DNA of 64,000 nt, from assembly GCA_004293365.1 (NCBI GenBank), contig RDYN01000061.1, positions 24,292 through 88,291 of the forward strand, read 5' to 3'. Below, piece by piece: positions 1-64,000 of this stretch. Below the pieces are notes generated by a model. That model worked only from the letters and a program-made list of their open reading frames with translations, had not been told where the DNA came from and did not search any database. Source of the stretch: Oscillatoriales cyanobacterium. Lineage in GTDB: Bacteria; Cyanobacteriota; Cyanobacteriia; Cyanobacteriales; Microcoleaceae. Within the stretch, counting starts at the first letter, position 1, and every line of letters starts with the position of its first letter. The translations under genes and the position numbers were made by a program.

Positions 1-123
1 TAAGGTGCGCACTGCACACCCTACAATTAGAGTCTGTGCGTAAGTGTTATATAAGAATATTTGTCAAATAATAGATTCGCTAAGTAAGGTGCGCACTGCG
101 CACCCTGGAAGTAGAGTCTGTGC
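1..123. repeat. Duplicated palindromic intergenic repeat
   Basis: Two direct copies of a unit starting taaggtgcgcactgc and ending agagtctgtgcg lie about 85 bp apart. The core ggtgcgcactgcgcacc is a near-perfect palindrome and can form a hairpin. The same core recurs at 30530-30660 and 57658-57680, so it is a dispersed family in this genome. Confidence 0.75.
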
Positions 124-135
124 GTCCAAGACTAT

Positions 136-1614
136 TTAATGTTCCGCTGTCAACATATTAAATTGCTCGGTATCAATGCGGTTTGCTTGATACAAAATCT
201 CAGCGATTTCCGAAAGTGCTAGCACAGAATGTGCGCGATAACCGTTAGCCTGCAATTTATCTTTGACACCCTGTTCGTGGTCAATCAAAACTACAATATC
301 TTCCACATTCAACCCAGCAGATTTTAACTTGCCCGCACCTTCCATCACGCTTTTACCGCTAATCAAAATATCATCGACTACGACAATCGTTTCTCCAGGC
401 TGAAAATGCCCCTCAATTAACTTACCCGCACCGTAAGTTTTCACTTCCTTGCGCGGGAAAATCATCGGCCTTTCCATCCGCAACGCTAAACCCGTTGCTG
501 TAGGTAAAGAACCGTAGGGAATTCCCGCAATGCGATCGAATTTTAAGTCTTTGAGAATGTCTGCGTAGGCGCTGACAATTTGATGGAAAATTTGCGGAAT
601 TGAGATTATTTTACGCAAATCAATGTAATATGGAAATACGGCGCCCGATGCTTGTACGTGGTCGCCAAAAACTACGCAGCCAATGTCATAAAGTTGCAAG
701 ATTAAATCGCGGTTGGGTTCCGGTTGCAAAAAGCAAACATCCGGTAGCCACAGTTCGCAAGTCGGACTTCCTTCGATCGCGCGCAGCCTCTCTTTGTTAA
801 TATTATCCCGTAATTTCTCAATTTCTCGGCGCGCATCTTTCCCCGCCAACAAACTCGGGGGCACTGGCAGCAATAAACCCTCACCATTCTTGCTTAAACC
901 CGCCGCCAGCAGTTGTGCGAGGTCGTTTTCTTCTGTCAAGTCATTTTCTTCGGCGATGTCTCCTTCAACTAAAATCAGGCGTTCCGGAGCTGCTTTGCGG
1001 ATTCGCGCCAACATATCCGGCATTACTCCTACTTCTAAACCGAGTTTTTCGGGAGTTCCCCAAGTTTGAGAGACTCGGACTAATTGCAAGTACAAAGGGT
1101 TTTCTGCTGTCGGATATTCTTGCAATGCGGCGGCTGACGGATTGGCAGTTGCACAGAGCACAAAAACTGTTTTTCCGGGATATAATAAAAATGGCGCTAC
1201 TTCGTCGAATCCGGCATAGGGACTTAGAGTAATCGCGTCAAATTGCCAGTCTTGAAATACAGTTTTGGCAAAGACTGCGCTGGTGTTTAAATCGCTGTGT
1301 TTGGCATCTAAAATTACTGGCAGGTGAGCGGGAATAATTGTTAATATTTGTTGCAGCAGTTGCCAGCCGGGAATGCCGAGAGATTGATAAAAACCGAGGG
1401 TGATTTTGCAGGCGCAGATTAAATCGGCTGTTTGGTCGATCGCACTTTTGAGCCTTTTCAACAAATCAGTTACAAAACTTCGAGTTTCCTCCCCAGTCAT
1501 CGAAACCATTGCTGGCAAGGTTTCTGGGTCGGGATCGAGGGCTAAATAAAGCAGACTTTGATTGATTTCAACAGCCGCTAACAGTTTATCAAAAAAATTG
1601 GTGCGATCGCTCAT
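136..1614 (-). CDS. pyrFE: Bifunctional orotidine-5'-phosphate decarboxylase / orotate phosphoribosyltransferase
   Basis: This enzyme should carry out the last two steps of UMP synthesis: OPRT joins orotate to PRPP and OMP decarboxylase removes CO2. The N-terminal half (about residues 1-270) is a PyrF barrel; its active-site strand reads VILDAKHSDLN. The C-terminal half (about 290-490) is a PyrE domain with the PRPP-binding loop VVVDDILISGKS. The PyrF-PyrE order is the reverse of eukaryotic UMP synthase and is common in cyanobacteria. I chose the start MSDRTNFF at 1614; an in-frame ATG at 1653 would add 13 residues that look unlike the family. The gene stands alone, divergent from the pentapeptide gene. 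Length (about 492 residues) fits the fusion. Confidence 0.93.
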   Translation of the reverse strand: MSDRTNFFDKLLAAVEINQSLLYLALDPDPETLPAMVSMTGEETRSFVTDLLKRLKSAIDQTADLICACKITLGFYQSLGIPGWQLLQQILTIIPAHLPVILDAKHSDLNTSAVFAKTVFQDWQFDAITLSPYAGFDEVAPFLLYPGKTVFVLCATANPSAAALQEYPTAENPLYLQLVRVSQTWGTPEKLGLEVGVMPDMLARIRKAAPERLILVEGDIAEENDLTEENDLAQLLAAGLSKNGEGLLLPVPPSLLAGKDARREIEKLRDNINKERLRAIEGSPTCELWLPDVCFLQPEPNRDLILQLYDIGCVVFGDHVQASGAVFPYYIDLRKIISIPQIFHQIVSAYADILKDLKFDRIAGIPYGSLPTATGLALRMERPMIFPRKEVKTYGAGKLIEGHFQPGETIVVVDDILISGKSVMEGAGKLKSAGLNVEDIVVLIDHEQGVKDKLQANGYRAHSVLALSEIAEILYQANRIDTEQFNMLTAEH

Positions 1615-1743
1615 AGTTGGTTTGTTTGGTAACGAAAAATTACAAATTTGCATCTGAAAGCGGGATTGGTGTTGTGCCGGAATAAACCGATCGCCGTTGA
1701 AGTTTAAATTAAGAATCTTTTATAATTGTAGAAGGTAAAGACC

Positions 1744-2133
1744 ATGAAATCTGTAACTTTGGGAGCAGTTTCATTCGGACTGATATTTGGACTCGCTACA
1801 GCGGTGATTGCAGGGAACCCCCAGCAAATCAACCAGTTGCTGCAAACTAACCAATGTCCGGGATGCGATTTGAGAAGCATTCCCCTCCAGCAAGCGAGTT
1901 TAGCAAATGCCGATTTGCAAGGGGCGGATTTGAGAGGAGCAAATCTCAGAGAAGCTAATTTAGCTGGGGCCAATTTGAGCGGGGCTTCCCTCAGCGGGGC
2001 TTCTTTGCGGCAAGCTAATTTAGCAGGTGCTGATTTGACGGAGGCTAATTTGAGTGGAGCCGATTTGACGGGGGCAAATTTGGAAAATGCTAAGCTTAAA
2101 GGGGCTACTTGGGTTGACGGTAGTATTAAATAA
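1744..2133 (+). CDS. Secreted pentapeptide-repeat protein
   Basis: A 129-residue protein with an N-terminal hydrophobic stretch (residues 5-23, ending ATAVIAG) that looks like a signal peptide, so it probably acts in the periplasm or thylakoid lumen. A short segment with a Cys pair (QCPGCDL) follows. Then come about 14 pentapeptide units of A(D/N)LXX type, residues 48-120 (ADLQG, ADLRG, ANLRE and so on). Such repeats fold as a right-handed quadrilateral beta-helix and usually mediate protein binding. The first repeat region matches a family common in cyanobacteria. The precise function is unknown. It starts 130 bp from the divergent pyrFE start. Confidence 0.85.
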   Translation: MKSVTLGAVSFGLIFGLATAVIAGNPQQINQLLQTNQCPGCDLRSIPLQQASLANADLQGADLRGANLREANLAGANLSGASLSGASLRQANLAGADLTEANLSGADLTGANLENAKLKGATWVDGSIK

Positions 2134-2402
2134 GCTGTTGTACGCTTAAATTTAACTTTTGGGCACTGCTCAGAGCAACGTCCCACAAGAGTTAAAAGAA
2201 AATAAGTGTACAATTAATAAAACCGGAAGCTAAAGCAATGTCAGCCTGAAAATGTGAAGGGTAAGTAAATCTACTGAATTAAAGGTAAAAAACGGATAGT
2301 TAAAAAGCTTTCTGTGTATGTCTTTTCTCTCCTTGTTCCTTCTTCATGAAATCCGTTACATCCGTTATAAAATCCGTTGCCGAACTTCTTCCTTCTTAAT
2401 GA

Positions 2403-3113
2403 ATGCTAAATTCGATCGACTTTTCGACTTGGGACGAGTTGCTAAAACGCTACGTTGACGCTGGGGGCCGCGTGGATTACCGGCGCTGGAAAGCTGAAGG
2501 GGCGGATGTTTTGAGCAATTGGCTGGGAACTTTGGCCGATGTAGATTTAGCTGCTATGACAGATGCAGATGCGCGGTTGGCGCTGTGGCTGAATGCGTAC
2601 AATGCGATCGCAATTTCTCAAGTAATCGAAGTATACCCGATCGCGTCCATCCGTCCCAAAATTTTAGGAATCCCCAACTGGCTGGGTTTTCTGGAATTCT
2701 TCACCCGTTCAAATTCAATTATTGGCGGCAAAAAGTACAGCCTCAATCAAATCGAACACGCTATTTTGCGCCCGGAATTTGCCGAACCGCGCATCCATTT
2801 TGCCTTAGTTTGCGCTTCCGTCGGATGTCCGCTGCTGCGCCGCGGCGCTTACTTCCCCTCTGCGGTGCGGACTCAACTGGAGGCGGATGCAAGTAGTTTT
2901 ATCAAGAATCCCGATAAAGTGCGGTACGATGCTGGGAAAAACACGCTTTATTTGAGCAAGATTTTTGAGTGGTACGGCGAGGATTTTGTCAAGAATGCGG
3001 GTTCGGTAGCTGCCTATGTGGGCGGTTATTTGGGGCCGGAGGTGGGTGTAACCGATGAATGGGCGATCGTTTTTTTGCCCTACGATTGGAATTTAAATCA
3101 AATTGAGAATTGA
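2403..3113 (+). CDS. DUF547 domain protein
   Basis: A 236-residue protein recognisable as DUF547 by the motifs LALWLNAYNAIAI (about residues 60-72), the segment SLNQIEHAILRP, and RIHFALVCASVGCPLLR (about 130-147). The conserved His, Glu and Cys residues resemble a thiol or metal active site, but no activity is established for the family to my knowledge. There is no signal peptide, so it is probably cytoplasmic. It is a single gene with repeat-rich spacers on both sides. An ATG at 2399 is out of frame; 2403 is the only reasonable start. Confidence 0.85.
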   Translation: MLNSIDFSTWDELLKRYVDAGGRVDYRRWKAEGADVLSNWLGTLADVDLAAMTDADARLALWLNAYNAIAISQVIEVYPIASIRPKILGIPNWLGFLEFFTRSNSIIGGKKYSLNQIEHAILRPEFAEPRIHFALVCASVGCPLLRRGAYFPSAVRTQLEADASSFIKNPDKVRYDAGKNTLYLSKIFEWYGEDFVKNAGSVAAYVGGYLGPEVGVTDEWAIVFLPYDWNLNQIEN

Positions 3114-3529
3114 GATTTTTGTTAACCGCTCGGTGTTTTTTTTGAGAGTTTCTATATTAATCAGTTTCCCTCCTCTCTGCTAAAACTCTTGAGAAAATTC
3201 AGATAACTAGATGAAGCTTGAAAATACATAATACCAAATCAGGGTTTGGTACCCCTTTTATTCTTCAGTCGGCGGAGGCCGACTTTGTTTGAAGAGAAGC
3301 GGTTTCAACCGCCACGTCTTATCGGGGATATCTAACGCGGATTTGACATAAGTAGGTCATCTTTAGCCGGTTTCGCCACAAGCACGCGCGGCGTAGCTAT
3401 CCCGAGGGTGAATCGACCTTACCACCTGGCTTTGAGTATTTTTGCTTAGAGATGGCTGGGTAGCCGGCGATTAAGAGCCCCATAGCTACGCTTCACGACT
3501 TTCAAGCCCAAATCCCGTAAAATCGACCT
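3114..3529. other. Intergenic region with dispersed repeat fragments
   Basis: About 415 bp with no credible gene. It holds a short palindrome agtcggcggaggccgact near 3268 followed by a second one, gcggtttcaaccgcc, near 3300. A stretch ataagtaggtcatct (about 3349) also occurs at 19177-19192 just after the FHA-ABC gene. These look like small dispersed repeats rather than gene remnants. Confidence 0.5.
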
Positions 3530-3565
3530 GTGCGAGACAATATCCGTTACAATGGGCGATCGAAT

Positions 3566-4801
3566 ATGAATTCAATTGCCGACAACCCAAGAGAATCCAT
3601 TAAGATATATAAGACTTGCACAAATCTTGCCAATTCAAGGTTGCAAGTTCAGACTCTACCGGAGCTTCTCATGTTAGCCGAGCTAATTTCTGCCAGACGA
3701 ATACTCAAAGCCCAACTCCTCGACTTCTTAGGACTTCCCGACAATTCCCAAGACCAAACAGATCGCATCGTCAGCACAATTGTATCAGTGCTAGAAACAA
3801 ATGCAGCCGAACAAGAAAGATTTTGGGAGACCTTCAAAAGTGAATTAGCCGTCGATCCGGTAGAATTAGAAAAAATGCTCAAGTGTTCGGCAGCAGAACG
3901 CCAGCAATGGATCGAACAAGGCAGACTCCCGATTTTAGAATACCGCTCTTTCCGCAAATCGGGAATTCATTTAGAATATCCCGTTCACGACAGAAGATTC
4001 ATCTTAACTCTCACGCCAACAGACATTGATAACTGGCGCAAAGAACCCAAAGGACTGATTAAAAATCATCGCCCAAAAGCCGATCCAATCAATACAGAAA
4101 ACTCCGAACAAAACGAACAATCGCGATTAGCTTTTAGTGCAGCGTGGGAAAAAATTATTTCCGACTGGAAAGAACAAGGTTCGGCGGAAATTTCAGCAAC
4201 TTTCCAGTTAGCTTACTGGACAGTTTGGGCGTCGCGGTGGGCAAAAGAAAATCAGCTCAACAACTTTAAAGCAATTAAATCTAATCATTCTAACGAAATT
4301 TACGAAACTCAGCAGCAAGAATGGTACGAGCGCAAAAATCAAGCAGTCAAATTACTGATTGAAATGCCCTACGCGATGCTTTACTTTTACCGTCCTGCCG
4401 ATGCTGACAAATTATATCTCGAACTGTGCGACGACCACCAGGACATGATGAAAGATGATTACTATTGGGACAAGTGGGATTTTTTCTATCAGAACCGGAA
4501 ACTGGTAAATAAGTGCCGGGAATGCGTATACTGCGAAACAAAGGATTATTATTCGCTTTACTATCTGGAAATTAAGAGCGATAAGTTTCCCGATTTTAGT
4601 TTTTCTTACCACACGCCGTACACGATCGGTCGCAAATTTTTGCCGCATCCCGAAACGCTTCCTGCTGTAGACCACGTAGAACAAGATGGTATTTTTAGGT
4701 TTGGTCGCCCGCTGCTAGAACAGGAGAAAGTTATTCACACAGAAAAGGATGTATTGCTTAAGTTTGAAGCGGCTTTGGCTGAAGCGAAAAAGTTTGTTTA
4801 G
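3566..4801 (+). CDS. Conserved hypothetical protein, 411 residues
   Basis: I do not recognise this protein. From the ATG at 3566 it has 411 residues; a GTG at 3530 would add 12. It is soluble, with no signal peptide or membrane segment. The first 110 residues are helical and charged. A middle region contains LEYRSFRKSGIHLEYPVHDRRFILTL split across residues about 130-155. The C-terminal third is rich in Tyr, Asp and Trp (DDYYWDKWDFFY) and has a CRECVYCETKDYYSLYYLE segment whose Cys residues could bind metal. Codon use looks like that of its neighbours. The stop overlaps the start of a gtcatta repeat tract. Confidence 0.7.
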   Translation: MNSIADNPRESIKIYKTCTNLANSRLQVQTLPELLMLAELISARRILKAQLLDFLGLPDNSQDQTDRIVSTIVSVLETNAAEQERFWETFKSELAVDPVELEKMLKCSAAERQQWIEQGRLPILEYRSFRKSGIHLEYPVHDRRFILTLTPTDIDNWRKEPKGLIKNHRPKADPINTENSEQNEQSRLAFSAAWEKIISDWKEQGSAEISATFQLAYWTVWASRWAKENQLNNFKAIKSNHSNEIYETQQQEWYERKNQAVKLLIEMPYAMLYFYRPADADKLYLELCDDHQDMMKDDYYWDKWDFFYQNRKLVNKCRECVYCETKDYYSLYYLEIKSDKFPDFSFSYHTPYTIGRKFLPHPETLPAVDHVEQDGIFRFGRPLLEQEKVIHTEKDVLLKFEAALAEAKKFV

Positions 4802-5180
4802 TCATTAGTCATTAGTCATTAGTCATTAGTCATTAGTCATTAGTCATTAGTTGACAAGTATATTAAGATGCGCGCGCCGAACTCAGAAACCGGGTTTCTG
4901 CCGAGATTTACCGTCACTCAACCGAAAAATCGTAGAAACCCGGTTTCTTGCCCACCCGCACCGAGTTCAGAAACCGGGTTTCTTGCAAGATTTACCGTCA
5001 CTCAACCGAAAACTCGCAGAAACCCGGTTTCTTGCCCACTCACACCGAGTTCAGAAAACTCGTAGAAACCCGGTTTCTTACCCACTCACACCGAGTTCAG
5101 AAACCGGGTTTCTTGCAAGATTTACCGTCACTCAACCGAAAACTCGCAGAAACCCGGTTTCTTGCCCACTCACTAATGAC
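4800..5180. repeat. gtcatta heptamer tract followed by gaaaccgggtttc palindrome array
   Basis: About seven tandem copies of gtcatta (4801-4850) lead into an array of gaaaccgggtttct palindromes (about 4886-5165). Larger units of about 80 bp (agatttaccgtcactcaacc, then cgcagaaacccggtttc) are repeated two to three times. Palindromes on alternating strands could fold into hairpins. Open frames across the array are products of the repeat and not genes. Confidence 0.85.
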
Positions 5181-5197
5181 TACTGTCAACTGACTAC

Positions 5198-5839
5198 CTA
5201 TTTTTGAACTTGAATAACTTGAATGCTGCCGCCAGCATAAAGTTTAGGTTGTTCACTTCCTTCGGAATTGTAGGGTTGAAATCCCACTTGGGCCAACAAA
5301 GTATCCAAGTCAGTTTCAATCAACTGCCAAGCAGTTTCAGTCTCAAACAACCACAAAAATACAGCCAACCCAGGCCACAATAGCAGATTTGTGGGCTGAT
5401 GAAAATCTACCAAAGTGAATACACCACCGGGCTTGAGCACGCGGTATACTTCTTGAAAGATTTGCCTCAACTGTAACGGCTGCATTTCGTGCATCGCAAC
5501 GCTGCTGTGTACTAAATCAAAATGATTGTCGCCAAAAGGCATCGATTCGGCAAAAGCTTCTACATAATTGGCTGATGGCACATTTTTCCTTGCCCGTTGC
5601 AGCGATAACGGCGAAGCGTCCAGTCCTGTGACATCCTGGGAATATTGCACGAGAAATTGCGTAGTTTGACCGCTACCGCAACAAAGGTCTAAAACTTTAG
5701 TTTCCGCGCCCAGGGTCAAATTTTCCAAGGCTAGCTGCCTAAAACGAGTTTCGCCACCTACGCTTAAAGCAGCCAGACGGGCGATCGCATCGTAGAGCCA
5801 TTGATACCTATAACTTAAATCTCTCAAAATTGTTGCCAT
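5198..5839 (-). CDS. Class I SAM-dependent methyltransferase
   Basis: A 213-residue methyltransferase of the UbiE/type 11 kind. The SAM-binding motif I is VLDLCCGSGQTTQF (about residues 50-63), motif II includes VTGLDASPLSL, and the later motif YRVLKPGGVFTLVDFH (about 135-150) is typical of the fold. The C-terminus has a hydrophobic segment (NLLLWPGLAVFLWLF) that may touch membrane or a lipid substrate. I prefer the ATG at 5839 over a TTG at 5845. It is divergent from hemH with 100 bp between. The substrate cannot be told from the sequence; quinone, tetrapyrrole or lipid methylation are all possible. Confidence 0.85.
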   Translation of the reverse strand: MATILRDLSYRYQWLYDAIARLAALSVGGETRFRQLALENLTLGAETKVLDLCCGSGQTTQFLVQYSQDVTGLDASPLSLQRARKNVPSANYVEAFAESMPFGDNHFDLVHSSVAMHEMQPLQLRQIFQEVYRVLKPGGVFTLVDFHQPTNLLLWPGLAVFLWLFETETAWQLIETDLDTLLAQVGFQPYNSEGSEQPKLYAGGSIQVIQVQK

Positions 5840-5939
5840 ATTCAAAATTATGTATATCTTGCTATCGACTTAAGATATTATTAAGTTATATGATAAAAAT
5901 AAGTAAGAGAACTGAGACGATGGGAGAGCCGTAACCGCT
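5840..5939. promoter_or_regulatory. Divergent promoter region between methyltransferase and hemH
   Basis: The 100-bp spacer is AT-rich and contains an inverted repeat CTTAAgatattaTTAAG at 5869-5885 followed by ttatatgataaa. It must hold the promoters of both divergent genes. The inverted repeat is a possible operator, but I cannot name a regulator. Confidence 0.3.
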
Positions 5940-7103
5940 ATGGGCCGTGTAGGAGTATTACTATTAAACTTGGGCGGGCCCGATCAAATCGAGGATGTCC
6001 GTCCTTTCCTGTTCAACTTGTTCGCTGACCCGGAAATCATTCGCATTCCGTTTCCGTGGATGCAGAAACCGCTCGCCTGGTTGATTTCGACTCTGCGCTT
6101 TAAAAAATCCCAGGAAAACTACCGCCAAATCGGGGGCGGCTCTCCTTTGCGGCGGATTACTGAAGAACAAGCCGCTTCGCTGCAAGAACTTTTGCAGTCT
6201 AAGGGACAAGATGCCAAAGTATACGTGGGGATGCGCTACTGGCATCCTTTTACTGAAGAGGCGATCGCCAAAATTAAGCGCGATCGCATCGAAGAATTGG
6301 CAATCTTGCCATTGTATCCTCAATTTTCGATCAGCACCAGCGGTTCTAGCTTCCGACAGCTAGAAGAAATGTGGAACCAAGATCCAGACCTCAACCAGAT
6401 AGAATATACCGCGATTCCTTCTTGGTATCACCGACCGGGCTACATTCAGGCTATGTCGGAATTGATCGCCCAAGAATTAGATCACAGCCCAAATCCCGAT
6501 CGAGTTCACATCTTTTTCAGCGCCCACGGCGTCCCCCTCAGCTACGTAGAAGAGGCTGGAGACCCCTATCAGCGGGAGATTCAAGATTGTACTCGTCTGA
6601 TTATGGAACATTTGAACCGATCGAACGAACATACGCTAGCTTATCAAAGTCGGGTTGGCCCGGTAGAATGGCTCAAGCCTTACACCGAAGAAGCGATTAC
6701 CGAATTGGCAGAAAGTGGAGTTCAAGATTTGTTGGTAGTTCCAATTAGTTTTGTTTCCGAGCACATCGAGACTCTGCAAGAAATTGACATGGAGTATCGA
6801 GAATTAGCAGAAGAATCTGGGATAGAAAATTTCTACCGCGTCCCTGCATTGAATACTCATCCGGTATTTATTGAAGCCTTGGCAGATTTAGTCATCGAGT
6901 CAATAGAATCTCCCAGCGTTAAATTCTCGGATGTGATACGCCCTTCCAAGAAAGTTAAAATGTACCCTCAAGAGCAGTGGGAGTGGGGTTTGACGACGGG
7001 GGCAGAAGTCTGGAACGGTCGTGTAGCAATGATTGGTTTTATAGCATTAGTGATCGAGTTAATTACGGGTCAAGGCCCCTTACACTCGATCGGCTTGCTT
7101 TAA
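5940..7103 (+). CDS. hemH: Ferrochelatase with C-terminal chlorophyll-binding-like segment
   Basis: Inserts iron into protoporphyrin IX to make protoheme, at the point where heme and chlorophyll synthesis diverge. The family start [11 protein letters not shown] is at residues 5-15; the active-site His lies in [13 protein letters not shown] (about 195-207), and the conserved [19 protein letters not shown] is at about 268-286. After the catalytic domain (to about 325) comes a linker and a hydrophobic helix, [20 protein letters not shown] (about 357-377), with the ExxNxR-type CAB motif seen in cyanobacterial and plastid ferrochelatases. Here the motif is EVWNGRVAM. The length of 387 residues fits. 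ATG at 5940 matches the family N-terminus. Confidence 0.96.
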
Positions 7104-7263
7104 ATTGGGCCTAGGGAATTGGGCCTAGGGAATTGGGCCTAGGGCTCTAGCGTTGCTCCGGGAGGGGGCCTTTATAGCATTGGGCATTGGTAGCAATTAA
7201 CCAATAACTAATAACTAATACCCGATGCCCTGTTTTGCCCATGCCCCATGCCCAATCATTAAA
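7104..7263. repeat. Short tandem repeats between hemH and the DUF4126 gene
   Basis: Three tandem copies of ttgggcctagggaa (7106-7145) are followed by taactaataactaat and gccccatgcccaat runs. This is low-complexity spacer between convergent genes, with no gene in it. No clear terminator hairpin could be identified here. Confidence 0.6.
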
Positions 7264-7971
7264 TTAATCGGGATTGCGCTTGTGGCGGCGGGGATTTCCC
7301 CTATCCCCCCGTACTCCCTGACTCCTGTACCAGCGATACCACTCCTTAGAACTGCGAATAGCAAGCCACAGCAGCAGCATAGCAATTAACGCACCCTGTC
7401 GCGGGGCGTCCAAGGCAAACAACACCAGGGAAATACACAGAACATCTTGCAGAAAAATCACCCAAATCGGTAAAATCTGTAGCCGGTAAAGCCATCCCGC
7501 TTGTACCAGTTGTAGCACTAAAGCCAGCAAACCTCCGACAATACCAATAATCCACAGCATCCCAGGGTGAACAATGATTTCGTCGATCGCACTTACCTGA
7601 GCGATCGCAATTCCCATAATTGCTCCTACCATAGGACTGAAAATAATTTGCACAACTTGCAGCACCCGCTGTCCCGTAAAAGTTTTAGAAGCAAATAACT
7701 CTAACAGCGACCAACTCACCAAGATGGATATCACCACTTGGGGGTGAACCCGAGACAATAAAGGTATTTCCGACCAAAGTTTGTCAATCCGCAACAAACC
7801 AATCAACAGCAGGGGCAGGGCAATTCTCATACCCCCCGCCGCAGACGCAGAGAGCGCGGCTAGGAGTCCAACCATAATAATAATTGAGTTTATAACGTTT
7901 GCTACAGCGTCGATGATTTCAGAATATAATTCCCCTGGTGGCTGGCGGTGATTTGAGCGATCTCTCCTCAA
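7264..7971 (-). CDS. DUF4126-type membrane protein
   Basis: A protein of up to 235 residues with five or six hydrophobic segments. The segment GLLAALSASAAGGMRIALPLLLIG (about residues 34-57) resembles the DUF4126 start, in which a small-residue-rich helix is followed by a conserved Arg. Further membrane segments lie near residues 80-95, 110-125, 135-160 and 170-205. The C-terminus is basic and probably cytoplasmic. The start is uncertain: 7971 is a TTG, and an ATG at 7875 would begin just before the first helix. The function of the family is unknown. It is convergent with hemH. Confidence 0.65.
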   Translation of the reverse strand: MRRDRSNHRQPPGELYSEIIDAVANVINSIIIMVGLLAALSASAAGGMRIALPLLLIGLLRIDKLWSEIPLLSRVHPQVVISILVSWSLLELFASKTFTGQRVLQVVQIIFSPMVGAIMGIAIAQVSAIDEIIVHPGMLWIIGIVGGLLALVLQLVQAGWLYRLQILPIWVIFLQDVLCISLVLFALDAPRQGALIAMLLLWLAIRSSKEWYRWYRSQGVRGDRGNPRRHKRNPD

Positions 7972-8424
7972 ATTGCTGCTTGAGCTTAAACATCACCCTC
8001 TATTTTAACTGTATCTGATGAATTGCTGCTTGGGACTGCCAGATTGTCGATCGACAATCAGACAGAAGCCACTTATACAGTTATTGTAGAAGGTAGAAGG
8101 CAGTTATCCAGAATCCAACCGCGATCGTGATTAAATTAGAAAGTATCGAAAAACCAGCAGTTAAGCTGAAATAATTAAATTTAAAATACCAGCTAACCCA
8201 GAGCTTTCCGGCAAATTATTCTCCTATCTTCCCTCTTCCTTCTCCTGTCTTCCCTCTTTCTTCTTCCTTCTTCATTCTTCATCGTTCCTTTTCCCGTCTT
8301 TCCTCTTCCTTCTAGCTTCTTCCTTCGGTCAACTGTCAACTGTCAACTGTCAACTGAGAGGCGGGCACGGGGGCACCGCCCCTACCAACTGTCAACTGTC
8401 AACTGTCAACTGTCAACTATTCTT
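7972..8424. other. Intergenic region with CT-rich and gtcaact heptamer tracts
   Basis: About 450 bp without a credible gene. It contains a pyrimidine-rich stretch (about 8220-8320) made of cttcctt-like words. A tract of ctgtcaa heptamers follows (8333-8418), interrupted by a 29-bp insert containing gggcacgggggcaccgcccc. The heptamers end eight bases before the gdhA start, so the 5' leader of gdhA probably includes repeat. Confidence 0.65.
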
Positions 8425-9711
8425 ATGTCTGAATCATTATTTACCGATGCCAGCCGCCGATTAGAAAGAGCCTTAAAATATGTATCCCTTTCCGAGGATA
8501 CAATCGAGCGGCTCAAATATCCCAAATCCAGTTTAATCGTATCAATTCCCGTGCGGATGGACGACGGTTCCCTGCGAATTTTCCAAGGTTATCGCGTGCG
8601 CTACGACGATACCAGAGGCCCGTCGAAAGGAGGAGTGCGCTACCATCCGAAAGTATCCCTCGATGAAGTGCAATCCTTAGCATTTTGGATGACATTTAAA
8701 TGTGCAGTGCTCAACATACCCTTTGGAGGAGCCAAGGGCGGAATTACTGTCAATCCCAAAGAATTGTCCAAACTCGAATTGGAAAGATTGAGCCGGGGTT
8801 ACGTAGATGCGATCGCAGATTTTATCGGCCCAGATGTCGATATTCCCGCACCGGATGTCTACACCAATCCCATGATTATGGGTTGGATGATGGATCAGTA
8901 CAATATTATTAAGCGGCAGCTCAGTCCGGCGGTTGTGACAGGTAAACCAGTGACAATCGGTGGCAGTTTAGGCAGAGATACCGCTACCGCCACCGGCGCT
9001 TTTTTTGTAATTCAAAATCTCCTACCCAAATTTAACCGAACTCCGTGGGAGACAACGGTAGCCGTCCAAGGTTTTGGTAATGCCGGAGCCGAATTAGCAG
9101 AATTGCTCTGGAAAGCAGGTTACAAAGTTGTGGCTGTCAGCGATTCCCAAGGGGGAATTCATGCGAAACAAGGGCTGGATATTCCCAGCATCCGCCGCTT
9201 CAAAGAAGCTAACAAAGGTATCAAAGCTATTTACTGCGAAGGTTCTGTCTGCAATATTGTCGAACACGAAATCTTGACAAACGAGCAGCTTTTAGCCTTA
9301 GATGTAGACGTGCTGGTTCCAGCAGCTTTGGAGAATCAAATCACTGCACAAAATGTCAATGATGTCAAGGCTAAGTTTATTTTTGAAGTAGCAAACGGGC
9401 CGATAGATTCTGCTGCTGATTTGATTTTGGAAGCGCGGGGAATTCAGGTGTTCCCGGATATTTTAGTCAATGCCGGGGGCGTGACGGTGAGTTATTTTGA
9501 GTGGGTGCAAAATCGCAGTGGGCTTTATTGGACGCTGGAGGAAGTCAACCAGCGGTTGCAGCACAAAATGGTCGAGGAAACTGAGGCAATTTGGACAAAA
9601 TCTCAGGAATTGTCGGTTTGTATGAGAACTGCTGCTTACGTGTACGGTTTGCAACGACTCGGAGAAGCTATGAATGCGAAGGGAACGCGGGATTATTACT
9701 TAAATGGTTGA
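8425..9711 (+). CDS. gdhA: Glutamate dehydrogenase
   Basis: Interconverts glutamate and 2-oxoglutarate plus ammonia using NAD(P)H. The substrate-binding region is clear: the segment QGYRVRYDDTRGPSKGGVRY (about residues 50-69), then FKCAVLNIPFGGAKGGI with the catalytic Lys (about 92-108), and PAPDVYTNPMIMGWM. The dinucleotide-binding Rossmann motif is VAVQGFGNAGAELAELL (about 210-226). At 428 residues it has the size of the hexameric short-form enzymes. It stands alone between repeat tracts. No Shine-Dalgarno sequence is obvious because the heptamer repeat runs almost to the start. Confidence 0.95.
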   Translation: MSESLFTDASRRLERALKYVSLSEDTIERLKYPKSSLIVSIPVRMDDGSLRIFQGYRVRYDDTRGPSKGGVRYHPKVSLDEVQSLAFWMTFKCAVLNIPFGGAKGGITVNPKELSKLELERLSRGYVDAIADFIGPDVDIPAPDVYTNPMIMGWMMDQYNIIKRQLSPAVVTGKPVTIGGSLGRDTATATGAFFVIQNLLPKFNRTPWETTVAVQGFGNAGAELAELLWKAGYKVVAVSDSQGGIHAKQGLDIPSIRRFKEANKGIKAIYCEGSVCNIVEHEILTNEQLLALDVDVLVPAALENQITAQNVNDVKAKFIFEVANGPIDSAADLILEARGIQVFPDILVNAGGVTVSYFEWVQNRSGLYWTLEEVNQRLQHKMVEETEAIWTKSQELSVCMRTAAYVYGLQRLGEAMNAKGTRDYYLNG

Positions 9712-9738
9712 CGGAATGCTGGGAAGTGCGATCGAACG

Positions 9739-9868
9739 AACAGGCTAGAAGCTTGTTCCACAACAACAGGCTAGAAGCTTGTTCCACAACAACAGGCTAG
9801 AAGCTTGTTCCACAACAACAGGCTAGAAGCTTGTTCCACAACAACAGGCTAGAAGCCTGTTCCACAAA
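9739..9868. repeat. Tandem repeat of a 26-bp unit with aggctagaagc(t/c)tgttcc
   Basis: Five tandem copies of a unit built around acaggctagaagcttgttcc follow gdhA. The halves gaacaggct and agcttgttc make an imperfect palindrome, so transcripts could form hairpins. The last copy differs by one base (agcctgtt). The following 240 bp to the next gene hold nothing I can identify. Confidence 0.85.
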
Positions 9869-10108
9869 AAAAAGATTGAATATGATTGTGGGGCGGGCTG
9901 CGGCGAGGCTCAGAACAGGTAGCAGCTAATTATCAAAAATTTGGTGGACGCAGATTGACTAATATTATTTGATAATGTAAAGTAAAATGTTAAGGGTCGC
10001 AAGATTTAAAAACTATGTGCGGCAAGGGGTCTCCTGTGAACTCGATCGAGTTTAACGGGAGAGAACGTAAAAAAAATTCCAATCATTAAAACTATATAGG
10101 CTACTCTA

Positions 10109-10672
10109 ATGAGACAACCTTTATTTGGCAAGCTCGCCGCGGCAGCGATCGTTATAGGTACATCGGGTGTTTTTTCGCAGCCGAGCCAAGCTCAAACCAG
10201 AAATCAATTTTTCTGCGGGATTAGCGAAGGCAAACCAGCAACCATCGTCCGCACGGCCGCTAAAGGCCCCGTACCGCTGATAGTTTGGAACAATGAAGCT
10301 TTTTCCGGTTCGGGTTGGACTCCCAAACGGCGCTGCGAAGACGTATCGGCTAGATTTCAACGGTTTAACGATAACGGTCAACTCCGATTCATGAGAGCGG
10401 GGACTTTCAATGGTCAACAAGTATTGTGCGTCGATAGAGTCAGAGGTAGCGGGAACTGTTCGAGTGCTGAAGCAATAGTGCTGACAGTACCCCGGCCCAA
10501 CAATGCCAACCAGATTCTCGAAGAAATGCTCAACACCCGCAACCGCGCCTCCAAGCAGCCGCTTTACCTGAGTGGGGAAAAGCAACTGGTAACATACGAA
10601 AATGGCTTTGCTAACGTCAATCTCAATCAATGGTTTGAAAACGAACTACCAGACAACGAGCGTTTGTGGTAA
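10109..10672 (+). CDS. COP23 domain protein, exported
   Basis: A 187-residue protein with a signal peptide (residues 1-28, cleaved after SQAQ). The mature part matches the COP23 (circadian oscillating protein of 23 kDa) family seen in cyanobacteria: a Cys early in FFCGISEGKPATIVRT, then PLIVWNNEAFSGSGWTPKRRCEDVSARFQRF split over residues about 55-80, and a central VLCVDRVRGSGNC. The conserved cysteines could form disulfides. It is 31 bp upstream of a secreted trypsin-like protease and on the same strand, so the two are probably co-transcribed. The biochemical role of the family is not known to me. Confidence 0.85.
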   Translation: MRQPLFGKLAAAAIVIGTSGVFSQPSQAQTRNQFFCGISEGKPATIVRTAAKGPVPLIVWNNEAFSGSGWTPKRRCEDVSARFQRFNDNGQLRFMRAGTFNGQQVLCVDRVRGSGNCSSAEAIVLTVPRPNNANQILEEMLNTRNRASKQPLYLSGEKQLVTYENGFANVNLNQWFENELPDNERLW

Positions 10673-10703
10673 AAGTAGCAAAGAAACTGCGAGCTAAACA
10701 AAC

Positions 10704-11489
10704 ATGGATTGGCGTTCACTAATCTTGGCAACTTGTATCAGTGGCATCTCAATGATTTTGCCTGCACAACTTCCGCGTGCCAAAAATTTCTTAAAACAGA
10801 TGCCAGTCGAAATGTCGCAACAGCAATTGCAGCAACAAGCTGAGTCTATCGCTGTTAGGGTGCGATCGTCTGGACAAGTTGCCGGAACGGGAATCGCCAT
10901 TCGCAAGCAGGGTTCGCAGTACACCGTACTGACAAACGAACACGTCCTCAAAGCCGGCAAGGCTCCCTACCAAATCCAAACCCCAGATAATAAAATTTAC
11001 CCTGCAATCTTCGTCAAAGACGCTAATTTTAAAGGCAATGATTTGGCGTTGTTGCGCTTTACTAGCAGTGTTGAATATACCACTGCTAAGCCGGGTGCCG
11101 TACCAAAAGTTGAGGATGCAGTATTTGCAGGTGGGTTTCCTTTGACAGAAGAAGGTCAAAAAGACCGAGGATTTGTCTTCAAAACTGGCAAAGTTTGGCG
11201 AGTGTTAGATAAAGCTTTGGAAGGTGGCTATCAAATTGGTTACACCAATGAGATTGAAAAAGGGATGAGCGGCGGGCCGCTGCTGAATGTTCGCGGCGAG
11301 GTGGTGGGGGTTAACGGCGTCCACGCTTACCCGCTGTGGGGAGACCCATACCAGTATAAAGATGGCACTGAACCGAATGCAGCGCTGCGAGAGCAGATGA
11401 GTAAGTACAGTTGGGGAATTCCGATCGACACTTTTAAGCAGCTAGCACCTTCAGGGCTGGAAATGACAACCAATTCTGTGAAAAAATAG
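10704..11489 (+). CDS. Exported trypsin-like serine protease
   Basis: A 261-residue protease of the S1C/HtrA-like fold without a PDZ domain. The N-terminus has a hydrophobic export signal (residues 5-22). The catalytic triad can be seen: His80 in LTNEHVL, Asp113 in GNDLALLRF, and Ser189 in GMSGGPLL. It probably acts in the periplasm. The gene lies just after a COP23 gene and before an IsrB element; beyond that element is a second protease of the same fold. The gene order suggests the two proteases were neighbours before the element inserted. The substrate is unknown. Confidence 0.88.
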   Translation: MDWRSLILATCISGISMILPAQLPRAKNFLKQMPVEMSQQQLQQQAESIAVRVRSSGQVAGTGIAIRKQGSQYTVLTNEHVLKAGKAPYQIQTPDNKIYPAIFVKDANFKGNDLALLRFTSSVEYTTAKPGAVPKVEDAVFAGGFPLTEEGQKDRGFVFKTGKVWRVLDKALEGGYQIGYTNEIEKGMSGGPLLNVRGEVVGVNGVHAYPLWGDPYQYKDGTEPNAALREQMSKYSWGIPIDTFKQLAPSGLEMTTNSVKK

Positions 11490-11589
11490 GCGCGATTGAG
11501 TGTGCGATATTTCGTGCTTTGGCTTGGTGGCGATTTGAGCGATCGACAATATATACAAACCCGCCCTACTATTCCTTAAACTAAACTAA

Positions 11590-11821
11590 ATAATTGGACA
11601 GTCACTAACCCCAGCTATCAAGGCGTGGGGCTTGAAAGAGGAAGACTCACCACCTTCTTGATTCAAGACTAAAACAGTGTCTAGCCTACGTCCTTAAAAG
11701 ACAGACTGAACTGCCTGGGAGTGGTATCCTGCAAGACGTTAAGAATGCCTCTCTAGTTTTTAACCGCTCTGGCAGTCAGTGGCGAAGGGAAATATACACC
11801 TAGAAATAGGACTTACCGTAA
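11590..11821 (+). ncRNA. Probable omega RNA (HEARO RNA) of the IsrB element
   Basis: The 230 bp directly before the IsrB start contain no gene but much potential structure. A hairpin of the form CCCCA..TGGGG lies at about 11610-11631, and ACTGCC (11710-11715) can pair with GGCAGT (11771-11776). IscB and IsrB genes carry their guide RNA scaffold just upstream of the reading frame; this RNA was first described as HEARO. The scaffold runs almost to the ATG at 11822, and its guide should be read from sequence at the left end near 11570-11595. The left boundary is approximate. A covariance search would settle it. Confidence 0.65.
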
Positions 11822-12877
11822 ATGTTTGTACCCGTTGTCAACAGTGAAAATAGACCGTTAATGCCGACTACCAACGCCCGTGCTAAGCGTTGGATCAAAT
11901 CAGGCAAGGCAACACCATTCTGGAAAAAAGGAGTATTTTGCATCCGACTAAATGCAGAACCTTCAAATCACAACTATCAACCCATAGCGGTTGGCATCGA
12001 TCCAGGCAGCAAGCGCGAAGGATTTACCGTTAAATCCAAATCGCATACTTACTTAAATATCCAAACTCATGCAATTGATTGGGTAAAAGACCGTGTAGAG
12101 GTCAGGCGCAATATGCGACGATCTCGTCGATTTCGGAACACGCCGTGCCGCCAAAATAGAGCTAACAGGCTGGTTAACAAAAATCGTATCCCCCCATCCA
12201 CGGCATCAAGATGGCAGTGGAAGTTAAGGATAGCTAACTGGTTGACATTGATGTTTCCGATATCGACATTTGTTGTAGAGGACATCAAGGCACAAAAGAG
12301 GAAAAACGGATCGCCCGTGTGGAATGTATCGTTTAGTCCTTTAGAAGTGGGCAAAAAGTGGTTTTACTGTGAGATTAGAAAGATTGCCCATCTTGAGATT
12401 AGATCGGGAAACGATACTTATGAGCTACGTCAAAGTTTAGGACTCAAAAAATCCAAACAGAAGCTATCGAAGAAGTTTGAGGCTCACTGCATTGATTCTT
12501 GGGTATTAGCTAATTGGTATACAGGGGGACACATTCAACCTGATAATACCAAGCTAATAGAAGTAATCTCTCTTGAGTTTCATCGCAGGCAACTCCATCG
12601 TTTGCAGCATTCTACAGGTCATATCCGCTCTCGGTACGGTGGCACTTTAAGTGCGGGGTTTAAGCGTGGTTCGATCGTTAAACATCCTAAATATGGGTTC
12701 TGTTATGTTGGCGGATGGCAAGAATCTCCTACAAAGAAAGAACCAGACCGAAAAACAATTAGCTTGCACGAGTTAAAAACTGGCAAGCGTCTAACTCAAA
12801 ACGCATTACCCCCAGATTGTAAGTTTTTGGCTTACAACTCGTGGCGCATTGCAAACATTGTAAAGCCGTCCTTCTAG
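11822..12877 (+). CDS. isrB: IsrB-type RNA-guided nuclease (RuvC only, no HNH)
   Basis: A 351-residue protein of the IscB/IsrB family, the group from which Cas9 arose. The N-terminal PLMP domain shows the name-giving motif RPLMPTTNARAK (residues 11-22). Split RuvC motifs follow: RuvC-I with Asp60 in VGIDPGSKREGF, an arginine-rich bridge helix (about 91-113, RRNMRRSRRFRN), RuvC-II with Glu153 in FVVEDIKA, and RuvC-III with His222 and Asp225 in HCIDSWVLA. Only about 70 residues separate RuvC-II and RuvC-III, so no HNH domain fits; that makes it IsrB and not IscB. IsrB proteins studied so far nick the non-target strand under omega RNA guidance. The C-terminal part (about 265-351) resembles the target-motif-binding region. 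All catalytic residues are intact. Its stop codon lies inside the end hairpin of the element. Confidence 0.88.
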   Translation: MFVPVVNSENRPLMPTTNARAKRWIKSGKATPFWKKGVFCIRLNAEPSNHNYQPIAVGIDPGSKREGFTVKSKSHTYLNIQTHAIDWVKDRVEVRRNMRRSRRFRNTPCRQNRANRLVNKNRIPPSTASRWQWKLRIANWLTLMFPISTFVVEDIKAQKRKNGSPVWNVSFSPLEVGKKWFYCEIRKIAHLEIRSGNDTYELRQSLGLKKSKQKLSKKFEAHCIDSWVLANWYTGGHIQPDNTKLIEVISLEFHRRQLHRLQHSTGHIRSRYGGTLSAGFKRGSIVKHPKYGFCYVGGWQESPTKKEPDRKTISLHELKTGKRLTQNALPPDCKFLAYNSWRIANIVKPSF

Positions 12878-12903
12878 GACGGGGTTTCAAACCCATTTTT
12901 CTG

Positions 12904-14601
12904 ATGACAAAATTTTATAGCAGAATTCCAACAACATTGGTAGGGGCGGTGGCGATCGTCGTCTCAGTGCAAATTCTGCCAGCACCAGCACTAGAACGAA
13001 CCGAAATCGGGGAAATTGCTAAAAAATTTACAGTAATGATCGCTGGCGACTGTCAGGGATCGGGCTCGATCATTGAGCGTCAAGGTGAAAATTATACAGT
13101 CCTTACTGCCAATCACGTCGTAGCAACTACTGGTGAATGCTTTATTCAAACTGGCGACGGTATGCGTTACAAAATCTACGAAGCCATAAACGTGCCGGGA
13201 ACAGATTTAGCAGTGTTGCAGTTCCAAAGCAAAAATAACTATGGAGTCGCTCAAACTGCGACCTCTGCAAATTTGCAGCCTGGGTCAACAGTTTATGTAG
13301 CAGGTTATCCCAGTCCCGGACAATTTGATACCAAACGCGGCTACCGCTTTTATCCTGTCAACGTCAACGGTAGAGCACCCGGTTCTCGTGAAGGTTACGA
13401 ACTATCCTACGACGGCGCATCTCTCCCCGGTATGAGTGGCGGCCCGGTTCTCGACAGCAACGGCCGTGTGGTAGCAACTCACGGTAAAGCTGACGTGCGG
13501 CTTCAACAGGCTGTAGAGAATTACGGCGTTCCTTTTGAGATATTTCTGGCGAGACGGAACCAAATAAGGGGCGACGCCCGATCGACCTCAGCCCAGAATC
13601 CACCCGTCGCAATAGCACCGCCACCTGCTATAACCTCTGCCCCCCCACCAGCACCAGCCCCAGCCCCAGCCCCCGTACCAGCGCCAGCACCAGCGCCAGT
13701 ACCAGCCCCCGCACCAGCACCAGCACCAGCCCCCGCACCAGCACCAGCCCCTGCACCACAGGCCCAAGCACCATCGCCAGAACCGGAACGCATCGCAGCT
13801 AGGGAAGCGCTATCACCTGCGGAGTCGGCAATTAGTGCAATGGTGCGCGGCCAGCAAACCTATGTGGTTCGCAACCGCGATTTTCTCAATTCTGTGCCGT
13901 CGATCGCCAAAACCTTTAGTATTTTATTGCCGCAGGATTACAACTTTGCAATTCGCACCACTACCAGAGGCGCTTTTCACTACGCAATACCGAAATCTGC
14001 GGACATGAAAGCTTATGTCGGAGCAATTTTCTTGGAAGAAAACGCCAGTTTAAAGAATCCGACAACTGTCTCGATTGTCTGCGAAGCCACAACAGCAATC
14101 AATGTTCGCCCTTCCGATCCGAATTACGGCAGAAATAATTTAGCTTGCGGTGTGGGTACGCAGCTCAGAAATGTCAGCAGTTTGCCGCAGCAAAATGTAG
14201 TTACCCAGCCTGCACCTGCGACAAGGCCTGCACCTACTCCCGCAGCCAGAGTAAATCCACCTCAAACTAGAGCCGCAGGGCCGATCGGGTTTTTGAGTTT
14301 AGTTAATGTTTGCAATACTTACGACCTCAGCGGTCAAAGTCCTCACCAAGAGAGAGCTTTGGAGTGGTTGCAGGGCCGGATTCCGGCGCCAACAATGCAG
14401 AAATTTGCTGAAGAGTGGCGCACTCAATTAATAGCAAGAGTCGGTAACAAGCCGATTAATTTGGTCGATGTTTGCAAAGTGTACGATCGGGCCGGCCTTC
14501 ACCCGCACCAAAATCGGGCTTTGGAATGGTTGCAGCAGCAAATTCCCAAGGAAACGCTGACAGATTTCGGCAAAAAGTGGCAAAATCAAGCCGGTTCGTA
14601 G
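12904..14601 (+). CDS. Exported trypsin-like protease with Pro/Ala linker and pilin-like C-terminal domain
   Basis: A 565-residue modular protein. A signal sequence (residues 8-31) leads to a trypsin-like domain with His71 (LTANHVV), Asp101 (GTDLAVLQF) and Ser178 (GMSGGPVL). A Pro/Ala-rich linker fills about residues 239-292. Residues about 302-430 resemble the cyanobacterial type IV pilin-like G/H family (AISAMVRGQQTYVVRNRDFL, then MKAYVGAIF and VSIVCEA) but without a pilin N-terminal helix. Two copies of a helical repeat of about 43 residues end the protein, each with VCxxYDxxG and HQxRALEWLQ (about 462-505 and 518-560). The start at 12904 is preferred; an in-frame ATG at 12841 lies inside isrB. 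No ribosome binding site is visible, because the IsrB element ends here. Confidence 0.82.
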   Translation: MTKFYSRIPTTLVGAVAIVVSVQILPAPALERTEIGEIAKKFTVMIAGDCQGSGSIIERQGENYTVLTANHVVATTGECFIQTGDGMRYKIYEAINVPGTDLAVLQFQSKNNYGVAQTATSANLQPGSTVYVAGYPSPGQFDTKRGYRFYPVNVNGRAPGSREGYELSYDGASLPGMSGGPVLDSNGRVVATHGKADVRLQQAVENYGVPFEIFLARRNQIRGDARSTSAQNPPVAIAPPPAITSAPPPAPAPAPAPVPAPAPAPVPAPAPAPAPAPAPAPAPAPQAQAPSPEPERIAAREALSPAESAISAMVRGQQTYVVRNRDFLNSVPSIAKTFSILLPQDYNFAIRTTTRGAFHYAIPKSADMKAYVGAIFLEENASLKNPTTVSIVCEATTAINVRPSDPNYGRNNLACGVGTQLRNVSSLPQQNVVTQPAPATRPAPTPAARVNPPQTRAAGPIGFLSLVNVCNTYDLSGQSPHQERALEWLQGRIPAPTMQKFAEEWRTQLIARVGNKPINLVDVCKVYDRAGLHPHQNRALEWLQQQIPKETLTDFGKKWQNQAGS

Positions 14602-14826
14602 TAAGGACTGAAGTCCTTTCCAGGTTCGTAGTAAGGACTGAAGTCCTTTCCAGGTTCGTAGTAAGGACTGAAGTCCTTTCCAGGTTCGTAGGTCCTTTCC
14701 AGGTTCGTAGTAAGGACTTCAGTCCTTTCCAGGTTCGTAGTAAGGACTTCAGTCCTTTCCAGGTTCGTAGTAAGGACTTCAGTCCTCTCTCCTCTGATAA
14801 AATAAGGACTAAAGTCCTTACTACAA
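14600..14826. repeat. Tandem array of aggttcgtagtaaggact(g/t) palindromic units
   Basis: About seven 30-bp units, each containing aaggactgaagtcctt or aaggacttcagtcctt, lie between convergent genes. The palindromic core can form a stem in each unit. The unit starting at 14685 lacks its left half. A related core, ggacttcagtcc, builds the arrays at 32605-32893 and 37748-37861. Confidence 0.88.
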
Positions 14827-14835
14827 ACAATAGAA

Positions 14836-16323
14836 TTAGTTTATCTCAAAGGAATTCATCATATTTTCAGCGGTTTTCAAATATTCCGAATACTCTGATT
14901 TCTCCGCAGTGTAAGTAATCACGTAAGCTTTGTTATTCATCAAAGTCCAAGTTTGCATTTTTTTTGTATTGGTTTGTCCGTCTTTATCATCAAAAACAAC
15001 TGTATAACCTCGATGATTGGCAATAGTTTTAGGAGTTTCTTCTAAAATTTTAACATCAGTAAAATTTGTTTTAATTTGCTTGAGAGACGATTGATTGTAT
15101 TCATCGAGAGACATCGGTTTTGGCAAATCTTCTATGCTGACAGTAATTTGTTCTTGATAAGCATCAGCGGTGTTCTTTTTGGGGGCTATGAATACAACCA
15201 CATCGTTAATTACTGGATTTTGTAACTCTTGTTTTTCCCACTTTTCAGGGTATTTGATTTTAAACTGATGGGCCGAACTTTGATAACTTAATAAATTTTC
15301 AACTTGAGTTTTAGAGAAATGTTGGATTGCGAAGGCGGAAATGGCGATCGCCCCAGCAACTCCGAGTCCCATTAAAGCCGGCTTCCATCCCAAAGCAAAT
15401 CTAGGAGTTCTGCGATCGGGAGATGGCGATGGCGGGCGATCGCTCAGTTTACCAAGTCGCTGCAAAAGAACTTGAGTATCCTTCGGCCTGTCTTTCGGAA
15501 AATAAGCCATCAAATCATCAATCAAATCTGCTAGTGGCTTCGATGTTTGAGTCGCCACATTCCGCCAAATCAATTTACCCGATCGCGGATCTTCCTGCAA
15601 ATTTCTCGGTTCTTGAGCCGTCAGCAAATACACAAAAGTCCGGCCCAACGCAAAAAAATCAGAACGCGGCTCAGCCTTGCCCTTTTTTTGTTCTTCGGGA
15701 GTGTAACCCATGGAAGAAATGCGAGTTACTTCTCCAGTTGCTCTCTGAATAGTTTCTGTAACTTCCCGCACCGCCCCAAAATCAATTAATACTAATTTCC
15801 CATTCGACCGGCACATGACATTTTGCGGCTTAATATCCCGGTGAAAGTAATTTTGATTGTGAACGAGATTCAAGATTTCCGTCAGTTGTGTCAACCAGTC
15901 AATAGCCTGTTCCGAGGAAATAGGTTGATAGTTATGAGCTTCCAGCCACTGCTGCAAATTTTTACCTTCAATTTTCTCCATTACCAGACAGTGCAAAGGT
16001 TTATCAGTACCCTTAACCCTGAAAGTAAAATAGCCCTCAGATTCAACTGTGGGGAGTCCCGGATGCTTCAGCCGCTGCAAAACGTTAGCTTCTCTCTGAA
16101 AAAGTTCCACGCCCAGAGTATCGTTGTTCATCAGAACTTTCAAAACTTTCTGAGTACCGTCTCTGTCTCTGACTGCAAAAGTTTTACCAAATCCTCCTTG
16201 TCCCAAAACAGTAATTACCCGATAGCGTGCGTTGATTAGCAACTCAGATCCGCAAGATTGGCAAAAATTGATAGTTTGAGGATTTTCAGGATGCCGGCAG
16301 TTGGGATTAATGCAGTAGCTCAT
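14836..16323 (-). CDS. Membrane Ser/Thr protein kinase with N-terminal zinc ribbon and PsbP-like tail
   Basis: A 495-residue kinase. A zinc ribbon with Cys4, Cys9, Cys21 and Cys24 opens the protein. The kinase domain follows, with the glycine loop GQGGFGKT (41-48), Lys62, HRDIKPQN (161-168) and DFG (181-183); it should be active. A membrane helix lies near 311-332 (ALMGLGVAGAIAISAFAI). The extracytoplasmic part (about 340-495) looks like a PsbP/DcrB-type domain, beginning HQFKIKYPEKWEKQ. The layout suggests a sensor with an outside ligand domain and a cytoplasmic kinase. It is divergent from the FHA-ABC transporter gene, whose FHA domains are expected to bind phosphothreonine; that makes the two a plausible pair. 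Confidence 0.88.
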   Translation of the reverse strand: MSYCINPNCRHPENPQTINFCQSCGSELLINARYRVITVLGQGGFGKTFAVRDRDGTQKVLKVLMNNDTLGVELFQREANVLQRLKHPGLPTVESEGYFTFRVKGTDKPLHCLVMEKIEGKNLQQWLEAHNYQPISSEQAIDWLTQLTEILNLVHNQNYFHRDIKPQNVMCRSNGKLVLIDFGAVREVTETIQRATGEVTRISSMGYTPEEQKKGKAEPRSDFFALGRTFVYLLTAQEPRNLQEDPRSGKLIWRNVATQTSKPLADLIDDLMAYFPKDRPKDTQVLLQRLGKLSDRPPSPSPDRRTPRFALGWKPALMGLGVAGAIAISAFAIQHFSKTQVENLLSYQSSAHQFKIKYPEKWEKQELQNPVINDVVVFIAPKKNTADAYQEQITVSIEDLPKPMSLDEYNQSSLKQIKTNFTDVKILEETPKTIANHRGYTVVFDDKDGQTNTKKMQTWTLMNNKAYVITYTAEKSEYSEYLKTAENMMNSFEIN

Positions 16324-16477
16324 GGTAGGGAGAAATTAGTTTGGTAAAAATAGTATCTAGTGCCACAGCAGCTTGATGATAGCTATCTGAATTAGCAAAT
16401 AGCTTGGGATTAGTGGGGTGCTTGTCAGCATTGATTATTAAACATGGTATAACATTACTCATGTTTTGAATACTGAG

Positions 16478-16545
16478 TAAGAGAATCTCATTTTTGTAAA
16501 AAGCATTTTTTTTGTTGGAGTGCGAGCTGGGACGCTCGGGAGTCT
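16478..16545. repeat. Partial copy of the gggagcatctca MITE
   Basis: The sequence aatctcatttttgtaaaaagc, then a T-run and gtgcgagct, matches one arm of the MITE copy at 25871-25959 read on the opposite strand. The opposite terminal repeat is missing. It directly abuts the complete copy at 16555-16671. Confidence 0.55.
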
Positions 16546-16554
16546 TATATCACC

Positions 16555-16671
16555 GGGAGCATCTGAGTTTTGTAAAAAGCATTTTTTTATTGTAGTGCTG
16601 TCCCCGCTCGCGTATTGTACAATACGCGAGCGGGGACAGCACTACTGTAAATGCAAAACTGAGATGCTCCC
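16555..16671. mobile_element. Palindromic MITE with 9-bp target duplication
   Basis: A 117-bp element with terminal inverted repeats gggagcatctgag / ctgagatgctccc, flanked on both sides by tatatcacc (16546-16554 and 16672-16680), a 9-bp target duplication. The centre (16592-16645) is a perfect 54-bp palindrome. A second copy is at 25871-25959, in the opposite orientation and with a different centre. The spacer of about 460 bp between the kinase and transporter genes (16324-16783) otherwise holds only the partial copy next to it. Confidence 0.8.
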
Positions 16672-16783
16672 TATATCACCTGTGCGATGGCGGACGATCG
16701 CACTAAAAAAGCTGGCACGCTGGATGCTGGATAATAAATTCTCGCACAATCTAAAATTCTTCAATTCTTCAATCTAAAATCCT

Positions 16784-19177
16784 ATGACAGGTCAAACCCA
16801 TAAGAAAACAAACTTAATCGCCAGCCCCTATTTAGAAATCGACTATCAAGGCGAAGTGGTACGCTTGGAACTGACCAAGACAGAACACGTACTGGGGCGG
16901 AATCCTGACAAAGCTGACTTGCTGGTTCCCCAAGATTGGGGAAAGCTGTCCAGATGTCAAGCAATTTTGCGCCAAGAAGGAGACGACTACCGCATCTATG
17001 ACGGCGATGGCCTCAAAGCCAGCAGTAGCGGGTTATTTGTACTTCCGAATGAAACTCCTGTAACTCCGACTCAAGGCTGCATTTTGCGGCACGGAATCGA
17101 GTTGCGCGTCGGGAAAGATTTGAGGAATCCGGTGCGGGTGACTTATTTCAATCCCGGAAGTCCGGCGCTGGCGAGTTTGCGATCGCGGGAATCTGTGTCT
17201 CTGAGAAATCGATCGGTCGTCTTGGGGCGCGATCGCAATTCTACGCTACAGTTAAATTCGCCGATCGTCTCCCGCAGCCATTGTGCGATCGACGCCAACA
17301 AACGCGGAGACTACGTTCTCACAGACAAGAGCGCTAACGGCGTTTTTATTAACGGCAAACGAGTTAAAAATGAAGCTATATTGACCGAAGGTGCAAAAAT
17401 TCGCATCGGCCCTTTTCTGCTAATTTATCAAAATGAAGAAATAACAGTTATCGATCCGGGAAATGCGATCGGCTTGGAAGCCATTAACTTAAACCGACCT
17501 TTCGTCAACGATATTTCCCTAGTAATTGAACCCGGACAATTAGTGGCGTTAGTCGGAGGAAGCGGCGCAGGCAAATCTACATTAATGCGAACCTTGCTGG
17601 GAATTGAAACCACAAATCGCGGGATAGTTTACGTCAACGGCGAAGAACTGCGGAAAAACTTTGAATGCTACAGTTCTTTAATCGGTTACGTGCCGCAAGA
17701 TGATATCGTTCACGGCGAATTGACAGTTACAGAAGCCCTAACTTACGCAATTAAATTGCGCTTGCCGCCGGATGTCGATGTCGAGCAAGTTTTGACAAAA
17801 ACTCTGACCGATATTGAGATGTTGGACAAGCGAAAAACCCTTGTAAAAGACCTTAGTGGCGGACAGAGAAAGCGGGTTAGCATCGGCGTCGAATTGCTTG
17901 CAGATCCGAAGTTGTTTTTCTTGGACGAACCAACTTCTGGACTAGATCCGGGGCTGGATAAAAAGATGATGGAACTGCTGCGGAATTTGGCAGATAAAGG
18001 TCGGACGGTGGTTTTGGTGACCCACGCTACGGCAAATGTCAGTTTGTGCGATCGCCTAGTTTTCCTCGGCCGCAACGGCTACCTTTGCTACTTCGGGCCG
18101 CCCGCAGATGCCGCCAATTTCTTTGGAGTGAATCAAGCAGACTTTGCCAACATTTACAACGAATTAGAAATCGGCGAAAAGGTCATCAAAGAATGGGCGA
18201 ATACATACCGCAATTCCGCTTATTACCAGCGGTACATAACCGCGCCCCTGAGTCCAAAAGCACCGCAAAAACAAGCACCTCCCGTCAAACTTACCCAACC
18301 AGCCCGAGTTTCTCCAATCAAACAACTGTTCATCCTCGCTCATCGCTATTTCCAGCTAACTTTACGCGACCCAGTTAACGTTGGCTTAGGACTGTTAACT
18401 GCCGCCGTTTGCCCGATTTTGCTAGCGGGAATCAAAGATATAGAACCGCTAGTTACTGGAACAGCAGACGATCCAGCGCTGGCTTTTTTAGCCCTGCGAA
18501 TTTTGTTTGTATTTACATCGGCAGCTATTTGGGTAGGTTTGTCAAGTTCTCTGCAAGAAATTGTTAAAGAATCAGCCGTTTACCAGCGAGAAAGATTGGT
18601 CAATTTAGGTTTACTGCCCTATGTCGGTTCCAAGTTTTTAGTCCAGGCGGGATTGGCATTGCTGCAAACGCTGTTAATGACCGCAGTAATTTTAATTGGT
18701 TTTAAACAGCCGTCACCGGATCTAATCGCTTGGCCGCTGGGTTTAGGAATTACAGTATTTTTAACGCTGCTGGCTAGCATGAGTTTGGGGTTGATGGTAT
18801 CGGCATTTGTGAAGAATGGCAGTCAAGCGAACAGTGCTTTGCCTTTGCTGTTGGTGCCGCAAATTATTTTTTCGGGAGTTCTGTTCAGTCTGGGAAGCTT
18901 GTTTAAAATCGAGAAAATCGGTCAGTATATCTCGTGGTTGACGGTAAGCCGCTGGTCTGTGGGTGCTTACGGTAGCTTGGTTAACGTGAACGCGATGGTT
19001 CCGAAGCCGATCGAATTGCCCGATCGAACAATCTTACCGCAGTTATTCGAGAAAAGCGCCGTCTACGAACCGACTTGGCAAAACTTGGCTTTGAATTGGG
19101 GAATTTTAGGATTGCACGCAGCAGTTTATTTAACTGCAACTTTGCTGCTGCAAAAGCGGAAAGATATTATTAAATAA
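16784..19177 (+). CDS. ABC transporter with two FHA domains fused to ATPase and permease
   Basis: A 797-residue half-transporter of the ABC-2/ABCG type. Two FHA domains come first: residues about 20-115 (VLGRNPDKADLLV) and about 140-225 (VVLGRDRNSTLQL, then IVSRSHCAI). They should bind phosphothreonine peptides. The ATPase follows (about 232-450) with Walker A GGSGAGKST, signature LSGGQRKRVSIG and Walker B LFFLDEPTSGLDPG. The permease (about 500-797) has six hydrophobic segments. The substrate is unknown. FHA domains suggest control by Ser/Thr kinases; one such kinase gene is divergently placed upstream. The C-terminus ends KRKDIIK. It is convergent with the 19200-20303 gene. Confidence 0.92.
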   Translation: MTGQTHKKTNLIASPYLEIDYQGEVVRLELTKTEHVLGRNPDKADLLVPQDWGKLSRCQAILRQEGDDYRIYDGDGLKASSSGLFVLPNETPVTPTQGCILRHGIELRVGKDLRNPVRVTYFNPGSPALASLRSRESVSLRNRSVVLGRDRNSTLQLNSPIVSRSHCAIDANKRGDYVLTDKSANGVFINGKRVKNEAILTEGAKIRIGPFLLIYQNEEITVIDPGNAIGLEAINLNRPFVNDISLVIEPGQLVALVGGSGAGKSTLMRTLLGIETTNRGIVYVNGEELRKNFECYSSLIGYVPQDDIVHGELTVTEALTYAIKLRLPPDVDVEQVLTKTLTDIEMLDKRKTLVKDLSGGQRKRVSIGVELLADPKLFFLDEPTSGLDPGLDKKMMELLRNLADKGRTVVLVTHATANVSLCDRLVFLGRNGYLCYFGPPADAANFFGVNQADFANIYNELEIGEKVIKEWANTYRNSAYYQRYITAPLSPKAPQKQAPPVKLTQPARVSPIKQLFILAHRYFQLTLRDPVNVGLGLLTAAVCPILLAGIKDIEPLVTGTADDPALAFLALRILFVFTSAAIWVGLSSSLQEIVKESAVYQRERLVNLGLLPYVGSKFLVQAGLALLQTLLMTAVILIGFKQPSPDLIAWPLGLGITVFLTLLASMSLGLMVSAFVKNGSQANSALPLLLVPQIIFSGVLFSLGSLFKIEKIGQYISWLTVSRWSVGAYGSLVNVNAMVPKPIELPDRTILPQLFEKSAVYEPTWQNLALNWGILGLHAAVYLTATLLLQKRKDIIK

Positions 19178-19199
19178 GTAGGTCATCTAGCTACGGAGA

Positions 19200-20303
19200 T
19201 TACGCGAAAACCACAGCTACGCGAAAACCGGCGAACGGGGAGCGAAGGCCCACCCAACCCATGGCACGATAGGCACTGCGGCAAAAGATCGCAGTATTGA
19301 ACCAGGAACTGCCACGCCCCACTCGACCATCCCTTATGCCGTCAGTTTCCCAGGAACTTCCGTCAGTTGGTCCACCGTTACAGTCTTGGTGCCACGTATC
19401 GCTGCACCACTCGAAAACATTGCCGTGCATATCGCACAGTCCAAAGGCATTGGAGGGAAAACTCCCGACATCGGTTGTTTGTTGACGGGAAAGTCCTGTG
19501 GGGGCCTTTGCGTAGGGCCCGTATCCGTTATAGTTGACTAATTCCGGGGTAATGGTTTCCCCAAAATGAAATGGGGTTGTTGTACCCGCACGACAGGCGT
19601 ATTCCCATTCTGCTTCACTCAATAGGCGATATTTTTTTCCGGTTTGTATCGAGAGTTTGCCACAGAATTCGACGGCATCATCCCATGATACATTTTCTAC
19701 AGGACGTTTTTCACCTTTAAAATCCGATGGGTTGTTTCCCATGACTGCTTGCCACTGTGCTTGAGTGATGGGGTATTTTCCTGCATAAAAAGCCGGTACT
19801 GTGACTTGATGCTGGTGACTTTGCTGATAATTTACTCCCTCTTCGTCGTTGGGGCAACCCATCATAAATGTGCCGCCGGAAATGTAAACCATTTCTAGTA
19901 CAATTGAGTTACCTAAGTCTTCAGGAAAAAAGTGAGCAAATGACTTAGTGCGGCTGTTTTCTCTGCCATGCGAATCGACTGTGATGACATCAAATTCAAA
20001 GATAGGAAAATAGTTTTGTAAACATTGTTTTGTCTTCTCCTCATCCCTATCTTTCAGCAGTAAAAAAGCAGCAGATTTCACCTGCATTGACTTATCCTGC
20101 AATGCTCCAATTATCAAATCTACCCCTGCTTCTCCATATTTCAACGCTTCAGAGAGTGCGGCGATTCTAACTTCGATCGCGGGCGCAGCCAAGCGACTTT
20201 TAACGCCGGATATGCCTCCGAGTACCGCAGCATTGAGAGGAATTGAATTTTGACCGCCCTTGACTGCATCGTATTGTCTAGGTTCATTTTGATTGTCTGA
20301 CAT
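19200..20303 (-). CDS. HEAT-like / formylglycine-generating-enzyme-fold (SUMF1) protein, possible DGR target
   Basis: A protein of about 367 residues. The N-terminal part (about 30-105) has HEAT-like helical repeats (RLAAPAIEVRIAALSEAL, LIIGALQDKSMQVKSAA). The rest (about 130-367) is an FGE-sulfatase/SUMF1 domain: MVYISGGTFMMGCP, YPITQAQWQAVMG, RLLSEAEWEYACRAG, and FGLCDMHGNVFEWCSDTW. The C-terminal GSSWFN..CRSAYR..GFRVA matches the ligand-binding C-type-lectin end used by diversity-generating retroelements. The ATG at 20303 is preferred over a TTG at 20315, which overlaps the upstream stop. It is last in a minus-strand cluster (21333 to 19200). The catalytic cysteines of true FGE cannot be confirmed; a binding role is as likely. 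Confidence 0.85.
   Translation of the reverse strand: MSDNQNEPRQYDAVKGGQNSIPLNAAVLGGISGVKSRLAAPAIEVRIAALSEALKYGEAGVDLIIGALQDKSMQVKSAAFLLLKDRDEEKTKQCLQNYFPIFEFDVITVDSHGRENSRTKSFAHFFPEDLGNSIVLEMVYISGGTFMMGCPNDEEGVNYQQSHQHQVTVPAFYAGKYPITQAQWQAVMGNNPSDFKGEKRPVENVSWDDAVEFCGKLSIQTGKKYRLLSEAEWEYACRAGTTTPFHFGETITPELVNYNGYGPYAKAPTGLSRQQTTDVGSFPSNAFGLCDMHGNVFEWCSDTWHQDCNGGPTDGSSWETDGIRDGRVGRGSSWFNTAIFCRSAYRAMGWVGLRSPFAGFRVAVVFA
19218..19306 (-). other. Candidate DGR variable repeat
   Basis: The last 90 bp of the FGE-fold gene encode GSSWFN to GFRVA. This is the block that varies in cyanobacterial retroelement targets, which usually read like W-N-N-P-N-N-CRSA-N-R. Codons at the expected variable places are mixed (TTC, ATC, TTT, TAT, ATG, TGG), while CRSAYR and GFRV are kept. 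The 12-mer ggttttcgcgta occurs twice at the 3' end (complement at 19201-19212 and 19218-19229). No template repeat or reverse transcriptase is in the window. Confidence 0.45.
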
Positions 20304-20307
20304 AATT

Positions 20308-20790
20308 TCAACCAAGGACTTTTGCTAGTTTATCCGGCGACAAAGGAGGCATCGCCAGCAATTCCTCAACAGAGAAAGGTTGGGGTTGAGGAATTGCAGC
20401 TTCAGAGTCCATGAGTTCTTTGATTTTATCAAAAATCAAAACTGCTTCTGCTTCGCCGTCAGTTAGTTTATCGTAAAAATAAGGTATCGAAAACCAATGC
20501 TCAAAAGCAATCTCTAACAAACCATTAGTTGCTAATTGCACGTGCCAGTACCGAGAATATCTGCCATCAATTATCTCAAATAACGGCGCTGGATTCTCTA
20601 TAGGATAATAAGTATAGCGCTCATCGCAAATATAGTACCCTAAATTTCCTTGCCATTGGGAGATAGCATAGACAGTATACTCTTTACCGACTATCAGTTT
20701 AAATTCAGTTTCTTTGGTAATGTCTAGCGGTGGATTTAGGTAATTATCCGGCAAGTCTGCTCCTTTGTTGGCAATGCAGCGAATTTTCAT
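20308..20790 (-). CDS. Hypothetical protein, 160 residues (possible immunity partner)
   Basis: Not a family I can name. It is soluble and acidic, rich in Tyr and Ile in the first 110 residues (for example GKEYTVYAISQWQGNLGYY), with a helical C-terminal part ending MPPLSPDKLAKVLG. Strand-rich proteins of this size are often found as immunity proteins beside small toxins; the 12-nt gap to the upstream 102-residue gene, which looks like a toxin C-terminus, is the main reason to suggest this. The downstream FGE-fold gene starts four bases before this stop in the coding direction, so translation is probably coupled. Confidence 0.6.
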   Translation of the reverse strand: MKIRCIANKGADLPDNYLNPPLDITKETEFKLIVGKEYTVYAISQWQGNLGYYICDERYTYYPIENPAPLFEIIDGRYSRYWHVQLATNGLLEIAFEHWFSIPYFYDKLTDGEAEAVLIFDKIKELMDSEAAIPQPQPFSVEELLAMPPLSPDKLAKVLG

Positions 20791-20802
20791 ATTATATTAA
20801 CC

Positions 20803-21111
20803 TCACTGGTTTTTAGGTGCTGTTTTAGGGTATGTGCGTTTAATTTTGTACTCCACATTTTGGAGAGTGCAGGCATTTCTATACCAATGGATTTCAGCCA
20901 CATATCCCTCGATAATTGCGGTTTGGTTACTAGCCATTTTATACCAATCTTCAGGCTTGCCGCCATAGTGGGCAACCAATCTGGGAGCATCTCCTAGCGG
21001 TCTCCTAGAGCCACCTTGAATCATGATGGCAGGTTGAGCCTTAGCGTCTTGCAGCAGTATTTGTTCTTGTAAATTGGTGGGAATATCATCTGGAAGCGCA
21101 CCTCTTATCAT
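20803..21111 (-). CDS. Small protein resembling the C-terminus of polymorphic-toxin-type proteins
   Basis: A 102-residue protein. The pattern LGDAPRLVAHYGGKPEDWYKM, then AEIHWYRNACTLQNVEYKIKR (each stretch a little over 20 residues, residues about 42-62 and 72-92), is similar in feel to the C-terminal ends of polymorphic or WapA-like toxins, which close with a GG..DW.K motif and an E.HWY.N...E.K.K strand pair. This is recall of a pattern and not a database match. The HTH gene lies 21 nt upstream and a possible immunity gene 12 nt downstream. It could be a free-standing toxin domain or simply an uncharacterised small protein. Confidence 0.55.
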   Translation of the reverse strand: MIRGALPDDIPTNLQEQILLQDAKAQPAIMIQGGSRRPLGDAPRLVAHYGGKPEDWYKMASNQTAIIEGYVAEIHWYRNACTLQNVEYKIKRTYPKTAPKNQ

Positions 21112-21132
21112 GTTGTTATTATTGAAAAATAT

Positions 21133-21333
21133 TTAATCTACCAAATCATCTAAGGAAAGCTTAAAAAGGTCGCACAATGCTTTCGTCTGTTCTAGATACA
21201 GCTTTGGAATATGTCGGCCCGCTTCCCAATTTTTCACCGTCGTTACAGTAACGCCCAATCGATCGGCAACTTGCTGCTGCGTCAAAGACAGCGATTGCCG
21301 TCGCTGTTTGAGTTTTTCGCCCACACTACTCAT
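21133..21333 (-). CDS. XRE-family helix-turn-helix regulator
   Basis: A 66-residue protein that is one HTH_3 domain: GEKLKQRRQSLSLTQQQVAD, then RLGVTVTTVKNWEAGRHIP as the recognition helix, and a closing helix LYLEQTKALCDLFKLSLDDL. Such small XRE proteins commonly repress their own operon. It is the first gene of the minus-strand cluster ending at 19200. The 160-bp spacer upstream (21334-21494) must hold its promoter and that of the divergent gene at 21495. Confidence 0.9.
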   Translation of the reverse strand: MSSVGEKLKQRRQSLSLTQQQVADRLGVTVTTVKNWEAGRHIPKLYLEQTKALCDLFKLSLDDLVD

Positions 21334-21494
21334 TCACTGTACCGATTTCAGAATTTTTATGGTTAACTTGACTTAACCCAAGATTGTCCGTAGTATGAGA
21401 GGAGAACATTGCGTTCGTCAGAAAGCCAGTGCATCCCGGCTACCAACCTATCAGCACTGGCTCTGGCTCCCATACGTATGGAGACAAGTTAATT

Positions 21495-21713
21495 ATGCCT
21501 TACAAAGAACGACTTTATCCTTGGGTTATGGTTCGTTTGCTTCCCAAAATGCAGCGGTTGACAGTTGGTCAGTTCCGCACTCGATCCGATGCTGACGGTC
21601 ATCTAGAGATTCTCCGTCGCTTGGTTCCGGGCGCGAAATTCGTGGTGATATTTAACCCCGACTTGCTAGAGTCCCAGCAACCTGAGACTTGCTACAGAAC
21701 ATTCGATCGCTAA
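21495..21713 (+). CDS. Conserved small hypothetical protein, 72 residues
   Basis: Starts MPYKERLYPWVMVRLLPKMQ and continues with a basic, helical segment and GAKFVVIFNPD. I recall similar small proteins in filamentous cyanobacteria but know of no function. I use the ATG at 21495; the upstream 22 codons of the same frame look non-coding. It is followed after 11 bp by a strong hairpin terminator. Confidence 0.6.
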   Translation: MPYKERLYPWVMVRLLPKMQRLTVGQFRTRSDADGHLEILRRLVPGAKFVVIFNPDLLESQQPETCYRTFDR

Positions 21714-21724
21714 TTCTCAAAAAA

Positions 21725-21751
21725 AGAAATCCCCTGAGTCAGGGGATTTCT
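21725..21751. terminator. Bidirectional hairpin terminator
   Basis: A perfect 13-bp stem, agaaatcccctga / tcaggggatttct, with a single central base. It has A-rich sequence on the left (caaaaaa) and lies between the convergent 72-residue gene and the ribonucleotide reductase gene, so it can serve both. Confidence 0.8.
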
Positions 21752-21773
21752 CATATTCAAGCCATCGCTAAAT

Positions 21774-24700
21774 CTACTTAGTCTCCGGCATCAAACACTT
21801 ATCAGAATCGCATCCCGCAGGCCCGGAATCCATCATTTCACCCATGTCATAACGCCTCAAAGCTACGTGGAAAACTTCACTTTCGCGGCGCGCTAAAGCC
21901 TCTGCAACCATCTTGGTGTAAGTTTCCTTGTTTATCGGTTCAAAGGGCAAGCGCGGGAAGGTTTCCAAAGCATCAAACCGAGCTAAAAGTGCTGCGGAAA
22001 TGTAGCCTTCGTCATCGCGAATTGCTTCGTAAATCCGAGTTCCCAAACTTTCGACTTCATTTTCCCGCAATTCAATCGTGGCTGAAGTATTGTGTCTGAC
22101 ATAGAACTTTTGCACCTGCATATAAAAGTCCATTTGTGCCGCCGCCGAGAATTTGTTAATGTCAATTTCATCGGCACCGGGTAAGTCAGCCCAACTGACA
22201 GCAACGGGTATTTCTACCAGCCATTCCGTGCAGCGTTCATCGAAGGGATTGTTGAGCAAATTGCCGTTTTCATCTTTGTCAGATTGAGACGGAATTACGT
22301 TGTATCCGTAATCGATGCAGGCGAGGGCTACGGGGTCGCTCTTGCGGAAAGTGATTCGGCGAATAAAACGCTGGGCTTTCGGCGGATGCCACCCCGGAGA
22401 AGCGCCTGTGAGCAGAGATTTGGTACCGGATGGTTGGACGGTTGTGCAGCGATTTGGGCGTTTTAATGAATGGCGATCGCAATAATCCCATACTACCCGA
22501 TTCACAATCTCCCGCCAACCAGTCAAATACTCTTCTTCCCGCCGTTTAAACGCGATTCCCTGGGGAGTTTGCGGGCGGCCTTCCACCCACCAGCGCAGCC
22601 ACTCCACGCCGAAAGCGTGAACGAAGAAATCGAACAATCCAGTAAATGATACACCGACGATCGGGTCTAATTCGCGGCTGTATTGGTAGCGCGGTTCAAG
22701 AAATTTGTGATTGAGAAGTACCGCGACAGATAGAGCTCCGGCCCTGAAAGCTTCCTCCTGTTCTTTGAAATTGTAAGGGTCAAGTTGATTGAGGTGAACC
22801 TCCGAAAGGTTGCAGTGAAAATTCGAGCCGATGATTTCCCCACAATTGTGAGTAATACAACCATTAGCAATGAAAGAGTGAGTTAAGGGAACATGGAGGT
22901 CATAGACTGGTTCTTCTCCGAACTCTTCTACACTTTTAACTTTTGAAGTATAGCGCTGTTTGACAACTGCTTCGCTGTAATTCCTGGTTTGCGGTTTGAT
23001 AGCAAGTTGCTCTAAACGCTGCTGTTTTTCTGGTACAAGTGGGAAACCAATCAATTTACAGAAGTTTTTGGCTCCATCTCCTGAGTAAATTATGATTCGC
23101 CAACTCCCTCGGTTATTACTGACTTTCTCAGTGCCATCCTTTAAAGTATATGGAACTCCTTTGCCACCTGGTTTTTCCTTGATTTTTAAACTGCTTTTGA
23201 TTCCCAAGTTGAGCAGCAATAGTTGAACTTGTTTCAGTAATTCCTGAGAACGGTTGCGAAGTTCTATGTGCTTTGCTTTAATACTCACGCTACCGTCGGA
23301 ACAAAACAATCCCTGAAGGAAACCAATGATTACCTCTTTTGATTGAGATAGAAATGTATTCGGCAAACAGTCTTTAGACTCAATCCCTAATTCTTCAAAG
23401 AATGAGTGCATCAAAGGTGAGCCACTGTGAAAAGTATAGACTCCTTTAACTATACTGGGCTTGTGGCGATAGCCTGTCAAAGATTCAACGGCTTCAAATA
23501 GAACAGGAAATACAGTTGAATATTCCTTTTGATTCATGTAGAATACTGCGTCTAAGCCTTTAGCTCCTTGGTAAATTGAACCATCTCCATACAACCAACC
23601 TAACATTTGAGCTTGAGTGACTGCGATCGTACTTTTGCCAAAACTCCCTTCTCCTCTCTGGATGAAGATAGCGCGATCGGGGGTTAAGTCTTTGGTTGCT
23701 ACCCAACCTAGATCGGTAAAATGTTGATGGTCAGCAGTACATCTCATCTGAAGCCCATTTTCTAGTGTGATAGAGTAGGTATTCTGTACACCAGTAGAGA
23801 AGGCGATCGCATCAGTTAATTTCAACCCATCTAGTCCCACAGACCGCAAATCAACTAAGGCTTTAAAATGCTTGCCAACTAAATCTTTGATAGGGACTAA
23901 TCCTTGGTCAGTTGAAACTAATGTGTCGCCCGAATGACAAGGGTTTAAACCATAGCGAGCCAAACGGTGATTGATTTCAGTTTCAGAAATGTGAGGATAA
24001 TGCTTTTGCAACCAATGCTTACTGTTGCCAAGAGCGTAGGCTTTGAGAAATTCATCCTTGAGTTCAGGACTTGTTAAGATATCACAGTTAGATCTTGCTA
24101 TGGCTTCCCCAGACCATTGAATCGCACCTTCTCCGCTGTAATACTGTTGGCGAACGGCATCAATACATTCTTCCCGCGTCGGTTTGTGATGAAAAACGCG
24201 AGAGTGATTTGCCATTCTCAAAGCATCTCGCTCGGGGTCGATTTTCCAGTTGCCATTTTCATCTTGCTGCCACAGATTATTTTTAGCATTTGCGCCCAGT
24301 TCATCACTAGAATCAAATTGACGAATCCCCGCGCTGCGCCTAATATTTCCGGCAACGATCGTGACCGCCGCTTCGTCAATCAATACGCAGCATTCAACTG
24401 AATTCAACTGCCGCCCTTGAGCTTTATTCAAAATTGCCGCGCACCGCTGATAAAGGTCGGGCAATTTCACCGGATTTGCTACTCCGCCAAAGCCTTTTAA
24501 AGGCTCTCCCACCGGGCGAACGTCACTCAAATCGATGAAGATTTGAACTTCTTTGTCAAATCTTTCATCTGTGGATAATTCGAGCAAAGCTTGATAGGAT
24601 TTCACCCAACCTTGGCGGGAATCTCCGACATAAATAGTGGCGGTTTTTTCGTCTATTTTTACTTCTGTTTCTTGGCGGCGTTCTAAAGCTGGTGTAGAGC

Positions 24701-25172
24701 CAATTTCTCCTTGGACTGTCACGGTTAAACGGTTGCGGATCGGCGGCAATTGGTTGATATATTGTGGTTCCAAGACGGCGCCCGTGCCGCAGCCCATCAT
24801 TGCCAAATCCATCAACAAACCAAAGGCGCGCCAGTCGAGAATATTGGTTGAGGAACAGTTATAGGCGCCGGAAAAGTTCTCTGGTTGTTCGATCCATTTG
24901 CTGCCGCCTACCCACAGCCAGCGGCCTGAAGCGAGGGTTTTGAGCTCGTTTTGCATCCGGTGCAGCAGTTGTGTTTCTTCCGGGGTGAGGTTTCCCAGCT
25001 TTTGTAGGCCCTTGACGGTTCGATCGCACACATCGGCCCAAGTCTCCCGCCCTGTCTCGGTACGGCGGCTGTACGTCCTGAAAAATACTGGATTGGCTGC
25101 GGGTGCTGTGTCGGGAAAATCGGACAGGTTGCGTTTTTCGCTGGCACTCGATCGCTCTAATTCTCGAACCAT
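21774..25172 (-). CDS. nrdJ: Class II (adenosylcobalamin-dependent) ribonucleoside-triphosphate reductase with intein
   Basis: Reduces ribonucleotides to deoxyribonucleotides using vitamin B12 to start the radical. The precursor has 1132 residues. Removal of the intein (412-776) leaves 767, a normal length for the cyanobacterial monomeric enzyme. Host-protein motifs include GAYNCSSTNILDWRAFGLLMD (about residues 101-121), the SECCVLIDEAAVTIVAGNIRRSAGIR region (about 255-281), the active-site NPC/GEI that the intein interrupts, and the late RCTTVQPSGTKSLLTGASPG (about 915-935). C-terminal cysteines (CDSDKC) should act as the shuttle dithiol. ATG at 25172. It ends against a terminator shared with the convergent gene. 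Confidence 0.94.
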   Translation of the reverse strand: MVRELERSSASEKRNLSDFPDTAPAANPVFFRTYSRRTETGRETWADVCDRTVKGLQKLGNLTPEETQLLHRMQNELKTLASGRWLWVGGSKWIEQPENFSGAYNCSSTNILDWRAFGLLMDLAMMGCGTGAVLEPQYINQLPPIRNRLTVTVQGEIGSTPALERRQETEVKIDEKTATIYVGDSRQGWVKSYQALLELSTDERFDKEVQIFIDLSDVRPVGEPLKGFGGVANPVKLPDLYQRCAAILNKAQGRQLNSVECCVLIDEAAVTIVAGNIRRSAGIRQFDSSDELGANAKNNLWQQDENGNWKIDPERDALRMANHSRVFHHKPTREECIDAVRQQYYSGEGAIQWSGEAIARSNCDILTSPELKDEFLKAYALGNSKHWLQKHYPHISETEINHRLARYGLNPCHSGDTLVSTDQGLVPIKDLVGKHFKALVDLRSVGLDGLKLTDAIAFSTGVQNTYSITLENGLQMRCTADHQHFTDLGWVATKDLTPDRAIFIQRGEGSFGKSTIAVTQAQMLGWLYGDGSIYQGAKGLDAVFYMNQKEYSTVFPVLFEAVESLTGYRHKPSIVKGVYTFHSGSPLMHSFFEELGIESKDCLPNTFLSQSKEVIIGFLQGLFCSDGSVSIKAKHIELRNRSQELLKQVQLLLLNLGIKSSLKIKEKPGGKGVPYTLKDGTEKVSNNRGSWRIIIYSGDGAKNFCKLIGFPLVPEKQQRLEQLAIKPQTRNYSEAVVKQRYTSKVKSVEEFGEEPVYDLHVPLTHSFIANGCITHNCGEIIGSNFHCNLSEVHLNQLDPYNFKEQEEAFRAGALSVAVLLNHKFLEPRYQYSRELDPIVGVSFTGLFDFFVHAFGVEWLRWWVEGRPQTPQGIAFKRREEEYLTGWREIVNRVVWDYCDRHSLKRPNRCTTVQPSGTKSLLTGASPGWHPPKAQRFIRRITFRKSDPVALACIDYGYNVIPSQSDKDENGNLLNNPFDERCTEWLVEIPVAVSWADLPGADEIDINKFSAAAQMDFYMQVQKFYVRHNTSATIELRENEVESLGTRIYEAIRDDEGYISAALLARFDALETFPRLPFEPINKETYTKMVAEALARRESEVFHVALRRYDMGEMMDSGPAGCDSDKCLMPETK
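22845..23939 (-). other. Intein in NrdJ (RIR1 type) with LAGLIDADG endonuclease
   Basis: A 365-residue intein occupies Cys412 to Asn776 of the precursor. It begins CHSGDTLVSTDQGLVPIKDL, has the block B TADHQH, two dodecapeptide endonuclease motifs (MLGWLYGDGSIY and LQGLFCSDGSVS), block F VYDLHVPLTHSFIANG, and ends ITHN before Cys777. All splicing residues (Cys1, block B Thr and His, penultimate His, Asn, +1 Cys) are present, so splicing is expected. The insertion point splits NPCGEI, the usual ribonucleotide reductase site. Both Asp residues of the dodecapeptides are kept, so homing activity is possible. Confidence 0.93.
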
Positions 25173-25377
25173 AGGTTGTGTACTGACGTGTCGGAATATA
25201 TCAAACTACGAATATACAACAGGATTCAGATTTAGGGTAAAAGCTTGACAAATTTCACAATTTGCACTAAATATGGGGCTTCGGACTCGGGAAGGTCGAT
25301 CGGGCGATCGGCCCAAAACTTCAGCAAAAAACCCGATTTATTCTAGAAACCGGGTTAAGCACAACTATTGTAAAACG
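25173..25377. promoter_or_regulatory. Upstream region of nrdJ
   Basis: A 205-bp spacer that must contain the nrdJ promoter. Near 25335-25356 there is an aaaccgggtt sequence related to the gaaaccgggtttc repeats of 4886-5165. I looked for a cobalamin riboswitch (B12 box gccactg) and did not see one. Confidence 0.3.
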
Positions 25378-25665
25378 TCAATTATTTGTCAATAAAAACT
25401 CTATATTCGGCAGCAGCGGGTCTTGAACAACCCCCACACCGTTAAAGCCCCAACGTTCTAGCAGCTTTTTCACCGATGAACCAGAAATCGATTCTACCCC
25501 GAATCGATCGGCAACATCAGCAGCGTGGGCATTCAGATAACTCAAAGCGTCATAGTCTTCGCGAAACATCAGCAGGTAACTAACTGCCGAATCTGGATTG
25601 GGATTGGCCGAGAGATATTTGCCATCCGCTCGGGAACGTAGCAAGTAAAAAACTTGGGATAACAT
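25378..25665 (-). CDS. Hypothetical protein, 95 residues
   Basis: The likely start is [20 protein letters not shown] at 25665. Upstream codons up to 25836 are in frame but only translate the ggggaattgggaat repeat tract. The protein has a beta-like start ([12 protein letters not shown]), a helical middle ([21 protein letters not shown]) and an end with [17 protein letters not shown] recall similar short proteins in cyanobacteria but no function. It lies upstream of nrdJ on the same strand with a 205-bp gap. Confidence 0.65.
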
Positions 25666-25689
25666 CTTATCTTTGTTGTCAAAATAATA

Positions 25690-25775
25690 TGTTACCTCAA
25701 ATTGGGAATGGGGAATTGGGAATGGGGAATGGGGAATTGGGAATGGGGAATTGGCAATTGGGAATTGGGAATTGC
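25690..25775. repeat. gggaattgggaatg tandem tract
   Basis: Contiguous words gggaat, gggaatt and ggcaatt repeat for about 85 bp upstream of the 95-residue gene. This is a simple-sequence tract that extends an open reading frame artificially. Confidence 0.8.
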
Positions 25776-25870
25776 CTAAACGATTAGACTTGCATTCCAT
25801 AAATTTTTGATGCGAGCCGATCAACCGCAGATGCAAGGTAGATCAACGCAGATCGACACAGATAATTTCA

Positions 25871-25959
25871 GGGAGCATCTCAGTTTTGCATTTACAGTGC
25901 GAGCTCGCGACAGCTCGCACTACCATAAAAAATGCTTCTTGCAAAAGTGAGATGCTCCC
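25871..25959. mobile_element. Second copy of the gggagcatctca MITE, 8-bp target duplication
   Basis: An 89-bp element with ends gggagcatctcag / gtgagatgctccc, flanked by taatttca on both sides (25863-25870 and 25960-25967). The left arm (cagttttgcatttacag) equals the right arm of the 16555-16671 copy and the right arm equals its left, so it sits in inverted orientation. The centre gtgcgagct..agctcgcac is a different palindrome. Confidence 0.8.
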
Positions 25960-26026
25960 TAATTTCAAGACAAGAGAGGGAATAAATGCAATGCAAGTCA
26001 ATCTAAAATCGCTCTTAATCTAGCAG

Positions 26027-28192
26027 TTAAATCAAAGTCAGTGCCAAACCTTTAATCGACGATCGCCCGTCGCCAATTTGACCGACGATCGAAGCCCGAC
26101 CGGTCGTTAAATTAATATTGTACAGGCTCGAAACTCCCCCAACATCGATCGCAGCCAAAGCCGTCTCGTTACCGCCCACACTCCTAATATCAAAGCCGAG
26201 AACGCTAGAAGCATCAACTCCCAAAGGCCCGATCGTATTCAACACTCCATTATTCGGCGGATCTTGGCGCACCAAAACATCTAAATTGCTGTCAATTACA
26301 AACAGCGTTGTCGAAGTTGCTCCCGCAAAGTTATTCACATACCCAGCCCCCACAGCCGCAGTCGGATTTCCAACATTTGGATCGCCCGCCCGGTAAGCCA
26401 AATTCCCGTCGAGTTGAACTCCCCCCGTCAGCGTGTCAGAATCGACAATTGCACCGGTATCCGGGTTGAGGCGGACGTTTTGACCCGCTTGATTGACCAA
26501 CCGAATGCGATCGACTGTCGGATTGAAATCAAAACCTACAGCCCCCGGAGTCAAAGGAACCGCAAATTGTCCGCTACCGACTTGACTTGCAGCGCCAGTT
26601 ACGGGGTCGATCGCATACAATCGATTGCTACTTCCTAAACCGTACAGCAAACCGTTAGCGGGGCGAAAATCTATCCCCAGCAAACTTTCTCCCGGCTGCA
26701 ATCCCGTAACTGCTGTATCGCTGAGAATCGCCCGCGGTGCCGCCTCATTAAAACCGACAATTGTTTCAGCGCCATTTCTGACAGTTAAGGCGTAAGCTGT
26801 AGGCAAAGGCAAAGCCAAACCGTTAATCTGTCTTCCGCCGGCAATTTGACCGGCGAAGGAAGCTTGACCAGTAGTTAAATTGATATTGTACAAGCCCGAA
26901 ACGCCCCCGACTTCCAGTGCCGCCACCGCAACTTCGCGGCCGCCAATACTCCTGATATCAAAGCCGAGAACGCTAGTAGCATCAACTCCCAAAGATCCGA
27001 TCGAATTTAACACTCCATTATTCGGCGGATCTTGCCGCACCAAAACATCAGAATTGCTGTCAATTACAAACAGCGTTGTCGAAGTTCCTCCCGCAAAGTT
27101 ATTGACATACGCAGCCCCCACAGCCGCTGGAGAACTTCCAAAATTGCGATCGCCCGCCCGGTAAGCCAAATTCCCGTCGAGTTGAACTCCCGCCGCTAAA
27201 GTGTCAGCATCGACAATGCTTCCCGTATCAGGGTTGAGGCGACCGTTTTGACCCGCTTGATTGACAAACCGAATGCGATCGACTGTTGGATTGAAATCAA
27301 AACCTACAGCCCCTGGAGTTAGGGGAACAGCAAACTGCCCGCTACCGACTTGACTTGCTTCTCCGGTTCTCGCATTGACAGTATACAAGCGATTGCTAGA
27401 ACCCACACCGTAAAGTACGCCGTTAGCGGGCCGATAATCAATTCCCAGCAAACTTTCACCCGCTTGCAATCCCGTCACCGGGAAATCTGTGATGACGCTT
27501 TGCGGATTGGAAAGGCTAAAACCGACAATCCGATTGTCGGGAGTTAAAGCATAAGCCGTTGTCCGTGCTGGAGGCGGAGGATTGGGAACAATGCTGCTAA
27601 TATTAGTAGTGAAATCTGTTTGGTCGATCGCATTTCGATTAACACCTCTGAGGATAGCCAGAAATTCTCCAGTTACCCGGTCTTGAATAACAGTATCATT
27701 TCCAGCGTCCAGAATATTCAAGTCGCTAAAATTGAGACCTCCTGCCAAACCAATTACATCTGTGCGATCGGCAAAATCTGCGATCGTATCAGCATTTCCC
27801 AAACTCGCACCACCGCTAGTACGGAAAGGCTCGGCAGCAGCATAGCGACTCAAAACAAATACATCTCCACCATCTCCGCCTGCCAAGATATCAGCACCTC
27901 TGTCCCCCGACAAAACATCATTGCCAGAGTTGCCAAAAATCAAATCATTATCTTTGCCACCAAATACAAAATCGTTGTCTTCACCGCCGTTAACAGTATC
28001 GCTCCCTAAATCTCCGAAAAGAGAATCTCTCCCAGAATTGCCATCAATTAAATCGCTATCTTTTCCACCAAAAATGCTATCACTTCCAGCATTCCCAGCA
28101 ATGATGTCATTGCCCATCAAACCAAAAATAATATCATCTTCAGGAGAGCCTGAGAGCGAGTCGGCTTGTACAGTACCTCTAATTTCTGCCAC
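26027..28192 (-). CDS. RTX calcium-binding protein with two DUF4394 domains
   Basis: A 721-residue protein with a GTG start at 28192 and no N-terminal signal, as expected of type I secretion substrates. Residues about 10-115 are RTX nonapeptides (GNDIIAGNAGSD, GGKDNDLIF, and so on) that bind calcium. A linker with FVLSRY..TIADF and FLAILRGV follows. Then come two copies of a DUF4394 domain, about 210-460 and 465-721, each with AYALT..IVGF, GESLLGID(Y/F)RPANG, and GAVGFDFNPTVDRIR. The two copies are nearly identical over long stretches, so duplication or gene conversion is recent. Probable role: exported or cell-surface adhesive protein; this is an inference. Confidence 0.88.
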   Translation of the reverse strand: MAEIRGTVQADSLSGSPEDDIIFGLMGNDIIAGNAGSDSIFGGKDSDLIDGNSGRDSLFGDLGSDTVNGGEDNDFVFGGKDNDLIFGNSGNDVLSGDRGADILAGGDGGDVFVLSRYAAAEPFRTSGGASLGNADTIADFADRTDVIGLAGGLNFSDLNILDAGNDTVIQDRVTGEFLAILRGVNRNAIDQTDFTTNISSIVPNPPPPARTTAYALTPDNRIVGFSLSNPQSVITDFPVTGLQAGESLLGIDYRPANGVLYGVGSSNRLYTVNARTGEASQVGSGQFAVPLTPGAVGFDFNPTVDRIRFVNQAGQNGRLNPDTGSIVDADTLAAGVQLDGNLAYRAGDRNFGSSPAAVGAAYVNNFAGGTSTTLFVIDSNSDVLVRQDPPNNGVLNSIGSLGVDATSVLGFDIRSIGGREVAVAALEVGGVSGLYNINLTTGQASFAGQIAGGRQINGLALPLPTAYALTVRNGAETIVGFNEAAPRAILSDTAVTGLQPGESLLGIDFRPANGLLYGLGSSNRLYAIDPVTGAASQVGSGQFAVPLTPGAVGFDFNPTVDRIRLVNQAGQNVRLNPDTGAIVDSDTLTGGVQLDGNLAYRAGDPNVGNPTAAVGAGYVNNFAGATSTTLFVIDSNLDVLVRQDPPNNGVLNTIGPLGVDASSVLGFDIRSVGGNETALAAIDVGGVSSLYNINLTTGRASIVGQIGDGRSSIKGLALTLI

Positions 28193-28668
28193 GATCGAAT
28201 CCCCTATAAATTTGATAATTCAGTCCCATAAAGGCGACTTGATTCTCCGATGCAAGAATCAAATGTTCGCACTGTCAGAATATTTTTCCCACTCTAGACA
28301 TCTCCAAACAATCAAATTTTGGGCAGACTGGATGCCTGCACCACAATAATTATTAGAGAGGTCTCTTAGTAAGATACGCTGAATTTATAATTTTGGATCT
28401 GTACCTTGATAAATTACTTTTCACCACGATCTCATCTATGACTAAAGCCCCTGTCACACTGCTTCTGATACCAATTTAAAAAAAGAATGCAACAGTATTC
28501 TTCCCCCGCAATACAGCGGGGGGGGCTAGGGGGGGTCGAAGAGTGTTGCACGATTTTAAAAAAATGGTATAAATTTGCGCGATCGGGCTTTAATCGATGC
28601 AAAAAAGTATTCATAAAGAGTGATGACGAATGACTAAATCTACCTGATAAAGGGTATATCTTCTCAAA
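28193..28668. other. Intergenic region with possible MITE-like repeat
   Basis: About 475 bp without a credible gene. At about 28468-28573 there are imperfect inverted ends: taccaatttaaaaaaagaat on the left and aattttaaaaaaatggta-like sequence on the right. Between them are gcaacag / gttgca and a G-rich run (gggggggctaggggggg). It resembles a degenerate MITE, but I see no clear target duplication. Confidence 0.4.
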
Positions 28669-29307
28669 CTAGAGATTTTCCCGTACCCACTGTCTAAAAG
28701 CTTGGATAGTTTGGCTGCTACCGGAAACTTGACTTTGCTGAGCGTAACGATTCACTAACTCTATAATGGGGATATCTGGAAAAGTGGGACTAGAATCGGA
28801 CTCTACATATTGTCCGCCTTGCAAGACATTAATTTGTAGCCCTCGCCGTGCGTAGCGCCAAAGTTCTGGCACTCCTAGAATTTGATAATTATCCAATTGA
28901 GTGCGAGAGGTGAGGTCAATTTCTATGGCTAAATCCGGCGGCGGATCGACACTCATATCCAGGCGATTTTTACCGATAATCGCCGCTTGATTTTGAATGT
29001 AAAAACAGGTATCGGGTTCAACGGCTTGAGTCATGCGTTGATTTTTCAAAGTTGTCGAACCCAAGGACTCATAATTAATGCCTCGTTCGCTCAATAAAAT
29101 TTTTACCATATCGCCAATAATTTCTTTGGCTTTTTCATGTTCGGGCAGGGGAACCATAATTTCTAACCGTCCGTTACTGTAGGAAAGTCTGGAATTGCGA
29201 CGCTCTCCCAATTCGGTTAAGATATTTTCCAATTGCTGCCAACTAACTTCCTCAAGGAGTAATTGCTGACCTGGTTGAATCCTTAATTGTCTTAACTCCA
29301 ATAGCAT
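28669..29307 (-). CDS. Uma2-family (DUF820) protein
   Basis: A 212-residue PD-(D/E)XK-fold protein of the family very abundant in cyanobacteria. Characteristic segments are the SRLSYSNGRLEIMVPLPEHE block (about 38-57), then AVEPDTCFYIQNQ (about 95-107), and PPDLAIEIDLTSRT (about 122-135) with the putative catalytic Asp and Glu. The end contains WRYARRGLQINVLQ. The function is not known; nuclease activity is predicted from the fold. It is one of three such genes in the window. Confidence 0.88.
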   Translation of the reverse strand: MLLELRQLRIQPGQQLLLEEVSWQQLENILTELGERRNSRLSYSNGRLEIMVPLPEHEKAKEIIGDMVKILLSERGINYESLGSTTLKNQRMTQAVEPDTCFYIQNQAAIIGKNRLDMSVDPPPDLAIEIDLTSRTQLDNYQILGVPELWRYARRGLQINVLQGGQYVESDSSPTFPDIPIIELVNRYAQQSQVSGSSQTIQAFRQWVRENL

Positions 29308-29418
29308 AATTGTTAGTCCCTAGTTTGGCGCATCTTTCAAAGTGGCTGGGGTATTTCTGAAATAGGTTCCCAATGAAGTGTGAATCTTCATCGCCAGTAA
29401 AAGGCTGAATGTAGTTGA

Positions 29419-30459
29419 TCATTTCAAATCTTCCAACTTAATCCGAGGATCGATCGCCTTTAGTAACAAATCCGCAAACAAATTACCAACAATCAACATC
29501 GTAGCGCCCATCATCAAACTCGCCATTACTAAGTACAAATCTTGATTGTTCACCGCCTCCAAAGTCAGCTTACCCAAACCAGGCCAATTAAAGAAAAATT
29601 CCGCAATAAACGCACCGCTCAACAAACTAGCAAACTCAAAACCCAATAACGTCACCAACGGATTAATCGCATTCCGCAGAGCGTGAATGTAAATTACTCG
29701 ATCGTCCGGCAAACCTTTAGCCCGTGCTGTGCGGATATAATCTTGACGCAGCACGTCTAACAATTGTCCCCGCATCAATCTTTGCAAACCAGCAAAACCC
29801 GTGACACTGAGGGCGACTGTTGGCAAAATTAAGTGCCAGCAATAATCGAGGATTTGTCCCCACCAAGGTAAGTCTGCATGATCGATGCTCGTCATTCCTC
29901 CGACTGGGAAAAGAGGCGAAGTATTTTGAGCGAAAAATAGCAGCAGCAAGGCTGTGATAAAGCTGGGAAATCCTTGTCCGGTGTAGCTGACTACTTGCAA
30001 AATGCGATCGACAGTTTTATTTTGATTGACGGCGGCGACTATTCCCAAAGGAAGCGCGATCGCCCAAGTTACAATCAAAGATGCGATCGCCATCAACAAC
30101 GTCGCCGGTACTCTTTCCCACAGCAGCGACGCTACGGATCGCTGATACACAAAACTGGTGCCAAAATTTCCCTGTGTCAGAATTTGTTTCAGCCACAGCC
30201 CATATTGCACAATCGCTGGTTTATCCAAGCCGAATTGCTGTTCGAGTTGCTTGAGTGTCTCCGGCGAAATCTTCGGATTTTGACTCAAAGTATCCAAGTA
30301 ATTTCCCGGTGCGAGTTCAATAATTGCAAAACAAAGAGCCGATGCTAAAAATAGGGTTAACAGGGCCTGCAACAGTCGCTTGACAACATAGCTAAATGTC
30401 TCGTTGCCAAACAGAGAATTGAACATTCGTAAATTTCGATTAGACTTAATAGAAGTCAT
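29419..30459 (-). CDS. ABC transporter permease, DppB/OppB type
   Basis: A 346-residue inner-membrane permease for peptide, nickel or other oligomeric substrates. It has six predicted helices: one near residues 27-48 and five between about 110 and 335. The EAA loop that docks the ATPase is TARAKGLPDDRVIYIHALRN (about 243-262). The family N-terminus (YVVKRLLQALLTLFLASALCF) begins near residue 24; a start at the ATG 30426 (MFNSLFG) is also possible. No partner ATPase, binding protein or second permease is adjacent, so the substrate cannot be inferred. Confidence 0.9.
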   Translation of the reverse strand: MTSIKSNRNLRMFNSLFGNETFSYVVKRLLQALLTLFLASALCFAIIELAPGNYLDTLSQNPKISPETLKQLEQQFGLDKPAIVQYGLWLKQILTQGNFGTSFVYQRSVASLLWERVPATLLMAIASLIVTWAIALPLGIVAAVNQNKTVDRILQVVSYTGQGFPSFITALLLLFFAQNTSPLFPVGGMTSIDHADLPWWGQILDYCWHLILPTVALSVTGFAGLQRLMRGQLLDVLRQDYIRTARAKGLPDDRVIYIHALRNAINPLVTLLGFEFASLLSGAFIAEFFFNWPGLGKLTLEAVNNQDLYLVMASLMMGATMLIVGNLFADLLLKAIDPRIKLEDLK

Positions 30460-30496
30460 TAGTTATGAGTTATTAGTTATTAGTTATTGGTTATGA

Positions 30497-30673
30497 ACAA
30501 GACTTAAGAATAACCTCTATTATCTGTAGGGTGCGCACTGCGCACCTTACCACAACGAGTAATCTAACAAGACTTAAGAATAACCTCTATTATCTGTAGG
30601 GTGCGCACTGCGCACCTTACCACAACGAGTAATCTGTAGGGTGCGCACTGCGCACCTTACCACAACAAGTAAT
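30497..30673. repeat. 69-bp tandem repeat with gtgcgcactgcgcac palindrome
   Basis: Two full tandem copies (30497-30565 and 30566-30634) begin aacaagacttaagaataacc and end cgagtaatct; a third partial copy follows. Each includes gggtgcgcactgcgcacc, the same palindrome as at 1-123 and 57658-57680. It separates apt from the permease gene. Confidence 0.88.
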
Positions 30674-30687
30674 TAACAGTTAACGAA

Positions 30688-31200
30688 CTAATACTCAACT
30701 AGCGTGACGATCGGCACATCGGGCAATTTCTGCCTGCCGCCCAAAGCCTGCAACTCGATGACAAAAGCAAAACCGACAAGCTCGCAGCCCGCTTGCTGCA
30801 ACAAATTAGCCGTCGCGGCCGCTGTTCCGCCAGTGGCGATTAAATCGTCCACCACCAGCACCCGGCTGCCGGGTTTCATGGCATCTCGGTGCATCTCCAG
30901 TCGATCGACACCGTACTCCAACTCGTACTCAGCAAAAAGAACTTCTCCAGGCAGTTTTCCCGGTTTTCGGACAGGAACAAAGCCCACTCCCATTTTATAA
31001 GCCAAAGGCGTGCCAAAGATAAAGCCCCGCGATTCCATGCCCACCACATAGTCAGCAGACATTCCAGAGCATTTTTCGGCTAAACTGTCAATAGTGTAAT
31101 TCAGTCCTTGGGGGTTGCAGAGCAAAGTTGTAATGTCTCGAAACATAATTCCCGGCTTGGGAAAGTCAGGAATGTCGCGAATCAGAGATTTGAGATCCAT
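30688..31200 (-). CDS. apt: Adenine phosphoribosyltransferase
   Basis: Salvages adenine to AMP using PRPP. At 170 residues it has the typical length. The N-terminal [19 protein letters not shown] (9-27) is the Apt signature, [16 protein letters not shown] (54-69) binds base and ribose, and the PRPP loop is [16 protein letters not shown] (about 113-128). ATG at 31200. A divergent aminotransferase gene begins 197 bp away. No regulator site is obvious. Confidence 0.96.
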
Positions 31201-31396
31201 AAGCTTGCAGGTCGGGGTTGAAGGTAACGAGTCATCAAAAATGCTACAATCATAACCTCAATCGATTTGAGATTTTAAATTTTAGATTTTAGATTCACTA
31301 TATGTAAACAAATGTCATAATTTCCTAACGAGAGGGTTGAATATCAAGATTTGTCAACCTATGATCTAAAGTCAAAAATATAATATCTAAAATCCA

Positions 31397-32563
31397 ATGA
31401 TCAAGTTGGCAGCACGAGTGGGTGAGGTTCCTCCTTCTATAACCTTGGCGATCGCAGCTAAGGCTAAAGCCATGAGGGCAGAAGGGATTGATGTCTGTAG
31501 TTTGAGTACGGGAGAACCAGACTTTGATACTCCCGAACACATTAAAGCAGCGGCAAAGCAAGCTTTAGACGCGGGGAAGACTAAGTACGGCCCGGTGGCT
31601 GGGGAAGCGCAGTTAAAAGCTGCGATCGCCCGCAAACTACGCGACGACAACAATCTCAACTATCAACCGGAAAATATTCTTGTCACCAACGGCGGCAAGC
31701 ATTCGCTCTACAATCTGATGATGGCTCTGATCGAGCCTGGAGATGAAGTAATTATTCCGGCTCCCTACTGGCTGAGCTATCCAGAAATGGTCAAACTCGC
31801 CAGTGGCAAGCCCGTAATTGTACGGACAGATGCTTCTACAGGATATAAAATTACACCGGAACAACTGAGTGGGGCGATTACTCCCAAAACCAAGTTATTT
31901 GTGCTGAATTCGCCTTCTAACCCGACGGGAATGGTGTACACTCCAGCGGAAATTAAAGCGCTGGCCGAGGTGATAGTCGATCGAGATATTTTAGTCGTTT
32001 CTGACGAGATTTACGAAAAAATTATATATGACGGCGCCCAACACGTCAGCATCGGTTCCCTGGGCCAAGAAATATTCGATCGCACGATCGTTAGCAGCGG
32101 TTTTGCCAAAGGTTACTCGATGACAGGCTGGCGGATTGGCTATTTAGCAGGGCAGATCGAATTAATCAAAGCCACCAGCACCGTTCAAGGTCACAGTACC
32201 TCAAACGTGTGTACTTTTGCACAGTACGGCGCGATCGCAGCTTTGGAAAGCAGCCAAGAGTCTGTGGAAAAAATGCGCTTAGCTTTTGCCGATCGGCGTG
32301 AGGTAATATTTGAATTGCTCGATGCTATCCCCGGAATTAGCTGCATCAAACCAGACGGCGCTTTCTATATGTTTGTCAATATCAGCAAGACAGGAATGAC
32401 TTCTCTGCAATTTTGCGATGCTTTCTTAGAACAGCATCAAGTAGCAGTTATTCCAGGGATTGCGTTTGGTGCAGACGACCACATTCGCTTGTCTTACGCC
32501 ACCGATTTAGGCACAATTAAAAAAGCAGCAGAAAGGCTCGATAAATTTGTTCGCAGCATCTAA
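31397..32563 (+). CDS. aspC: Aspartate aminotransferase (class I, PLP-dependent)
   Basis: A 388-residue class I aminotransferase of the Thermus/cyanobacterial AspC type (Ib). It starts [20 protein letters not shown], carries the [16 protein letters not shown] signature (about 37-52), the [13 protein letters not shown] cofactor segment (about 96-108), [12 protein letters not shown] with the substrate Asn, and the PLP Lys in [17 protein letters not shown]. The C-terminal Arg that binds the substrate carboxylate is in HIRLSYA. It may also act on prephenate, as some relatives do. It is a single gene. Confidence 0.94.
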
Positions 32564-32604
32564 AAATTAGTCATATCCTGTCCGATCGATTAACAACAAT
32601 AATA

Positions 32605-32893
32605 TTAGTTTGTAGTGCGGACTTCAGTCCGCAGTCTAAGAGCGGACTGAAGTCAATAATATTAGTTTGTAGTGCGGACTTCAGTCCGCAGTCTAAGTGC
32701 GGACTTCAGTCCGCAGTCTAAGAGCGGACTGAAGTCCGCACTACGAACCGCTTCAGTTCGCAGTCTAGGAGCGGACTGAAGTCCGCACTACGAACCGCTT
32801 CAGTCCGCAGTCTAAGAGCGGACTGAAGTCCGCACTACGAACCGCTTCAGTTCGCAGTCTAAGAGCGGACTGAAGTCCGCACTACGAACCGCT
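32605..32893. repeat. Array of gcggacttcagtccgc palindromes
   Basis: About ten near-identical units alternate between tagtgcggacttcagtccgc and gagcggactgaagtccgcac. Some units are changed by single bases (ttcagttcgc). Long hairpins can form between oppositely oriented units. The core is related to those at 14600-14826 and 37748-37861. It is followed by a short cattggtcattg and ccaacagccaac tract to 32985. Confidence 0.9.
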
Positions 32894-32988
32894 TTTGTTA
32901 TGGTAATCGATCGGACATGATATCATGGGTCATTGGTCATTGATAGTAACTGACTACTGTCAACAGCCAACAGCCAACTGTCAACGGA

Positions 32989-33762
32989 CTAAAGCTGTTT
33001 CGTCATAATTTCCTTCAGCAAATCCAGTCCCTTCTTCACTCGCCGAGAAACCGTCACCGCGCTGATACCCAAGCGTTCGGCCGTTTCCTTCTGCGTCAAA
33101 TCGTACAGAAAAACAAACTCCAATATCTCCCGAGTCCGTTGTTCCAACATCGCCAAAGCTTGCTGTACGCGAATTTGATCTTCTTGGGCCAACTGAAAAC
33201 TCCGATACTTGCTATCGGGCACCAATTCTCCCAGACAAGTCGCCCCCTCATCTTCATCCTGCACCGGCGCATCTAAACTTAAAGGCGATCGGTTGAGATG
33301 GGCTAACTTAATTTCTTGCCATTCTGCCACAGAAACCTCAAGCACTGCTGCTACTTCAGCATCCGTAGGTTTGCGGTTGAACTGTACCTGCAAATCCTTG
33401 ATCGCTGCGACTGATTTGCGTTCCAGGGCCAGCCAGTGGCGCGGAACTCGCACAGAAGGGCTTTTGTCCCGCAAGTAGTGCTGAATTTCGCCGCGAATGT
33501 AGGGAATTGCAAAGGAACTAAAAGCGTGTCCCTTCGAGATATCAAATCGCTCGATCGCCCTAATCAACCCAATACACCCAACTTGCTGCAAATCATCGTA
33601 GCTTTCACCGCACTGATTGATCCAGTGGTAAACTTCTTTTCGCACCAGTCCAATATTCAGTTGAACTAACTGATTGCGGACTTCATTCGAGCCAGAATGT
33701 TGGTACTCGCGCAACAATTGCAAATTTTCGCTTTTTAGCTCGTTGGGGATTGTGGTAGACAT
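32989..33762 (-). CDS. sigF: Group 3 RNA polymerase sigma factor, SigF/SigB/SigG type
   Basis: A 257-residue sigma-70-family factor. Region 2 includes the ESYDDLQQVGCIGLIRAIER segment (about 53-72) and HAFSSFAIPYIRGEIQHYLRD (about 79-99). Region 3 follows with RVPRHWLALERKS. Region 4 ends the protein with LTQKETAERLGISAVTVSRR (about 224-243) as the helix-turn-helix. The compact layout without region 1.1 marks group 3. In Synechocystis SigF controls pilus formation and motility; the same role here is inferred. The gene stands alone, so no anti-sigma partner is adjacent. Confidence 0.9.
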   Translation of the reverse strand: MSTTIPNELKSENLQLLREYQHSGSNEVRNQLVQLNIGLVRKEVYHWINQCGESYDDLQQVGCIGLIRAIERFDISKGHAFSSFAIPYIRGEIQHYLRDKSPSVRVPRHWLALERKSVAAIKDLQVQFNRKPTDAEVAAVLEVSVAEWQEIKLAHLNRSPLSLDAPVQDEDEGATCLGELVPDSKYRSFQLAQEDQIRVQQALAMLEQRTREILEFVFLYDLTQKETAERLGISAVTVSRRVKKGLDLLKEIMTKQL

Positions 33763-34338
33763 GGTTGCATAAAGGTTGGTAGAGCAGGGGACTGATGTTG
33801 CTTTAGACCTAGTTTTTAATCTAGTCTAAAAAAATTAATCTTGCTGTGGTGTAATCCTAGCACTTATATATCTGTGACAGCAGACACACCAGTCAAAATT
33901 TGGGACTGTGCATGGATTTGAGGGAATTAGTCAATTTTAAATTTTAGATTTTAAATTTACTCCACCGATTAATTTAGGAGCTTCTATTTGGGTCTAAAAT
34001 TTGGCGATCGACCCTAAGCGATCGTCAGGGCTTCCGTTTTTGGTCGGGGTCATCCCAGAAGTGTTCAGCAAAATCCGTATTTTTACTGATGTTTATTTTT
34101 CACACCATATTGTAGTCGGAAATTTGTTTAAAGGCAATACTTCAATTAATCAAAAATCCTAATTTAATAACTGGCAACTCAATAACACTTTAAGCATAGA
34201 TTTAGTCATTAGTCAACAGTCTTCAGTTATCTTTCTAAAGACTGTTGACTAATGAAAGGCGAGCAGTAGCTTTAGGACAAAAAACTGCTCAAGTTCGTTG
34301 GCGAAGCCCTCGCAGAGGATCGATCCAGAAAGACAATT
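33763..34338. other. Long intergenic region between sigF and psbO
   Basis: About 575 bp without a credible gene. It is AT-rich and contains the sigF promoter region at its left. A short ttagtcattagtcaacagtc repeat lies at about 34203-34255, with a complementary half gactgttgactaat that can pair with it as a hairpin. Because it lies downstream of psbO, this may help end transcription of psbO. Confidence 0.4.
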
Positions 34339-35184
34339 TTACGAAACTGAAGGCTCAATCCGAGCGTAAAACAAACCGCGAATTTTCACGTCGAGAGCAG
34401 GTCTAGCTCCCAAATCAGTATCAGAAGGCTGCGTGCTCTCAAAAATCCCGCCAATTTCGCCAGTGGCGCTGTTGACTTTAGCAATTTGGAGAGAAATTTT
34501 GCCCGCCTTGGTGCGGGTGTCAGCCAGCTTAACATTAGATCGATTCAGCTTGGAATTGTCAGTAGCCGGCAAGGCGACAGCATTGTCGTAGCCCGTCGAT
34601 ACACCGCGACCTTTAGGGTCTAAAAAGCCTGCGCTGCGGTAAGAAGGAACGTTGAAAATCCCTTGGAAATCGGTAGAAGTATTGATAGCAACGACTCCCG
34701 GATCGGAAGTAGCCACCAACTCTTTAATGGTGAACAAGAAGGGTACTTGCTCTCCACCCGGTAACTGCACTGTAATTGCTTGAAAGTCCAAGCCATCCTC
34801 TTCTGTAAAAGTCAGAGTGCCGTCATTACCAACCTTGAGCGTACCTTGAACTTGGTCAATGCTCGACGTGAACCGCGTCAACAATTTACCAGGAACAAAT
34901 TCTGCCTCTTGGCGTTTGTTTGCTGCTTCTTCCTTCACAAAGTAAGTTGTGGGCTGCAAACACATACCAGCCAGTTTATAGGTGCCACCCGCTTCAATGG
35001 GGATCGATCCCCGAGAAGTTTCTGCCAAGCTAGGGCAGTTATTGGCCAATCCTGTACCTCTAATCTCGTCGTAGGTGAGCAACTCGGTAGTCGCCGCCGT
35101 CGTATCAGTAGGAGCAGAAGAACAAGCAACCAGCGCACTCATGCAAAATGCTAAAAGTGCAACAATTAAAGCACGATATTTCAT
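34339..35184 (-). CDS. psbO: Photosystem II manganese-stabilising polypeptide
   Basis: The 33-kDa extrinsic lumenal protein that stabilises the Mn4Ca cluster of photosystem II. The ATG at 35184 gives 281 residues. The signal peptide covers residues 1-20 and ends ALVACSS, with a Cys placed like a lipobox. The mature protein starts near TELLTYDEIRGTGLANNCPS and has the two conserved cysteines NNCPSL and AGMCLQ that form the family disulfide. Other conserved parts include KLLTRFTSSIDQVQG and the GFLDPKGRGVSTGYDNAVAL loop. An upstream in-frame ATG at 35286 is not convincing. Confidence 0.96.
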   Translation of the reverse strand: MKYRALIVALLAFCMSALVACSSAPTDTTAATTELLTYDEIRGTGLANNCPSLAETSRGSIPIEAGGTYKLAGMCLQPTTYFVKEEAANKRQEAEFVPGKLLTRFTSSIDQVQGTLKVGNDGTLTFTEEDGLDFQAITVQLPGGEQVPFLFTIKELVATSDPGVVAINTSTDFQGIFNVPSYRSAGFLDPKGRGVSTGYDNAVALPATDNSKLNRSNVKLADTRTKAGKISLQIAKVNSATGEIGGIFESTQPSDTDLGARPALDVKIRGLFYARIEPSVS

Positions 35185-35583
35185 TCCCAACCTCAATATC
35201 CAACATCGGATTATATTAAGAAAAAGCCCTAGTTCGAGCAAAATATAATTGCCCGCCGGCAGGCTAGGCCAGCGCCATAGCAGCATTTAGATCCCGATCG
35301 CTCGCTTCACCCACACTGGCTTTTCCTCAAAAAATCGAGCTAGTGCAGTGAAAATAAGCAAGAACTGATGATTTCTCAATCATGTTCGGATCGCAGCCCA
35401 ATACACATGGTACGACGGGTTGTGCTCTTTTCCTGACTTGGACTGCAAATAAATCTTGCGATCGTCAACCCACTTAAGTTACGTTGCTTATTGGCCCCGA
35501 ATGGCGATCGCCACTAGCTCGATTAGTCGGCTCACCAAAAGGCTGGAGACAAACGCCTTGTAGATTTCAAAGGAAGCAGCAGT
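35185..35583. other. psbO promoter region and spacer
   Basis: About 400 bp between divergent genes, with no gene I can support. The half near 35185-35300 must include the psbO promoter; the half near 35450-35583 should include that of the 120-residue gene. A gcgatcgcc HIP1-like site lies at about 35502. I cannot place -10 and -35 boxes with confidence. Confidence 0.4.
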
Positions 35584-35946
35584 ATGGACAACGGCAAAAA
35601 TTTAGAGTCAGAAAAGTTGCAGTCTCAACTGCAATCGCTGACAGAGGCGATTCGGACTTTAGCCGAAAGTTGTCAGGGAGACAGCGTGCTGCTTTTGACC
35701 CTGCTGCGGGCCCTGGAAGCTTCGCACCAGGAAATTCGGGACGGTTTGTTCCAAGCATCTTTTCCCGACAACCGCCAAGCAGTTTACAAACTTCTCAGGA
35801 ATATTGAAGCCAATGGCGGCTGGCCTTACATCCAGCGTATGAAACTTCGATCGCTCTTGGGGTACGCCCAACAATTATCTCCCCTAGAAGACGATCCGGC
35901 CGAGTCGTTCTCAGACTCGGCCGGAACTGAGCAAGACCTTAAATAG
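35584..35946 (+). CDS. Conserved hypothetical protein, 120 residues
   Basis: A small, mostly helical, soluble protein. The N-terminal half is a probable coiled coil (SEKLQSQLQSLTEAIRTLAE) and the middle has a conserved-looking stretch LLRALEASHQEIRDGLFQAS and LPDNRQ-like FPDNRQAVYKLLRNIE. It ends with an acidic tail. I recall similar genes in cyanobacteria but no function. A ggaagcagcagt leader precedes the ATG. It is convergent with the RTX gene. Confidence 0.7.
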   Translation: MDNGKNLESEKLQSQLQSLTEAIRTLAESCQGDSVLLLTLLRALEASHQEIRDGLFQASFPDNRQAVYKLLRNIEANGGWPYIQRMKLRSLLGYAQQLSPLEDDPAESFSDSAGTEQDLK

Positions 35947-36019
35947 TGATGAGTGATGAGTTTTAAGTTGGTGAGGTTGACATTAACTCAAAACTCATCA
36001 CAGAAGGACGCTGTTGCAC

Positions 36020-36152
36020 CTAGAACCCGAAAGGTGTAGGAGGTACGGGTATCGGACTCGGCAGCATCCCAGGAAATACCGGCGTCGGACCGGGCATTGG
36101 CAAAAGTCCCGAACTAGGCGTCGGGGCGATCGAACTAATTGATACCATTGAA
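36020..36152 (-). other. Displaced 3' coding tail of the RTX gene
   Basis: In the frame that continues the TTTTPTP heptads, the sequence from about 36190 down to the stop at 36020-36022 stays open and encodes a Pro-rich end (VSRIPTAPTVTVP, then SSGLLPMPGPTP and a final PPTPFGF). Composition and continuity suggest it was the original C-terminus before the 5-nt deletion at 36282-36297. Confidence 0.6.
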
Positions 36153-37580
36153 TCAGGTACCGTAACAGTCGGCGCAGTCGGAATCCTCGAAACCGTCGGA
36201 GTTGGAGTCGTAGTCGTCGGAGTTGGAGTCGTAGTCGTCGGAGTTGGAGTCGTAGTCGTCGGAGTTGGAGTCGTAGTCGTCGGAGTTGGAGGTCGTCGGA
36301 GTTGGAGTCGTAGTCGTCGGAGTTGGAGTCGTAGTCGTCGGAGTTGGAGTCGTAGTCGTCGGAGTTGGAGTCGTTTCCGTTCCCGTAGTAGTCGTAGTAG
36401 TCGTAGTCGTCGTAGTCGTCGTAGTCGTCGTAGGTCTGGGGGAAAACGTCCCAGTCACACTGATAAAATCAGTGGCATCGATCAGCGCCGACGGAGTGTT
36501 GACCAAAATTGCTAACAGCTTGCCGTCGATCGTAATTACCGTATCTCTGAGATTGGCGCCATTACCTTGGCGAACTTGCAATTGACTGAAAGATAAACTG
36601 CTTGGCAGTCCAAAGAAATCCTCAGCCTCATTGTAATCAGTAATTAAAACCAAACTTCCCGGGCCAGCTCCCAATCCAAAAATATCACTGCCGCTACCGC
36701 CAGTTAGAGTATCGGAACCTTCACCTCCAACCAGAGAATCATTACCCTCAGCCCCAAATAAATTGTCATTACCGAAACTACCCAAAATTGTATCGTCGCC
36801 CAAACCTCCGGCCAAAGAATCATCGCCAAAACCGCCGTCGAGAACATCATTACCTTTGCCACCAAATAGGAAATCATTACCTTCATCTCCCATGAGGCAG
36901 TCGTCACCTTGATCGCCGCGAATGGTATCCAAACCGCTGCCACCAGAAAGTGTATCGTCAGCCTTGCCGCCGAATAGTTGGTCGTTGCCGGATTCTCCCA
37001 AGAGCGAATCTCTGCCAGCATTGCCATACAAAGTATCGTCACCGTCACTGCCGGCCAAATAGTCGTTGCCATCAAGGCCAAACAGTTGATCTCGCCCGCT
37101 ACCGCCGTTGAGAGAATCGTTCCCAAAATCCCCGTAGAGATAGTCGTCATCACTATTTCCGAACACCGAATCGTCGCCGTCACTCCCTCTGAGGGTGTCG
37201 TTGCCAGTACCGCCGGCAATCACATCATTGCCTCCGTTGCCGCGAAGCAAGTCGTCCCCTGCATCTCCCAACAAGCTGTCTAACCCATCGTTGCCGTCAA
37301 GGGTATCGTTGCCCAAACCGCCGCGAATCGAGTCGTCCCCATTGCCACCGGAAAGAAAATCTCGGCCTTGGTTGCCAATGAGTTCGTCATTTCCTTCACC
37401 CCCAAGCAGCGAATCTCCTCCGTCGCCTCCGAGAAGCTGATCGTTGCCTGCGTCGCCTTCTACGGTGTCATCTCCATTCGCACCCAGCAGTGTGTCATCG
37501 CCATCTAAGCCGCGAATTCGATCGCTCTGCGGAGTACCTAGAATAAAGTCGTTGCTGTCCATGCCGATCAGGTTTGCCAT
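36153..37580 (-). CDS. RTX calcium-binding protein with frameshifted repeat tail
   Basis: A 475-residue protein from the ATG at 37580 (MANLIGMDSNDF). Residues about 10-300 are about thirty RTX nonapeptides of GGxGxDxLx type, expected to bind calcium after type I secretion. A short C-terminal RTX cap (SDIFGLGAGPG, then VLITDYNEAEDFFGLP) follows. The tail is a run of Thr and TTTTPTP heptads that abruptly changes to SNSDDYD heptads at about 36297. The change is caused by a 5-nt loss in one 21-bp repeat unit, which shifts the frame to a stop at 36153. The other frame runs on to 36020 and would add a Pro-rich tail. A sequencing error cannot be ruled out. Confidence 0.8.
   Translation of the reverse strand: MANLIGMDSNDFILGTPQSDRIRGLDGDDTLLGANGDDTVEGDAGNDQLLGGDGGDSLLGGEGNDELIGNQGRDFLSGGNGDDSIRGGLGNDTLDGNDGLDSLLGDAGDDLLRGNGGNDVIAGGTGNDTLRGSDGDDSVFGNSDDDYLYGDFGNDSLNGGSGRDQLFGLDGNDYLAGSDGDDTLYGNAGRDSLLGESGNDQLFGGKADDTLSGGSGLDTIRGDQGDDCLMGDEGNDFLFGGKGNDVLDGGFGDDSLAGGLGDDTILGSFGNDNLFGAEGNDSLVGGEGSDTLTGGSGSDIFGLGAGPGSLVLITDYNEAEDFFGLPSSLSFSQLQVRQGNGANLRDTVITIDGKLLAILVNTPSALIDATDFISVTGTFSPRPTTTTTTTTTTTTTTTTGTETTPTPTTTTPTPTTTTPTPTTTTPTPTTSNSDDYDSNSDDYDSNSDDYDSNSDDYDSNSDGFEDSDCADCYGT
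36198..36371. repeat. 21-bp tandem repeat with one 16-bp unit
   Basis: Eight full or near-full units of 21 bp begin ggagttggagtcg. The fifth, at 36282-36297, is 16 bp because tcgta is missing. In frame a unit encodes TTTTPTP on the minus strand; out of frame it encodes SNSDDYD. To the right (36375-36432) lies a further tcgtcgtag-type tract that encodes poly-Thr. Confidence 0.92.
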
Positions 37581-37747
37581 AGGGAATACACCGCTCCTCA
37601 ATAAAATAAATTGTTTTAAAGTATGTCAATCGCCTGCGTGACAAGGGATTGCTGCTTGCCTACGTTAGCATAGTTGAGATTTTGTCAATTTGCTGAAGGG
37701 GCGCGGGAAATTTTGCCAGTGTCTGGAGTGGCGATCGGCAAATACGT

Positions 37748-37861
37748 TTGTAGTGAGGACTTTAGTCCTTTGATGGATGCGGACTAAAGTCCTCACTACA
37801 GGTTCGTAGTGAGGACTTTAGTCCTTCTATGGATGCGGACTAAAGTCCTCACTACGAACCT
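37748..37861. repeat. Inverted repeats of gtagtgaggactttagtcctt
   Basis: Two direct copies of a unit that pairs gtgaggactttagtcctt with ggactaaagtcctcac. Each unit forms a long hairpin with a tgatggatgc-type loop. It is related to the ggacttcagtcc arrays at 14600 and 32605. It lies just downstream of the histidine kinase operon and could act as its terminator. Confidence 0.85.
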
Positions 37862-37916
37862 ATTTTTATTACAGGTAATTGACGGGATATTACAAATAAC
37901 GAATGACGGATGCTTT

Positions 37917-39275
37917 TTACTTTTGTTCGCTAATCGGCAGCACGATCGCAAATTCAGTCCCAACTCCTAGAGTAGAATTCACCTCAATTGTACCGCCGTG
38001 TTTTTCTACAACTATTTGACGGGCGATCGCCAATCCCAACCCCGTCCCTTTACCCACTCCCTTAGTGGTAAACAGGTGGTCGAAGATGCGATTTTTTACC
38101 TCGGACGACATTCCCTTGCCGTTATCGGCGATCGTAATTTTGACGCTCTTATCTTCTAAAGAGGTAGTAATGACAATTCGATTGGGAGCCAGTTGAATAT
38201 CGGCATAACTGCGTCCGAAATTTGATTCATCCAGAGCCTCGATCGCATTTGCCAAAATATTCATAAATACCTGGTTTAACTGTCCGGCATAGCATTCTAC
38301 CATAGGAATTTTACCGTATTTTTTAACAACTGCTATTTCCGGGCGATTTTCCGACGCTTTGAGGCGATGTTTTAAAATTAAAATAGTGCTATCAATACCT
38401 TCAGGAAGGTTGAAAGGAATGGGGAGCTCGCTATCGGCACGAGAAAATGTCCGCAAGCTCGTGCTAATGTCTTTAATCCGGTGCGCTCCTTCTCGCATTG
38501 AATCAATTAACTTCGGTAAATCTTCGCGGATGTATTCAAGATCGATCGCTGCTATTTCTTCTTGAATTGCCTCGCTGAAACTACCAGATTCTTGCTTGAC
38601 TAAATCGAGCAAGCCAAACAAATCTTTGATGTAGTCTAAAGCGTGTTGAATGTTGCCGCTAATAAAGCCAACCGGATTGTTAATTTCGTGGGCAACCCCA
38701 GCCACCAAGTTACCCAAAGCTGACATTTTTTCGCTTTGTACCAATTGTAATTGAGCAGAGTGAAGTCGATCGTATTGTTGTTTCAATTCTTGATTAGCTT
38801 GCTCTAATGCCTGATTCATCGACTGGAGTTGGCGATTCTGTTCCGCTAGTTGTTGAGCTTGTAGAGAATTTTCCTGTTTCAATAGTTTTTGTAAGCGACT
38901 GAGTTCTAAATGAGTAGAAATCCGAGCTAAAACTTCCTCTGCTTGAAATGGTTTCGTGATGTAGTCCACTCCACCTACACTAAAAGCTTTCACCTTATCC
39001 ATCATTTCATCCAAAGCACTGATGAAAATCACCGGAATATCGGCAGTTGATTCGTTAGCTTTGAGATGTTGACAAACTTCATAGCCATTCATTTGGGGCA
39101 TTTGAATATCTAACAAAATCAAACTAGGAGATGACTTTTCAATAACTGCTAAAGCTAACTTGCCGCTGGGAAATGCTCGCGTCAGGTAGCCCTTTTCCTT
39201 GAGAAGATTGACAAGCAGATGTAAATTGGCGGGTGTATCATCAATAATAAAAATTTGACCTTGACTCTCGTTCAT
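37917..39275 (-). CDS. Response regulator-histidine kinase (REC-coiled coil-HisKA-HATPase)
   Basis: A 452-residue soluble signalling protein. The receiver domain (about 5-122) has the acidic pair IDD, phospho-acceptor Asp56 in LILLDIQMP, and the conserved Lys in YITKPF. A coiled coil (about 125-185, QLAEQNRQLQSMNQALEQAN) joins it to a kinase. The dimerisation domain has His196 in GVAHEINNPVGF, and the HATPase ends the protein with N, G1 and G2 boxes (ANAIEALDES, IADNGKGMS, GKGTGLGLAI). It starts 3 nt after the stop of the hybrid kinase at 39279-42047, so the pair is an operon; phosphorelay from that kinase to this receiver is a likely scheme. Confidence 0.93.
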   Translation of the reverse strand: MNESQGQIFIIDDTPANLHLLVNLLKEKGYLTRAFPSGKLALAVIEKSSPSLILLDIQMPQMNGYEVCQHLKANESTADIPVIFISALDEMMDKVKAFSVGGVDYITKPFQAEEVLARISTHLELSRLQKLLKQENSLQAQQLAEQNRQLQSMNQALEQANQELKQQYDRLHSAQLQLVQSEKMSALGNLVAGVAHEINNPVGFISGNIQHALDYIKDLFGLLDLVKQESGSFSEAIQEEIAAIDLEYIREDLPKLIDSMREGAHRIKDISTSLRTFSRADSELPIPFNLPEGIDSTILILKHRLKASENRPEIAVVKKYGKIPMVECYAGQLNQVFMNILANAIEALDESNFGRSYADIQLAPNRIVITTSLEDKSVKITIADNGKGMSSEVKNRIFDHLFTTKGVGKGTGLGLAIARQIVVEKHGGTIEVNSTLGVGTEFAIVLPISEQK

Positions 39276-39278
39276 ATT

Positions 39279-42047
39279 TTACTCCTGTTCGGATATAGCA
39301 GCCGCAATTAAGTTCAAAATCTTCTCATATTCAAAGTTATGCAAACTCTTCCCGAGTTCCTCAGCTAAAAACCGATCGCGATTAGCTATTTGTTGCACCA
39401 ACTCAGCCATCAACTCCTCATCTGAAAACATCACTGCCTCTTGTAGTTGAGCTAATATATCCCTGGGAATTTCTGCCAGCGTCTCTACATTTAAAATTAC
39501 TTTGGGAGTTTTTATTTTCTCATTTTCATGACTTAAATCTTCATAAACATATTTCACTCCTATCTGCTTATTCATGGCAATAAATATTTCTTGCTCTCGA
39601 AACGGTTTTCTCAAGAAATCATCGCAACCCGCCGCTAGTACCACGGCTCTCTCTTCTTCTAATACGCTAGCAGTTAAAGCAATAATTGCCGTTGCTTGAC
39701 CTTTAGTGTAAGATTTAATTGTTTTAGTCGCCGTGTAACCATCGATCACAGGCATCCGCATATCCATCCAAATTAAATGTGGCTCCCACTCCTGCCAAAT
39801 AGCCACTGCTTCTTGTCCGTTACAGGCTTCCTGAAGTTCAAATCCCAAGGGAGATAGCAGTTTAATTAATAACTGACGGTTTGTCGGTTTGTCGTCCACA
39901 ATCAGAATCCGATATCGCGGTTGATTTGGCTCTAGAGCTATGATGCGCCGAGTCGGTTGCTGGGCGACAATATCGCTGGCTTCTACCTCAGTAAGTTGAA
40001 TATCAAACAGGAAATTCGTGCCTTGTTCTACTACACTTTTTACTGTAATATCTCCCCCCATGAGACGCACGAATTGGCTGCTGATAGGCAAGCCCAAACC
40101 CGTACCTTCTTGAGCTTGTTTTCCGGTTTCTGTTTGCGTGAAAGCTTCAAACAAATTCCCAATTTCTTCAGGCCCAATCCCGGCTCCTGAATCTTCGATT
40201 TCAAAATGTATGGTGTGGGTTTTGTCGGCAGTTTCTTTAACGGTTACTCTGACGAAAATACCTCCTTCTTGAGTAAATTTGATGGCGTTGTTAATGATGT
40301 TAATCAGCACTTGACGCAATTTCACGTCATCGGTACGGACGTAGCGAGGTAGATGGGGTGCTGATTCCATGAGTAACTGCAAACCTTTCTCTTCTGCCTT
40401 CATTTCAAACATATCGTGTATGTCCTCAAGTAGCCGATGCAAGTCGAAGTTTTTTTGGTTGAGAGTGGTTTTGCCTGCTTCGATTTTAGACAGATCGAGG
40501 ACGTTGTTAATTAGGGTGAGCAGGTGTTCGCCACTGCGAGAGATGATGCCGACACTTTCTTGATGTTCGGGAGGCAGAGTTTGAGAGCGAGTCATGATTT
40601 GAGAAAAGCCTAGAATGGCGTTGAGGGGAGAGCGCAATTCGTGGCTCATGTTGGCAATAAATGTGCTTTTTGCCTGATTAGCTACGTCGGCTTTTTCTTT
40701 AGCTATTACTAATTCTGCTGTTCTTTCTTCTACTCGGTGTTCGAGTTCATTGAAAGAGGTTTTGAGTTGTCCTGCCATCTGATTGAATGAGATAGCTAAT
40801 TCTCCTAATTCATCAGCGCGATCTAAATCTACAGCCTGACTTAAATCTCCTCGGGCAATAGCTTTAGATGCTTGATTGAGGCGGCGAATTGGTTGTGTCA
40901 CCCATCGAGCAGTGACAAAACAGACCCCAGTTGCTACTATTAATGCTGCCATGCACAACAGTATAGTTGTCTGAGTATTGGAGTTAATTTGCTCCATGAA
41001 ATCTGCTTCTGGAACTACTACAATTACTAACCAATCAAGTCCAAAATCATCTTGGAAGGGCATAACTTGAATAAATTGTAGCTGACCAGAGATGGTGAAT
41101 TCTAGTTGTTGTTCCTGTTTTATATTACTCAAATTGTCAAATTTTTTGGTTAAACTTTGAGCAGTTGCGCTAATTAACTTATCCTTACTGTCTAATGCTT
41201 TAAGGCGTTGGGGCTTTGCATCCTTTTGATTTTCTAATGTAAATAGCTGCTGTTTGGTTGAACTTGCTACTAAAAATCCAGATTTTTCGATAATAAAAAC
41301 CTGCCCTGACCGACCGATTTTGAGATTATTTAGAAATTGACTAATAGCTTTTAACGAAAAAGTAGTACCAATAAAATATTGAATTTTTCTGCTATCATTA
41401 TAAACAGGCGATATAGCAGTTATCTGCGGTTGGAGGCTAATAAATTCAGGATAAATTTCACTCCAAGCCTGCTTTCTTTTCCGTTCGTCATTAATGAACC
41501 AAGGTCGGATATAAGGATTAAATTTTGTGGTACTTTTTTCTAGATTTTCCGTGCGATTTCCCCGAGCATCTATTTTGGAAAAATAAGGGTAAAAGCCTGT
41601 ATTACTGTTACTCATATAAAATTGCAGTGAATTATCTTTAGCCCTCCGCTCAATTCCAAATAAATCTCCTTGCGCCGAACACAAAGAAATCCAGCTTACA
41701 TAATCAAAAAACTGCATTTGTTGCCAAAGTAATCGATCGGCTTTTGGATTCTGTTTCTTCAAATCGAAACTCAATTCCCTGCGAGCAATCGCATCTGCAT
41801 TCAGCCTGTTAATCAGAAAAGGTTTCTCTAGATAATTGTCCAGATACATTTTGACTCGATCGCTAACTTCGCTTCGCAGTTGAGCCGCTACATCATTAAC
41901 AGCTTTCTGCCCGTTACGCAAGGACAGATAGCTAACCAATCCTACAGCAGCAAATATTTGCAGTACAAAAGGCACAATTAAGACTGTTCGCAGGGAAACT
42001 TGCCTGGAAGTTTGAGAAAAAATGTAATTTAACTTTTTGAGTGTCAC
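39279..42047 (-). CDS. Membrane hybrid histidine kinase (dCache-HAMP-HisKA-HATPase-REC)
   Basis: A 922-residue sensor. A membrane helix near residues 21-42 and a second near 356-378 enclose a large sensor region (about 43-355) with dCache-like motifs such as the PWFINDERKRKQAWSEIYPE region, QITAISPVY and GQVFIIEKSGFLVASS. A HAMP domain (about 380-432) leads to HisKA with His469 in NMSHELRSPLNAILGF and an HATPase (IINNAIKF, EDSGAGIGPEEI). A receiver domain follows with Asp762 in LIWMDMRMPVIDGY. A C-terminal helical region (about 850-922) may be an HPt-like or linker part, although I see no clear HPt His. The start codon is GTG. It is transcribed before the REC-kinase gene. Confidence 0.93.
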   Translation of the reverse strand: MTLKKLNYIFSQTSRQVSLRTVLIVPFVLQIFAAVGLVSYLSLRNGQKAVNDVAAQLRSEVSDRVKMYLDNYLEKPFLINRLNADAIARRELSFDLKKQNPKADRLLWQQMQFFDYVSWISLCSAQGDLFGIERRAKDNSLQFYMSNSNTGFYPYFSKIDARGNRTENLEKSTTKFNPYIRPWFINDERKRKQAWSEIYPEFISLQPQITAISPVYNDSRKIQYFIGTTFSLKAISQFLNNLKIGRSGQVFIIEKSGFLVASSTKQQLFTLENQKDAKPQRLKALDSKDKLISATAQSLTKKFDNLSNIKQEQQLEFTISGQLQFIQVMPFQDDFGLDWLVIVVVPEADFMEQINSNTQTTILLCMAALIVATGVCFVTARWVTQPIRRLNQASKAIARGDLSQAVDLDRADELGELAISFNQMAGQLKTSFNELEHRVEERTAELVIAKEKADVANQAKSTFIANMSHELRSPLNAILGFSQIMTRSQTLPPEHQESVGIISRSGEHLLTLINNVLDLSKIEAGKTTLNQKNFDLHRLLEDIHDMFEMKAEEKGLQLLMESAPHLPRYVRTDDVKLRQVLINIINNAIKFTQEGGIFVRVTVKETADKTHTIHFEIEDSGAGIGPEEIGNLFEAFTQTETGKQAQEGTGLGLPISSQFVRLMGGDITVKSVVEQGTNFLFDIQLTEVEASDIVAQQPTRRIIALEPNQPRYRILIVDDKPTNRQLLIKLLSPLGFELQEACNGQEAVAIWQEWEPHLIWMDMRMPVIDGYTATKTIKSYTKGQATAIIALTASVLEEERAVVLAAGCDDFLRKPFREQEIFIAMNKQIGVKYVYEDLSHENEKIKTPKVILNVETLAEIPRDILAQLQEAVMFSDEELMAELVQQIANRDRFLAEELGKSLHNFEYEKILNLIAAAISEQE

Positions 42048-42098
42048 GATCGCTTACAAGTTGCTAGGATTACTAATTTGATTTTTTTCAAGGATACT

Positions 42099-42215
42099 CT
42101 AAAATTTGGTATTTCGTTCTTGATAGCCAGCAGTTTTCAAAGCACCAGAAAACACAGACAAGTTAGTAGCGTTGTCATCCACGATCGAGATAAACGGTTG
42201 GGTTTGGCATGGCAT
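42099..42215 (-). pseudogene. Remnant of a response-regulator receiver domain
   Basis: A 38-codon open stretch includes the segment ISIVDDNATNLSVFSGALKT and ends AGYQERNTKF. This is the first strand and first helix of a receiver domain, with the acidic pair intact, but it stops before the phospho-acceptor Asp. It lies directly upstream of the hybrid kinase gene on the same strand, so it is probably the end product of decay of a third signalling gene in the cluster. Confidence 0.6.
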
Positions 42216-42257
42216 GGGTTTCGGCTTCTATTAAGCGAGGTAGTTTTGGATAAATGT

Positions 42258-42330
42258 TCGCAGTTGTGGCTCTTCATTACCTTTTATGCTAATTTATTAA
42301 TTAAACATCATAAATTGCCTGTAAAATCAA
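42258..42330 (+). pseudogene. Degenerate fragment related to 42409-42570, opposite strand
   Basis: The plus strand here reads QLWLFITFYANLL, close to QLRLFITCYAKSV read from the minus strand at about 42424-42460. The two stretches are inverted copies (ggctcttcattac shared). This points to a small inverted duplication of a decaying gene. Confidence 0.45.
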
Positions 42331-42408
42331 CGATTCTAGTGGATGGTCGCGAAAGTCAGCACCTCAAATGATAGCCATAACGAATAGACTTATTGACCAG
42401 AAAGGGTT

Positions 42409-42570
42409 TCAGCCAACTTCACGGACACTTTTAGCATAACAAGTAATGAAGAGCCGCAGTTGTTTGAGTTCGCAAGCTTCAGCAAGGCGGATAACTTCTC
42501 GGCTAAAAGCCGTCGCATTTGCATCCTGAAGTTCCCCGGCGACTTCGATATCTTCGATCGCCTCGCCCGA
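42409..42570 (-). pseudogene. Degenerate C-terminal gene fragment
   Basis: An open frame of about 53 codons with no start codon in a good position. It includes EVAGELQDANATAFSREV-like sequence (read here as IEVAGELQDANATAFSREVI) and LAEACELKQLRLFITCYAKS before a TGA at 42409-42411. The composition is protein-like and helical. I cannot name the family. It is part of a 810-bp stretch (42048-42858) of gene remains with no intact gene. Confidence 0.4.
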
Positions 42571-42747
42571 ACAATTTATATAGATCCCAACTCGATCGAT
42601 ATTTTAACTTGCGGTTGCTGGTATTGTAAACGATCGGGAATTACGCAGACGCGATGGAAAACTGGGTTTTTGACTTGACATTTCAGGACGCATTTCGATC
42701 CGCGATCTGCAGTAGATTGCTGGTTTCTGAAGTACATTCAATAGCCT

Positions 42748-42776
42748 GTAGGGACACGGCATTGCCGTGTCCCTAC
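42748..42776. repeat. gtagggacacggc palindrome
   Basis: A 13-bp inverted repeat, gtagggacacggc / gccgtgtccctac, separated by att. It is a known style of dispersed hairpin in filamentous cyanobacteria. It lies 80 bp after the stop of the multi-kinase gene and could terminate that transcript. Confidence 0.7.
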
Positions 42777-42858
42777 CTCTGGTATGTCCCGAACATACCT
42801 GAAAAATGCTGTAATTTACTTGATGTTTAACATTCTAGGCATCAACTTGTCAAAAATA

Positions 42859-45800
42859 TTATCCCGCATAAATGGGAAGGGTAATGATAAATTCTGTACT
42901 TTGTCCTGGAGTAGAATTAACTGTGATATTACCGCCATGTTTTTCGACAATAATTTGACGGGCGATCGCCAATCCCAAGCCGGTACCTTTCCCCACAGCT
43001 TTTGTGGTAAATAAATGATCGAAAATCCGCTGTTTTACTGTTTCCGTCATCCCCGCACCGTTATCGGCGATCGCAATCAGGATGTGCCGATCGCTCTCCA
43101 AAGCGCTCCGCACCGCGATACAGTTAGGATTCGCTTCAATTTGGGCAAAACTCCGTCCTTGACTTGACTCATCTAAGGCATCGATCGCATTGCTGAGCAG
43201 ATTCATAAATACCTGATTGAGTTGACCGGGAAAACATTCGATTTGAGGCAGATTGCCGTAGTCAGTGACGACTTCGATCGCGGGACGGTGTTCGTTAGCT
43301 TTCAGCCGGTGTTTGAGAATTAAGATCGTACTGTCAATCCCTTCATGGATATTAAAAGGAACTTTGTAATCTTTATCGGCTCTGGAGAAAATGCGGAGGC
43401 TGGTGCTGATGCCGCGAATGCGATCGCACCCCACTTTCATCGACGACAGCATCTTGGGCAAATCTTCTAAGGCATACTCCAAATCAATATCCTCAGCATC
43501 TTGTTCGATTTCTTCGCCGGGATTTGGCAGTTTTTCTTGATATAATTTCAAGTGGTTAATCACATCTGCGATCGTGTTCGTTGCTTCGTCAATATTGCCG
43601 CTAATAAAGCCGACGGGATTGTTGATTTCGTGGGCGACACCCGCGATGAGATTGCCCAAGGCGGACATTTTTTCGCTCTGTACGAGCTGTAACTGTGCTT
43701 GCTGCAAGTCAACGAGCGATCGTTCTAAATCTCGTGCGTAAGCTTGAGATTGTTGGTACAAGCGGGCATTTTCGAGGGAGATTGCGGCTTGGGCGCATAA
43801 CAATTGGATGACTTGAGTGCGATCGCCAGTAAATGCACCAATTGTCAAATTATTTTCTAGATACAGCAACCCGATTAATTTACCCTGATGCAAAATCGGC
43901 GCGCACAGCAGACTTTTGGGCTTTTGCTCCATCAAATACGGCTCTGCCATAAAGTCATTTTGTGCTGCTGCATTATCCAAAACCACAGTTGTCAAAGTGC
44001 GCTTGACGTAGTTAACCGCAGCAGCAGGAACCTCTTCGCTGGCTGAAAGCGGTACAGACATTGAGATGACATTTTCCTTGAGAGATGCTACAGCTTCGAC
44101 TGCGAGATTCCCATCCTTAACCAACAGCAGAACAGCTTTTGTGGCCCCGGCATTTTCGAGCAACACAGACATCAATGCCGCCTGCAATTTTTCTAATTCT
44201 ATTTCACTCGATACAGCTTGGGAGGCTTTGAAAATAGTGTCGAAATCGAGGGCTTCGGAAATACTGCTGCTGCTAGATTGAGTTGTTTGGATGGTTTGAT
44301 CTAAAATAGACGATTTATTGATGGTTTTTCGGCTGGTTTCGCTGAGGGCTGAACGGTTTTGTTTTGCCTGCAATATGGGAGCAAGAAGTTGGGGATAGCG
44401 TTTTTCTAAGTCATCAATTTTGGCTTTTGCACCCCAGCGAGCATAGCAATAATAAGCTTCTTGCATATAGCCAGCAGCAATTTTTATTTTTCCCCAAGCA
44501 AGCAAGAATTTAGCAGCTAGTTCATTAGCCAGAGCTTCTTCTTGGATAAAACCATTTTCCTTAGCTCCAGAAATAGCCCGATCGTAATATTCGATCGCCT
44601 CAACCTTATTGCCCAACACGCGCGATCTTTCTGCCTCCACCAAATCATATTTATGTTGAAAGTTCATTGGTGCGTGGTAAGCGCGATGGTGCAGTTTAGT
44701 CTGGTTTTCAGCAACGCGATCGAGGACTGCCGTTTTGTCTGTCACCTCTAAAAAATCAGCCAATGCAGTCAGAGAATCATAGAAGTAAAAAATGGGTACG
44801 CCAATCAGACCTGCCCCGGCTGCTAGGGTTTGGCGTGCTTGGGCCGCATCTTGTTTTGCCTCAACCATTTCATTGAGTAAGTAGGAAGCTGTGAGCCGAT
44901 AAACCCAATAAAAATGTAACCCACTTAAATCATTAGAAACAGTTAAGGTATTATGCAACTCCTTTTGAGCAGTCAGTGCAGCCTCATTCCGAGTCGCTTG
45001 TAATCGCTGGATAGTTTGCAAAATAGCCAAACTATAGTTTGAGATTCCAATAACTTTTAGTTTCAAGAGTGTGGCGATATAAATTTCTATTTCTGTCAAC
45101 AGCGTCGTTAATTCTTTGCCAACCGCATAGGAAGATTGACAAATATGGGCAGCACCGTAGCCCGTATATTCAAAATCACCCACTTCTAGTCCTATTTTGA
45201 AGGCTTCTGTCAATAGAGGCAAACTATTTTGGAGGTGGGATTTACAATGAATAGTAAAAGCTCCGACAATCACATTCACTTTTGTCTGAACAGGTGGCAA
45301 TTTAAACTTTTCCGCCAGTTTTAATCCTAGTTGTCCAAATTCATAGGCTGGGTCTAAGTCTTCTAAAATACTGCTTAATAAAACAGCATAAGTAGTGTAA
45401 GTGAAAGCAGAGAGGGCTGTATTGCCTAGTTGAATCGATAGTTTGACTTGAGCCAAAACAACAAAGGGAAACAGCAAGGGGGCAGAAACGTAAGACGTTG
45501 CGATAATACTCGATAGTAACTGCATACTTGCCAAAGCTTCTGCGTCTGTCATTACGGGCAAATCAAGTAAATCATCGGCAGTTCTGCCATTGAGTAATTC
45601 AGCCACTTCTTGCATCGCTGGGACGATATCGGCGGGTGCTGGTTGTTTGGGTAGATGAATATTGAATTGCTCTAGGGCATTCTGTGCGATCGCAATCGCC
45701 TCTAAAAACTGACTCTGAGTGCTATGGGCTTGAATCTGGATTTCATAGGTTTTAACCAGGTCGAGTGTCTCCAGTTTTTGAGCTAAGATTGCGCTCACCC

Positions 45801-48282
45801 ACTGCTCCATTTGAGCAAAATCACCGAAGAGATACGCCGCTGCTGCTGCACCTTCATGCAATGCCAGCATCAGGCTAGTTTGGTTCTGCCAGCCGCCCAG
45901 ATCGTCTAGAAGTGCTAAACCTGTACTGCAATAAGTCAGTGCTGGTTCATAGGCATTCGCCGCTTTGGCTCTGTTTCCAGCCATTAAATTGAGTTGGGCG
46001 AGATTGGTTTTTTCCAGTGGATCGACTAGAAGGGCGATCGCGCGATTCCAGTGGTTGACAATCTCAAAAATATTGGATTCTAGTTCTGCATCTGGGGTGT
46101 TTTGCCGCAGCAAGCGAGCCATTGCTAAATGAGTTGACTGTTGTTGGTCTTCGGGAATTAGAGAATAAGCAGCTTGTTGGACGCGATCGTGCAAAAAGCA
46201 ATAAGTGGGATTGGCTGCTGTTTCAAAAGCTGCTTCACCCTCAGCTTGAGTGAAGAATTTATAGATTTTGGTAGTAGGAATTACTAACTCTTCTTGCAAT
46301 GCTTTCCACAAATATGTTGCTGTCATTCCTGCTGATTTCTCACTCACAATCATCAAGGTATGCAAATCAAACTTCGCCCCAATACAAGCTGCTAGTTTGA
46401 GCATATCCTGAGTCTCAGTCGGCAACTTCTGTAATTGCAGCGCCATAAACTCCACTACATCATCAGTAAGTGCCCAAGCTCTAACCTTAGCAATATCACA
46501 CTGCCAATGTCGAATATCCCAATTAAAACTAATTAACTCATCATCGTGTAAGGCTTTCAAAAATTGGGTAGCAAAAAAAGGATTTCCTTTGGTTTTTTGG
46601 TACACCAATTTTGTCAATGGTTGAGCTAGGGATAATTCACAATTTAGGGTATCAGCCACCAATTGATTTGTATCTTCCAGACTCAAAGGTTGCAGAGTAA
46701 TTGTCTGCACTACTGCTCCAGTTTTGATAATTTCATCTACTGTCAATATAAATGGGTGGACTGGGGAAACTTCATTGTCTCGATAAGCCCCCAAAACCAA
46801 TAAATATTTGGTGTCCTGCATCAACAGTTTTAGCAAGTTCTGAGAGGCAGAATCAGACCACTGCAAATCATCAATAAACATCACCAAAGGATGTTCTTGG
46901 CTAGTAAATACTTTAATAAAGTTCTGGATCAACAAATTGAAGCGATTTTGAGCAGAAGTTCCTGATAGTTCTGTAGCTGGGGGTTGCTTGCCAATAATCA
47001 GTTCCAGTTCAGGAATCACATCCACTAAAACTTGTCCATTGTCGCCCACTACTTCCAGAATCTTGGTCTTCCAGATGTTTAATTGACTATCTGATTCTGA
47101 GAGCAATTGTCCCATTAAATCTCGAAAAGCTTGGACAAATGCTGAAAACGGAATATTGCGGTTAAATTGGTCGAATTTGCCTTTGATGAAATAACCCCGC
47201 TGCCGCACAATTGGTTTGTGGACTTCGTTAACTACAACTGTTTTCCCAATCCCTGAAAAACCAGCTACTAGCATCATTTCGACCCCCCTGTGTTCCTCCT
47301 TGGTAAGGGGGCTTGCAACGCGCTCAAAGGCTTCGAGTAGGGTTTTTACTTCGGTTTCTCTCCCGTAGAGCTTCTCTGGGATAATGAAGCGATCGCACAA
47401 ATCCCTCTGGGCTATTTCAAAATCATATATTGTACCACTTTCTTGTAATTGACGCAAACAAAATTCTAAATCAAATTTCAGCCCCAAAGCACTCTGATAG
47501 CGATCTTCGGCATTTTTAGCCATCAATTTGTTGACAATCTCGGAAAGTACCTGCGGGATTTGCGGATTGATGTCATGCAGCGATGGCGGTTGCTTGGCAA
47601 TATGACAGTGTACCAATTCCATCGCATCGTTGGATTGAAACGGCAACTCTCCCGCTAGCAATTCGTAAAAAGTCACGCCTAGCGAGTAAAAGTCTGTGCG
47701 GTAGTCAATGCCGCGATTCATCCTTCCCGTTTGTTCGGGTGACAAATAGCCGAGTGTCCCTTCCAACACGTTAGGATTCATCAGGATTTGAGTTTCTCTC
47801 GGCAGCAAAGATGCGATGCTAAAGTCAATTAGTTTGACTTGTTTTGTTTGGGGATTAATTAAAATATTGGCGGGTTTAATGTCTTTGTGAATGATGCGGT
47901 GGCGGCAGAGTATATCTAATGTACTGCTGATGTCGATCGCCATTTGCAACAATTCACTCAAATTCGGCGCAGTTTCCCCTTGTTGCGTCCACTCTTTCAG
48001 AGAGATTCCCCCGAAGTCTTCCATTACCAGCGCATAGCTGTTTTGATAAGTTTCTAAGCTGTATGTTTCGATAATTCCGGGTAAATTGAGGTTTTTGGCG
48101 ATCGTGTACTGATTGCGAAATTGCACGAGTTCAGTGAAGCTGGGATACTCGCTCCGCAAGACTTTGATGGCGACGGGCTGTTTGTCCGAGAGGCTGCGGG
48201 CGCGATAAACTAGGGTGCGAGTGCCTAAGTAAATGCGATCGAGTGTTTGATAACCTGTCAATGTAAAATTTTGAGTTTTCAT
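42859..48282 (-). CDS. Giant multi-kinase: Ser/Thr kinase-AAA ATPase-TPR-like-GAF-histidine kinase
   Basis: An 1807-residue protein. Residues about 8-270 form a Ser/Thr kinase: ALVMEDFGGISLKEW, HRIIHKDIKPANILIN and LIDFSIASLL (DFS replaces DFG). An ATPase of the AAA_16 type follows, with Walker A AGFSGIGKTVVVNEV (about 338-352) and LVMFIDDLQWSDSASQ. A long helical region (about 720-1290) resembles the TPR-like middle of this family. A GAF domain (about 1335-1490) contains SLLCAPILHQGKLIGLLYLEN. HisKA has His1551 in GVAHEINNPVGF, and the HATPase closes the protein (IADNGAGMTE, GKGTGLGLAI). Both kinase activities look intact. The histidine kinase end is very similar to that of 37917-39275. The signal sensed is unknown. 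Confidence 0.94.
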   Translation of the reverse strand: MKTQNFTLTGYQTLDRIYLGTRTLVYRARSLSDKQPVAIKVLRSEYPSFTELVQFRNQYTIAKNLNLPGIIETYSLETYQNSYALVMEDFGGISLKEWTQQGETAPNLSELLQMAIDISSTLDILCRHRIIHKDIKPANILINPQTKQVKLIDFSIASLLPRETQILMNPNVLEGTLGYLSPEQTGRMNRGIDYRTDFYSLGVTFYELLAGELPFQSNDAMELVHCHIAKQPPSLHDINPQIPQVLSEIVNKLMAKNAEDRYQSALGLKFDLEFCLRQLQESGTIYDFEIAQRDLCDRFIIPEKLYGRETEVKTLLEAFERVASPLTKEEHRGVEMMLVAGFSGIGKTVVVNEVHKPIVRQRGYFIKGKFDQFNRNIPFSAFVQAFRDLMGQLLSESDSQLNIWKTKILEVVGDNGQVLVDVIPELELIIGKQPPATELSGTSAQNRFNLLIQNFIKVFTSQEHPLVMFIDDLQWSDSASQNLLKLLMQDTKYLLVLGAYRDNEVSPVHPFILTVDEIIKTGAVVQTITLQPLSLEDTNQLVADTLNCELSLAQPLTKLVYQKTKGNPFFATQFLKALHDDELISFNWDIRHWQCDIAKVRAWALTDDVVEFMALQLQKLPTETQDMLKLAACIGAKFDLHTLMIVSEKSAGMTATYLWKALQEELVIPTTKIYKFFTQAEGEAAFETAANPTYCFLHDRVQQAAYSLIPEDQQQSTHLAMARLLRQNTPDAELESNIFEIVNHWNRAIALLVDPLEKTNLAQLNLMAGNRAKAANAYEPALTYCSTGLALLDDLGGWQNQTSLMLALHEGAAAAAYLFGDFAQMEQWVSAILAQKLETLDLVKTYEIQIQAHSTQSQFLEAIAIAQNALEQFNIHLPKQPAPADIVPAMQEVAELLNGRTADDLLDLPVMTDAEALASMQLLSSIIATSYVSAPLLFPFVVLAQVKLSIQLGNTALSAFTYTTYAVLLSSILEDLDPAYEFGQLGLKLAEKFKLPPVQTKVNVIVGAFTIHCKSHLQNSLPLLTEAFKIGLEVGDFEYTGYGAAHICQSSYAVGKELTTLLTEIEIYIATLLKLKVIGISNYSLAILQTIQRLQATRNEAALTAQKELHNTLTVSNDLSGLHFYWVYRLTASYLLNEMVEAKQDAAQARQTLAAGAGLIGVPIFYFYDSLTALADFLEVTDKTAVLDRVAENQTKLHHRAYHAPMNFQHKYDLVEAERSRVLGNKVEAIEYYDRAISGAKENGFIQEEALANELAAKFLLAWGKIKIAAGYMQEAYYCYARWGAKAKIDDLEKRYPQLLAPILQAKQNRSALSETSRKTINKSSILDQTIQTTQSSSSSISEALDFDTIFKASQAVSSEIELEKLQAALMSVLLENAGATKAVLLLVKDGNLAVEAVASLKENVISMSVPLSASEEVPAAAVNYVKRTLTTVVLDNAAAQNDFMAEPYLMEQKPKSLLCAPILHQGKLIGLLYLENNLTIGAFTGDRTQVIQLLCAQAAISLENARLYQQSQAYARDLERSLVDLQQAQLQLVQSEKMSALGNLIAGVAHEINNPVGFISGNIDEATNTIADVINHLKLYQEKLPNPGEEIEQDAEDIDLEYALEDLPKMLSSMKVGCDRIRGISTSLRIFSRADKDYKVPFNIHEGIDSTILILKHRLKANEHRPAIEVVTDYGNLPQIECFPGQLNQVFMNLLSNAIDALDESSQGRSFAQIEANPNCIAVRSALESDRHILIAIADNGAGMTETVKQRIFDHLFTTKAVGKGTGLGLAIARQIIVEKHGGNITVNSTPGQSTEFIITLPIYAG

Positions 48283-48450
48283 ATTTTTATTATTCGCCTC
48301 ATCCGTGGGCTATCTGTAGCTTAACAGAAGGGAATATAGTTTCCAACTCTAGTGATTGTTAAGAAAAATAACATGACATAGATCGCTCAATACTTGTGAT
48401 TTATGTCACCCAAACAAGGCATTTTTCAAACTGAACAAATTATCTTGTAA

Positions 48451-49434
48451 TTAAAAACTAAATAGCCTCATCCATAGGGGAATAGTGAACAATAGACTAA
48501 GGCAGCCGATGCCGATCGCAGTTACGGTCAATTCGCGATCGAGATTAAAAACTTCTGCCAGCAAAGTAGTACCAAAAGCCGGAGGCATTGCCATTTGCAG
48601 CACTAGCGCAAGTCGCGGCGCACCCGTAATGCCAACAAACGTTAAACCCGTGCCAAATACCAAAGGAACTAACAGCATTTTAATTGCCAGACAACTCAAA
48701 ACTTGTTTGAGATTGTGCAAAGAATTCAACTTGCTCAACTGCATCCCGATCGTAATTAAAGATAAACTAATTACAGCCCAAGCACCAGTTGTTAACAATC
48801 CTTCCATTGGTGCCGGCAGCGGCCAACTGCGCGAGACAAATCCCGCACCGAGAGCCCACAGTGCCGGATTCTGCAAAATTGCCCGCAGGGGACTTAACCA
48901 ATGCTGGTGTAGATTGCTGTTACCGCAGCCAGAGGCGATCGCAATTCCGAGTAAATTGATGGCCGTACCAGTGCCCAGCAAGTCGTAAAACAACCCCCAA
49001 GCAAAGTGTTCGGGCCCCAACAAAGACAAGGTGATGGGAATGCCTAAAAAACCCGTATTGCCAAACATCGCCGCTAATAAGAAACTGCCTTGAGCCGGCA
49101 AACCCCAAGCGGTTTTAAGTTCCGAGGTATTTTGGCCTGGATTAAGAGTATTGAAACGTTCCTCGGCCAAGCCGAAATGTATCGCAATCCAAGCAATTCC
49201 GCCACCTGCTATAATTGCCGCCCAAGCTATCAGCGGTGCAATCAAAATAGGGCCAGATAAATTGGCGCGGCGGATAAAAGCAACAATGCTCAGCGGTGTG
49301 CCAAAAAAGAACAGAGACTTGGCTAAATATGTAGAATAACTTCTCGGTAGCAGGCGGCCGAGAATGAATCCAAACGCTACCCATCCGATTAAATTTAAAT
49401 AGAGTTTGAGCAGCGGATTTGCTGAATTAAGCAT
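48451..49434 (-). CDS. AEC-family (auxin efflux carrier-like) transporter
   Basis: A 327-residue membrane protein with about ten hydrophobic segments in two halves. The first half includes LYLNLIGWVAFGFILGRLLP and SLFFFGTPLSIVAFI; the second has ISLSLITIGMQLSKL and the MAMPPAFGTTLLAEVFNLD motif, which is typical of the family's second half. Bacterial members export or import small organic anions such as malate; the substrate here cannot be told. It is a single gene, divergent from the vWA gene with about 390 bp of repeats between. Confidence 0.88.
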   Translation of the reverse strand: MLNSANPLLKLYLNLIGWVAFGFILGRLLPRSYSTYLAKSLFFFGTPLSIVAFIRRANLSGPILIAPLIAWAAIIAGGGIAWIAIHFGLAEERFNTLNPGQNTSELKTAWGLPAQGSFLLAAMFGNTGFLGIPITLSLLGPEHFAWGLFYDLLGTGTAINLLGIAIASGCGNSNLHQHWLSPLRAILQNPALWALGAGFVSRSWPLPAPMEGLLTTGAWAVISLSLITIGMQLSKLNSLHNLKQVLSCLAIKMLLVPLVFGTGLTFVGITGAPRLALVLQMAMPPAFGTTLLAEVFNLDRELTVTAIGIGCLSLLFTIPLWMRLFSF

Positions 49435-49499
49435 TATTGATTCAATATTTTAGGACTGGCGCAAAAAGTGGTTTGACGCGCTTGATAAATCTCGCTTAT

Positions 49500-49682
49500 A
49501 GCAAGCGTCTAGATCCCCCTAAATCCCCCTTAAGAAGGGAGACTTTGAGTGCTTCCGGTTCCCCCCTTCTTAAGGGGGGCTAAGGGGGATAGCAAGCGTC
49601 TAGATCCCCCTAAATCCCCCTTAAGAAGGGGGACTTTGAGTGCTTCCGGTTCCCCCCTTCTTAAGGGGGGCTAGGGGGGATC
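49500..49682. repeat. Two tandem copies of a 91-bp repeat with ccccttaagaagggg arms
   Basis: The unit starts agcaagcgtctagatccccc and ends ggctaagggggat. Copies are at 49500-49590 and 49591-49681 and differ by a few bases. Within each, aatcccccttaagaaggg pairs with ccccttcttaagggggg to make a long hairpin around gactttgagtgcttccggtt. The rest of the 49435-49813 spacer is unremarkable and must hold the vWA promoter near 49740-49813. Confidence 0.9.
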
Positions 49683-49822
49683 AAGAGCGATCGCACTTTC
49701 CCTACTGTTACTAAGTATTAATGCTTATTTAGCCTAGCAGAGAATTTTCCCGACAGGCCTTGACACGGACAAAAGCGCGTGTAAAGATAGTGTTGAGGAA
49801 TAAATCAACATAGGTGAAAACT

Positions 49823-52354
49823 ATGGCACGGCACGCAAAACAATCATCTCAGGTCAAAAGTTCCAGCAGCCAAGCAGCCTCGAATAATCGCACCAAATTT
49901 ACCCTCTACAATTTTGCCGGAAATGAAAAGGCATTCTATTTAGTCGATCGCACAAATCTAGAAAGAACACCAGGCGATATCCCCGAAAAATCCGTCGCCC
50001 ACAGCATCATCATTATCGATCGCTCCGGCTCAATGTATTATGACTTAAAACCGCTGAAAGAAACCCTAGTCAAGCTTTTGACCTTAGACGAATACAACAA
50101 TTACCAACTAATTGTCAGCCTCATTTCCTACGCTGACCACGGAGACGTAATTAGTCACTTTCAGCGAATTTCCATTCAAGAAGTGACGAAGATTGACTCT
50201 CAATACATCAAACAAATTAAAAATATCCAAACCGCTGGCTGTACCTGCATATCCCAGTCGATGCAGCTTGCTAAATCTCTGGTAAAAGCGGGAGAAGTGA
50301 CAGCAATTAACTTGCACACAGACGGCTATGCAAATGACCCGAGTCCTAATGCCGAAGCGGCGAAACTAGCGGAAATTTGCAACGAACTTAAGGACATGGA
50401 TGTGTTTGCAAACACGATATCCTATGCTTCTGCTGACTTCAAACTGCTCTCGAAAATCGCCAACACTTTATCGGGAAATTGCATCCGCGCTGGCGAAGTC
50501 AAAATGGTTTATGATGCTCTGTACGACAGCACAAAACTGTTAGGTGATTCCGTTGCGCCTGCGCTGGAAGAACCGTTAATTAAGGAATACGATTATCAAG
50601 TTTTTGTTTCCAAAACAGGCAAGAAAATCAGCGGTTCATCGAGCACGCTGAAAATCTGCGGGCTGAAAGCAGACGATGCGGGACTGTTTTACAAGTATCA
50701 GCAAGTCACCAAAGATGAGTATGACAAATTAGAGGTTCTGGTTGCTCAAACTGATGAGTCGGTGTTTGCTTTTGCGAAAGCTAACCTCGCTGACGGCAAT
50801 TTGAATACGGCGAAGTACGCGCTGGCGAGCACCTTCAACGCTACTTTGACGGAAAAACACGCTAAAGCCTTGACAAATGCTCAAATAGCCGAGTTTACGG
50901 AGGATTTGGAACGGGCTGTGTTTGCGCCTGATGGGTTGCAAAATCATCAAATTGGCGATCGGGTAAAAGTCAGCGACAAAATTTCCCTGCTGGAGTTGAT
51001 CGAGATATTGGAGGAAAACAGCAACAGCATCATCATCAACTTGAAACACTTGCAAGAAAACTATCAGCGCAAAGGTTTGAAGCGAGTTGAAGGAAAGCGA
51101 GACGAAAACGGCAACCTTGTCAAGCCTTGGCTGAAAACAGAATTCTTAGATGGCGGCGAATACGCGCGCATGGGTTCATTTGCGATCAATCAAAATACCG
51201 CTACCATCAATATGCTGATTACCAGGAAAGTTAAACTGGTAAAAGTTGAGGATGGAAGTGCGATCGCAGAAGTTGCAGGAATTCTAGTGACAGACCTGAA
51301 TACTTTCAACAACTATACCATTGTCAGCGACGGCGAAGTTAATATCAAGTCGCTGCGCCTCAAAATCAGCAGCAAAGCAGTGTTTGATTTGCTCAAAAAA
51401 TGCGGTATCCTCGAACAAGACGGCTCGCCTGCGGGAGATTTTGACTTCCATTCGGAGTACGATATTAAGTTAGACAGTTTGCCGCTAGTGCCGTTTGACG
51501 GGCGTTACGGCAGCCTTGACGGAGTGTTTGAGGAACTCGCAAACATTAAAATTCTTTCCAGCATTCTCTCGGCTCATTTGAAGGAAGCATCCGAGAGTTA
51601 TACGGCTCAACAGTTGGAAGAGTTGAAACAGCACTATCTGTCGAAAAGCCTTTACCTCAACTTTCCCACGACTACGGAGTACACAGAGTTGAAAAGTGCG
51701 ATCGCCAACGGTACAGTAGATTCGCGAGTCAGCTACAAAATCGACATCGGCAGCAAAAACATCCTCAACTTCGGCAAATTGCACTCAGCCAACAAATTTC
51801 TCGATCGCCTTTACGAAGTTTACCACAAAAACACGGGCGAAAAGCTAGCAAAACCGACATTTGACCTCACCTTAGATGAGCCTGTCGTCTTCGCACACAA
51901 AACAGTTTCATCCCGCACCAAAATCACCAAAGTTGACGACTTAATGAAACAGATTTTCGATGACTTTTTAGGGTTAGAAAATAACGGAATTGTTAGCGCT
52001 ACCTTAGCAAAAGTTGGTGCAGACAGTTTGCTGAGGCTTCTGCAAGCAAAATGGCAGGAAGAAGATGTCAAGCGAGACGAATTTGTCGCTGCTTTAGCCA
52101 GTGCAAACGAGCAACTGGAAACCTACGCCGAAAAAGTCTACAGCGAGAAAGTTTCGCCCCTAGTTTTCTACATCGGTTCCACCGGACTTATCCCCGATGA
52201 AATGGAAGCTAAGGCGGCGACTGCTGAGGAAATTAATGCTAAATACGGCAACTTGCAATTCTCTAAAGATGAGCAAGAAGGGATGTTTTTTGAAGTCGGC
52301 GACTGCATTATTAGCGTCTACGCTAAGAATGAGTATTTCACGGTAGGGAAGTAG
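49823..52354 (+). CDS. vWA domain protein, 843 residues
   Basis: The start MARHAKQSSQ at 49823 is preferred over the GTG at 49814. After a Ser-rich lead comes a von Willebrand A domain (about 55-230) with the metal-site motif IIIDRSGSM, the Thr of AGCTCISQS and the later INLHTDGYAND. The rest (about 240-843) matches no domain I know; it contains EDLERAVFAPDGLQ, the LNFPTTTEYTELKSAIANGT stretch and a final YGNLQFSKDEQEGMFFEVGD. There is no signal peptide or membrane segment, so it is cytoplasmic. It has no adjacent MoxR ATPase. The peptidase-PIN pair follows 310 bp later on the same strand. Confidence 0.85.
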   Translation: MARHAKQSSQVKSSSSQAASNNRTKFTLYNFAGNEKAFYLVDRTNLERTPGDIPEKSVAHSIIIIDRSGSMYYDLKPLKETLVKLLTLDEYNNYQLIVSLISYADHGDVISHFQRISIQEVTKIDSQYIKQIKNIQTAGCTCISQSMQLAKSLVKAGEVTAINLHTDGYANDPSPNAEAAKLAEICNELKDMDVFANTISYASADFKLLSKIANTLSGNCIRAGEVKMVYDALYDSTKLLGDSVAPALEEPLIKEYDYQVFVSKTGKKISGSSSTLKICGLKADDAGLFYKYQQVTKDEYDKLEVLVAQTDESVFAFAKANLADGNLNTAKYALASTFNATLTEKHAKALTNAQIAEFTEDLERAVFAPDGLQNHQIGDRVKVSDKISLLELIEILEENSNSIIINLKHLQENYQRKGLKRVEGKRDENGNLVKPWLKTEFLDGGEYARMGSFAINQNTATINMLITRKVKLVKVEDGSAIAEVAGILVTDLNTFNNYTIVSDGEVNIKSLRLKISSKAVFDLLKKCGILEQDGSPAGDFDFHSEYDIKLDSLPLVPFDGRYGSLDGVFEELANIKILSSILSAHLKEASESYTAQQLEELKQHYLSKSLYLNFPTTTEYTELKSAIANGTVDSRVSYKIDIGSKNILNFGKLHSANKFLDRLYEVYHKNTGEKLAKPTFDLTLDEPVVFAHKTVSSRTKITKVDDLMKQIFDDFLGLENNGIVSATLAKVGADSLLRLLQAKWQEEDVKRDEFVAALASANEQLETYAEKVYSEKVSPLVFYIGSTGLIPDEMEAKAATAEEINAKYGNLQFSKDEQEGMFFEVGDCIISVYAKNEYFTVGK

Positions 52355-52664
52355 GAATTAGGGTGGGCATTATTTGCCCACCTTGCTCAAATATGGCGGA
52401 TTGAAATGAACCGCAAAGGCGCAGCGGCGGTGACCAGGAAATAGGTAGATGGGACAAGTGTTAGGTTGCCAAGACGAAAGGAGCGATCGCAAATCTTCTA
52501 CGAGCGCAATTCTTCTGGCTCGTAACTTTCCTTTGGTGTTGCTTTTGCAAAATTTATCCTATGGTATGATAAAGATCTACGCTCTGTCACAAAAAATAGT
52601 AGCTAAATTATTTGCAATTAGGTTAGAATGATATTAAGCAAATTCTCAGACGGAGGGCAAGCCA
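52355..52664 (+). promoter_or_regulatory. Leader region of the peptidase-PIN pair
   Basis: A 310-bp spacer. The left half contains nothing I can identify. Near 52560-52575 tatggtatgataaag resembles a -10 region. A strong ribosome binding site ggaggg lies eight bases before the ATG at 52665. The AT content rises sharply from about 52540 and stays high through 54325. Confidence 0.35.
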
Positions 52665-53657
52665 ATGACACAAACATTATCAATGTCTGTTCTCTATAAA
52701 AAACTCTCGGCGATCGGTTTCCCAAAACGTTTCGTTCAAGAAAAAGGCTTGCCCAGTTGGTGGAATGAAGAATTAGACAATAAACCCGTCGCCGTCCTAG
52801 AGGGCGCTGGTCATATTGCCCAACGTCTGCACCTAGACCTCAAAAGTCTTTTAGCTGAGAATCAGGCCCCTCAGTTTAAGCCCTTACTCCATACCAAGTT
52901 CAAGTACCATCAACAGGATAAAGCAGACGTACCTGAGGTTGCTCATCAACTTGCCTCACGGGTTGCGGAAGTAGTCGCTGATACTATAAAGCTCGAATTT
53001 AAACCCATCCCATCTGACCCTCATCAAGTCCGATCAGAGATTGTTGCCAAACATCCTCAAGTCACTTTGTACAGCTTGCTCGATTACTGTTGGGAACATG
53101 GTATCGCTGTTGTCTATTTTAAGAATTACCCTAAAAATACCCGCAAAATTACAGGCATGATCCAATGGCAATATGATTATCCCGTGATTGTCTTGAGTAG
53201 TGGTAAGACACAGCCCGTATGTCTAGCATTCGATCTTGCCCATGAAATGGGTCATCTCGCCCTTGGTCATATTAAAGAAGGTATTTTGATTGATGATGAT
53301 ATTAAGCAAGACTCTGACGATCGAGAAGAAATAGATAGCAATCAGTTTGCAGTTAAACTGCTAGTCAACAGTTTTGATAACTCCCTCGGCAATAAAAAGT
53401 TTAACAATGCACAAAACCTAAAAAATAAAATTTTTCAACTTCTTGAAAATGACTCTACCATCGATCCATCTGCATTAGCTTTAAATTATGGCTGGTATAA
53501 TAAAAAATATTTTGCATTATCTATGAAATGTGTAAATTTAATTAATGCTCCTAAAGAAGGACAAAAAACTATTAACAAATTTTTAGGGCAGCATCTAAAT
53601 TGGGATGAATTAGGTGACGATAATGCTGATTACTTAGACCAAATTTTAGGAGAATAG
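52665..53657 (+). CDS. ImmA/IrrE-family metallopeptidase
   Basis: A 330-residue protein. The zinc peptidase motif HEMGH is at 193-197 (FDLAHEMGHLALGH), with a likely third ligand in EEIDSNQFAVKLL (about 221-233). The first 65 residues look like a degenerate XRE helix-turn-helix (AVLEGAGHIAQRLHLDLKSL). ImmA/IrrE proteins cleave repressors or act as antitoxin-like partners of toxins. The next gene starts 2 nt later and looks PIN-like, so the two are one transcript. Both are poorer in GC than their neighbours (many AAA, AAT and TTA codons), which suggests recent acquisition. Confidence 0.88.
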   Translation: MTQTLSMSVLYKKLSAIGFPKRFVQEKGLPSWWNEELDNKPVAVLEGAGHIAQRLHLDLKSLLAENQAPQFKPLLHTKFKYHQQDKADVPEVAHQLASRVAEVVADTIKLEFKPIPSDPHQVRSEIVAKHPQVTLYSLLDYCWEHGIAVVYFKNYPKNTRKITGMIQWQYDYPVIVLSSGKTQPVCLAFDLAHEMGHLALGHIKEGILIDDDIKQDSDDREEIDSNQFAVKLLVNSFDNSLGNKKFNNAQNLKNKIFQLLENDSTIDPSALALNYGWYNKKYFALSMKCVNLINAPKEGQKTINKFLGQHLNWDELGDDNADYLDQILGE

Positions 53658-53659
53658 CT

Positions 53660-54325
53660 TTGTCTAGTTGTATCTATTGTATCGATAATGACATTGTCAA
53701 AAAGCTTGCTACATTCCAGCTATTCGATAATACTCTTAAATTATTTGATGCTAGTTATGAGCAAGTTAATATCCTAGAGACGGCAAAATATAAATTTGAA
53801 AAGGATTGGAAAAATCTTGAAGCAGGTAAACGTCAAAAAACAGAAGATCGTGTTATTAATTATAAACAAGTTCTTTACCTTACTAGAACTTTAGAAAACA
53901 TATCTGAAGCCGATATTGACCAAGAAATTTTTATCCAATTATCCAGTATTGAAAATATCGATCAAGGTGAGGCAATTATCACAAGTCATGCTATCAAACT
54001 TATCCAAAAAAATAAATCTACTCAGATTTTTACTGGAGATAAAAGATTCATCAAAGCCTTAGCAAAAGTTAACTTACCTATCATTCAACAATCTCTAAGT
54101 AATCGATTATGGTGTTTAGAACAGCTTGTTCTCAAAAATATTCAAGCCTACGGATTTGAGACTATTCGAGATTTGATTGTTCCAGTTCGAGAATGTGATA
54201 CACAAATTAAAGCTGTTTTTGGTTCAGGGTTACAATCAGCAAGTGACAACTCCCTAGCTACTTTAAAAGATTCTATTCAGAAGCTTCGAGAGGAAGCAGG
54301 CAATCTACTAAATACTTACAATTAG
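53660..54325 (+). CDS. PIN-like domain protein, partner of the ImmA/IrrE peptidase
   Basis: A 221-residue protein with a TTG start 2 nt after the peptidase stop. Acidic residues fall in the order expected of a PIN nuclease: Asp9/Asp11 in YCIDNDIVKKL, Glu40 in VNILETAKYK, Asp101 and Glu104 in NIDQGEAIITSHA, and Asp127 in IFTGDKRFIKAL. The fold is inferred from these motifs. The C-terminal 70 residues are an extra helical part (VRECDTQIKAVFGSG, SIQKLREEAGNLL). Pairs of a COG2856 peptidase and a PIN-like protein have been proposed as toxin-antitoxin-like units; this pair fits but the exact subfamily is not one I recognise. Confidence 0.7.
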   Translation: MSSCIYCIDNDIVKKLATFQLFDNTLKLFDASYEQVNILETAKYKFEKDWKNLEAGKRQKTEDRVINYKQVLYLTRTLENISEADIDQEIFIQLSSIENIDQGEAIITSHAIKLIQKNKSTQIFTGDKRFIKALAKVNLPIIQQSLSNRLWCLEQLVLKNIQAYGFETIRDLIVPVRECDTQIKAVFGSGLQSASDNSLATLKDSIQKLREEAGNLLNTYN

Positions 54326-54364
54326 ATGTAAGATAGGACGTACAGTTGAAACCGCCCTGTCTTC

Positions 54365-55660
54365 TTAAAACGGGATTTCCTCATCTTCATCTTCCACAGT
54401 CTTAGCCGTCATCCGCCAACTGGTAATATACTCAATTTGCACATCAATTGTGTTAATCGCATCCCCCAACTGCTTTTGAATGTATTGAGTCAGCGTCACC
54501 ATAAAATCCAACTCAACTCCCGCAGATTGCACAAGTTTAGCCAAGCTAGCAAAATCTACCTTCAAAATCGAAGAACTTGACAACTTAAAATGAGGAGTAT
54601 TGCCCTTATTTTGCACCAACATTGCTTTTTTAATCCGCTCTTTCAGATGCTCAACTTCCGAATCCAGCAACTTCCATTCTGGCAAAATTTCTTGATACCT
54701 TTTCCCCAACGCTGTTAAATCCTCACTCTCGGGTTCCGGCACAATTTTCTTAGTAGTAGATTTTCGCCGCTGCTGTACATTAGAATTCAACCGCCAACTA
54801 GCAATATCCTCAACTTCCAAAGATGGATGAGAGATGACTTCCCCTAACTGTTTTTGAATTTCTTTCGTCAGCGTCACCGGAAAATTCAACTCAATTCCCT
54901 GAGTTTGCGTCAGTTTCGCCAGCGTCATAAAATCAACTTTCATCGTTATAGAACTGGAAAGCTGAAAATAAGAACTATTTTTGAGCTTTTGCGCCATCAT
55001 TCCAGCTTTAAATCGTTCTTTCACTTCAGAGATTTCTGAGTCAAGCGGCCTCCACTGAGATTCTATTTCCTGATATTTTTCCCCCAACGCGGTCAAGTTT
55101 TCCGTTGCGGGTTCGGGGTAAGATTGGGCAAGAATTTCTAGCAAGCGCTGATGCACTCTAGCTAAATAAACCGCGTCCATCTTGGCATATTCTAGCTGCT
55201 TATCAGTCAGGGGACGTTTTGCCCAATCGCCGCTTTGTTCTGTTTTATCTACATAAGCAATGCCGCAAAGTGTTTCTATTAATGTTTTGAGTTGTCGGTT
55301 GGGTAAGGGCAGAATGTAAGCTGGAATTTTTCTCGCCATTTGCAATGTGCAAGTGACATTTTGAGCGTCGTCATTACCGAGAAATCTGATGTCATAGCTG
55401 GCGTTGTGCAAGACTTTTTCAATATCTGGATTTACCATGATTTGGTTGATGAAATCTTTTGCCAATTCCGGTTTATCTAAGACATCTAGCAGAAAGGTGG
55501 CATTTCCCGTCGAATCTGTGGAGTCAGCTAATACTTGAATCAGAGATAATTTGGGGTTGGATTTATAGTCTGCTATTTCTGTGTCTACCCACAGGATTTT
55601 AGCTTGAGAAAGTTTAGCTATCAGTGCTTTGATGTCATTTGCTGCTGTTAAATAAGGCAT
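54365..55660 (-). CDS. RNase D-like 3'-5' exonuclease with duplicated C-terminal domain
   Basis: A 431-residue protein. The DEDDy exonuclease domain (1-175) has Asp26 and Glu28 (WVDTEIA), Asp90 (NASYDIRFLG), and Tyr158 with Asp162 (LEYAKMDAVYL). Two copies of a domain of about 106 residues follow, 186-291 and 312-417. Each starts LTALG.(K/R)YQEI and shares LDSE..(E/H)(V/L)KER, (F/H)F(Q/K)LSSS and a closing (A/T)SWR. Standard RNase D has HRDC domains here; these copies may be diverged HRDC domains or something else. The tail EDEDEEIPF is acidic. It is convergent with the PIN gene, 39 bp apart. Confidence 0.88.
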   Translation of the reverse strand: MPYLTAANDIKALIAKLSQAKILWVDTEIADYKSNPKLSLIQVLADSTDSTGNATFLLDVLDKPELAKDFINQIMVNPDIEKVLHNASYDIRFLGNDDAQNVTCTLQMARKIPAYILPLPNRQLKTLIETLCGIAYVDKTEQSGDWAKRPLTDKQLEYAKMDAVYLARVHQRLLEILAQSYPEPATENLTALGEKYQEIESQWRPLDSEISEVKERFKAGMMAQKLKNSSYFQLSSSITMKVDFMTLAKLTQTQGIELNFPVTLTKEIQKQLGEVISHPSLEVEDIASWRLNSNVQQRRKSTTKKIVPEPESEDLTALGKRYQEILPEWKLLDSEVEHLKERIKKAMLVQNKGNTPHFKLSSSSILKVDFASLAKLVQSAGVELDFMVTLTQYIQKQLGDAINTIDVQIEYITSWRMTAKTVEDEDEEIPF

Positions 55661-55877
55661 TTTTACCGACTTTTGCTATTAATCTTACGCTTATATTATG
55701 CTATAGCAATTATCGTGTCAACTGTCAAGTTTTTTTGTACTTTTATTTCCTCTAGCTAGGGTAGAGTCAACATCCCTACAAATTGTGAATAATTAACACA
55801 AGATTGCCAGATTGAGATAAGATTGTCATAGGAAAATCGCACAATCATAACCCGATTAAATCCTAGCAAAATCAGCC
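55661..55877. promoter_or_regulatory. Divergent spacer between RNase D-like and Uma2 genes
   Basis: A 217-bp AT-rich spacer that must hold both promoters. The repeat ttgccagattgagataagattgtcat near 55803 contains two agatt(g) steps. I see no further identifiable site. Confidence 0.3.
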
Positions 55878-56738
55878 ATGTCTGAGCAGATAATTCTTGA
55901 CCCCAGTCAATACCCCGATACGACACAACTCGTACAAGAAGACGATACTCCCTTGGATAGTTTCATTAACGAAAAACAACAGCGACTGCTTACGGAAGTG
56001 CTCTCTGGATATGAGTTAAATGGTGGTATTCCGTTCATTGTCGCAGCCAATGTGGGTATCTTCCGTACTGTTCGGCATCCGGCGATAGTTCCTGATATAT
56101 TCCTCAGTTTAAATGTGACTGTTGCGGATAGTTGGGATCGGCGAGATGTTCGTTCCTATTTGCTCTGGGAATTTGGGAAACCTCCAGAAATTGCGATCGA
56201 AATTGTTTCTCCGGCTCCGGGGAATGAATTGGGTAGCAAATTTACTGATTATGCCCTGATGGGTGTAATGTATTATGTTGTTTACGATCCTCTGGGTGAA
56301 TTGAGCGATCGCCCTTTACAGATTTTTCAACTACAAGGGGGGCGCTATGTGCCGAAAACCGATACTTGGTTTCCCTTAGTCGATTTAGGTTTAACCCTCT
56401 GGCGCGGTGTCTTTGAAAGCGTCAATGATACTTGGTTAAGATGGTGCGATGCTGAGGGGAATGTTATTGCTACTGTGGAGGAATTAGCCGCCAGTCTCTC
56501 TCAAACTCAGTCACAATTAACTGTATCTCAATTACAGTTAACTGAATCTCAAAATCAGACGAAACAGGCTTTATTACAAGGCATTCAGTTAGGTTTACAG
56601 CTTAAGTTTGGAAGTTCCGGGTTAGAGATTTTTGCAGAGATTGCTGCCATTGACGATCTGAATTTGCTGCAAACTATAACTTCTAGCTTGTTCACAGTTG
56701 AGAGTTTAGAAGACTTACGACAAATTTATTTGTCATAA
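55878..56738 (+). CDS. Uma2-family (DUF820) protein with C-terminal coiled coil
   Basis: A 286-residue member of the family. The PD-(D/E)XK-like core spans about 20-190, with IVPDIFLSLNVTV and PPEIAIEIVSPAPGNELGSK. The C-terminal part (about 205-286) has a Gln/Ser-rich coiled coil (SLSQTQSQLTVSQLQLTESQ) and a helical end found in one cyanobacterial subgroup. The role is unknown. It is a single gene; the following 180 bp hold a gaaactgggttttt-type repeat remnant and a tagctatgccgcgcc word. Confidence 0.88.
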   Translation: MSEQIILDPSQYPDTTQLVQEDDTPLDSFINEKQQRLLTEVLSGYELNGGIPFIVAANVGIFRTVRHPAIVPDIFLSLNVTVADSWDRRDVRSYLLWEFGKPPEIAIEIVSPAPGNELGSKFTDYALMGVMYYVVYDPLGELSDRPLQIFQLQGGRYVPKTDTWFPLVDLGLTLWRGVFESVNDTWLRWCDAEGNVIATVEELAASLSQTQSQLTVSQLQLTESQNQTKQALLQGIQLGLQLKFGSSGLEIFAEIAAIDDLNLLQTITSSLFTVESLEDLRQIYLS

Positions 56739-56920
56739 CTTACCCAAAAGATCTCGTGAAAGATTCTGATTCACGACTTACGCAGTAAACCTGAAGAAAC
56801 TGGGTTTTTATACTAGAAACGATCGCAATAACGATACTTTTTCCTAGAAAAACTCGGTTTCTGGATGATTGGGTTGAAAACTCCAAAAGCTCGATTCACG
56901 CGATAGCTATGCCGCGCCTA

Positions 56921-57574
56921 CTATTGAGGATTCCCGCGAACTTCCTCTAAAAACCAGCTACCTACTTCTGTATTGTCCGTCTGGCGGCTGCGGCGCAAAC
57001 CTTCCTCTAACAAAGCAACTTTTAGCCCCGGCAAAATTTGAGATTCCGTCAGACGTTCGCTTCCCCGGTTAACAATTATTTTAAAAGCAATAACTTGGGC
57101 TTTTTGTACGTCTACTACCCAATATTCAGACACTCCTAATTCTTCATAAATCATTCTTTTTGTACCCAAATCATCAACGAGAGAACTGTCGGCAATTTCG
57201 ATCGCCAAATCTGGGGCCGCTGCGCTATCCAAATTCACTACAGAACTACCGCGAGGCGCCGTTTGCACCCTCTCTCCGATGTAGTAACAAGCATCAGGTT
57301 GAGCGCCTCTGACACCCGTTTTGGCATAGCTACAATTGACCAGCAGTCTCATTTTGATACCTTTGGCAATGCCAAATAAATTGATTAAGATGACGATAAT
57401 TCCGTTGTCATCAGCACGATCTGGCCCGACTGCTGCCATTTCAATCCTCAACAGTCCGTTGTAGTAATAGCATTTTGCGCGATCGTACTCCGGCTGTTTA
57501 ATGATTTCTATGTATTCATCCCAAGTCGCCGTAACCCAGGTATCAGTTAGCAGTTTGCTTTGGACTTGACTCAT
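56921..57574 (-). CDS. Uma2-family (DUF820) protein
   Basis: A 217-residue member from MSQVQSKLLTDTW at 57574; an in-frame ATG at 57637 would add 21 residues that lack homologue-like character. Family motifs are CYYYNGLLRIEMAAVGPD (about 35-52), QPDACYYIGERVQ (about 93-105), and APDLAIEIADSSLVDDLG (about 120-137). It ends in an acidic, Arg-rich tail. It is the third Uma2 gene here and is convergent with none; gyrA lies upstream on the same strand, 117 bp away. Confidence 0.88.
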   Translation of the reverse strand: MSQVQSKLLTDTWVTATWDEYIEIIKQPEYDRAKCYYYNGLLRIEMAAVGPDRADDNGIIVILINLFGIAKGIKMRLLVNCSYAKTGVRGAQPDACYYIGERVQTAPRGSSVVNLDSAAAPDLAIEIADSSLVDDLGTKRMIYEELGVSEYWVVDVQKAQVIAFKIIVNRGSERLTESQILPGLKVALLEEGLRRSRQTDNTEVGSWFLEEVRGNPQ

Positions 57575-57654
57575 AATTACCTCACCGAAAAAAAACTTTG
57601 ACTTTTGAAGGAAGATTTCTGAGTAGGGCGATCGCACTTTGAGTATTCAACAGC

Positions 57655-57682
57655 AGTAAGGTGCGCAGTGCGCACCCTACAA
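57655..57682. repeat. Single copy of the gtgcgcagtgcgcac repeat
   Basis: The sequence aaggtgcgcagtgcgcaccctac matches the palindrome seen at 1-123 and 30497-30673. It lies ten bases after the gyrA stop and may help terminate it. Confidence 0.7.
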
Positions 57683-57691
57683 ACCATTAAC

Positions 57692-60376
57692 CTAGGACTC
57701 TTCTGTCGCTTCCTCAGATGCCGATTCTTCGATCGACTCTTCACCCGCAGCCGGCACCAAAGCCACAGCTACGATCGAATCATCCTCATCCAACCGCTGC
57801 ACCCGCACGCCCGTCGCAGTGCGCGATTGCGTCGAAATTGCACTCACAACCTGACGGATAATAATACCTCGGTTGGTAATAATCATCAATTCATCATTGT
57901 CATTGACAATTCGCAGCGCAGCTACCTCATCCTTACCTTTCTTTGACTTGAATTTAGTAGCAGTCAATCCCTTGCCTGCGCGTCTTTGGAGGCGGAATTG
58001 AGAAACTGGAACCCGCTTACCGTAGCCGTTGGTGGTGATTACCAACACCGAAGGAACTTCGCTGCTAGCTGTCGGAATTTCTTCAGCTTCTTCGCCTTCA
58101 ATTTCCTCAGCTTGCGTGTCTAATTCTTCTTCCAATTCCAAATCTTCTGCTTCCAATTCCGAATCTTCTGTTTCTAACAGAGCAATATCTGTTCCTTCCA
58201 ATTCTGAATCTTCTGTGTCAGCAATTTCGGCAACAATGGAACTCGGCAAGATGTCCATGCTGATCAGCTCATCGCCCGATCGCAATTTCATTGATTTTAC
58301 ACCCCGAGTCGCGCGGCCTACCGGGCGCAACTGTTCGTGATTGGTGCGGAAATGAATCGCCATACCTTGGCGCGTACCGATGATAATGCTGTCACCAACT
58401 TTTGCTCTCCGCACCCAGCGCAATTGGTCGCCTTCTTCGAGAGAAATCGCGATTAAGCCGTTAGTGCGGATGTTCGCAAAAGCGGAAAGTGCAGTTTTCT
58501 TGATGTAGCCGCTGCGAGTCAGCATCACCAAGTATTCTTCGCTGGTAAATTCCGTGACTGACACCATAGAAGTGATTTTTTCTTCTATAGGAATCGGCAG
58601 AAGTTGTACTACGGGAGTGCCGCGGGCCGTCCGGGAACTGACGGGAATTTGATAAGCTTTGAGAGAGTAAACTACGCCCCTGTCGCTGAAGAACAAAACG
58701 CTGTCGTGATCGCAGCAGGAAAGGAAATGTTCTACTCCGTCGTCTTCCTTCATTTTCGCGCCTGCTTTGCCCCGAGTAGCGCGGCTTTGGGCCTCGAAAG
58801 TGCTGACAGGCATCCGCTTGATGTAGCCTTGCTCTGTGATCAGAATAATTGCTTGTTCGTTGGCAATTAAATCTCTTTCATCGATTTCTCCTTCGGCGTG
58901 TTCGATGATACTGCGTCTAGGAGTGGCGATTTTAGTTTGAATTTCTACCGCTTCAACTTCGGCGATTTCTAAGATGCGTTCCCGGCGCGCCAAGATATCT
59001 TCCAAGTCGGCGATTTTTGTTCGCAGTTCTTCGTGTTCTTGCTGGATTTTTTGCGCTTCCAAGGCTGTTAAACGCCGAAGCTGCATTTGCAAAATTGCGT
59101 CGGATTGCTGTTCGGAAAGACCGTAATTATCCATCAATTCTTGTTTGGCTGCGGCGGAGTCGGCAGCGGCGCGAATTAGGTGAATAATTGCATCTAAATT
59201 GTCTAGGGCAATTAATAAGCCTTGCAGGAGATGGTCGCGTTCTTCTGCTTTCCGGAGTTCAAATTGAGTCCGGCGAGTAATTGTCTCAATGCGGAAGTCT
59301 AGGAAGACATTGAGGAATTGTGAGAGCGTCAGTAGTTGGGGCTCCCCATTTACTAGCGCTAACATATTGGCTCCAAAATTTGATTGGAGCGGTGTTTGTT
59401 TGTAGAGGTTGTTGAGTACGACGCGGGGATAGGCGTCGCGTTTGAGTTCGATCACGACGCGCATTCCGTCTCTGTCGCTTTCGTCGCGAATGTCGGAAAT
59501 CCCATCTAATCTTTTGTCGTTTACCAGTTCGGCAATTTTCTCTATTAGCGCTGCCTTGTTTGTTTGGTAAGGCAATTCGGTGATAATAATTGCTTCTTTG
59601 TCGGGGCGGCCGACGTGTTCGATGGTTTCAATGTTGGCGACTCCGCGCATGGTAATGGAACCGCGCCCGGTGGTGTAAGCGTCGCGAATGCCGCCTTTGC
59701 CGAGAATTTGCCCGCCGGTGGGAAAGTCCGGGCCGGGAATGTACTGCATCAATTCCAGATCGGTAATTGCTGGATTGTGGATTAGCGCTACCAAACCGTC
59801 AATTATTTCGCCCAAGTTGTGGGGCGGAATGTTGGTGGCCATCCCTACGGCAATCCCGGAGGAACCGTTGAGCAAAATTTGGGGGATGCGTGCGGGGAGT
59901 ACGAGGGGTTCTTGTTGGGAACCGTCGAAGTTGTCGCCGAAATCTACTGTTTCGCAGTCGATGTCGCGCAGCATGGAGTCGCTAGTCAGGGCTGTGAGGC
60001 GGCATTCGGTGTACCGCATGGCTGCGGGCGGGTCGTTGTCAACGGAGCCGAAGTTGCCGTGGCCGTTGATCAGGCGTTCGCGCATGGAGAAATCTTGAGC
60101 CATCCGCACTAGGGCGTCGTAAACTGCTGTATCTCCGTGCGGGTGATACTTGCCCAGCACCTCCCCGACGACGCGGGCGCATTTGCGGAATGGTCGATCG
60201 GGACTTAAGCCCAATTCGTTCATGGCGTAGAGAATGCGTCGGTGAACGGGCTTGAGACCGTCCCTGGCATCTGGTAGCGCCCGACCGACTATGACGCTCA
60301 TGGCGTATTCCAAGTACGATCGGGACATCTCACCACCCAGATCCGTCGGGATTATCCGCGACTCAGAGATACTCAT
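57692..60376 (-). CDS. gyrA: DNA gyrase subunit A
   Basis: Breaks and rejoins DNA in the gyrase tetramer that introduces negative supercoils. The segment [20 protein letters not shown] (24-43) is a clear signature, the quinolone region reads [12 protein letters not shown] (78-89) with Thr83 and Asp87, and the active Tyr122 is in AMRYTECRL. The coiled coil carries many Glu and Gln residues (about 385-460). In the C-terminal beta-pinwheel the GyrA-box reads QRRAGKG in place of QRRGGKG. An acidic insert (about 712-772, TEDSELEG and [12 protein letters not shown]) interrupts the pinwheel. The tail [16 protein letters not shown] is also acidic. ATG at 60376. Confidence 0.95.
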
Positions 60377-60773
60377 AGGTTGAAAAACTCCGCTAAAACT
60401 TTAAATTTGACCGCTATAAATCCCAAAAATGCGATAAAATCGATCTGGATTCAGTTGAGCTGCCAAATATTGCAAATTACTCCTAAAATTATATCACAAT
60501 TTGCCCTTAACTTTATGGGAAAGTTGCTAGAAAAATTAAGGGACGAAACAAGGGAAATTTGTAAGGAAAGCAGTTGGTGATTTAGTCATCAATTGGCAAA
60601 AGCTAGAAAGGTTTTTTTAGGCGGTCGGGTTTCATGCTTTGGTGAGTTTTTTTGGGGGCTATATAAAAAATTAAAATGGTGGCCCGATCGCAATTTTAAT
60701 TTCACCAAACCGAAGGCCTTCTTAAAGCAAACTAAAAATCTAAAATATAAAATATTAACTCTAAAATCTGCCG
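60377..60773. other. Intergenic region upstream of gyrA and the deacetylase gene
   Basis: About 400 bp between divergent genes. It must contain the gyrA promoter at the left and that of the deacetylase at the right. It is AT-rich. Short open frames here lack coding character. I see no repeat, RNA or clear promoter boxes. Confidence 0.4.
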
Positions 60774-61697
60774 ATGCTACCCGTCATCTACTCCCCCGAT
60801 TTTTTGCTGCACAAAACTGGAATGCTTCACCCAGAGCGACCAGAACGTTTGACGGCGATCGTCAATGCTCTTTTAGCTGCTCCCTGGGCCGATCGCATTG
60901 AGTGGCAACTGCCCACCCCAGTGGCCGAGCGCGAACTAGAACTGTTGTCAGCGATCAAAAAAGTTCACGCGCCAAGATACATCAAAGAAGTCGAACATTT
61001 GGCTCATCGCGGAGGTGGCTACCTGGACGGTGACACGCCAATTTCTGCTGAAAGTTACGATGTAGCGCTGCTGGCCGCGAGTGCTTGGCTTGATGGGGTC
61101 GATCGAGTTTTAGCAACCAACGAACCAGCTTTTACGATCGCCAGGCCGCCGGGACACCACGCCGAAAACAGCCGCGCGATGGGATTTTGCTTGTTTTCCA
61201 ACGCTGCGATCGCCGCTCACTACGCTCTGGAACAGCCAGGCATCAACCGCGTCGCCATCCTAGACTGGGACGTGCACCACGGCAACGGCACTCAATCTTT
61301 GGTGGAAAACAGCAGGCAAATTGCCTACTGTTCCCTGCACCAATCTCCCTGCTATCCAGGAACCGGAGATGCTGACGAGCGCGGCGCCTACAACAACGTG
61401 CTGAATATTCCCCTGTATCCGGGCGGCGGCATAGCTGAATACCTGAGCGCCTTTGAATCTCTCGTGGTGCCGTTTTTGTCAAATTTTGAACCGGATTTGT
61501 TGATTGTCAGCGCCGGTTACGACGCAGTAGCCTCGGATCCGCTGGCTAGCATGAATCTGGCGCCGTCAGATTTCGGTACTTTCACGGGATATTGCCTGCA
61601 AATCACCCGCTGCATCGCCTTCGGTTTGGAGGGCGGTTACGCGCTCAAAGAGTTGGGCGAGTCGGTGGTGGCGACTATCGATCGATGCCTCAATTAG
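60774..61697 (+). CDS. Histone-deacetylase-family amidohydrolase
   Basis: A 307-residue zinc enzyme of the HDAC/AcuC/AphA superfamily. It starts MLPVIYSPDFLLH, and HPERPERLTAI (18-28) is the usual opening. The catalytic His pair is in ARPPGHHAENSRAMGFC (about 124-140); zinc ligands lie in AILDWDVHHGNGTQ (about 159-172) and in the ISAGYDAVASDPLASMN-type segment (about 242-258). Bacterial members deacetylate small molecules such as polyamines, or proteins. It has no clear operon partner. Confidence 0.92.
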   Translation: MLPVIYSPDFLLHKTGMLHPERPERLTAIVNALLAAPWADRIEWQLPTPVAERELELLSAIKKVHAPRYIKEVEHLAHRGGGYLDGDTPISAESYDVALLAASAWLDGVDRVLATNEPAFTIARPPGHHAENSRAMGFCLFSNAAIAAHYALEQPGINRVAILDWDVHHGNGTQSLVENSRQIAYCSLHQSPCYPGTGDADERGAYNNVLNIPLYPGGGIAEYLSAFESLVVPFLSNFEPDLLIVSAGYDAVASDPLASMNLAPSDFGTFTGYCLQITRCIAFGLEGGYALKELGESVVATIDRCLN

Positions 61698-61742
61698 CTG
61701 CTAAGGATCGCTCCTGTAAATAACTTACAATTTTAATTGTTG

Positions 61743-61793
61743 TGGGATGGGCGTCCCGCCCGTCCTTTATAGACGGGCGGGACGCCCATCCCA
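61743..61793 (+). terminator. 22-bp perfect hairpin after the deacetylase gene
   Basis: The arms tgggatgggcgtcccgcc(cgtc) and its exact complement are separated by ctttata. The stem is 22 bp long. No T-run follows directly, so it may be a dispersed palindromic repeat acting as a terminator. Each arm also contains the short palindrome gggcgtcccgccc-like sequence. Confidence 0.6.
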
Positions 61794-62207
61794 CTTTCAA
61801 GAGTGTGGGTTATTTAATTCTCATTCCTAAATTGGCAGACGGGAAAATCAGGTTGAGAACCGATTAGGAGGGGGTTGACAGCAATGGCGGGCGATCGCGA
61901 AACTTGAGATTTGCCGATCGCGCGGCACGGCCTTCTGCCCTCCAACCTCAAACCTTGTTCTGACTTCCCTCTTCCTCCTTCACATCGATCCTCTTCCTTC
62001 TTCCTTCTTCCTTCATTCTGTGACAAGCGTCACGAATTTAAAAGATCCGAGTCACTCGGCGTCTAAGTCTCGGTCACAAATTTTTAGCCTAAAAATCACA
62101 CCGTGTCAATGTTTTCGATCGCAGGAATGGGCGATCGGACAGAGCATAATAGGATTACAATCAACCTGTAAAATTTTAAGATCTCTCAATCAACTAGGAG
62201 GTTTATC
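61794..62207. other. Intergenic region with CT-rich tract and leader of the 62-residue gene
   Basis: About 410 bp without a credible gene. A cttcttcctt tract lies at about 61965-62015. Near 62022-62033 gtgacaagcgtcac is a 14-bp inverted repeat that could be an operator. The ribosome binding site aggagg is at 62194-62199. Confidence 0.4.
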
Positions 62208-62396
62208 ATGTCAGTTTCCCAAATGACACTCGAAGAATTATTTGGTCAAGTCATGTTTTCTAGTGTTGTGACTCGCCACGACCGGAGACAGCTAAGATCC
62301 GCACTCTTAGAAAGAACCCTGAATGAAGATGAGTATGCCATCATCAACCGACTGCTGTACAATGTGCGTCGCGGTTGGGTAAAAATTGTCGATTAA
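62208..62396 (+). CDS. Conserved small protein, 62 residues
   Basis: Starts MSVSQMTLEELFGQVMFSSV and has a basic helical middle (VTRHDRRQLRSALLERTLN) and ends YNVRRGWVKIVD. It has a strong aggagg site nine bases upstream of the ATG. I recall near-identical short proteins across filamentous cyanobacteria, but no function is known to me. The high charge and small size might suit nucleic acid or protein binding. A gtgacaagcgtcac inverted repeat lies about 175 bp upstream. Confidence 0.75.
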   Translation: MSVSQMTLEELFGQVMFSSVVTRHDRRQLRSALLERTLNEDEYAIINRLLYNVRRGWVKIVD

Positions 62397-63142
62397 AGAC
62401 GCGGCACCCTACTCCCGAGCGAGAAAGAAGTTCATGGCATTTTCAATTTTCGCTGAAAGAATTGGTAATGACTGATGATTATCGGGGTATAGAACACGGG
62501 GCTACAGTTACATTGTTTTGCAAGCTGGATAAAAGTAGAACTTGCCACCTAGGGAAGTTTTCCGTGTTTTTAAGCGACAGTTGAATGTGTTGGAGAGCGG
62601 TGTTAATGATTCAAATTGCGATCGACATCCGCCTAGAGGTAGAGATAATTATAAAATAACAGGTTTCGGGTGCATCTCTACTTGTTTAAAAAATGTGAGT
62701 TTTGAGTTGCTAACTTCCAAGTTAGAATTAACTCAAAACTCATAGTTTTTTGGAGGTAATAGAAGAAGTCATTAGTCCTTGGTCATTGGTCATTGGTCAT
62801 CAGTCATTAGTCATCAGTCATCAGGAAGAATGAAGAAGGAAGTCGGAAGAAGCAATCGAACGTAAGGTTTTCAGTAATTAAAAACATCTTAAACGTCGAG
62901 CGCGGTTGCTAGAAAAGTTTATATTTGAGATTAGGAAAGACTGATGGCGATTCGGCTTACGAAGCGTCATCAAGTTGAAAATTTTTAAACCGTTATCAAA
63001 AATCAAAACAATCAGCAGTTTCCCGTTGAGTCGGAATGTACGATCGCCACAAGCACAGGAAGTCGGAACCTGCGATCGGCCATTCCGGCAAATTAAGCCC
63101 AGAAGTGTCAAAATATTAACAACCAGTTCATCCTTAAAATAT
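62397..63142. other. Long intergenic region before the ABC ATPase gene
   Basis: About 745 bp. A tract of gtcattagtcattggtcatcagtc words lies at 62769-62825. Two short open frames (62468-62583 on plus and 62878-63111 on minus) have no recognisable features and I do not call them genes. The right end must contain the promoter of the ABC gene. Confidence 0.45.
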
Positions 63143-64000
63143 ATGGCTCCCGCCGTTTTAATTGAAAATCTTCAGAAACGCTACGGCAATGTAGAAGCCG
63201 TTAAAGATGTTTCCTTCAAGGTAGAACCGGGGGAAATATTTGGTTTGCTAGGCCCCAACGGTGCAGGCAAAACCACAACCCTGCGGGTACTTTGTACATT
63301 GAGCGCGCCCGATAGCGGACGCATTGAAGTATCTGGCATTTCAGCAGTCAGCCAGCCGAGAATGGCCAGACAGAAACTCGGCTACGTCGCCCAAGAAGTG
63401 GCTCTTGACAAGGTGCTGACAGGGCGCGAACTCCTGCAACTGCAAGCGGCGCTTTACCATTTACCGCGCAATACGATTAAAGGGCGGATTGATAAAATGG
63501 TGCAACTCCTCGGTTTGGAGGAGTGGGAAAATAAAAAAACGGGCACCTATTCCGGCGGTATCCGCAAGCGCCTCGACTTAGCAGCAGGATTGCTTCACCA
63601 GCCGGATGTTTTGGTGTTAGACGAACCGACTGTCGGGCTCGATATTGAAAGCCGGGTGGTAGTGTGGGATTTCCTGCGGCGGTTGCGGGAGGAAGGTACG
63701 ACGGTGTTGATTACCAGCCATTATCTGGAAGAAGTGGATGCTTTGGCCGATCGCGTGGCGATTATTGACAAGGGTACGGTGATTGCACAGGGTACGCCGG
63801 AGGAGTTGAAAAATCGCGTTGGGGGCGATCGGGTGACTCTGCGGATTCGGGAGTTTTCGCCACTAGAAGAAGCCCAAAAAGCCCAAGCTTTAATGCAATC
63901 TCTCCCTTTCGTGCAAGAAGTAATTGTCAACACCGCCCAAGGAAATTCTCTCAATTTAGTAGTAACACCGCAAAGCGATGCGCTGGTGACTATTCAGCAA
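63143..64000 (+). CDS. ABC transporter ATP-binding protein (partial, cut by window end)
   Basis: The first 286 residues of an ABC-2-type ATPase of the DrrA/CcmA kind (drug, polysaccharide or antibiotic export). Walker A is GLLGPNGAGKTTTL (about 36-49), the signature is YSGGIRKRLDLAAG (about 137-150), and Walker B is VLVLDEPTVGLD (about 156-167); the H-loop is LITSHYLEEV. It starts at the ATG 63143 (MAPAVLIENLQKRYG). The frame is open to the end of the window, so the stop and any partner permease lie beyond. Confidence 0.93.
   Translation, partial: MAPAVLIENLQKRYGNVEAVKDVSFKVEPGEIFGLLGPNGAGKTTTLRVLCTLSAPDSGRIEVSGISAVSQPRMARQKLGYVAQEVALDKVLTGRELLQLQAALYHLPRNTIKGRIDKMVQLLGLEEWENKKTGTYSGGIRKRLDLAAGLLHQPDVLVLDEPTVGLDIESRVVVWDFLRRLREEGTTVLITSHYLEEVDALADRVAIIDKGTVIAQGTPEELKNRVGGDRVTLRIREFSPLEEAQKAQALMQSLPFVQEVIVNTAQGNSLNLVVTPQSDALVTIQQ

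What the first reader, a model, noticed from the sequence alone, without database searches (positions are those of the whole stretch)
11585..12903. Intact IsrB element with upstream omega RNA and no transposase
The protein shows PLMP, an Arg-rich bridge helix, and all RuvC residues (Asp60, Glu153, His222, Asp225), but only about 70 residues between RuvC-II and RuvC-III, so it lacks HNH. The 230 bp upstream are non-coding with a CCCCA..TGGGG hairpin and long-range pairing (11710-11715 with 11771-11776). IsrB-type nickases with their RNA are known from other bacteria; this cyanobacterial example appears complete and potentially active.
Basis: partly seen in the sequence, partly recalled or inferred. 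Interest (0 to 1): 0.7.

Follow-up and report, generated by a model that had tools for sequence, protein, structure and literature searches.

The report
Start-codon-inserted IsrB mobile element
A cyanobacterial mobile element carrying an RNA-guided DNA-nicking enzyme sits exactly in front of a gene's start codon, and many of its relatives do the same in front of other genes, which suggests how these elements choose sites, get their guide RNA transcribed and avoid breaking genes.

Summary
Window 11601-12903 is one complete IsrB (OMEGA) element: a 351-aa RuvC-only protein (best PDB match DtIsrB), four RuvC residues, no HNH, preceded by a structured omega RNA (weak HEARO match; 30 of 34 counted pairs covary). 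No transposase lies in it. As an IsrB it is ordinary; two cyanobacterial IsrBs are already characterised (PMC9581776). Empty alleles in seven same-genus genomes show a seamless insertion between 11600 and 12904, and the flanking ATGA is a gene's start codon. This recurs: 53 of 53 right-end motif matches in the genus are followed by ATGA; 39 of 61 unique insertions are called gene starts, against 61 of 1308 background ATGA; virus-associated IsrBs agree (25 of 38 open an ORF, background 23.5%). Targets include efp, gnd, fabF, ndhF and petL. I infer that the TAM coincides with start codons, the guide comes from the host leader, the host promoter transcribes the omega RNA, and the nickase acts on element-free alleles. 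The bias is shown; promoter use, nicking and homing are inferred.

The parts
11581..11600 (+). Predicted 20-nt guide: host leader of the downstream gene, immediately left of the element
   Evidence: With NTGA attached, matched at 0 mismatches in the empty allele of G013 and 1 in G016; in the own genome the only match within 3 mismatches is this copy, followed by GTCA (29 genomes searched; the reversed control pattern gave 1 match). Empty sites. Guide length from PMC9581776 (20-nt duplex, passage).
11601..11821 (+). Omega RNA scaffold (left end GTCACTAACC; HEARO-like); its exact 3' end is not known
   Evidence: RF02033 30.9 bits 11601-11797; similarity of 4 other copies in the genome starts at 11600 or 11601; covariation in 42 sequences
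11609..11630 (+). Left-end hairpin CCCCA..TGGGG
   Evidence: helix 1, 6 of 7 pairs with changes on both sides
11710..11776 (+). Long-range stem 11710-11715 with 11771-11776, enclosing inner hairpins
   Evidence: part of helix 3 (columns 125-130 with 191-197; 8 of the helix's 9 pairs with changes on both sides)
11822..12877 (+). isrB, RuvC-only RNA-guided nickase, 351 aa
12866..12882 (+). Right-end hairpin CCGTCC..GGACGG, overlapping the isrB stop
   Evidence: z -2.9 as DNA; seen in right ends of relatives
12882..12903 (+). Right tip GGGTTTCAAACCCATTTTTCTG, abutting the target
   Evidence: 53 right-end motif matches in 24 of 29 same-genus genomes, 0 with the reversed pattern
12904..12907 (+). 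ATGA: target/TAM and start codon of the host gene
   Evidence: empty sites in 7 relatives
12904..14601 (+). Host gene, trypsin-like protease by eye, 565 codons, intact
   Evidence: open frame; NCBIfam gave no match at 1e-30

Best explanation
This is a non-autonomous IsrB element of the IS200/IS605-like OMEGA kind that entered exactly between the leader and the ATG(A) start codon of a protease gene. SHOWN: exact ends, seamless empty sites, intact protein and structured RNA, a guide-plus-TAM match in empty relatives and its absence in the occupied genome, and a strong preference of the family for start codons in sense orientation. INFERRED: the NTG TAM recorded for cyanobacterial IsrBs coincides with start codons; an insertion there takes its guide from the host leader and lies downstream of the host promoter, which can transcribe guide, omega RNA, isrB and host gene in one go; the IsrB complex then nicks element-free copies of the site (sister chromosomes in polyploid cyanobacteria, incoming DNA), favouring copying of the element into them, while the occupied copy is safe because the guide is now followed by GTCA. 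The reading frame stays whole, so the host tolerates it. Mobilisation would need a transposase supplied in trans, not identified.
For: Empty sites; guide/TAM present in empties, absent in occupied genomes. Right-end motif chosen without regard to what follows: 53 of 53 followed by ATGA; 29 of 44 unique junctions open an ORF of 80 codons or more. One classifier on joined flanks and background: 39 of 61 insertions at called starts vs 61 of 1308 ATGA (p 1e-36); leaving out coding sites, 39 of 53 vs 19% (p 1e-17). IsrB-only set: 25 of 41 vs 47 of 1167. Virus-associated IsrBs, 39-63% identical: 25 of 38 unique right ends open an ORF of 60 codons or more vs 23.5% background (p 4e-8). Of 20 downstream proteins that I chose for family scans, 10 match a family from profile position 1 or 2 at residue 1-13: gnd, efp, petL, HetZ-related, DUF433, fabF, ndhF, pyrF/E, lpxC and metH (metH is cut by the locus end and below its cut-off). 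The gnd start was hit by two end types: a 337-bp element in G000 and another type in 8 genomes, 17 empty, of 26 loci read. NTG TAM of CwIsrB/DsIsrB: PMC9581776 section 8.
Against: No RNA, nicking or transposition data. About a third of insertions are not called starts: 14 noncoding, 5 coding-sense, 3 antisense of 61 (some, e.g. lpxC and petL, are starts the classifier missed). In the virus set only 4 right ends had a recognised left end; 2 of those 4 were start-like (p 0.07). The right tip resembles a weak intrinsic terminator, which would hinder read-through to the host gene; the one promoter-like site upstream (11543-11572) is no more than chance gives (2 found in the region, 2.4 expected). 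Only 8 of 40 displaced leaders hold a Shine-Dalgarno-like motif, and the window's element brings none (0 of 19 ends of its type). The Y1 transposase genes found look RAYT-like, without left-end or window-type right-end motifs in the loci read.
Confidence: 0.65

Rival explanations
1. Start-codon placement reflects only purifying selection: the transposase needs ATGA, insertions in coding sequence are lost, and those at the edge of genes survive. Guide supply and host promoter play no part.
For: Background coding ATGA are the great majority (987 of 1308) and only 8 of 61 insertions fall in called coding sequence.
Against: Against noncoding plus start sites alone, starts still take 39 of 53 vs 19% expected, so loss of coding hits is not enough; some added preference or retention advantage is needed.
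Confidence: 0.3
2. The unit has been kept by the host as an RNA-guided regulator of the downstream gene (TldR-like), not as a selfish element.
For: Sits in the leader of an intact gene; right ends persist at gnd in 8 genomes where no left end was recognised.
Against: RuvC residues identical in 42 of 42 proteins of 300 aa or more; in the own genome the guide has no second target within 3 mismatches; occurrence is patchy (22 of 59 genomes, own included, at E 1e-40) and sites differ between genomes.
Confidence: 0.07
3. A decayed, inactive relic.
For: No transposase in the element; weak HEARO score.
Against: Full-length ORF, catalytic residues and covarying RNA; empty sites in close relatives indicate a fairly recent insertion.
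Confidence: 0.1

Closest known systems
DtIsrB, CwIsrB, DsIsrB (OMEGA nickases; PMC9581776: abstract, sections 8 and 9 and passages seen)
   Same: Size, RuvC with bridge helix and PLMP start, no HNH, upstream omega RNA with 5' guide, NTG-type TAM on the 3' side
   Different: Protein 30% identical to DtIsrB in the Foldseek alignment; omega RNA about 220 nt against roughly 300 nt; 'start codon' does not occur in the main text of that paper
HEARO RNA, Rfam RF02033
   Same: Whole-model match with the main helices
   Different: 30.9 bits against a gathering score of 83; a stretch of the model (46 positions and their neighbours) has no counterpart
TnpB as gene drive of IS200/605 in plasmids (PMC11870625, abstract read)
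   Same: RNA guide records the insertion site and acts on empty copies
   Different: TnpB is a double-strand cutter with its guide at the 3' end of the RNA (recalled); IsrB is a nickase with the guide at the 5' end; homing by IsrB is inferred here

Membership tests
IsrB | RuvC with D, E, H, D residues | tested here: met
IsrB | No HNH between RuvC-II and RuvC-III; about 350 aa | tested here: met
   69 residues E153 to H222; 351 aa
IsrB | Fold of IsrB | tested here: met
   AlphaFold2 model, pLDDT 77.5; top PDB match 8dmb, Foldseek E 5.8e-25, TM-score 0.66/0.70, rmsd 9.2
IsrB | Upstream structured omega RNA | tested here: met
IsrB | NTG-type TAM 3' of the target | tested here: met
   ATGA at the empty site; 53 of 53 right ends; by genomic position, not biochemically
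IsrB | RNA-guided nicking of the non-target strand | not testable with these tools
   needs biochemistry
HEARO RNA (RF02033) | Reaches Rfam gathering score | tested here: not met
   30.9 vs 83 bits
IscB | HNH domain; NCBIfam guided_IscB cut-off | tested here: not met
   97.7 vs 175 bits, no HNH match
IS200/IS605-like element | Insertion without target duplication beside a short fixed motif | tested here: met
IS200/IS605-like element | Y1 TnpA that acts on these ends | tested here: inconclusive
   none in the element; 4 Y1 matches in the genome, 3 with a full ORF that I read as RAYT-like (label recalled); no left-end or window-type right-end motif in those loci, loose right-end pattern hits judged unrelated

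The most novel reading that the evidence does not exclude
IsrB/HEARO elements are start-codon-seeking mobile elements: their TAM has the form of bacterial start codons, they enter in sense between leader and ATG, take the leader as guide and the host promoter as source of the guide RNA, spread by nicking empty alleles across polyploid chromosomes, and leave the host gene translatable, some lineages supplying a new ribosome-binding site at their right end (17 of 30 ends not of the window's type).
Probability: 0.5. Interest if true: 0.78.

Novelty: new member of a known kind. Interest (0 to 1): 0.6.

Why it matters
IsrB is the presumed forerunner of IscB and Cas9 (PMC9581776), yet what it does for its element, and how an omega RNA whose guide lies outside the element gets transcribed, is to my knowledge open. 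A start-codon site rule offers one answer to TAM choice, guide transcription and host tolerance together, and each part can be tested in ordinary cyanobacteria. It also gives a simple way to predict native guides and targets: read the leader in front of the ATG.

Tried and rejected
Rfam at gathering level finds nothing; a permissive local scan was needed; its second hit, snoJ33, is taken as chance. IscB rejected (no HNH, below cut-off). RAYT-like Y1 genes as mobiliser: no left-end or window-type right-end motifs in the loci read. A Shine-Dalgarno in the displaced leader as targeting signal: 8 of 40 start insertions have one against 6.8% background, so not required. Right end as universal substitute RBS: not true for the window's type (0 of 19); the two types were split by the tip sequence itself, so the contrast is descriptive. 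Plasmid and phage collections gave 9 records, all cyanobacterial by name, and 8, of which 7 are cyanophages; not analysed further.

Limits of the counts. In some searches the right-end rule itself demanded (A/G)TGA (one search also ATGG), so ATGA there is not independent evidence; one search is. From, 9 loci without a recognised right end were dropped, then L042 and L057 (right end lost or uncertain) and L041 (same site as L040), leaving 49, of which 41 have both ends. In one search three protein-less copies were placed by hand; I mis-set L028 by two bases, and it was counted against the claim. In one search, 62 loci gave 38 unique right ends; 14 had none; 10 were duplicates; L239 was mis-set. 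Unique means more than 6 differences in the first 25 bases after the junction (in one search, identical first 24 bases were merged); some relatedness may remain. The 20 proteins scanned were chosen by me (the second ten in NCBIfam only, at 1e-30). Besides the 10 named as evidence, L164 and L167 have weak matches that begin at a profile start, and 8 have no match from a profile start (FcmB, for one, aligns from profile position 30, and mfd only from residue 43 on).

Literature: the listings (capped lists; titles and abstract openings) showed no paper reporting start-codon placement of IsrB, IscB or HEARO elements. I opened five: PMC9581776 (abstract, two sections, passages), PMC9755519, PMC12477157 and PMC13180657 (passages), PMC11870625 (abstract). 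The founding papers (Weinberg 2009, Kapitonov 2016, Altae-Tran 2021) are not held; I recall, from no call, that Weinberg noted ATGA/GTGA next to HEARO insertions, and I cannot say whether start codons were discussed.

Full report
What is there. The window lies in a 7.3-Mb genome whose close relatives by this element are Microcoleus and other Oscillatoriales cyanobacteria (record titles). At 11822-12877 it encodes a 351-aa protein whose best solved relative is DtIsrB (132 bits over residues 3-305). Pfam RRXRR matches its first half; the IscB equivalog model stays below its cut-off. All four RuvC residues are present and identical in 42 of 42 proteins of 300 aa or more, the window's own included; 16 loci with shorter readings were not counted. 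The AlphaFold2 model (pLDDT 77.5) finds 8dmb first in the PDB (Foldseek E 5.8e-25, TM-score 0.66/0.70). There is no room for an HNH domain.

The RNA. A scan at Rfam's gathering level finds nothing, but a permissive scan finds HEARO over its whole model at 11601-11797 (30.9 bits, E 4e-4). In 42 related leaders RNAalifold predicts 39 pairs, 32 with changes on both sides. I counted 34 of them, leaving out one five-pair stem: 96.5% of cells pair, 30 pairs have changes on both sides, and the covariation score is 0.579 against 0.201 in shuffles and at most 0.098 for slid partners. The structure was derived from this alignment, which favours it over the slid versions.

The ends. DNA similarity to four other copies in the genome starts at 11600 or 11601. 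Seven same-genus genomes carry the uninterrupted site, and their alignments run across 11600|12904 without duplication (loci L114 and L116-L121; an eighth, L122, aligns on the right side only). The element is therefore 11601-12903, 1303 bp. G007 has the same insertion. The 20 nt left of the element plus NTGA form an exact target in G013 and a one-mismatch target in G016; three more genomes have three mismatches; in the own genome and in G007 the only match within three mismatches is the guide itself, followed by GTCA (29 genomes, 7 with a match; the reversed control pattern matched once).

The site. ATGA at 12904 is the start codon of an intact gene, trypsin-like by eye. To test whether this is general I used three sets. 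First, 49 unique right ends from IsrB loci of the genus, class and named genomes: 34 open an ORF of 80 codons or more; of the 41 with both ends known, 25 are called gene starts against 47 of 1167 background ATGA. Second, a right-end motif searched without its 3' neighbour in 29 same-genus genomes: 53 places in 24 genomes, none for the reversed pattern, all 53 followed by ATGA; 29 of 44 unique junctions open an ORF of 80 codons or more, and shorter ones include petL (33 aa) and two 76-codon genes with a MazE-like and a DUF433 match. Pooled, with three protein-less copies of the own genome added, 39 of 61 insertions are called starts against 61 of 1308. Third, virus-associated IsrBs: 25 of 38 unique right ends open an ORF of 60 codons or more against 23.5% of background; only 4 had a recognised left end, 2 of them start-like.

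Real starts, not chance ORFs. I scanned 20 downstream proteins of my choice. Ten match a family from profile position 1 or 2, at residue 1-13: gnd, efp, petL and a HetZ-related gene, DUF433, fabF, ndhF, pyrF/E, lpxC and metH (metH is cut off by the end of the locus). At gnd, 26 of 27 fetched loci could be read: 17 are empty, one (G000) has a 337-bp protein-less element, and 8, in 8 genomes, carry a right end of another type without a recognised left end, read by eye as remnants or shortened elements (L216 has only 43 bases upstream). Two end types imply at least two hits on this start codon. In those 8 genomes the end still precedes gnd, which suggests that such an end is compatible with expression; this is inference.

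Element kinds. Of the 44 unique junctions, 26 have a recognised left end: 9 elements measure 1269-1303 bp (room for isrB), 16 measure 333-420 bp (too short for it) and one 882 bp. So the ends, not the protein, seem to define what moves. No transposase with matching ends was found; three Y1 genes of this genome that I read look RAYT-like, so mobilisation in trans is assumed. A passage in PMC9755519 likewise reports few HEARO nucleases associated with TnpA.

How it most likely works. Hirano et al. report an NTG TAM for two cyanobacterial IsrBs and a 20-nt guide duplex (PMC9581776). N-T-G is the form of bacterial start codons. An element that enters just before ATG in sense orientation takes the gene's leader as its guide and the gene's promoter as a source of guide RNA, and leaves the reading frame whole. 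The complex can then nick copies that lack the element; TnpB has been reported to work as such a drive on multicopy plasmids (PMC11870625, abstract), and polyploidy of cyanobacteria (general knowledge) would give IsrB the same opportunity. The insertion bias, exact sites and guide/TAM relation are shown; transcription from the host promoter, nicking and homing are inferred.

What speaks against. About a third of sites are not called starts. The tip GGGTTTCAAACCCATTTTT is terminator-like, and the promoter-like site upstream is at chance level. Ends of the window's type carry no Shine-Dalgarno motif (0 of 19), whereas 17 of 30 other ends do. Selection against coding insertions explains part of the bias, but not all: 39 of 53 against 19% when coding sites are excluded.

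Verdict. The start-codon rule is the part worth following up; the listings named under Tried and rejected did not show it in print, with the reservation that three founding papers could not be read.

Noticed in passing
own genome, L024, L025 (=L160), L026, L028: Short omega RNA elements without isrB, with strong HEARO scores (118-146 bits); two (L025, L028) have a right end like the window's, two (L024, L026) another type; three of the four abut gene starts by eye.
   Followed up: partly
L027, L029, L031: IscB-type loci in the same genome with different left ends (GCTATC.. or GCGTGC..); right ends and TAM not determined.
   Followed up: no
L207, L208, L209, L211, L216, L221, L225, L232: The gnd leader in 8 relatives ends in a right end of another element type, with no recognised left end.
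   Followed up: partly
L250, L255, L258, L294 (of 14 virus-contig loci without a recognised right end): IsrB genes followed directly by the next gene with its own Shine-Dalgarno-like motif; they may be free-standing.
   Followed up: no
window 14593-14786: Exact 30-bp tandem repeats (about 3 copies in each of two arrays) at and just past the end of the protease gene.
   Followed up: no
window 9739-9867: Five copies of a 26-bp tandem repeat, 99% matches.
   Followed up: no
left flanks of 57 of the 58 insertions: Position -9 is often G (0.45 start, 0.41 non-start) and -8 often A (0.40, 0.65); may be a weak target preference or chance.
   Followed up: no
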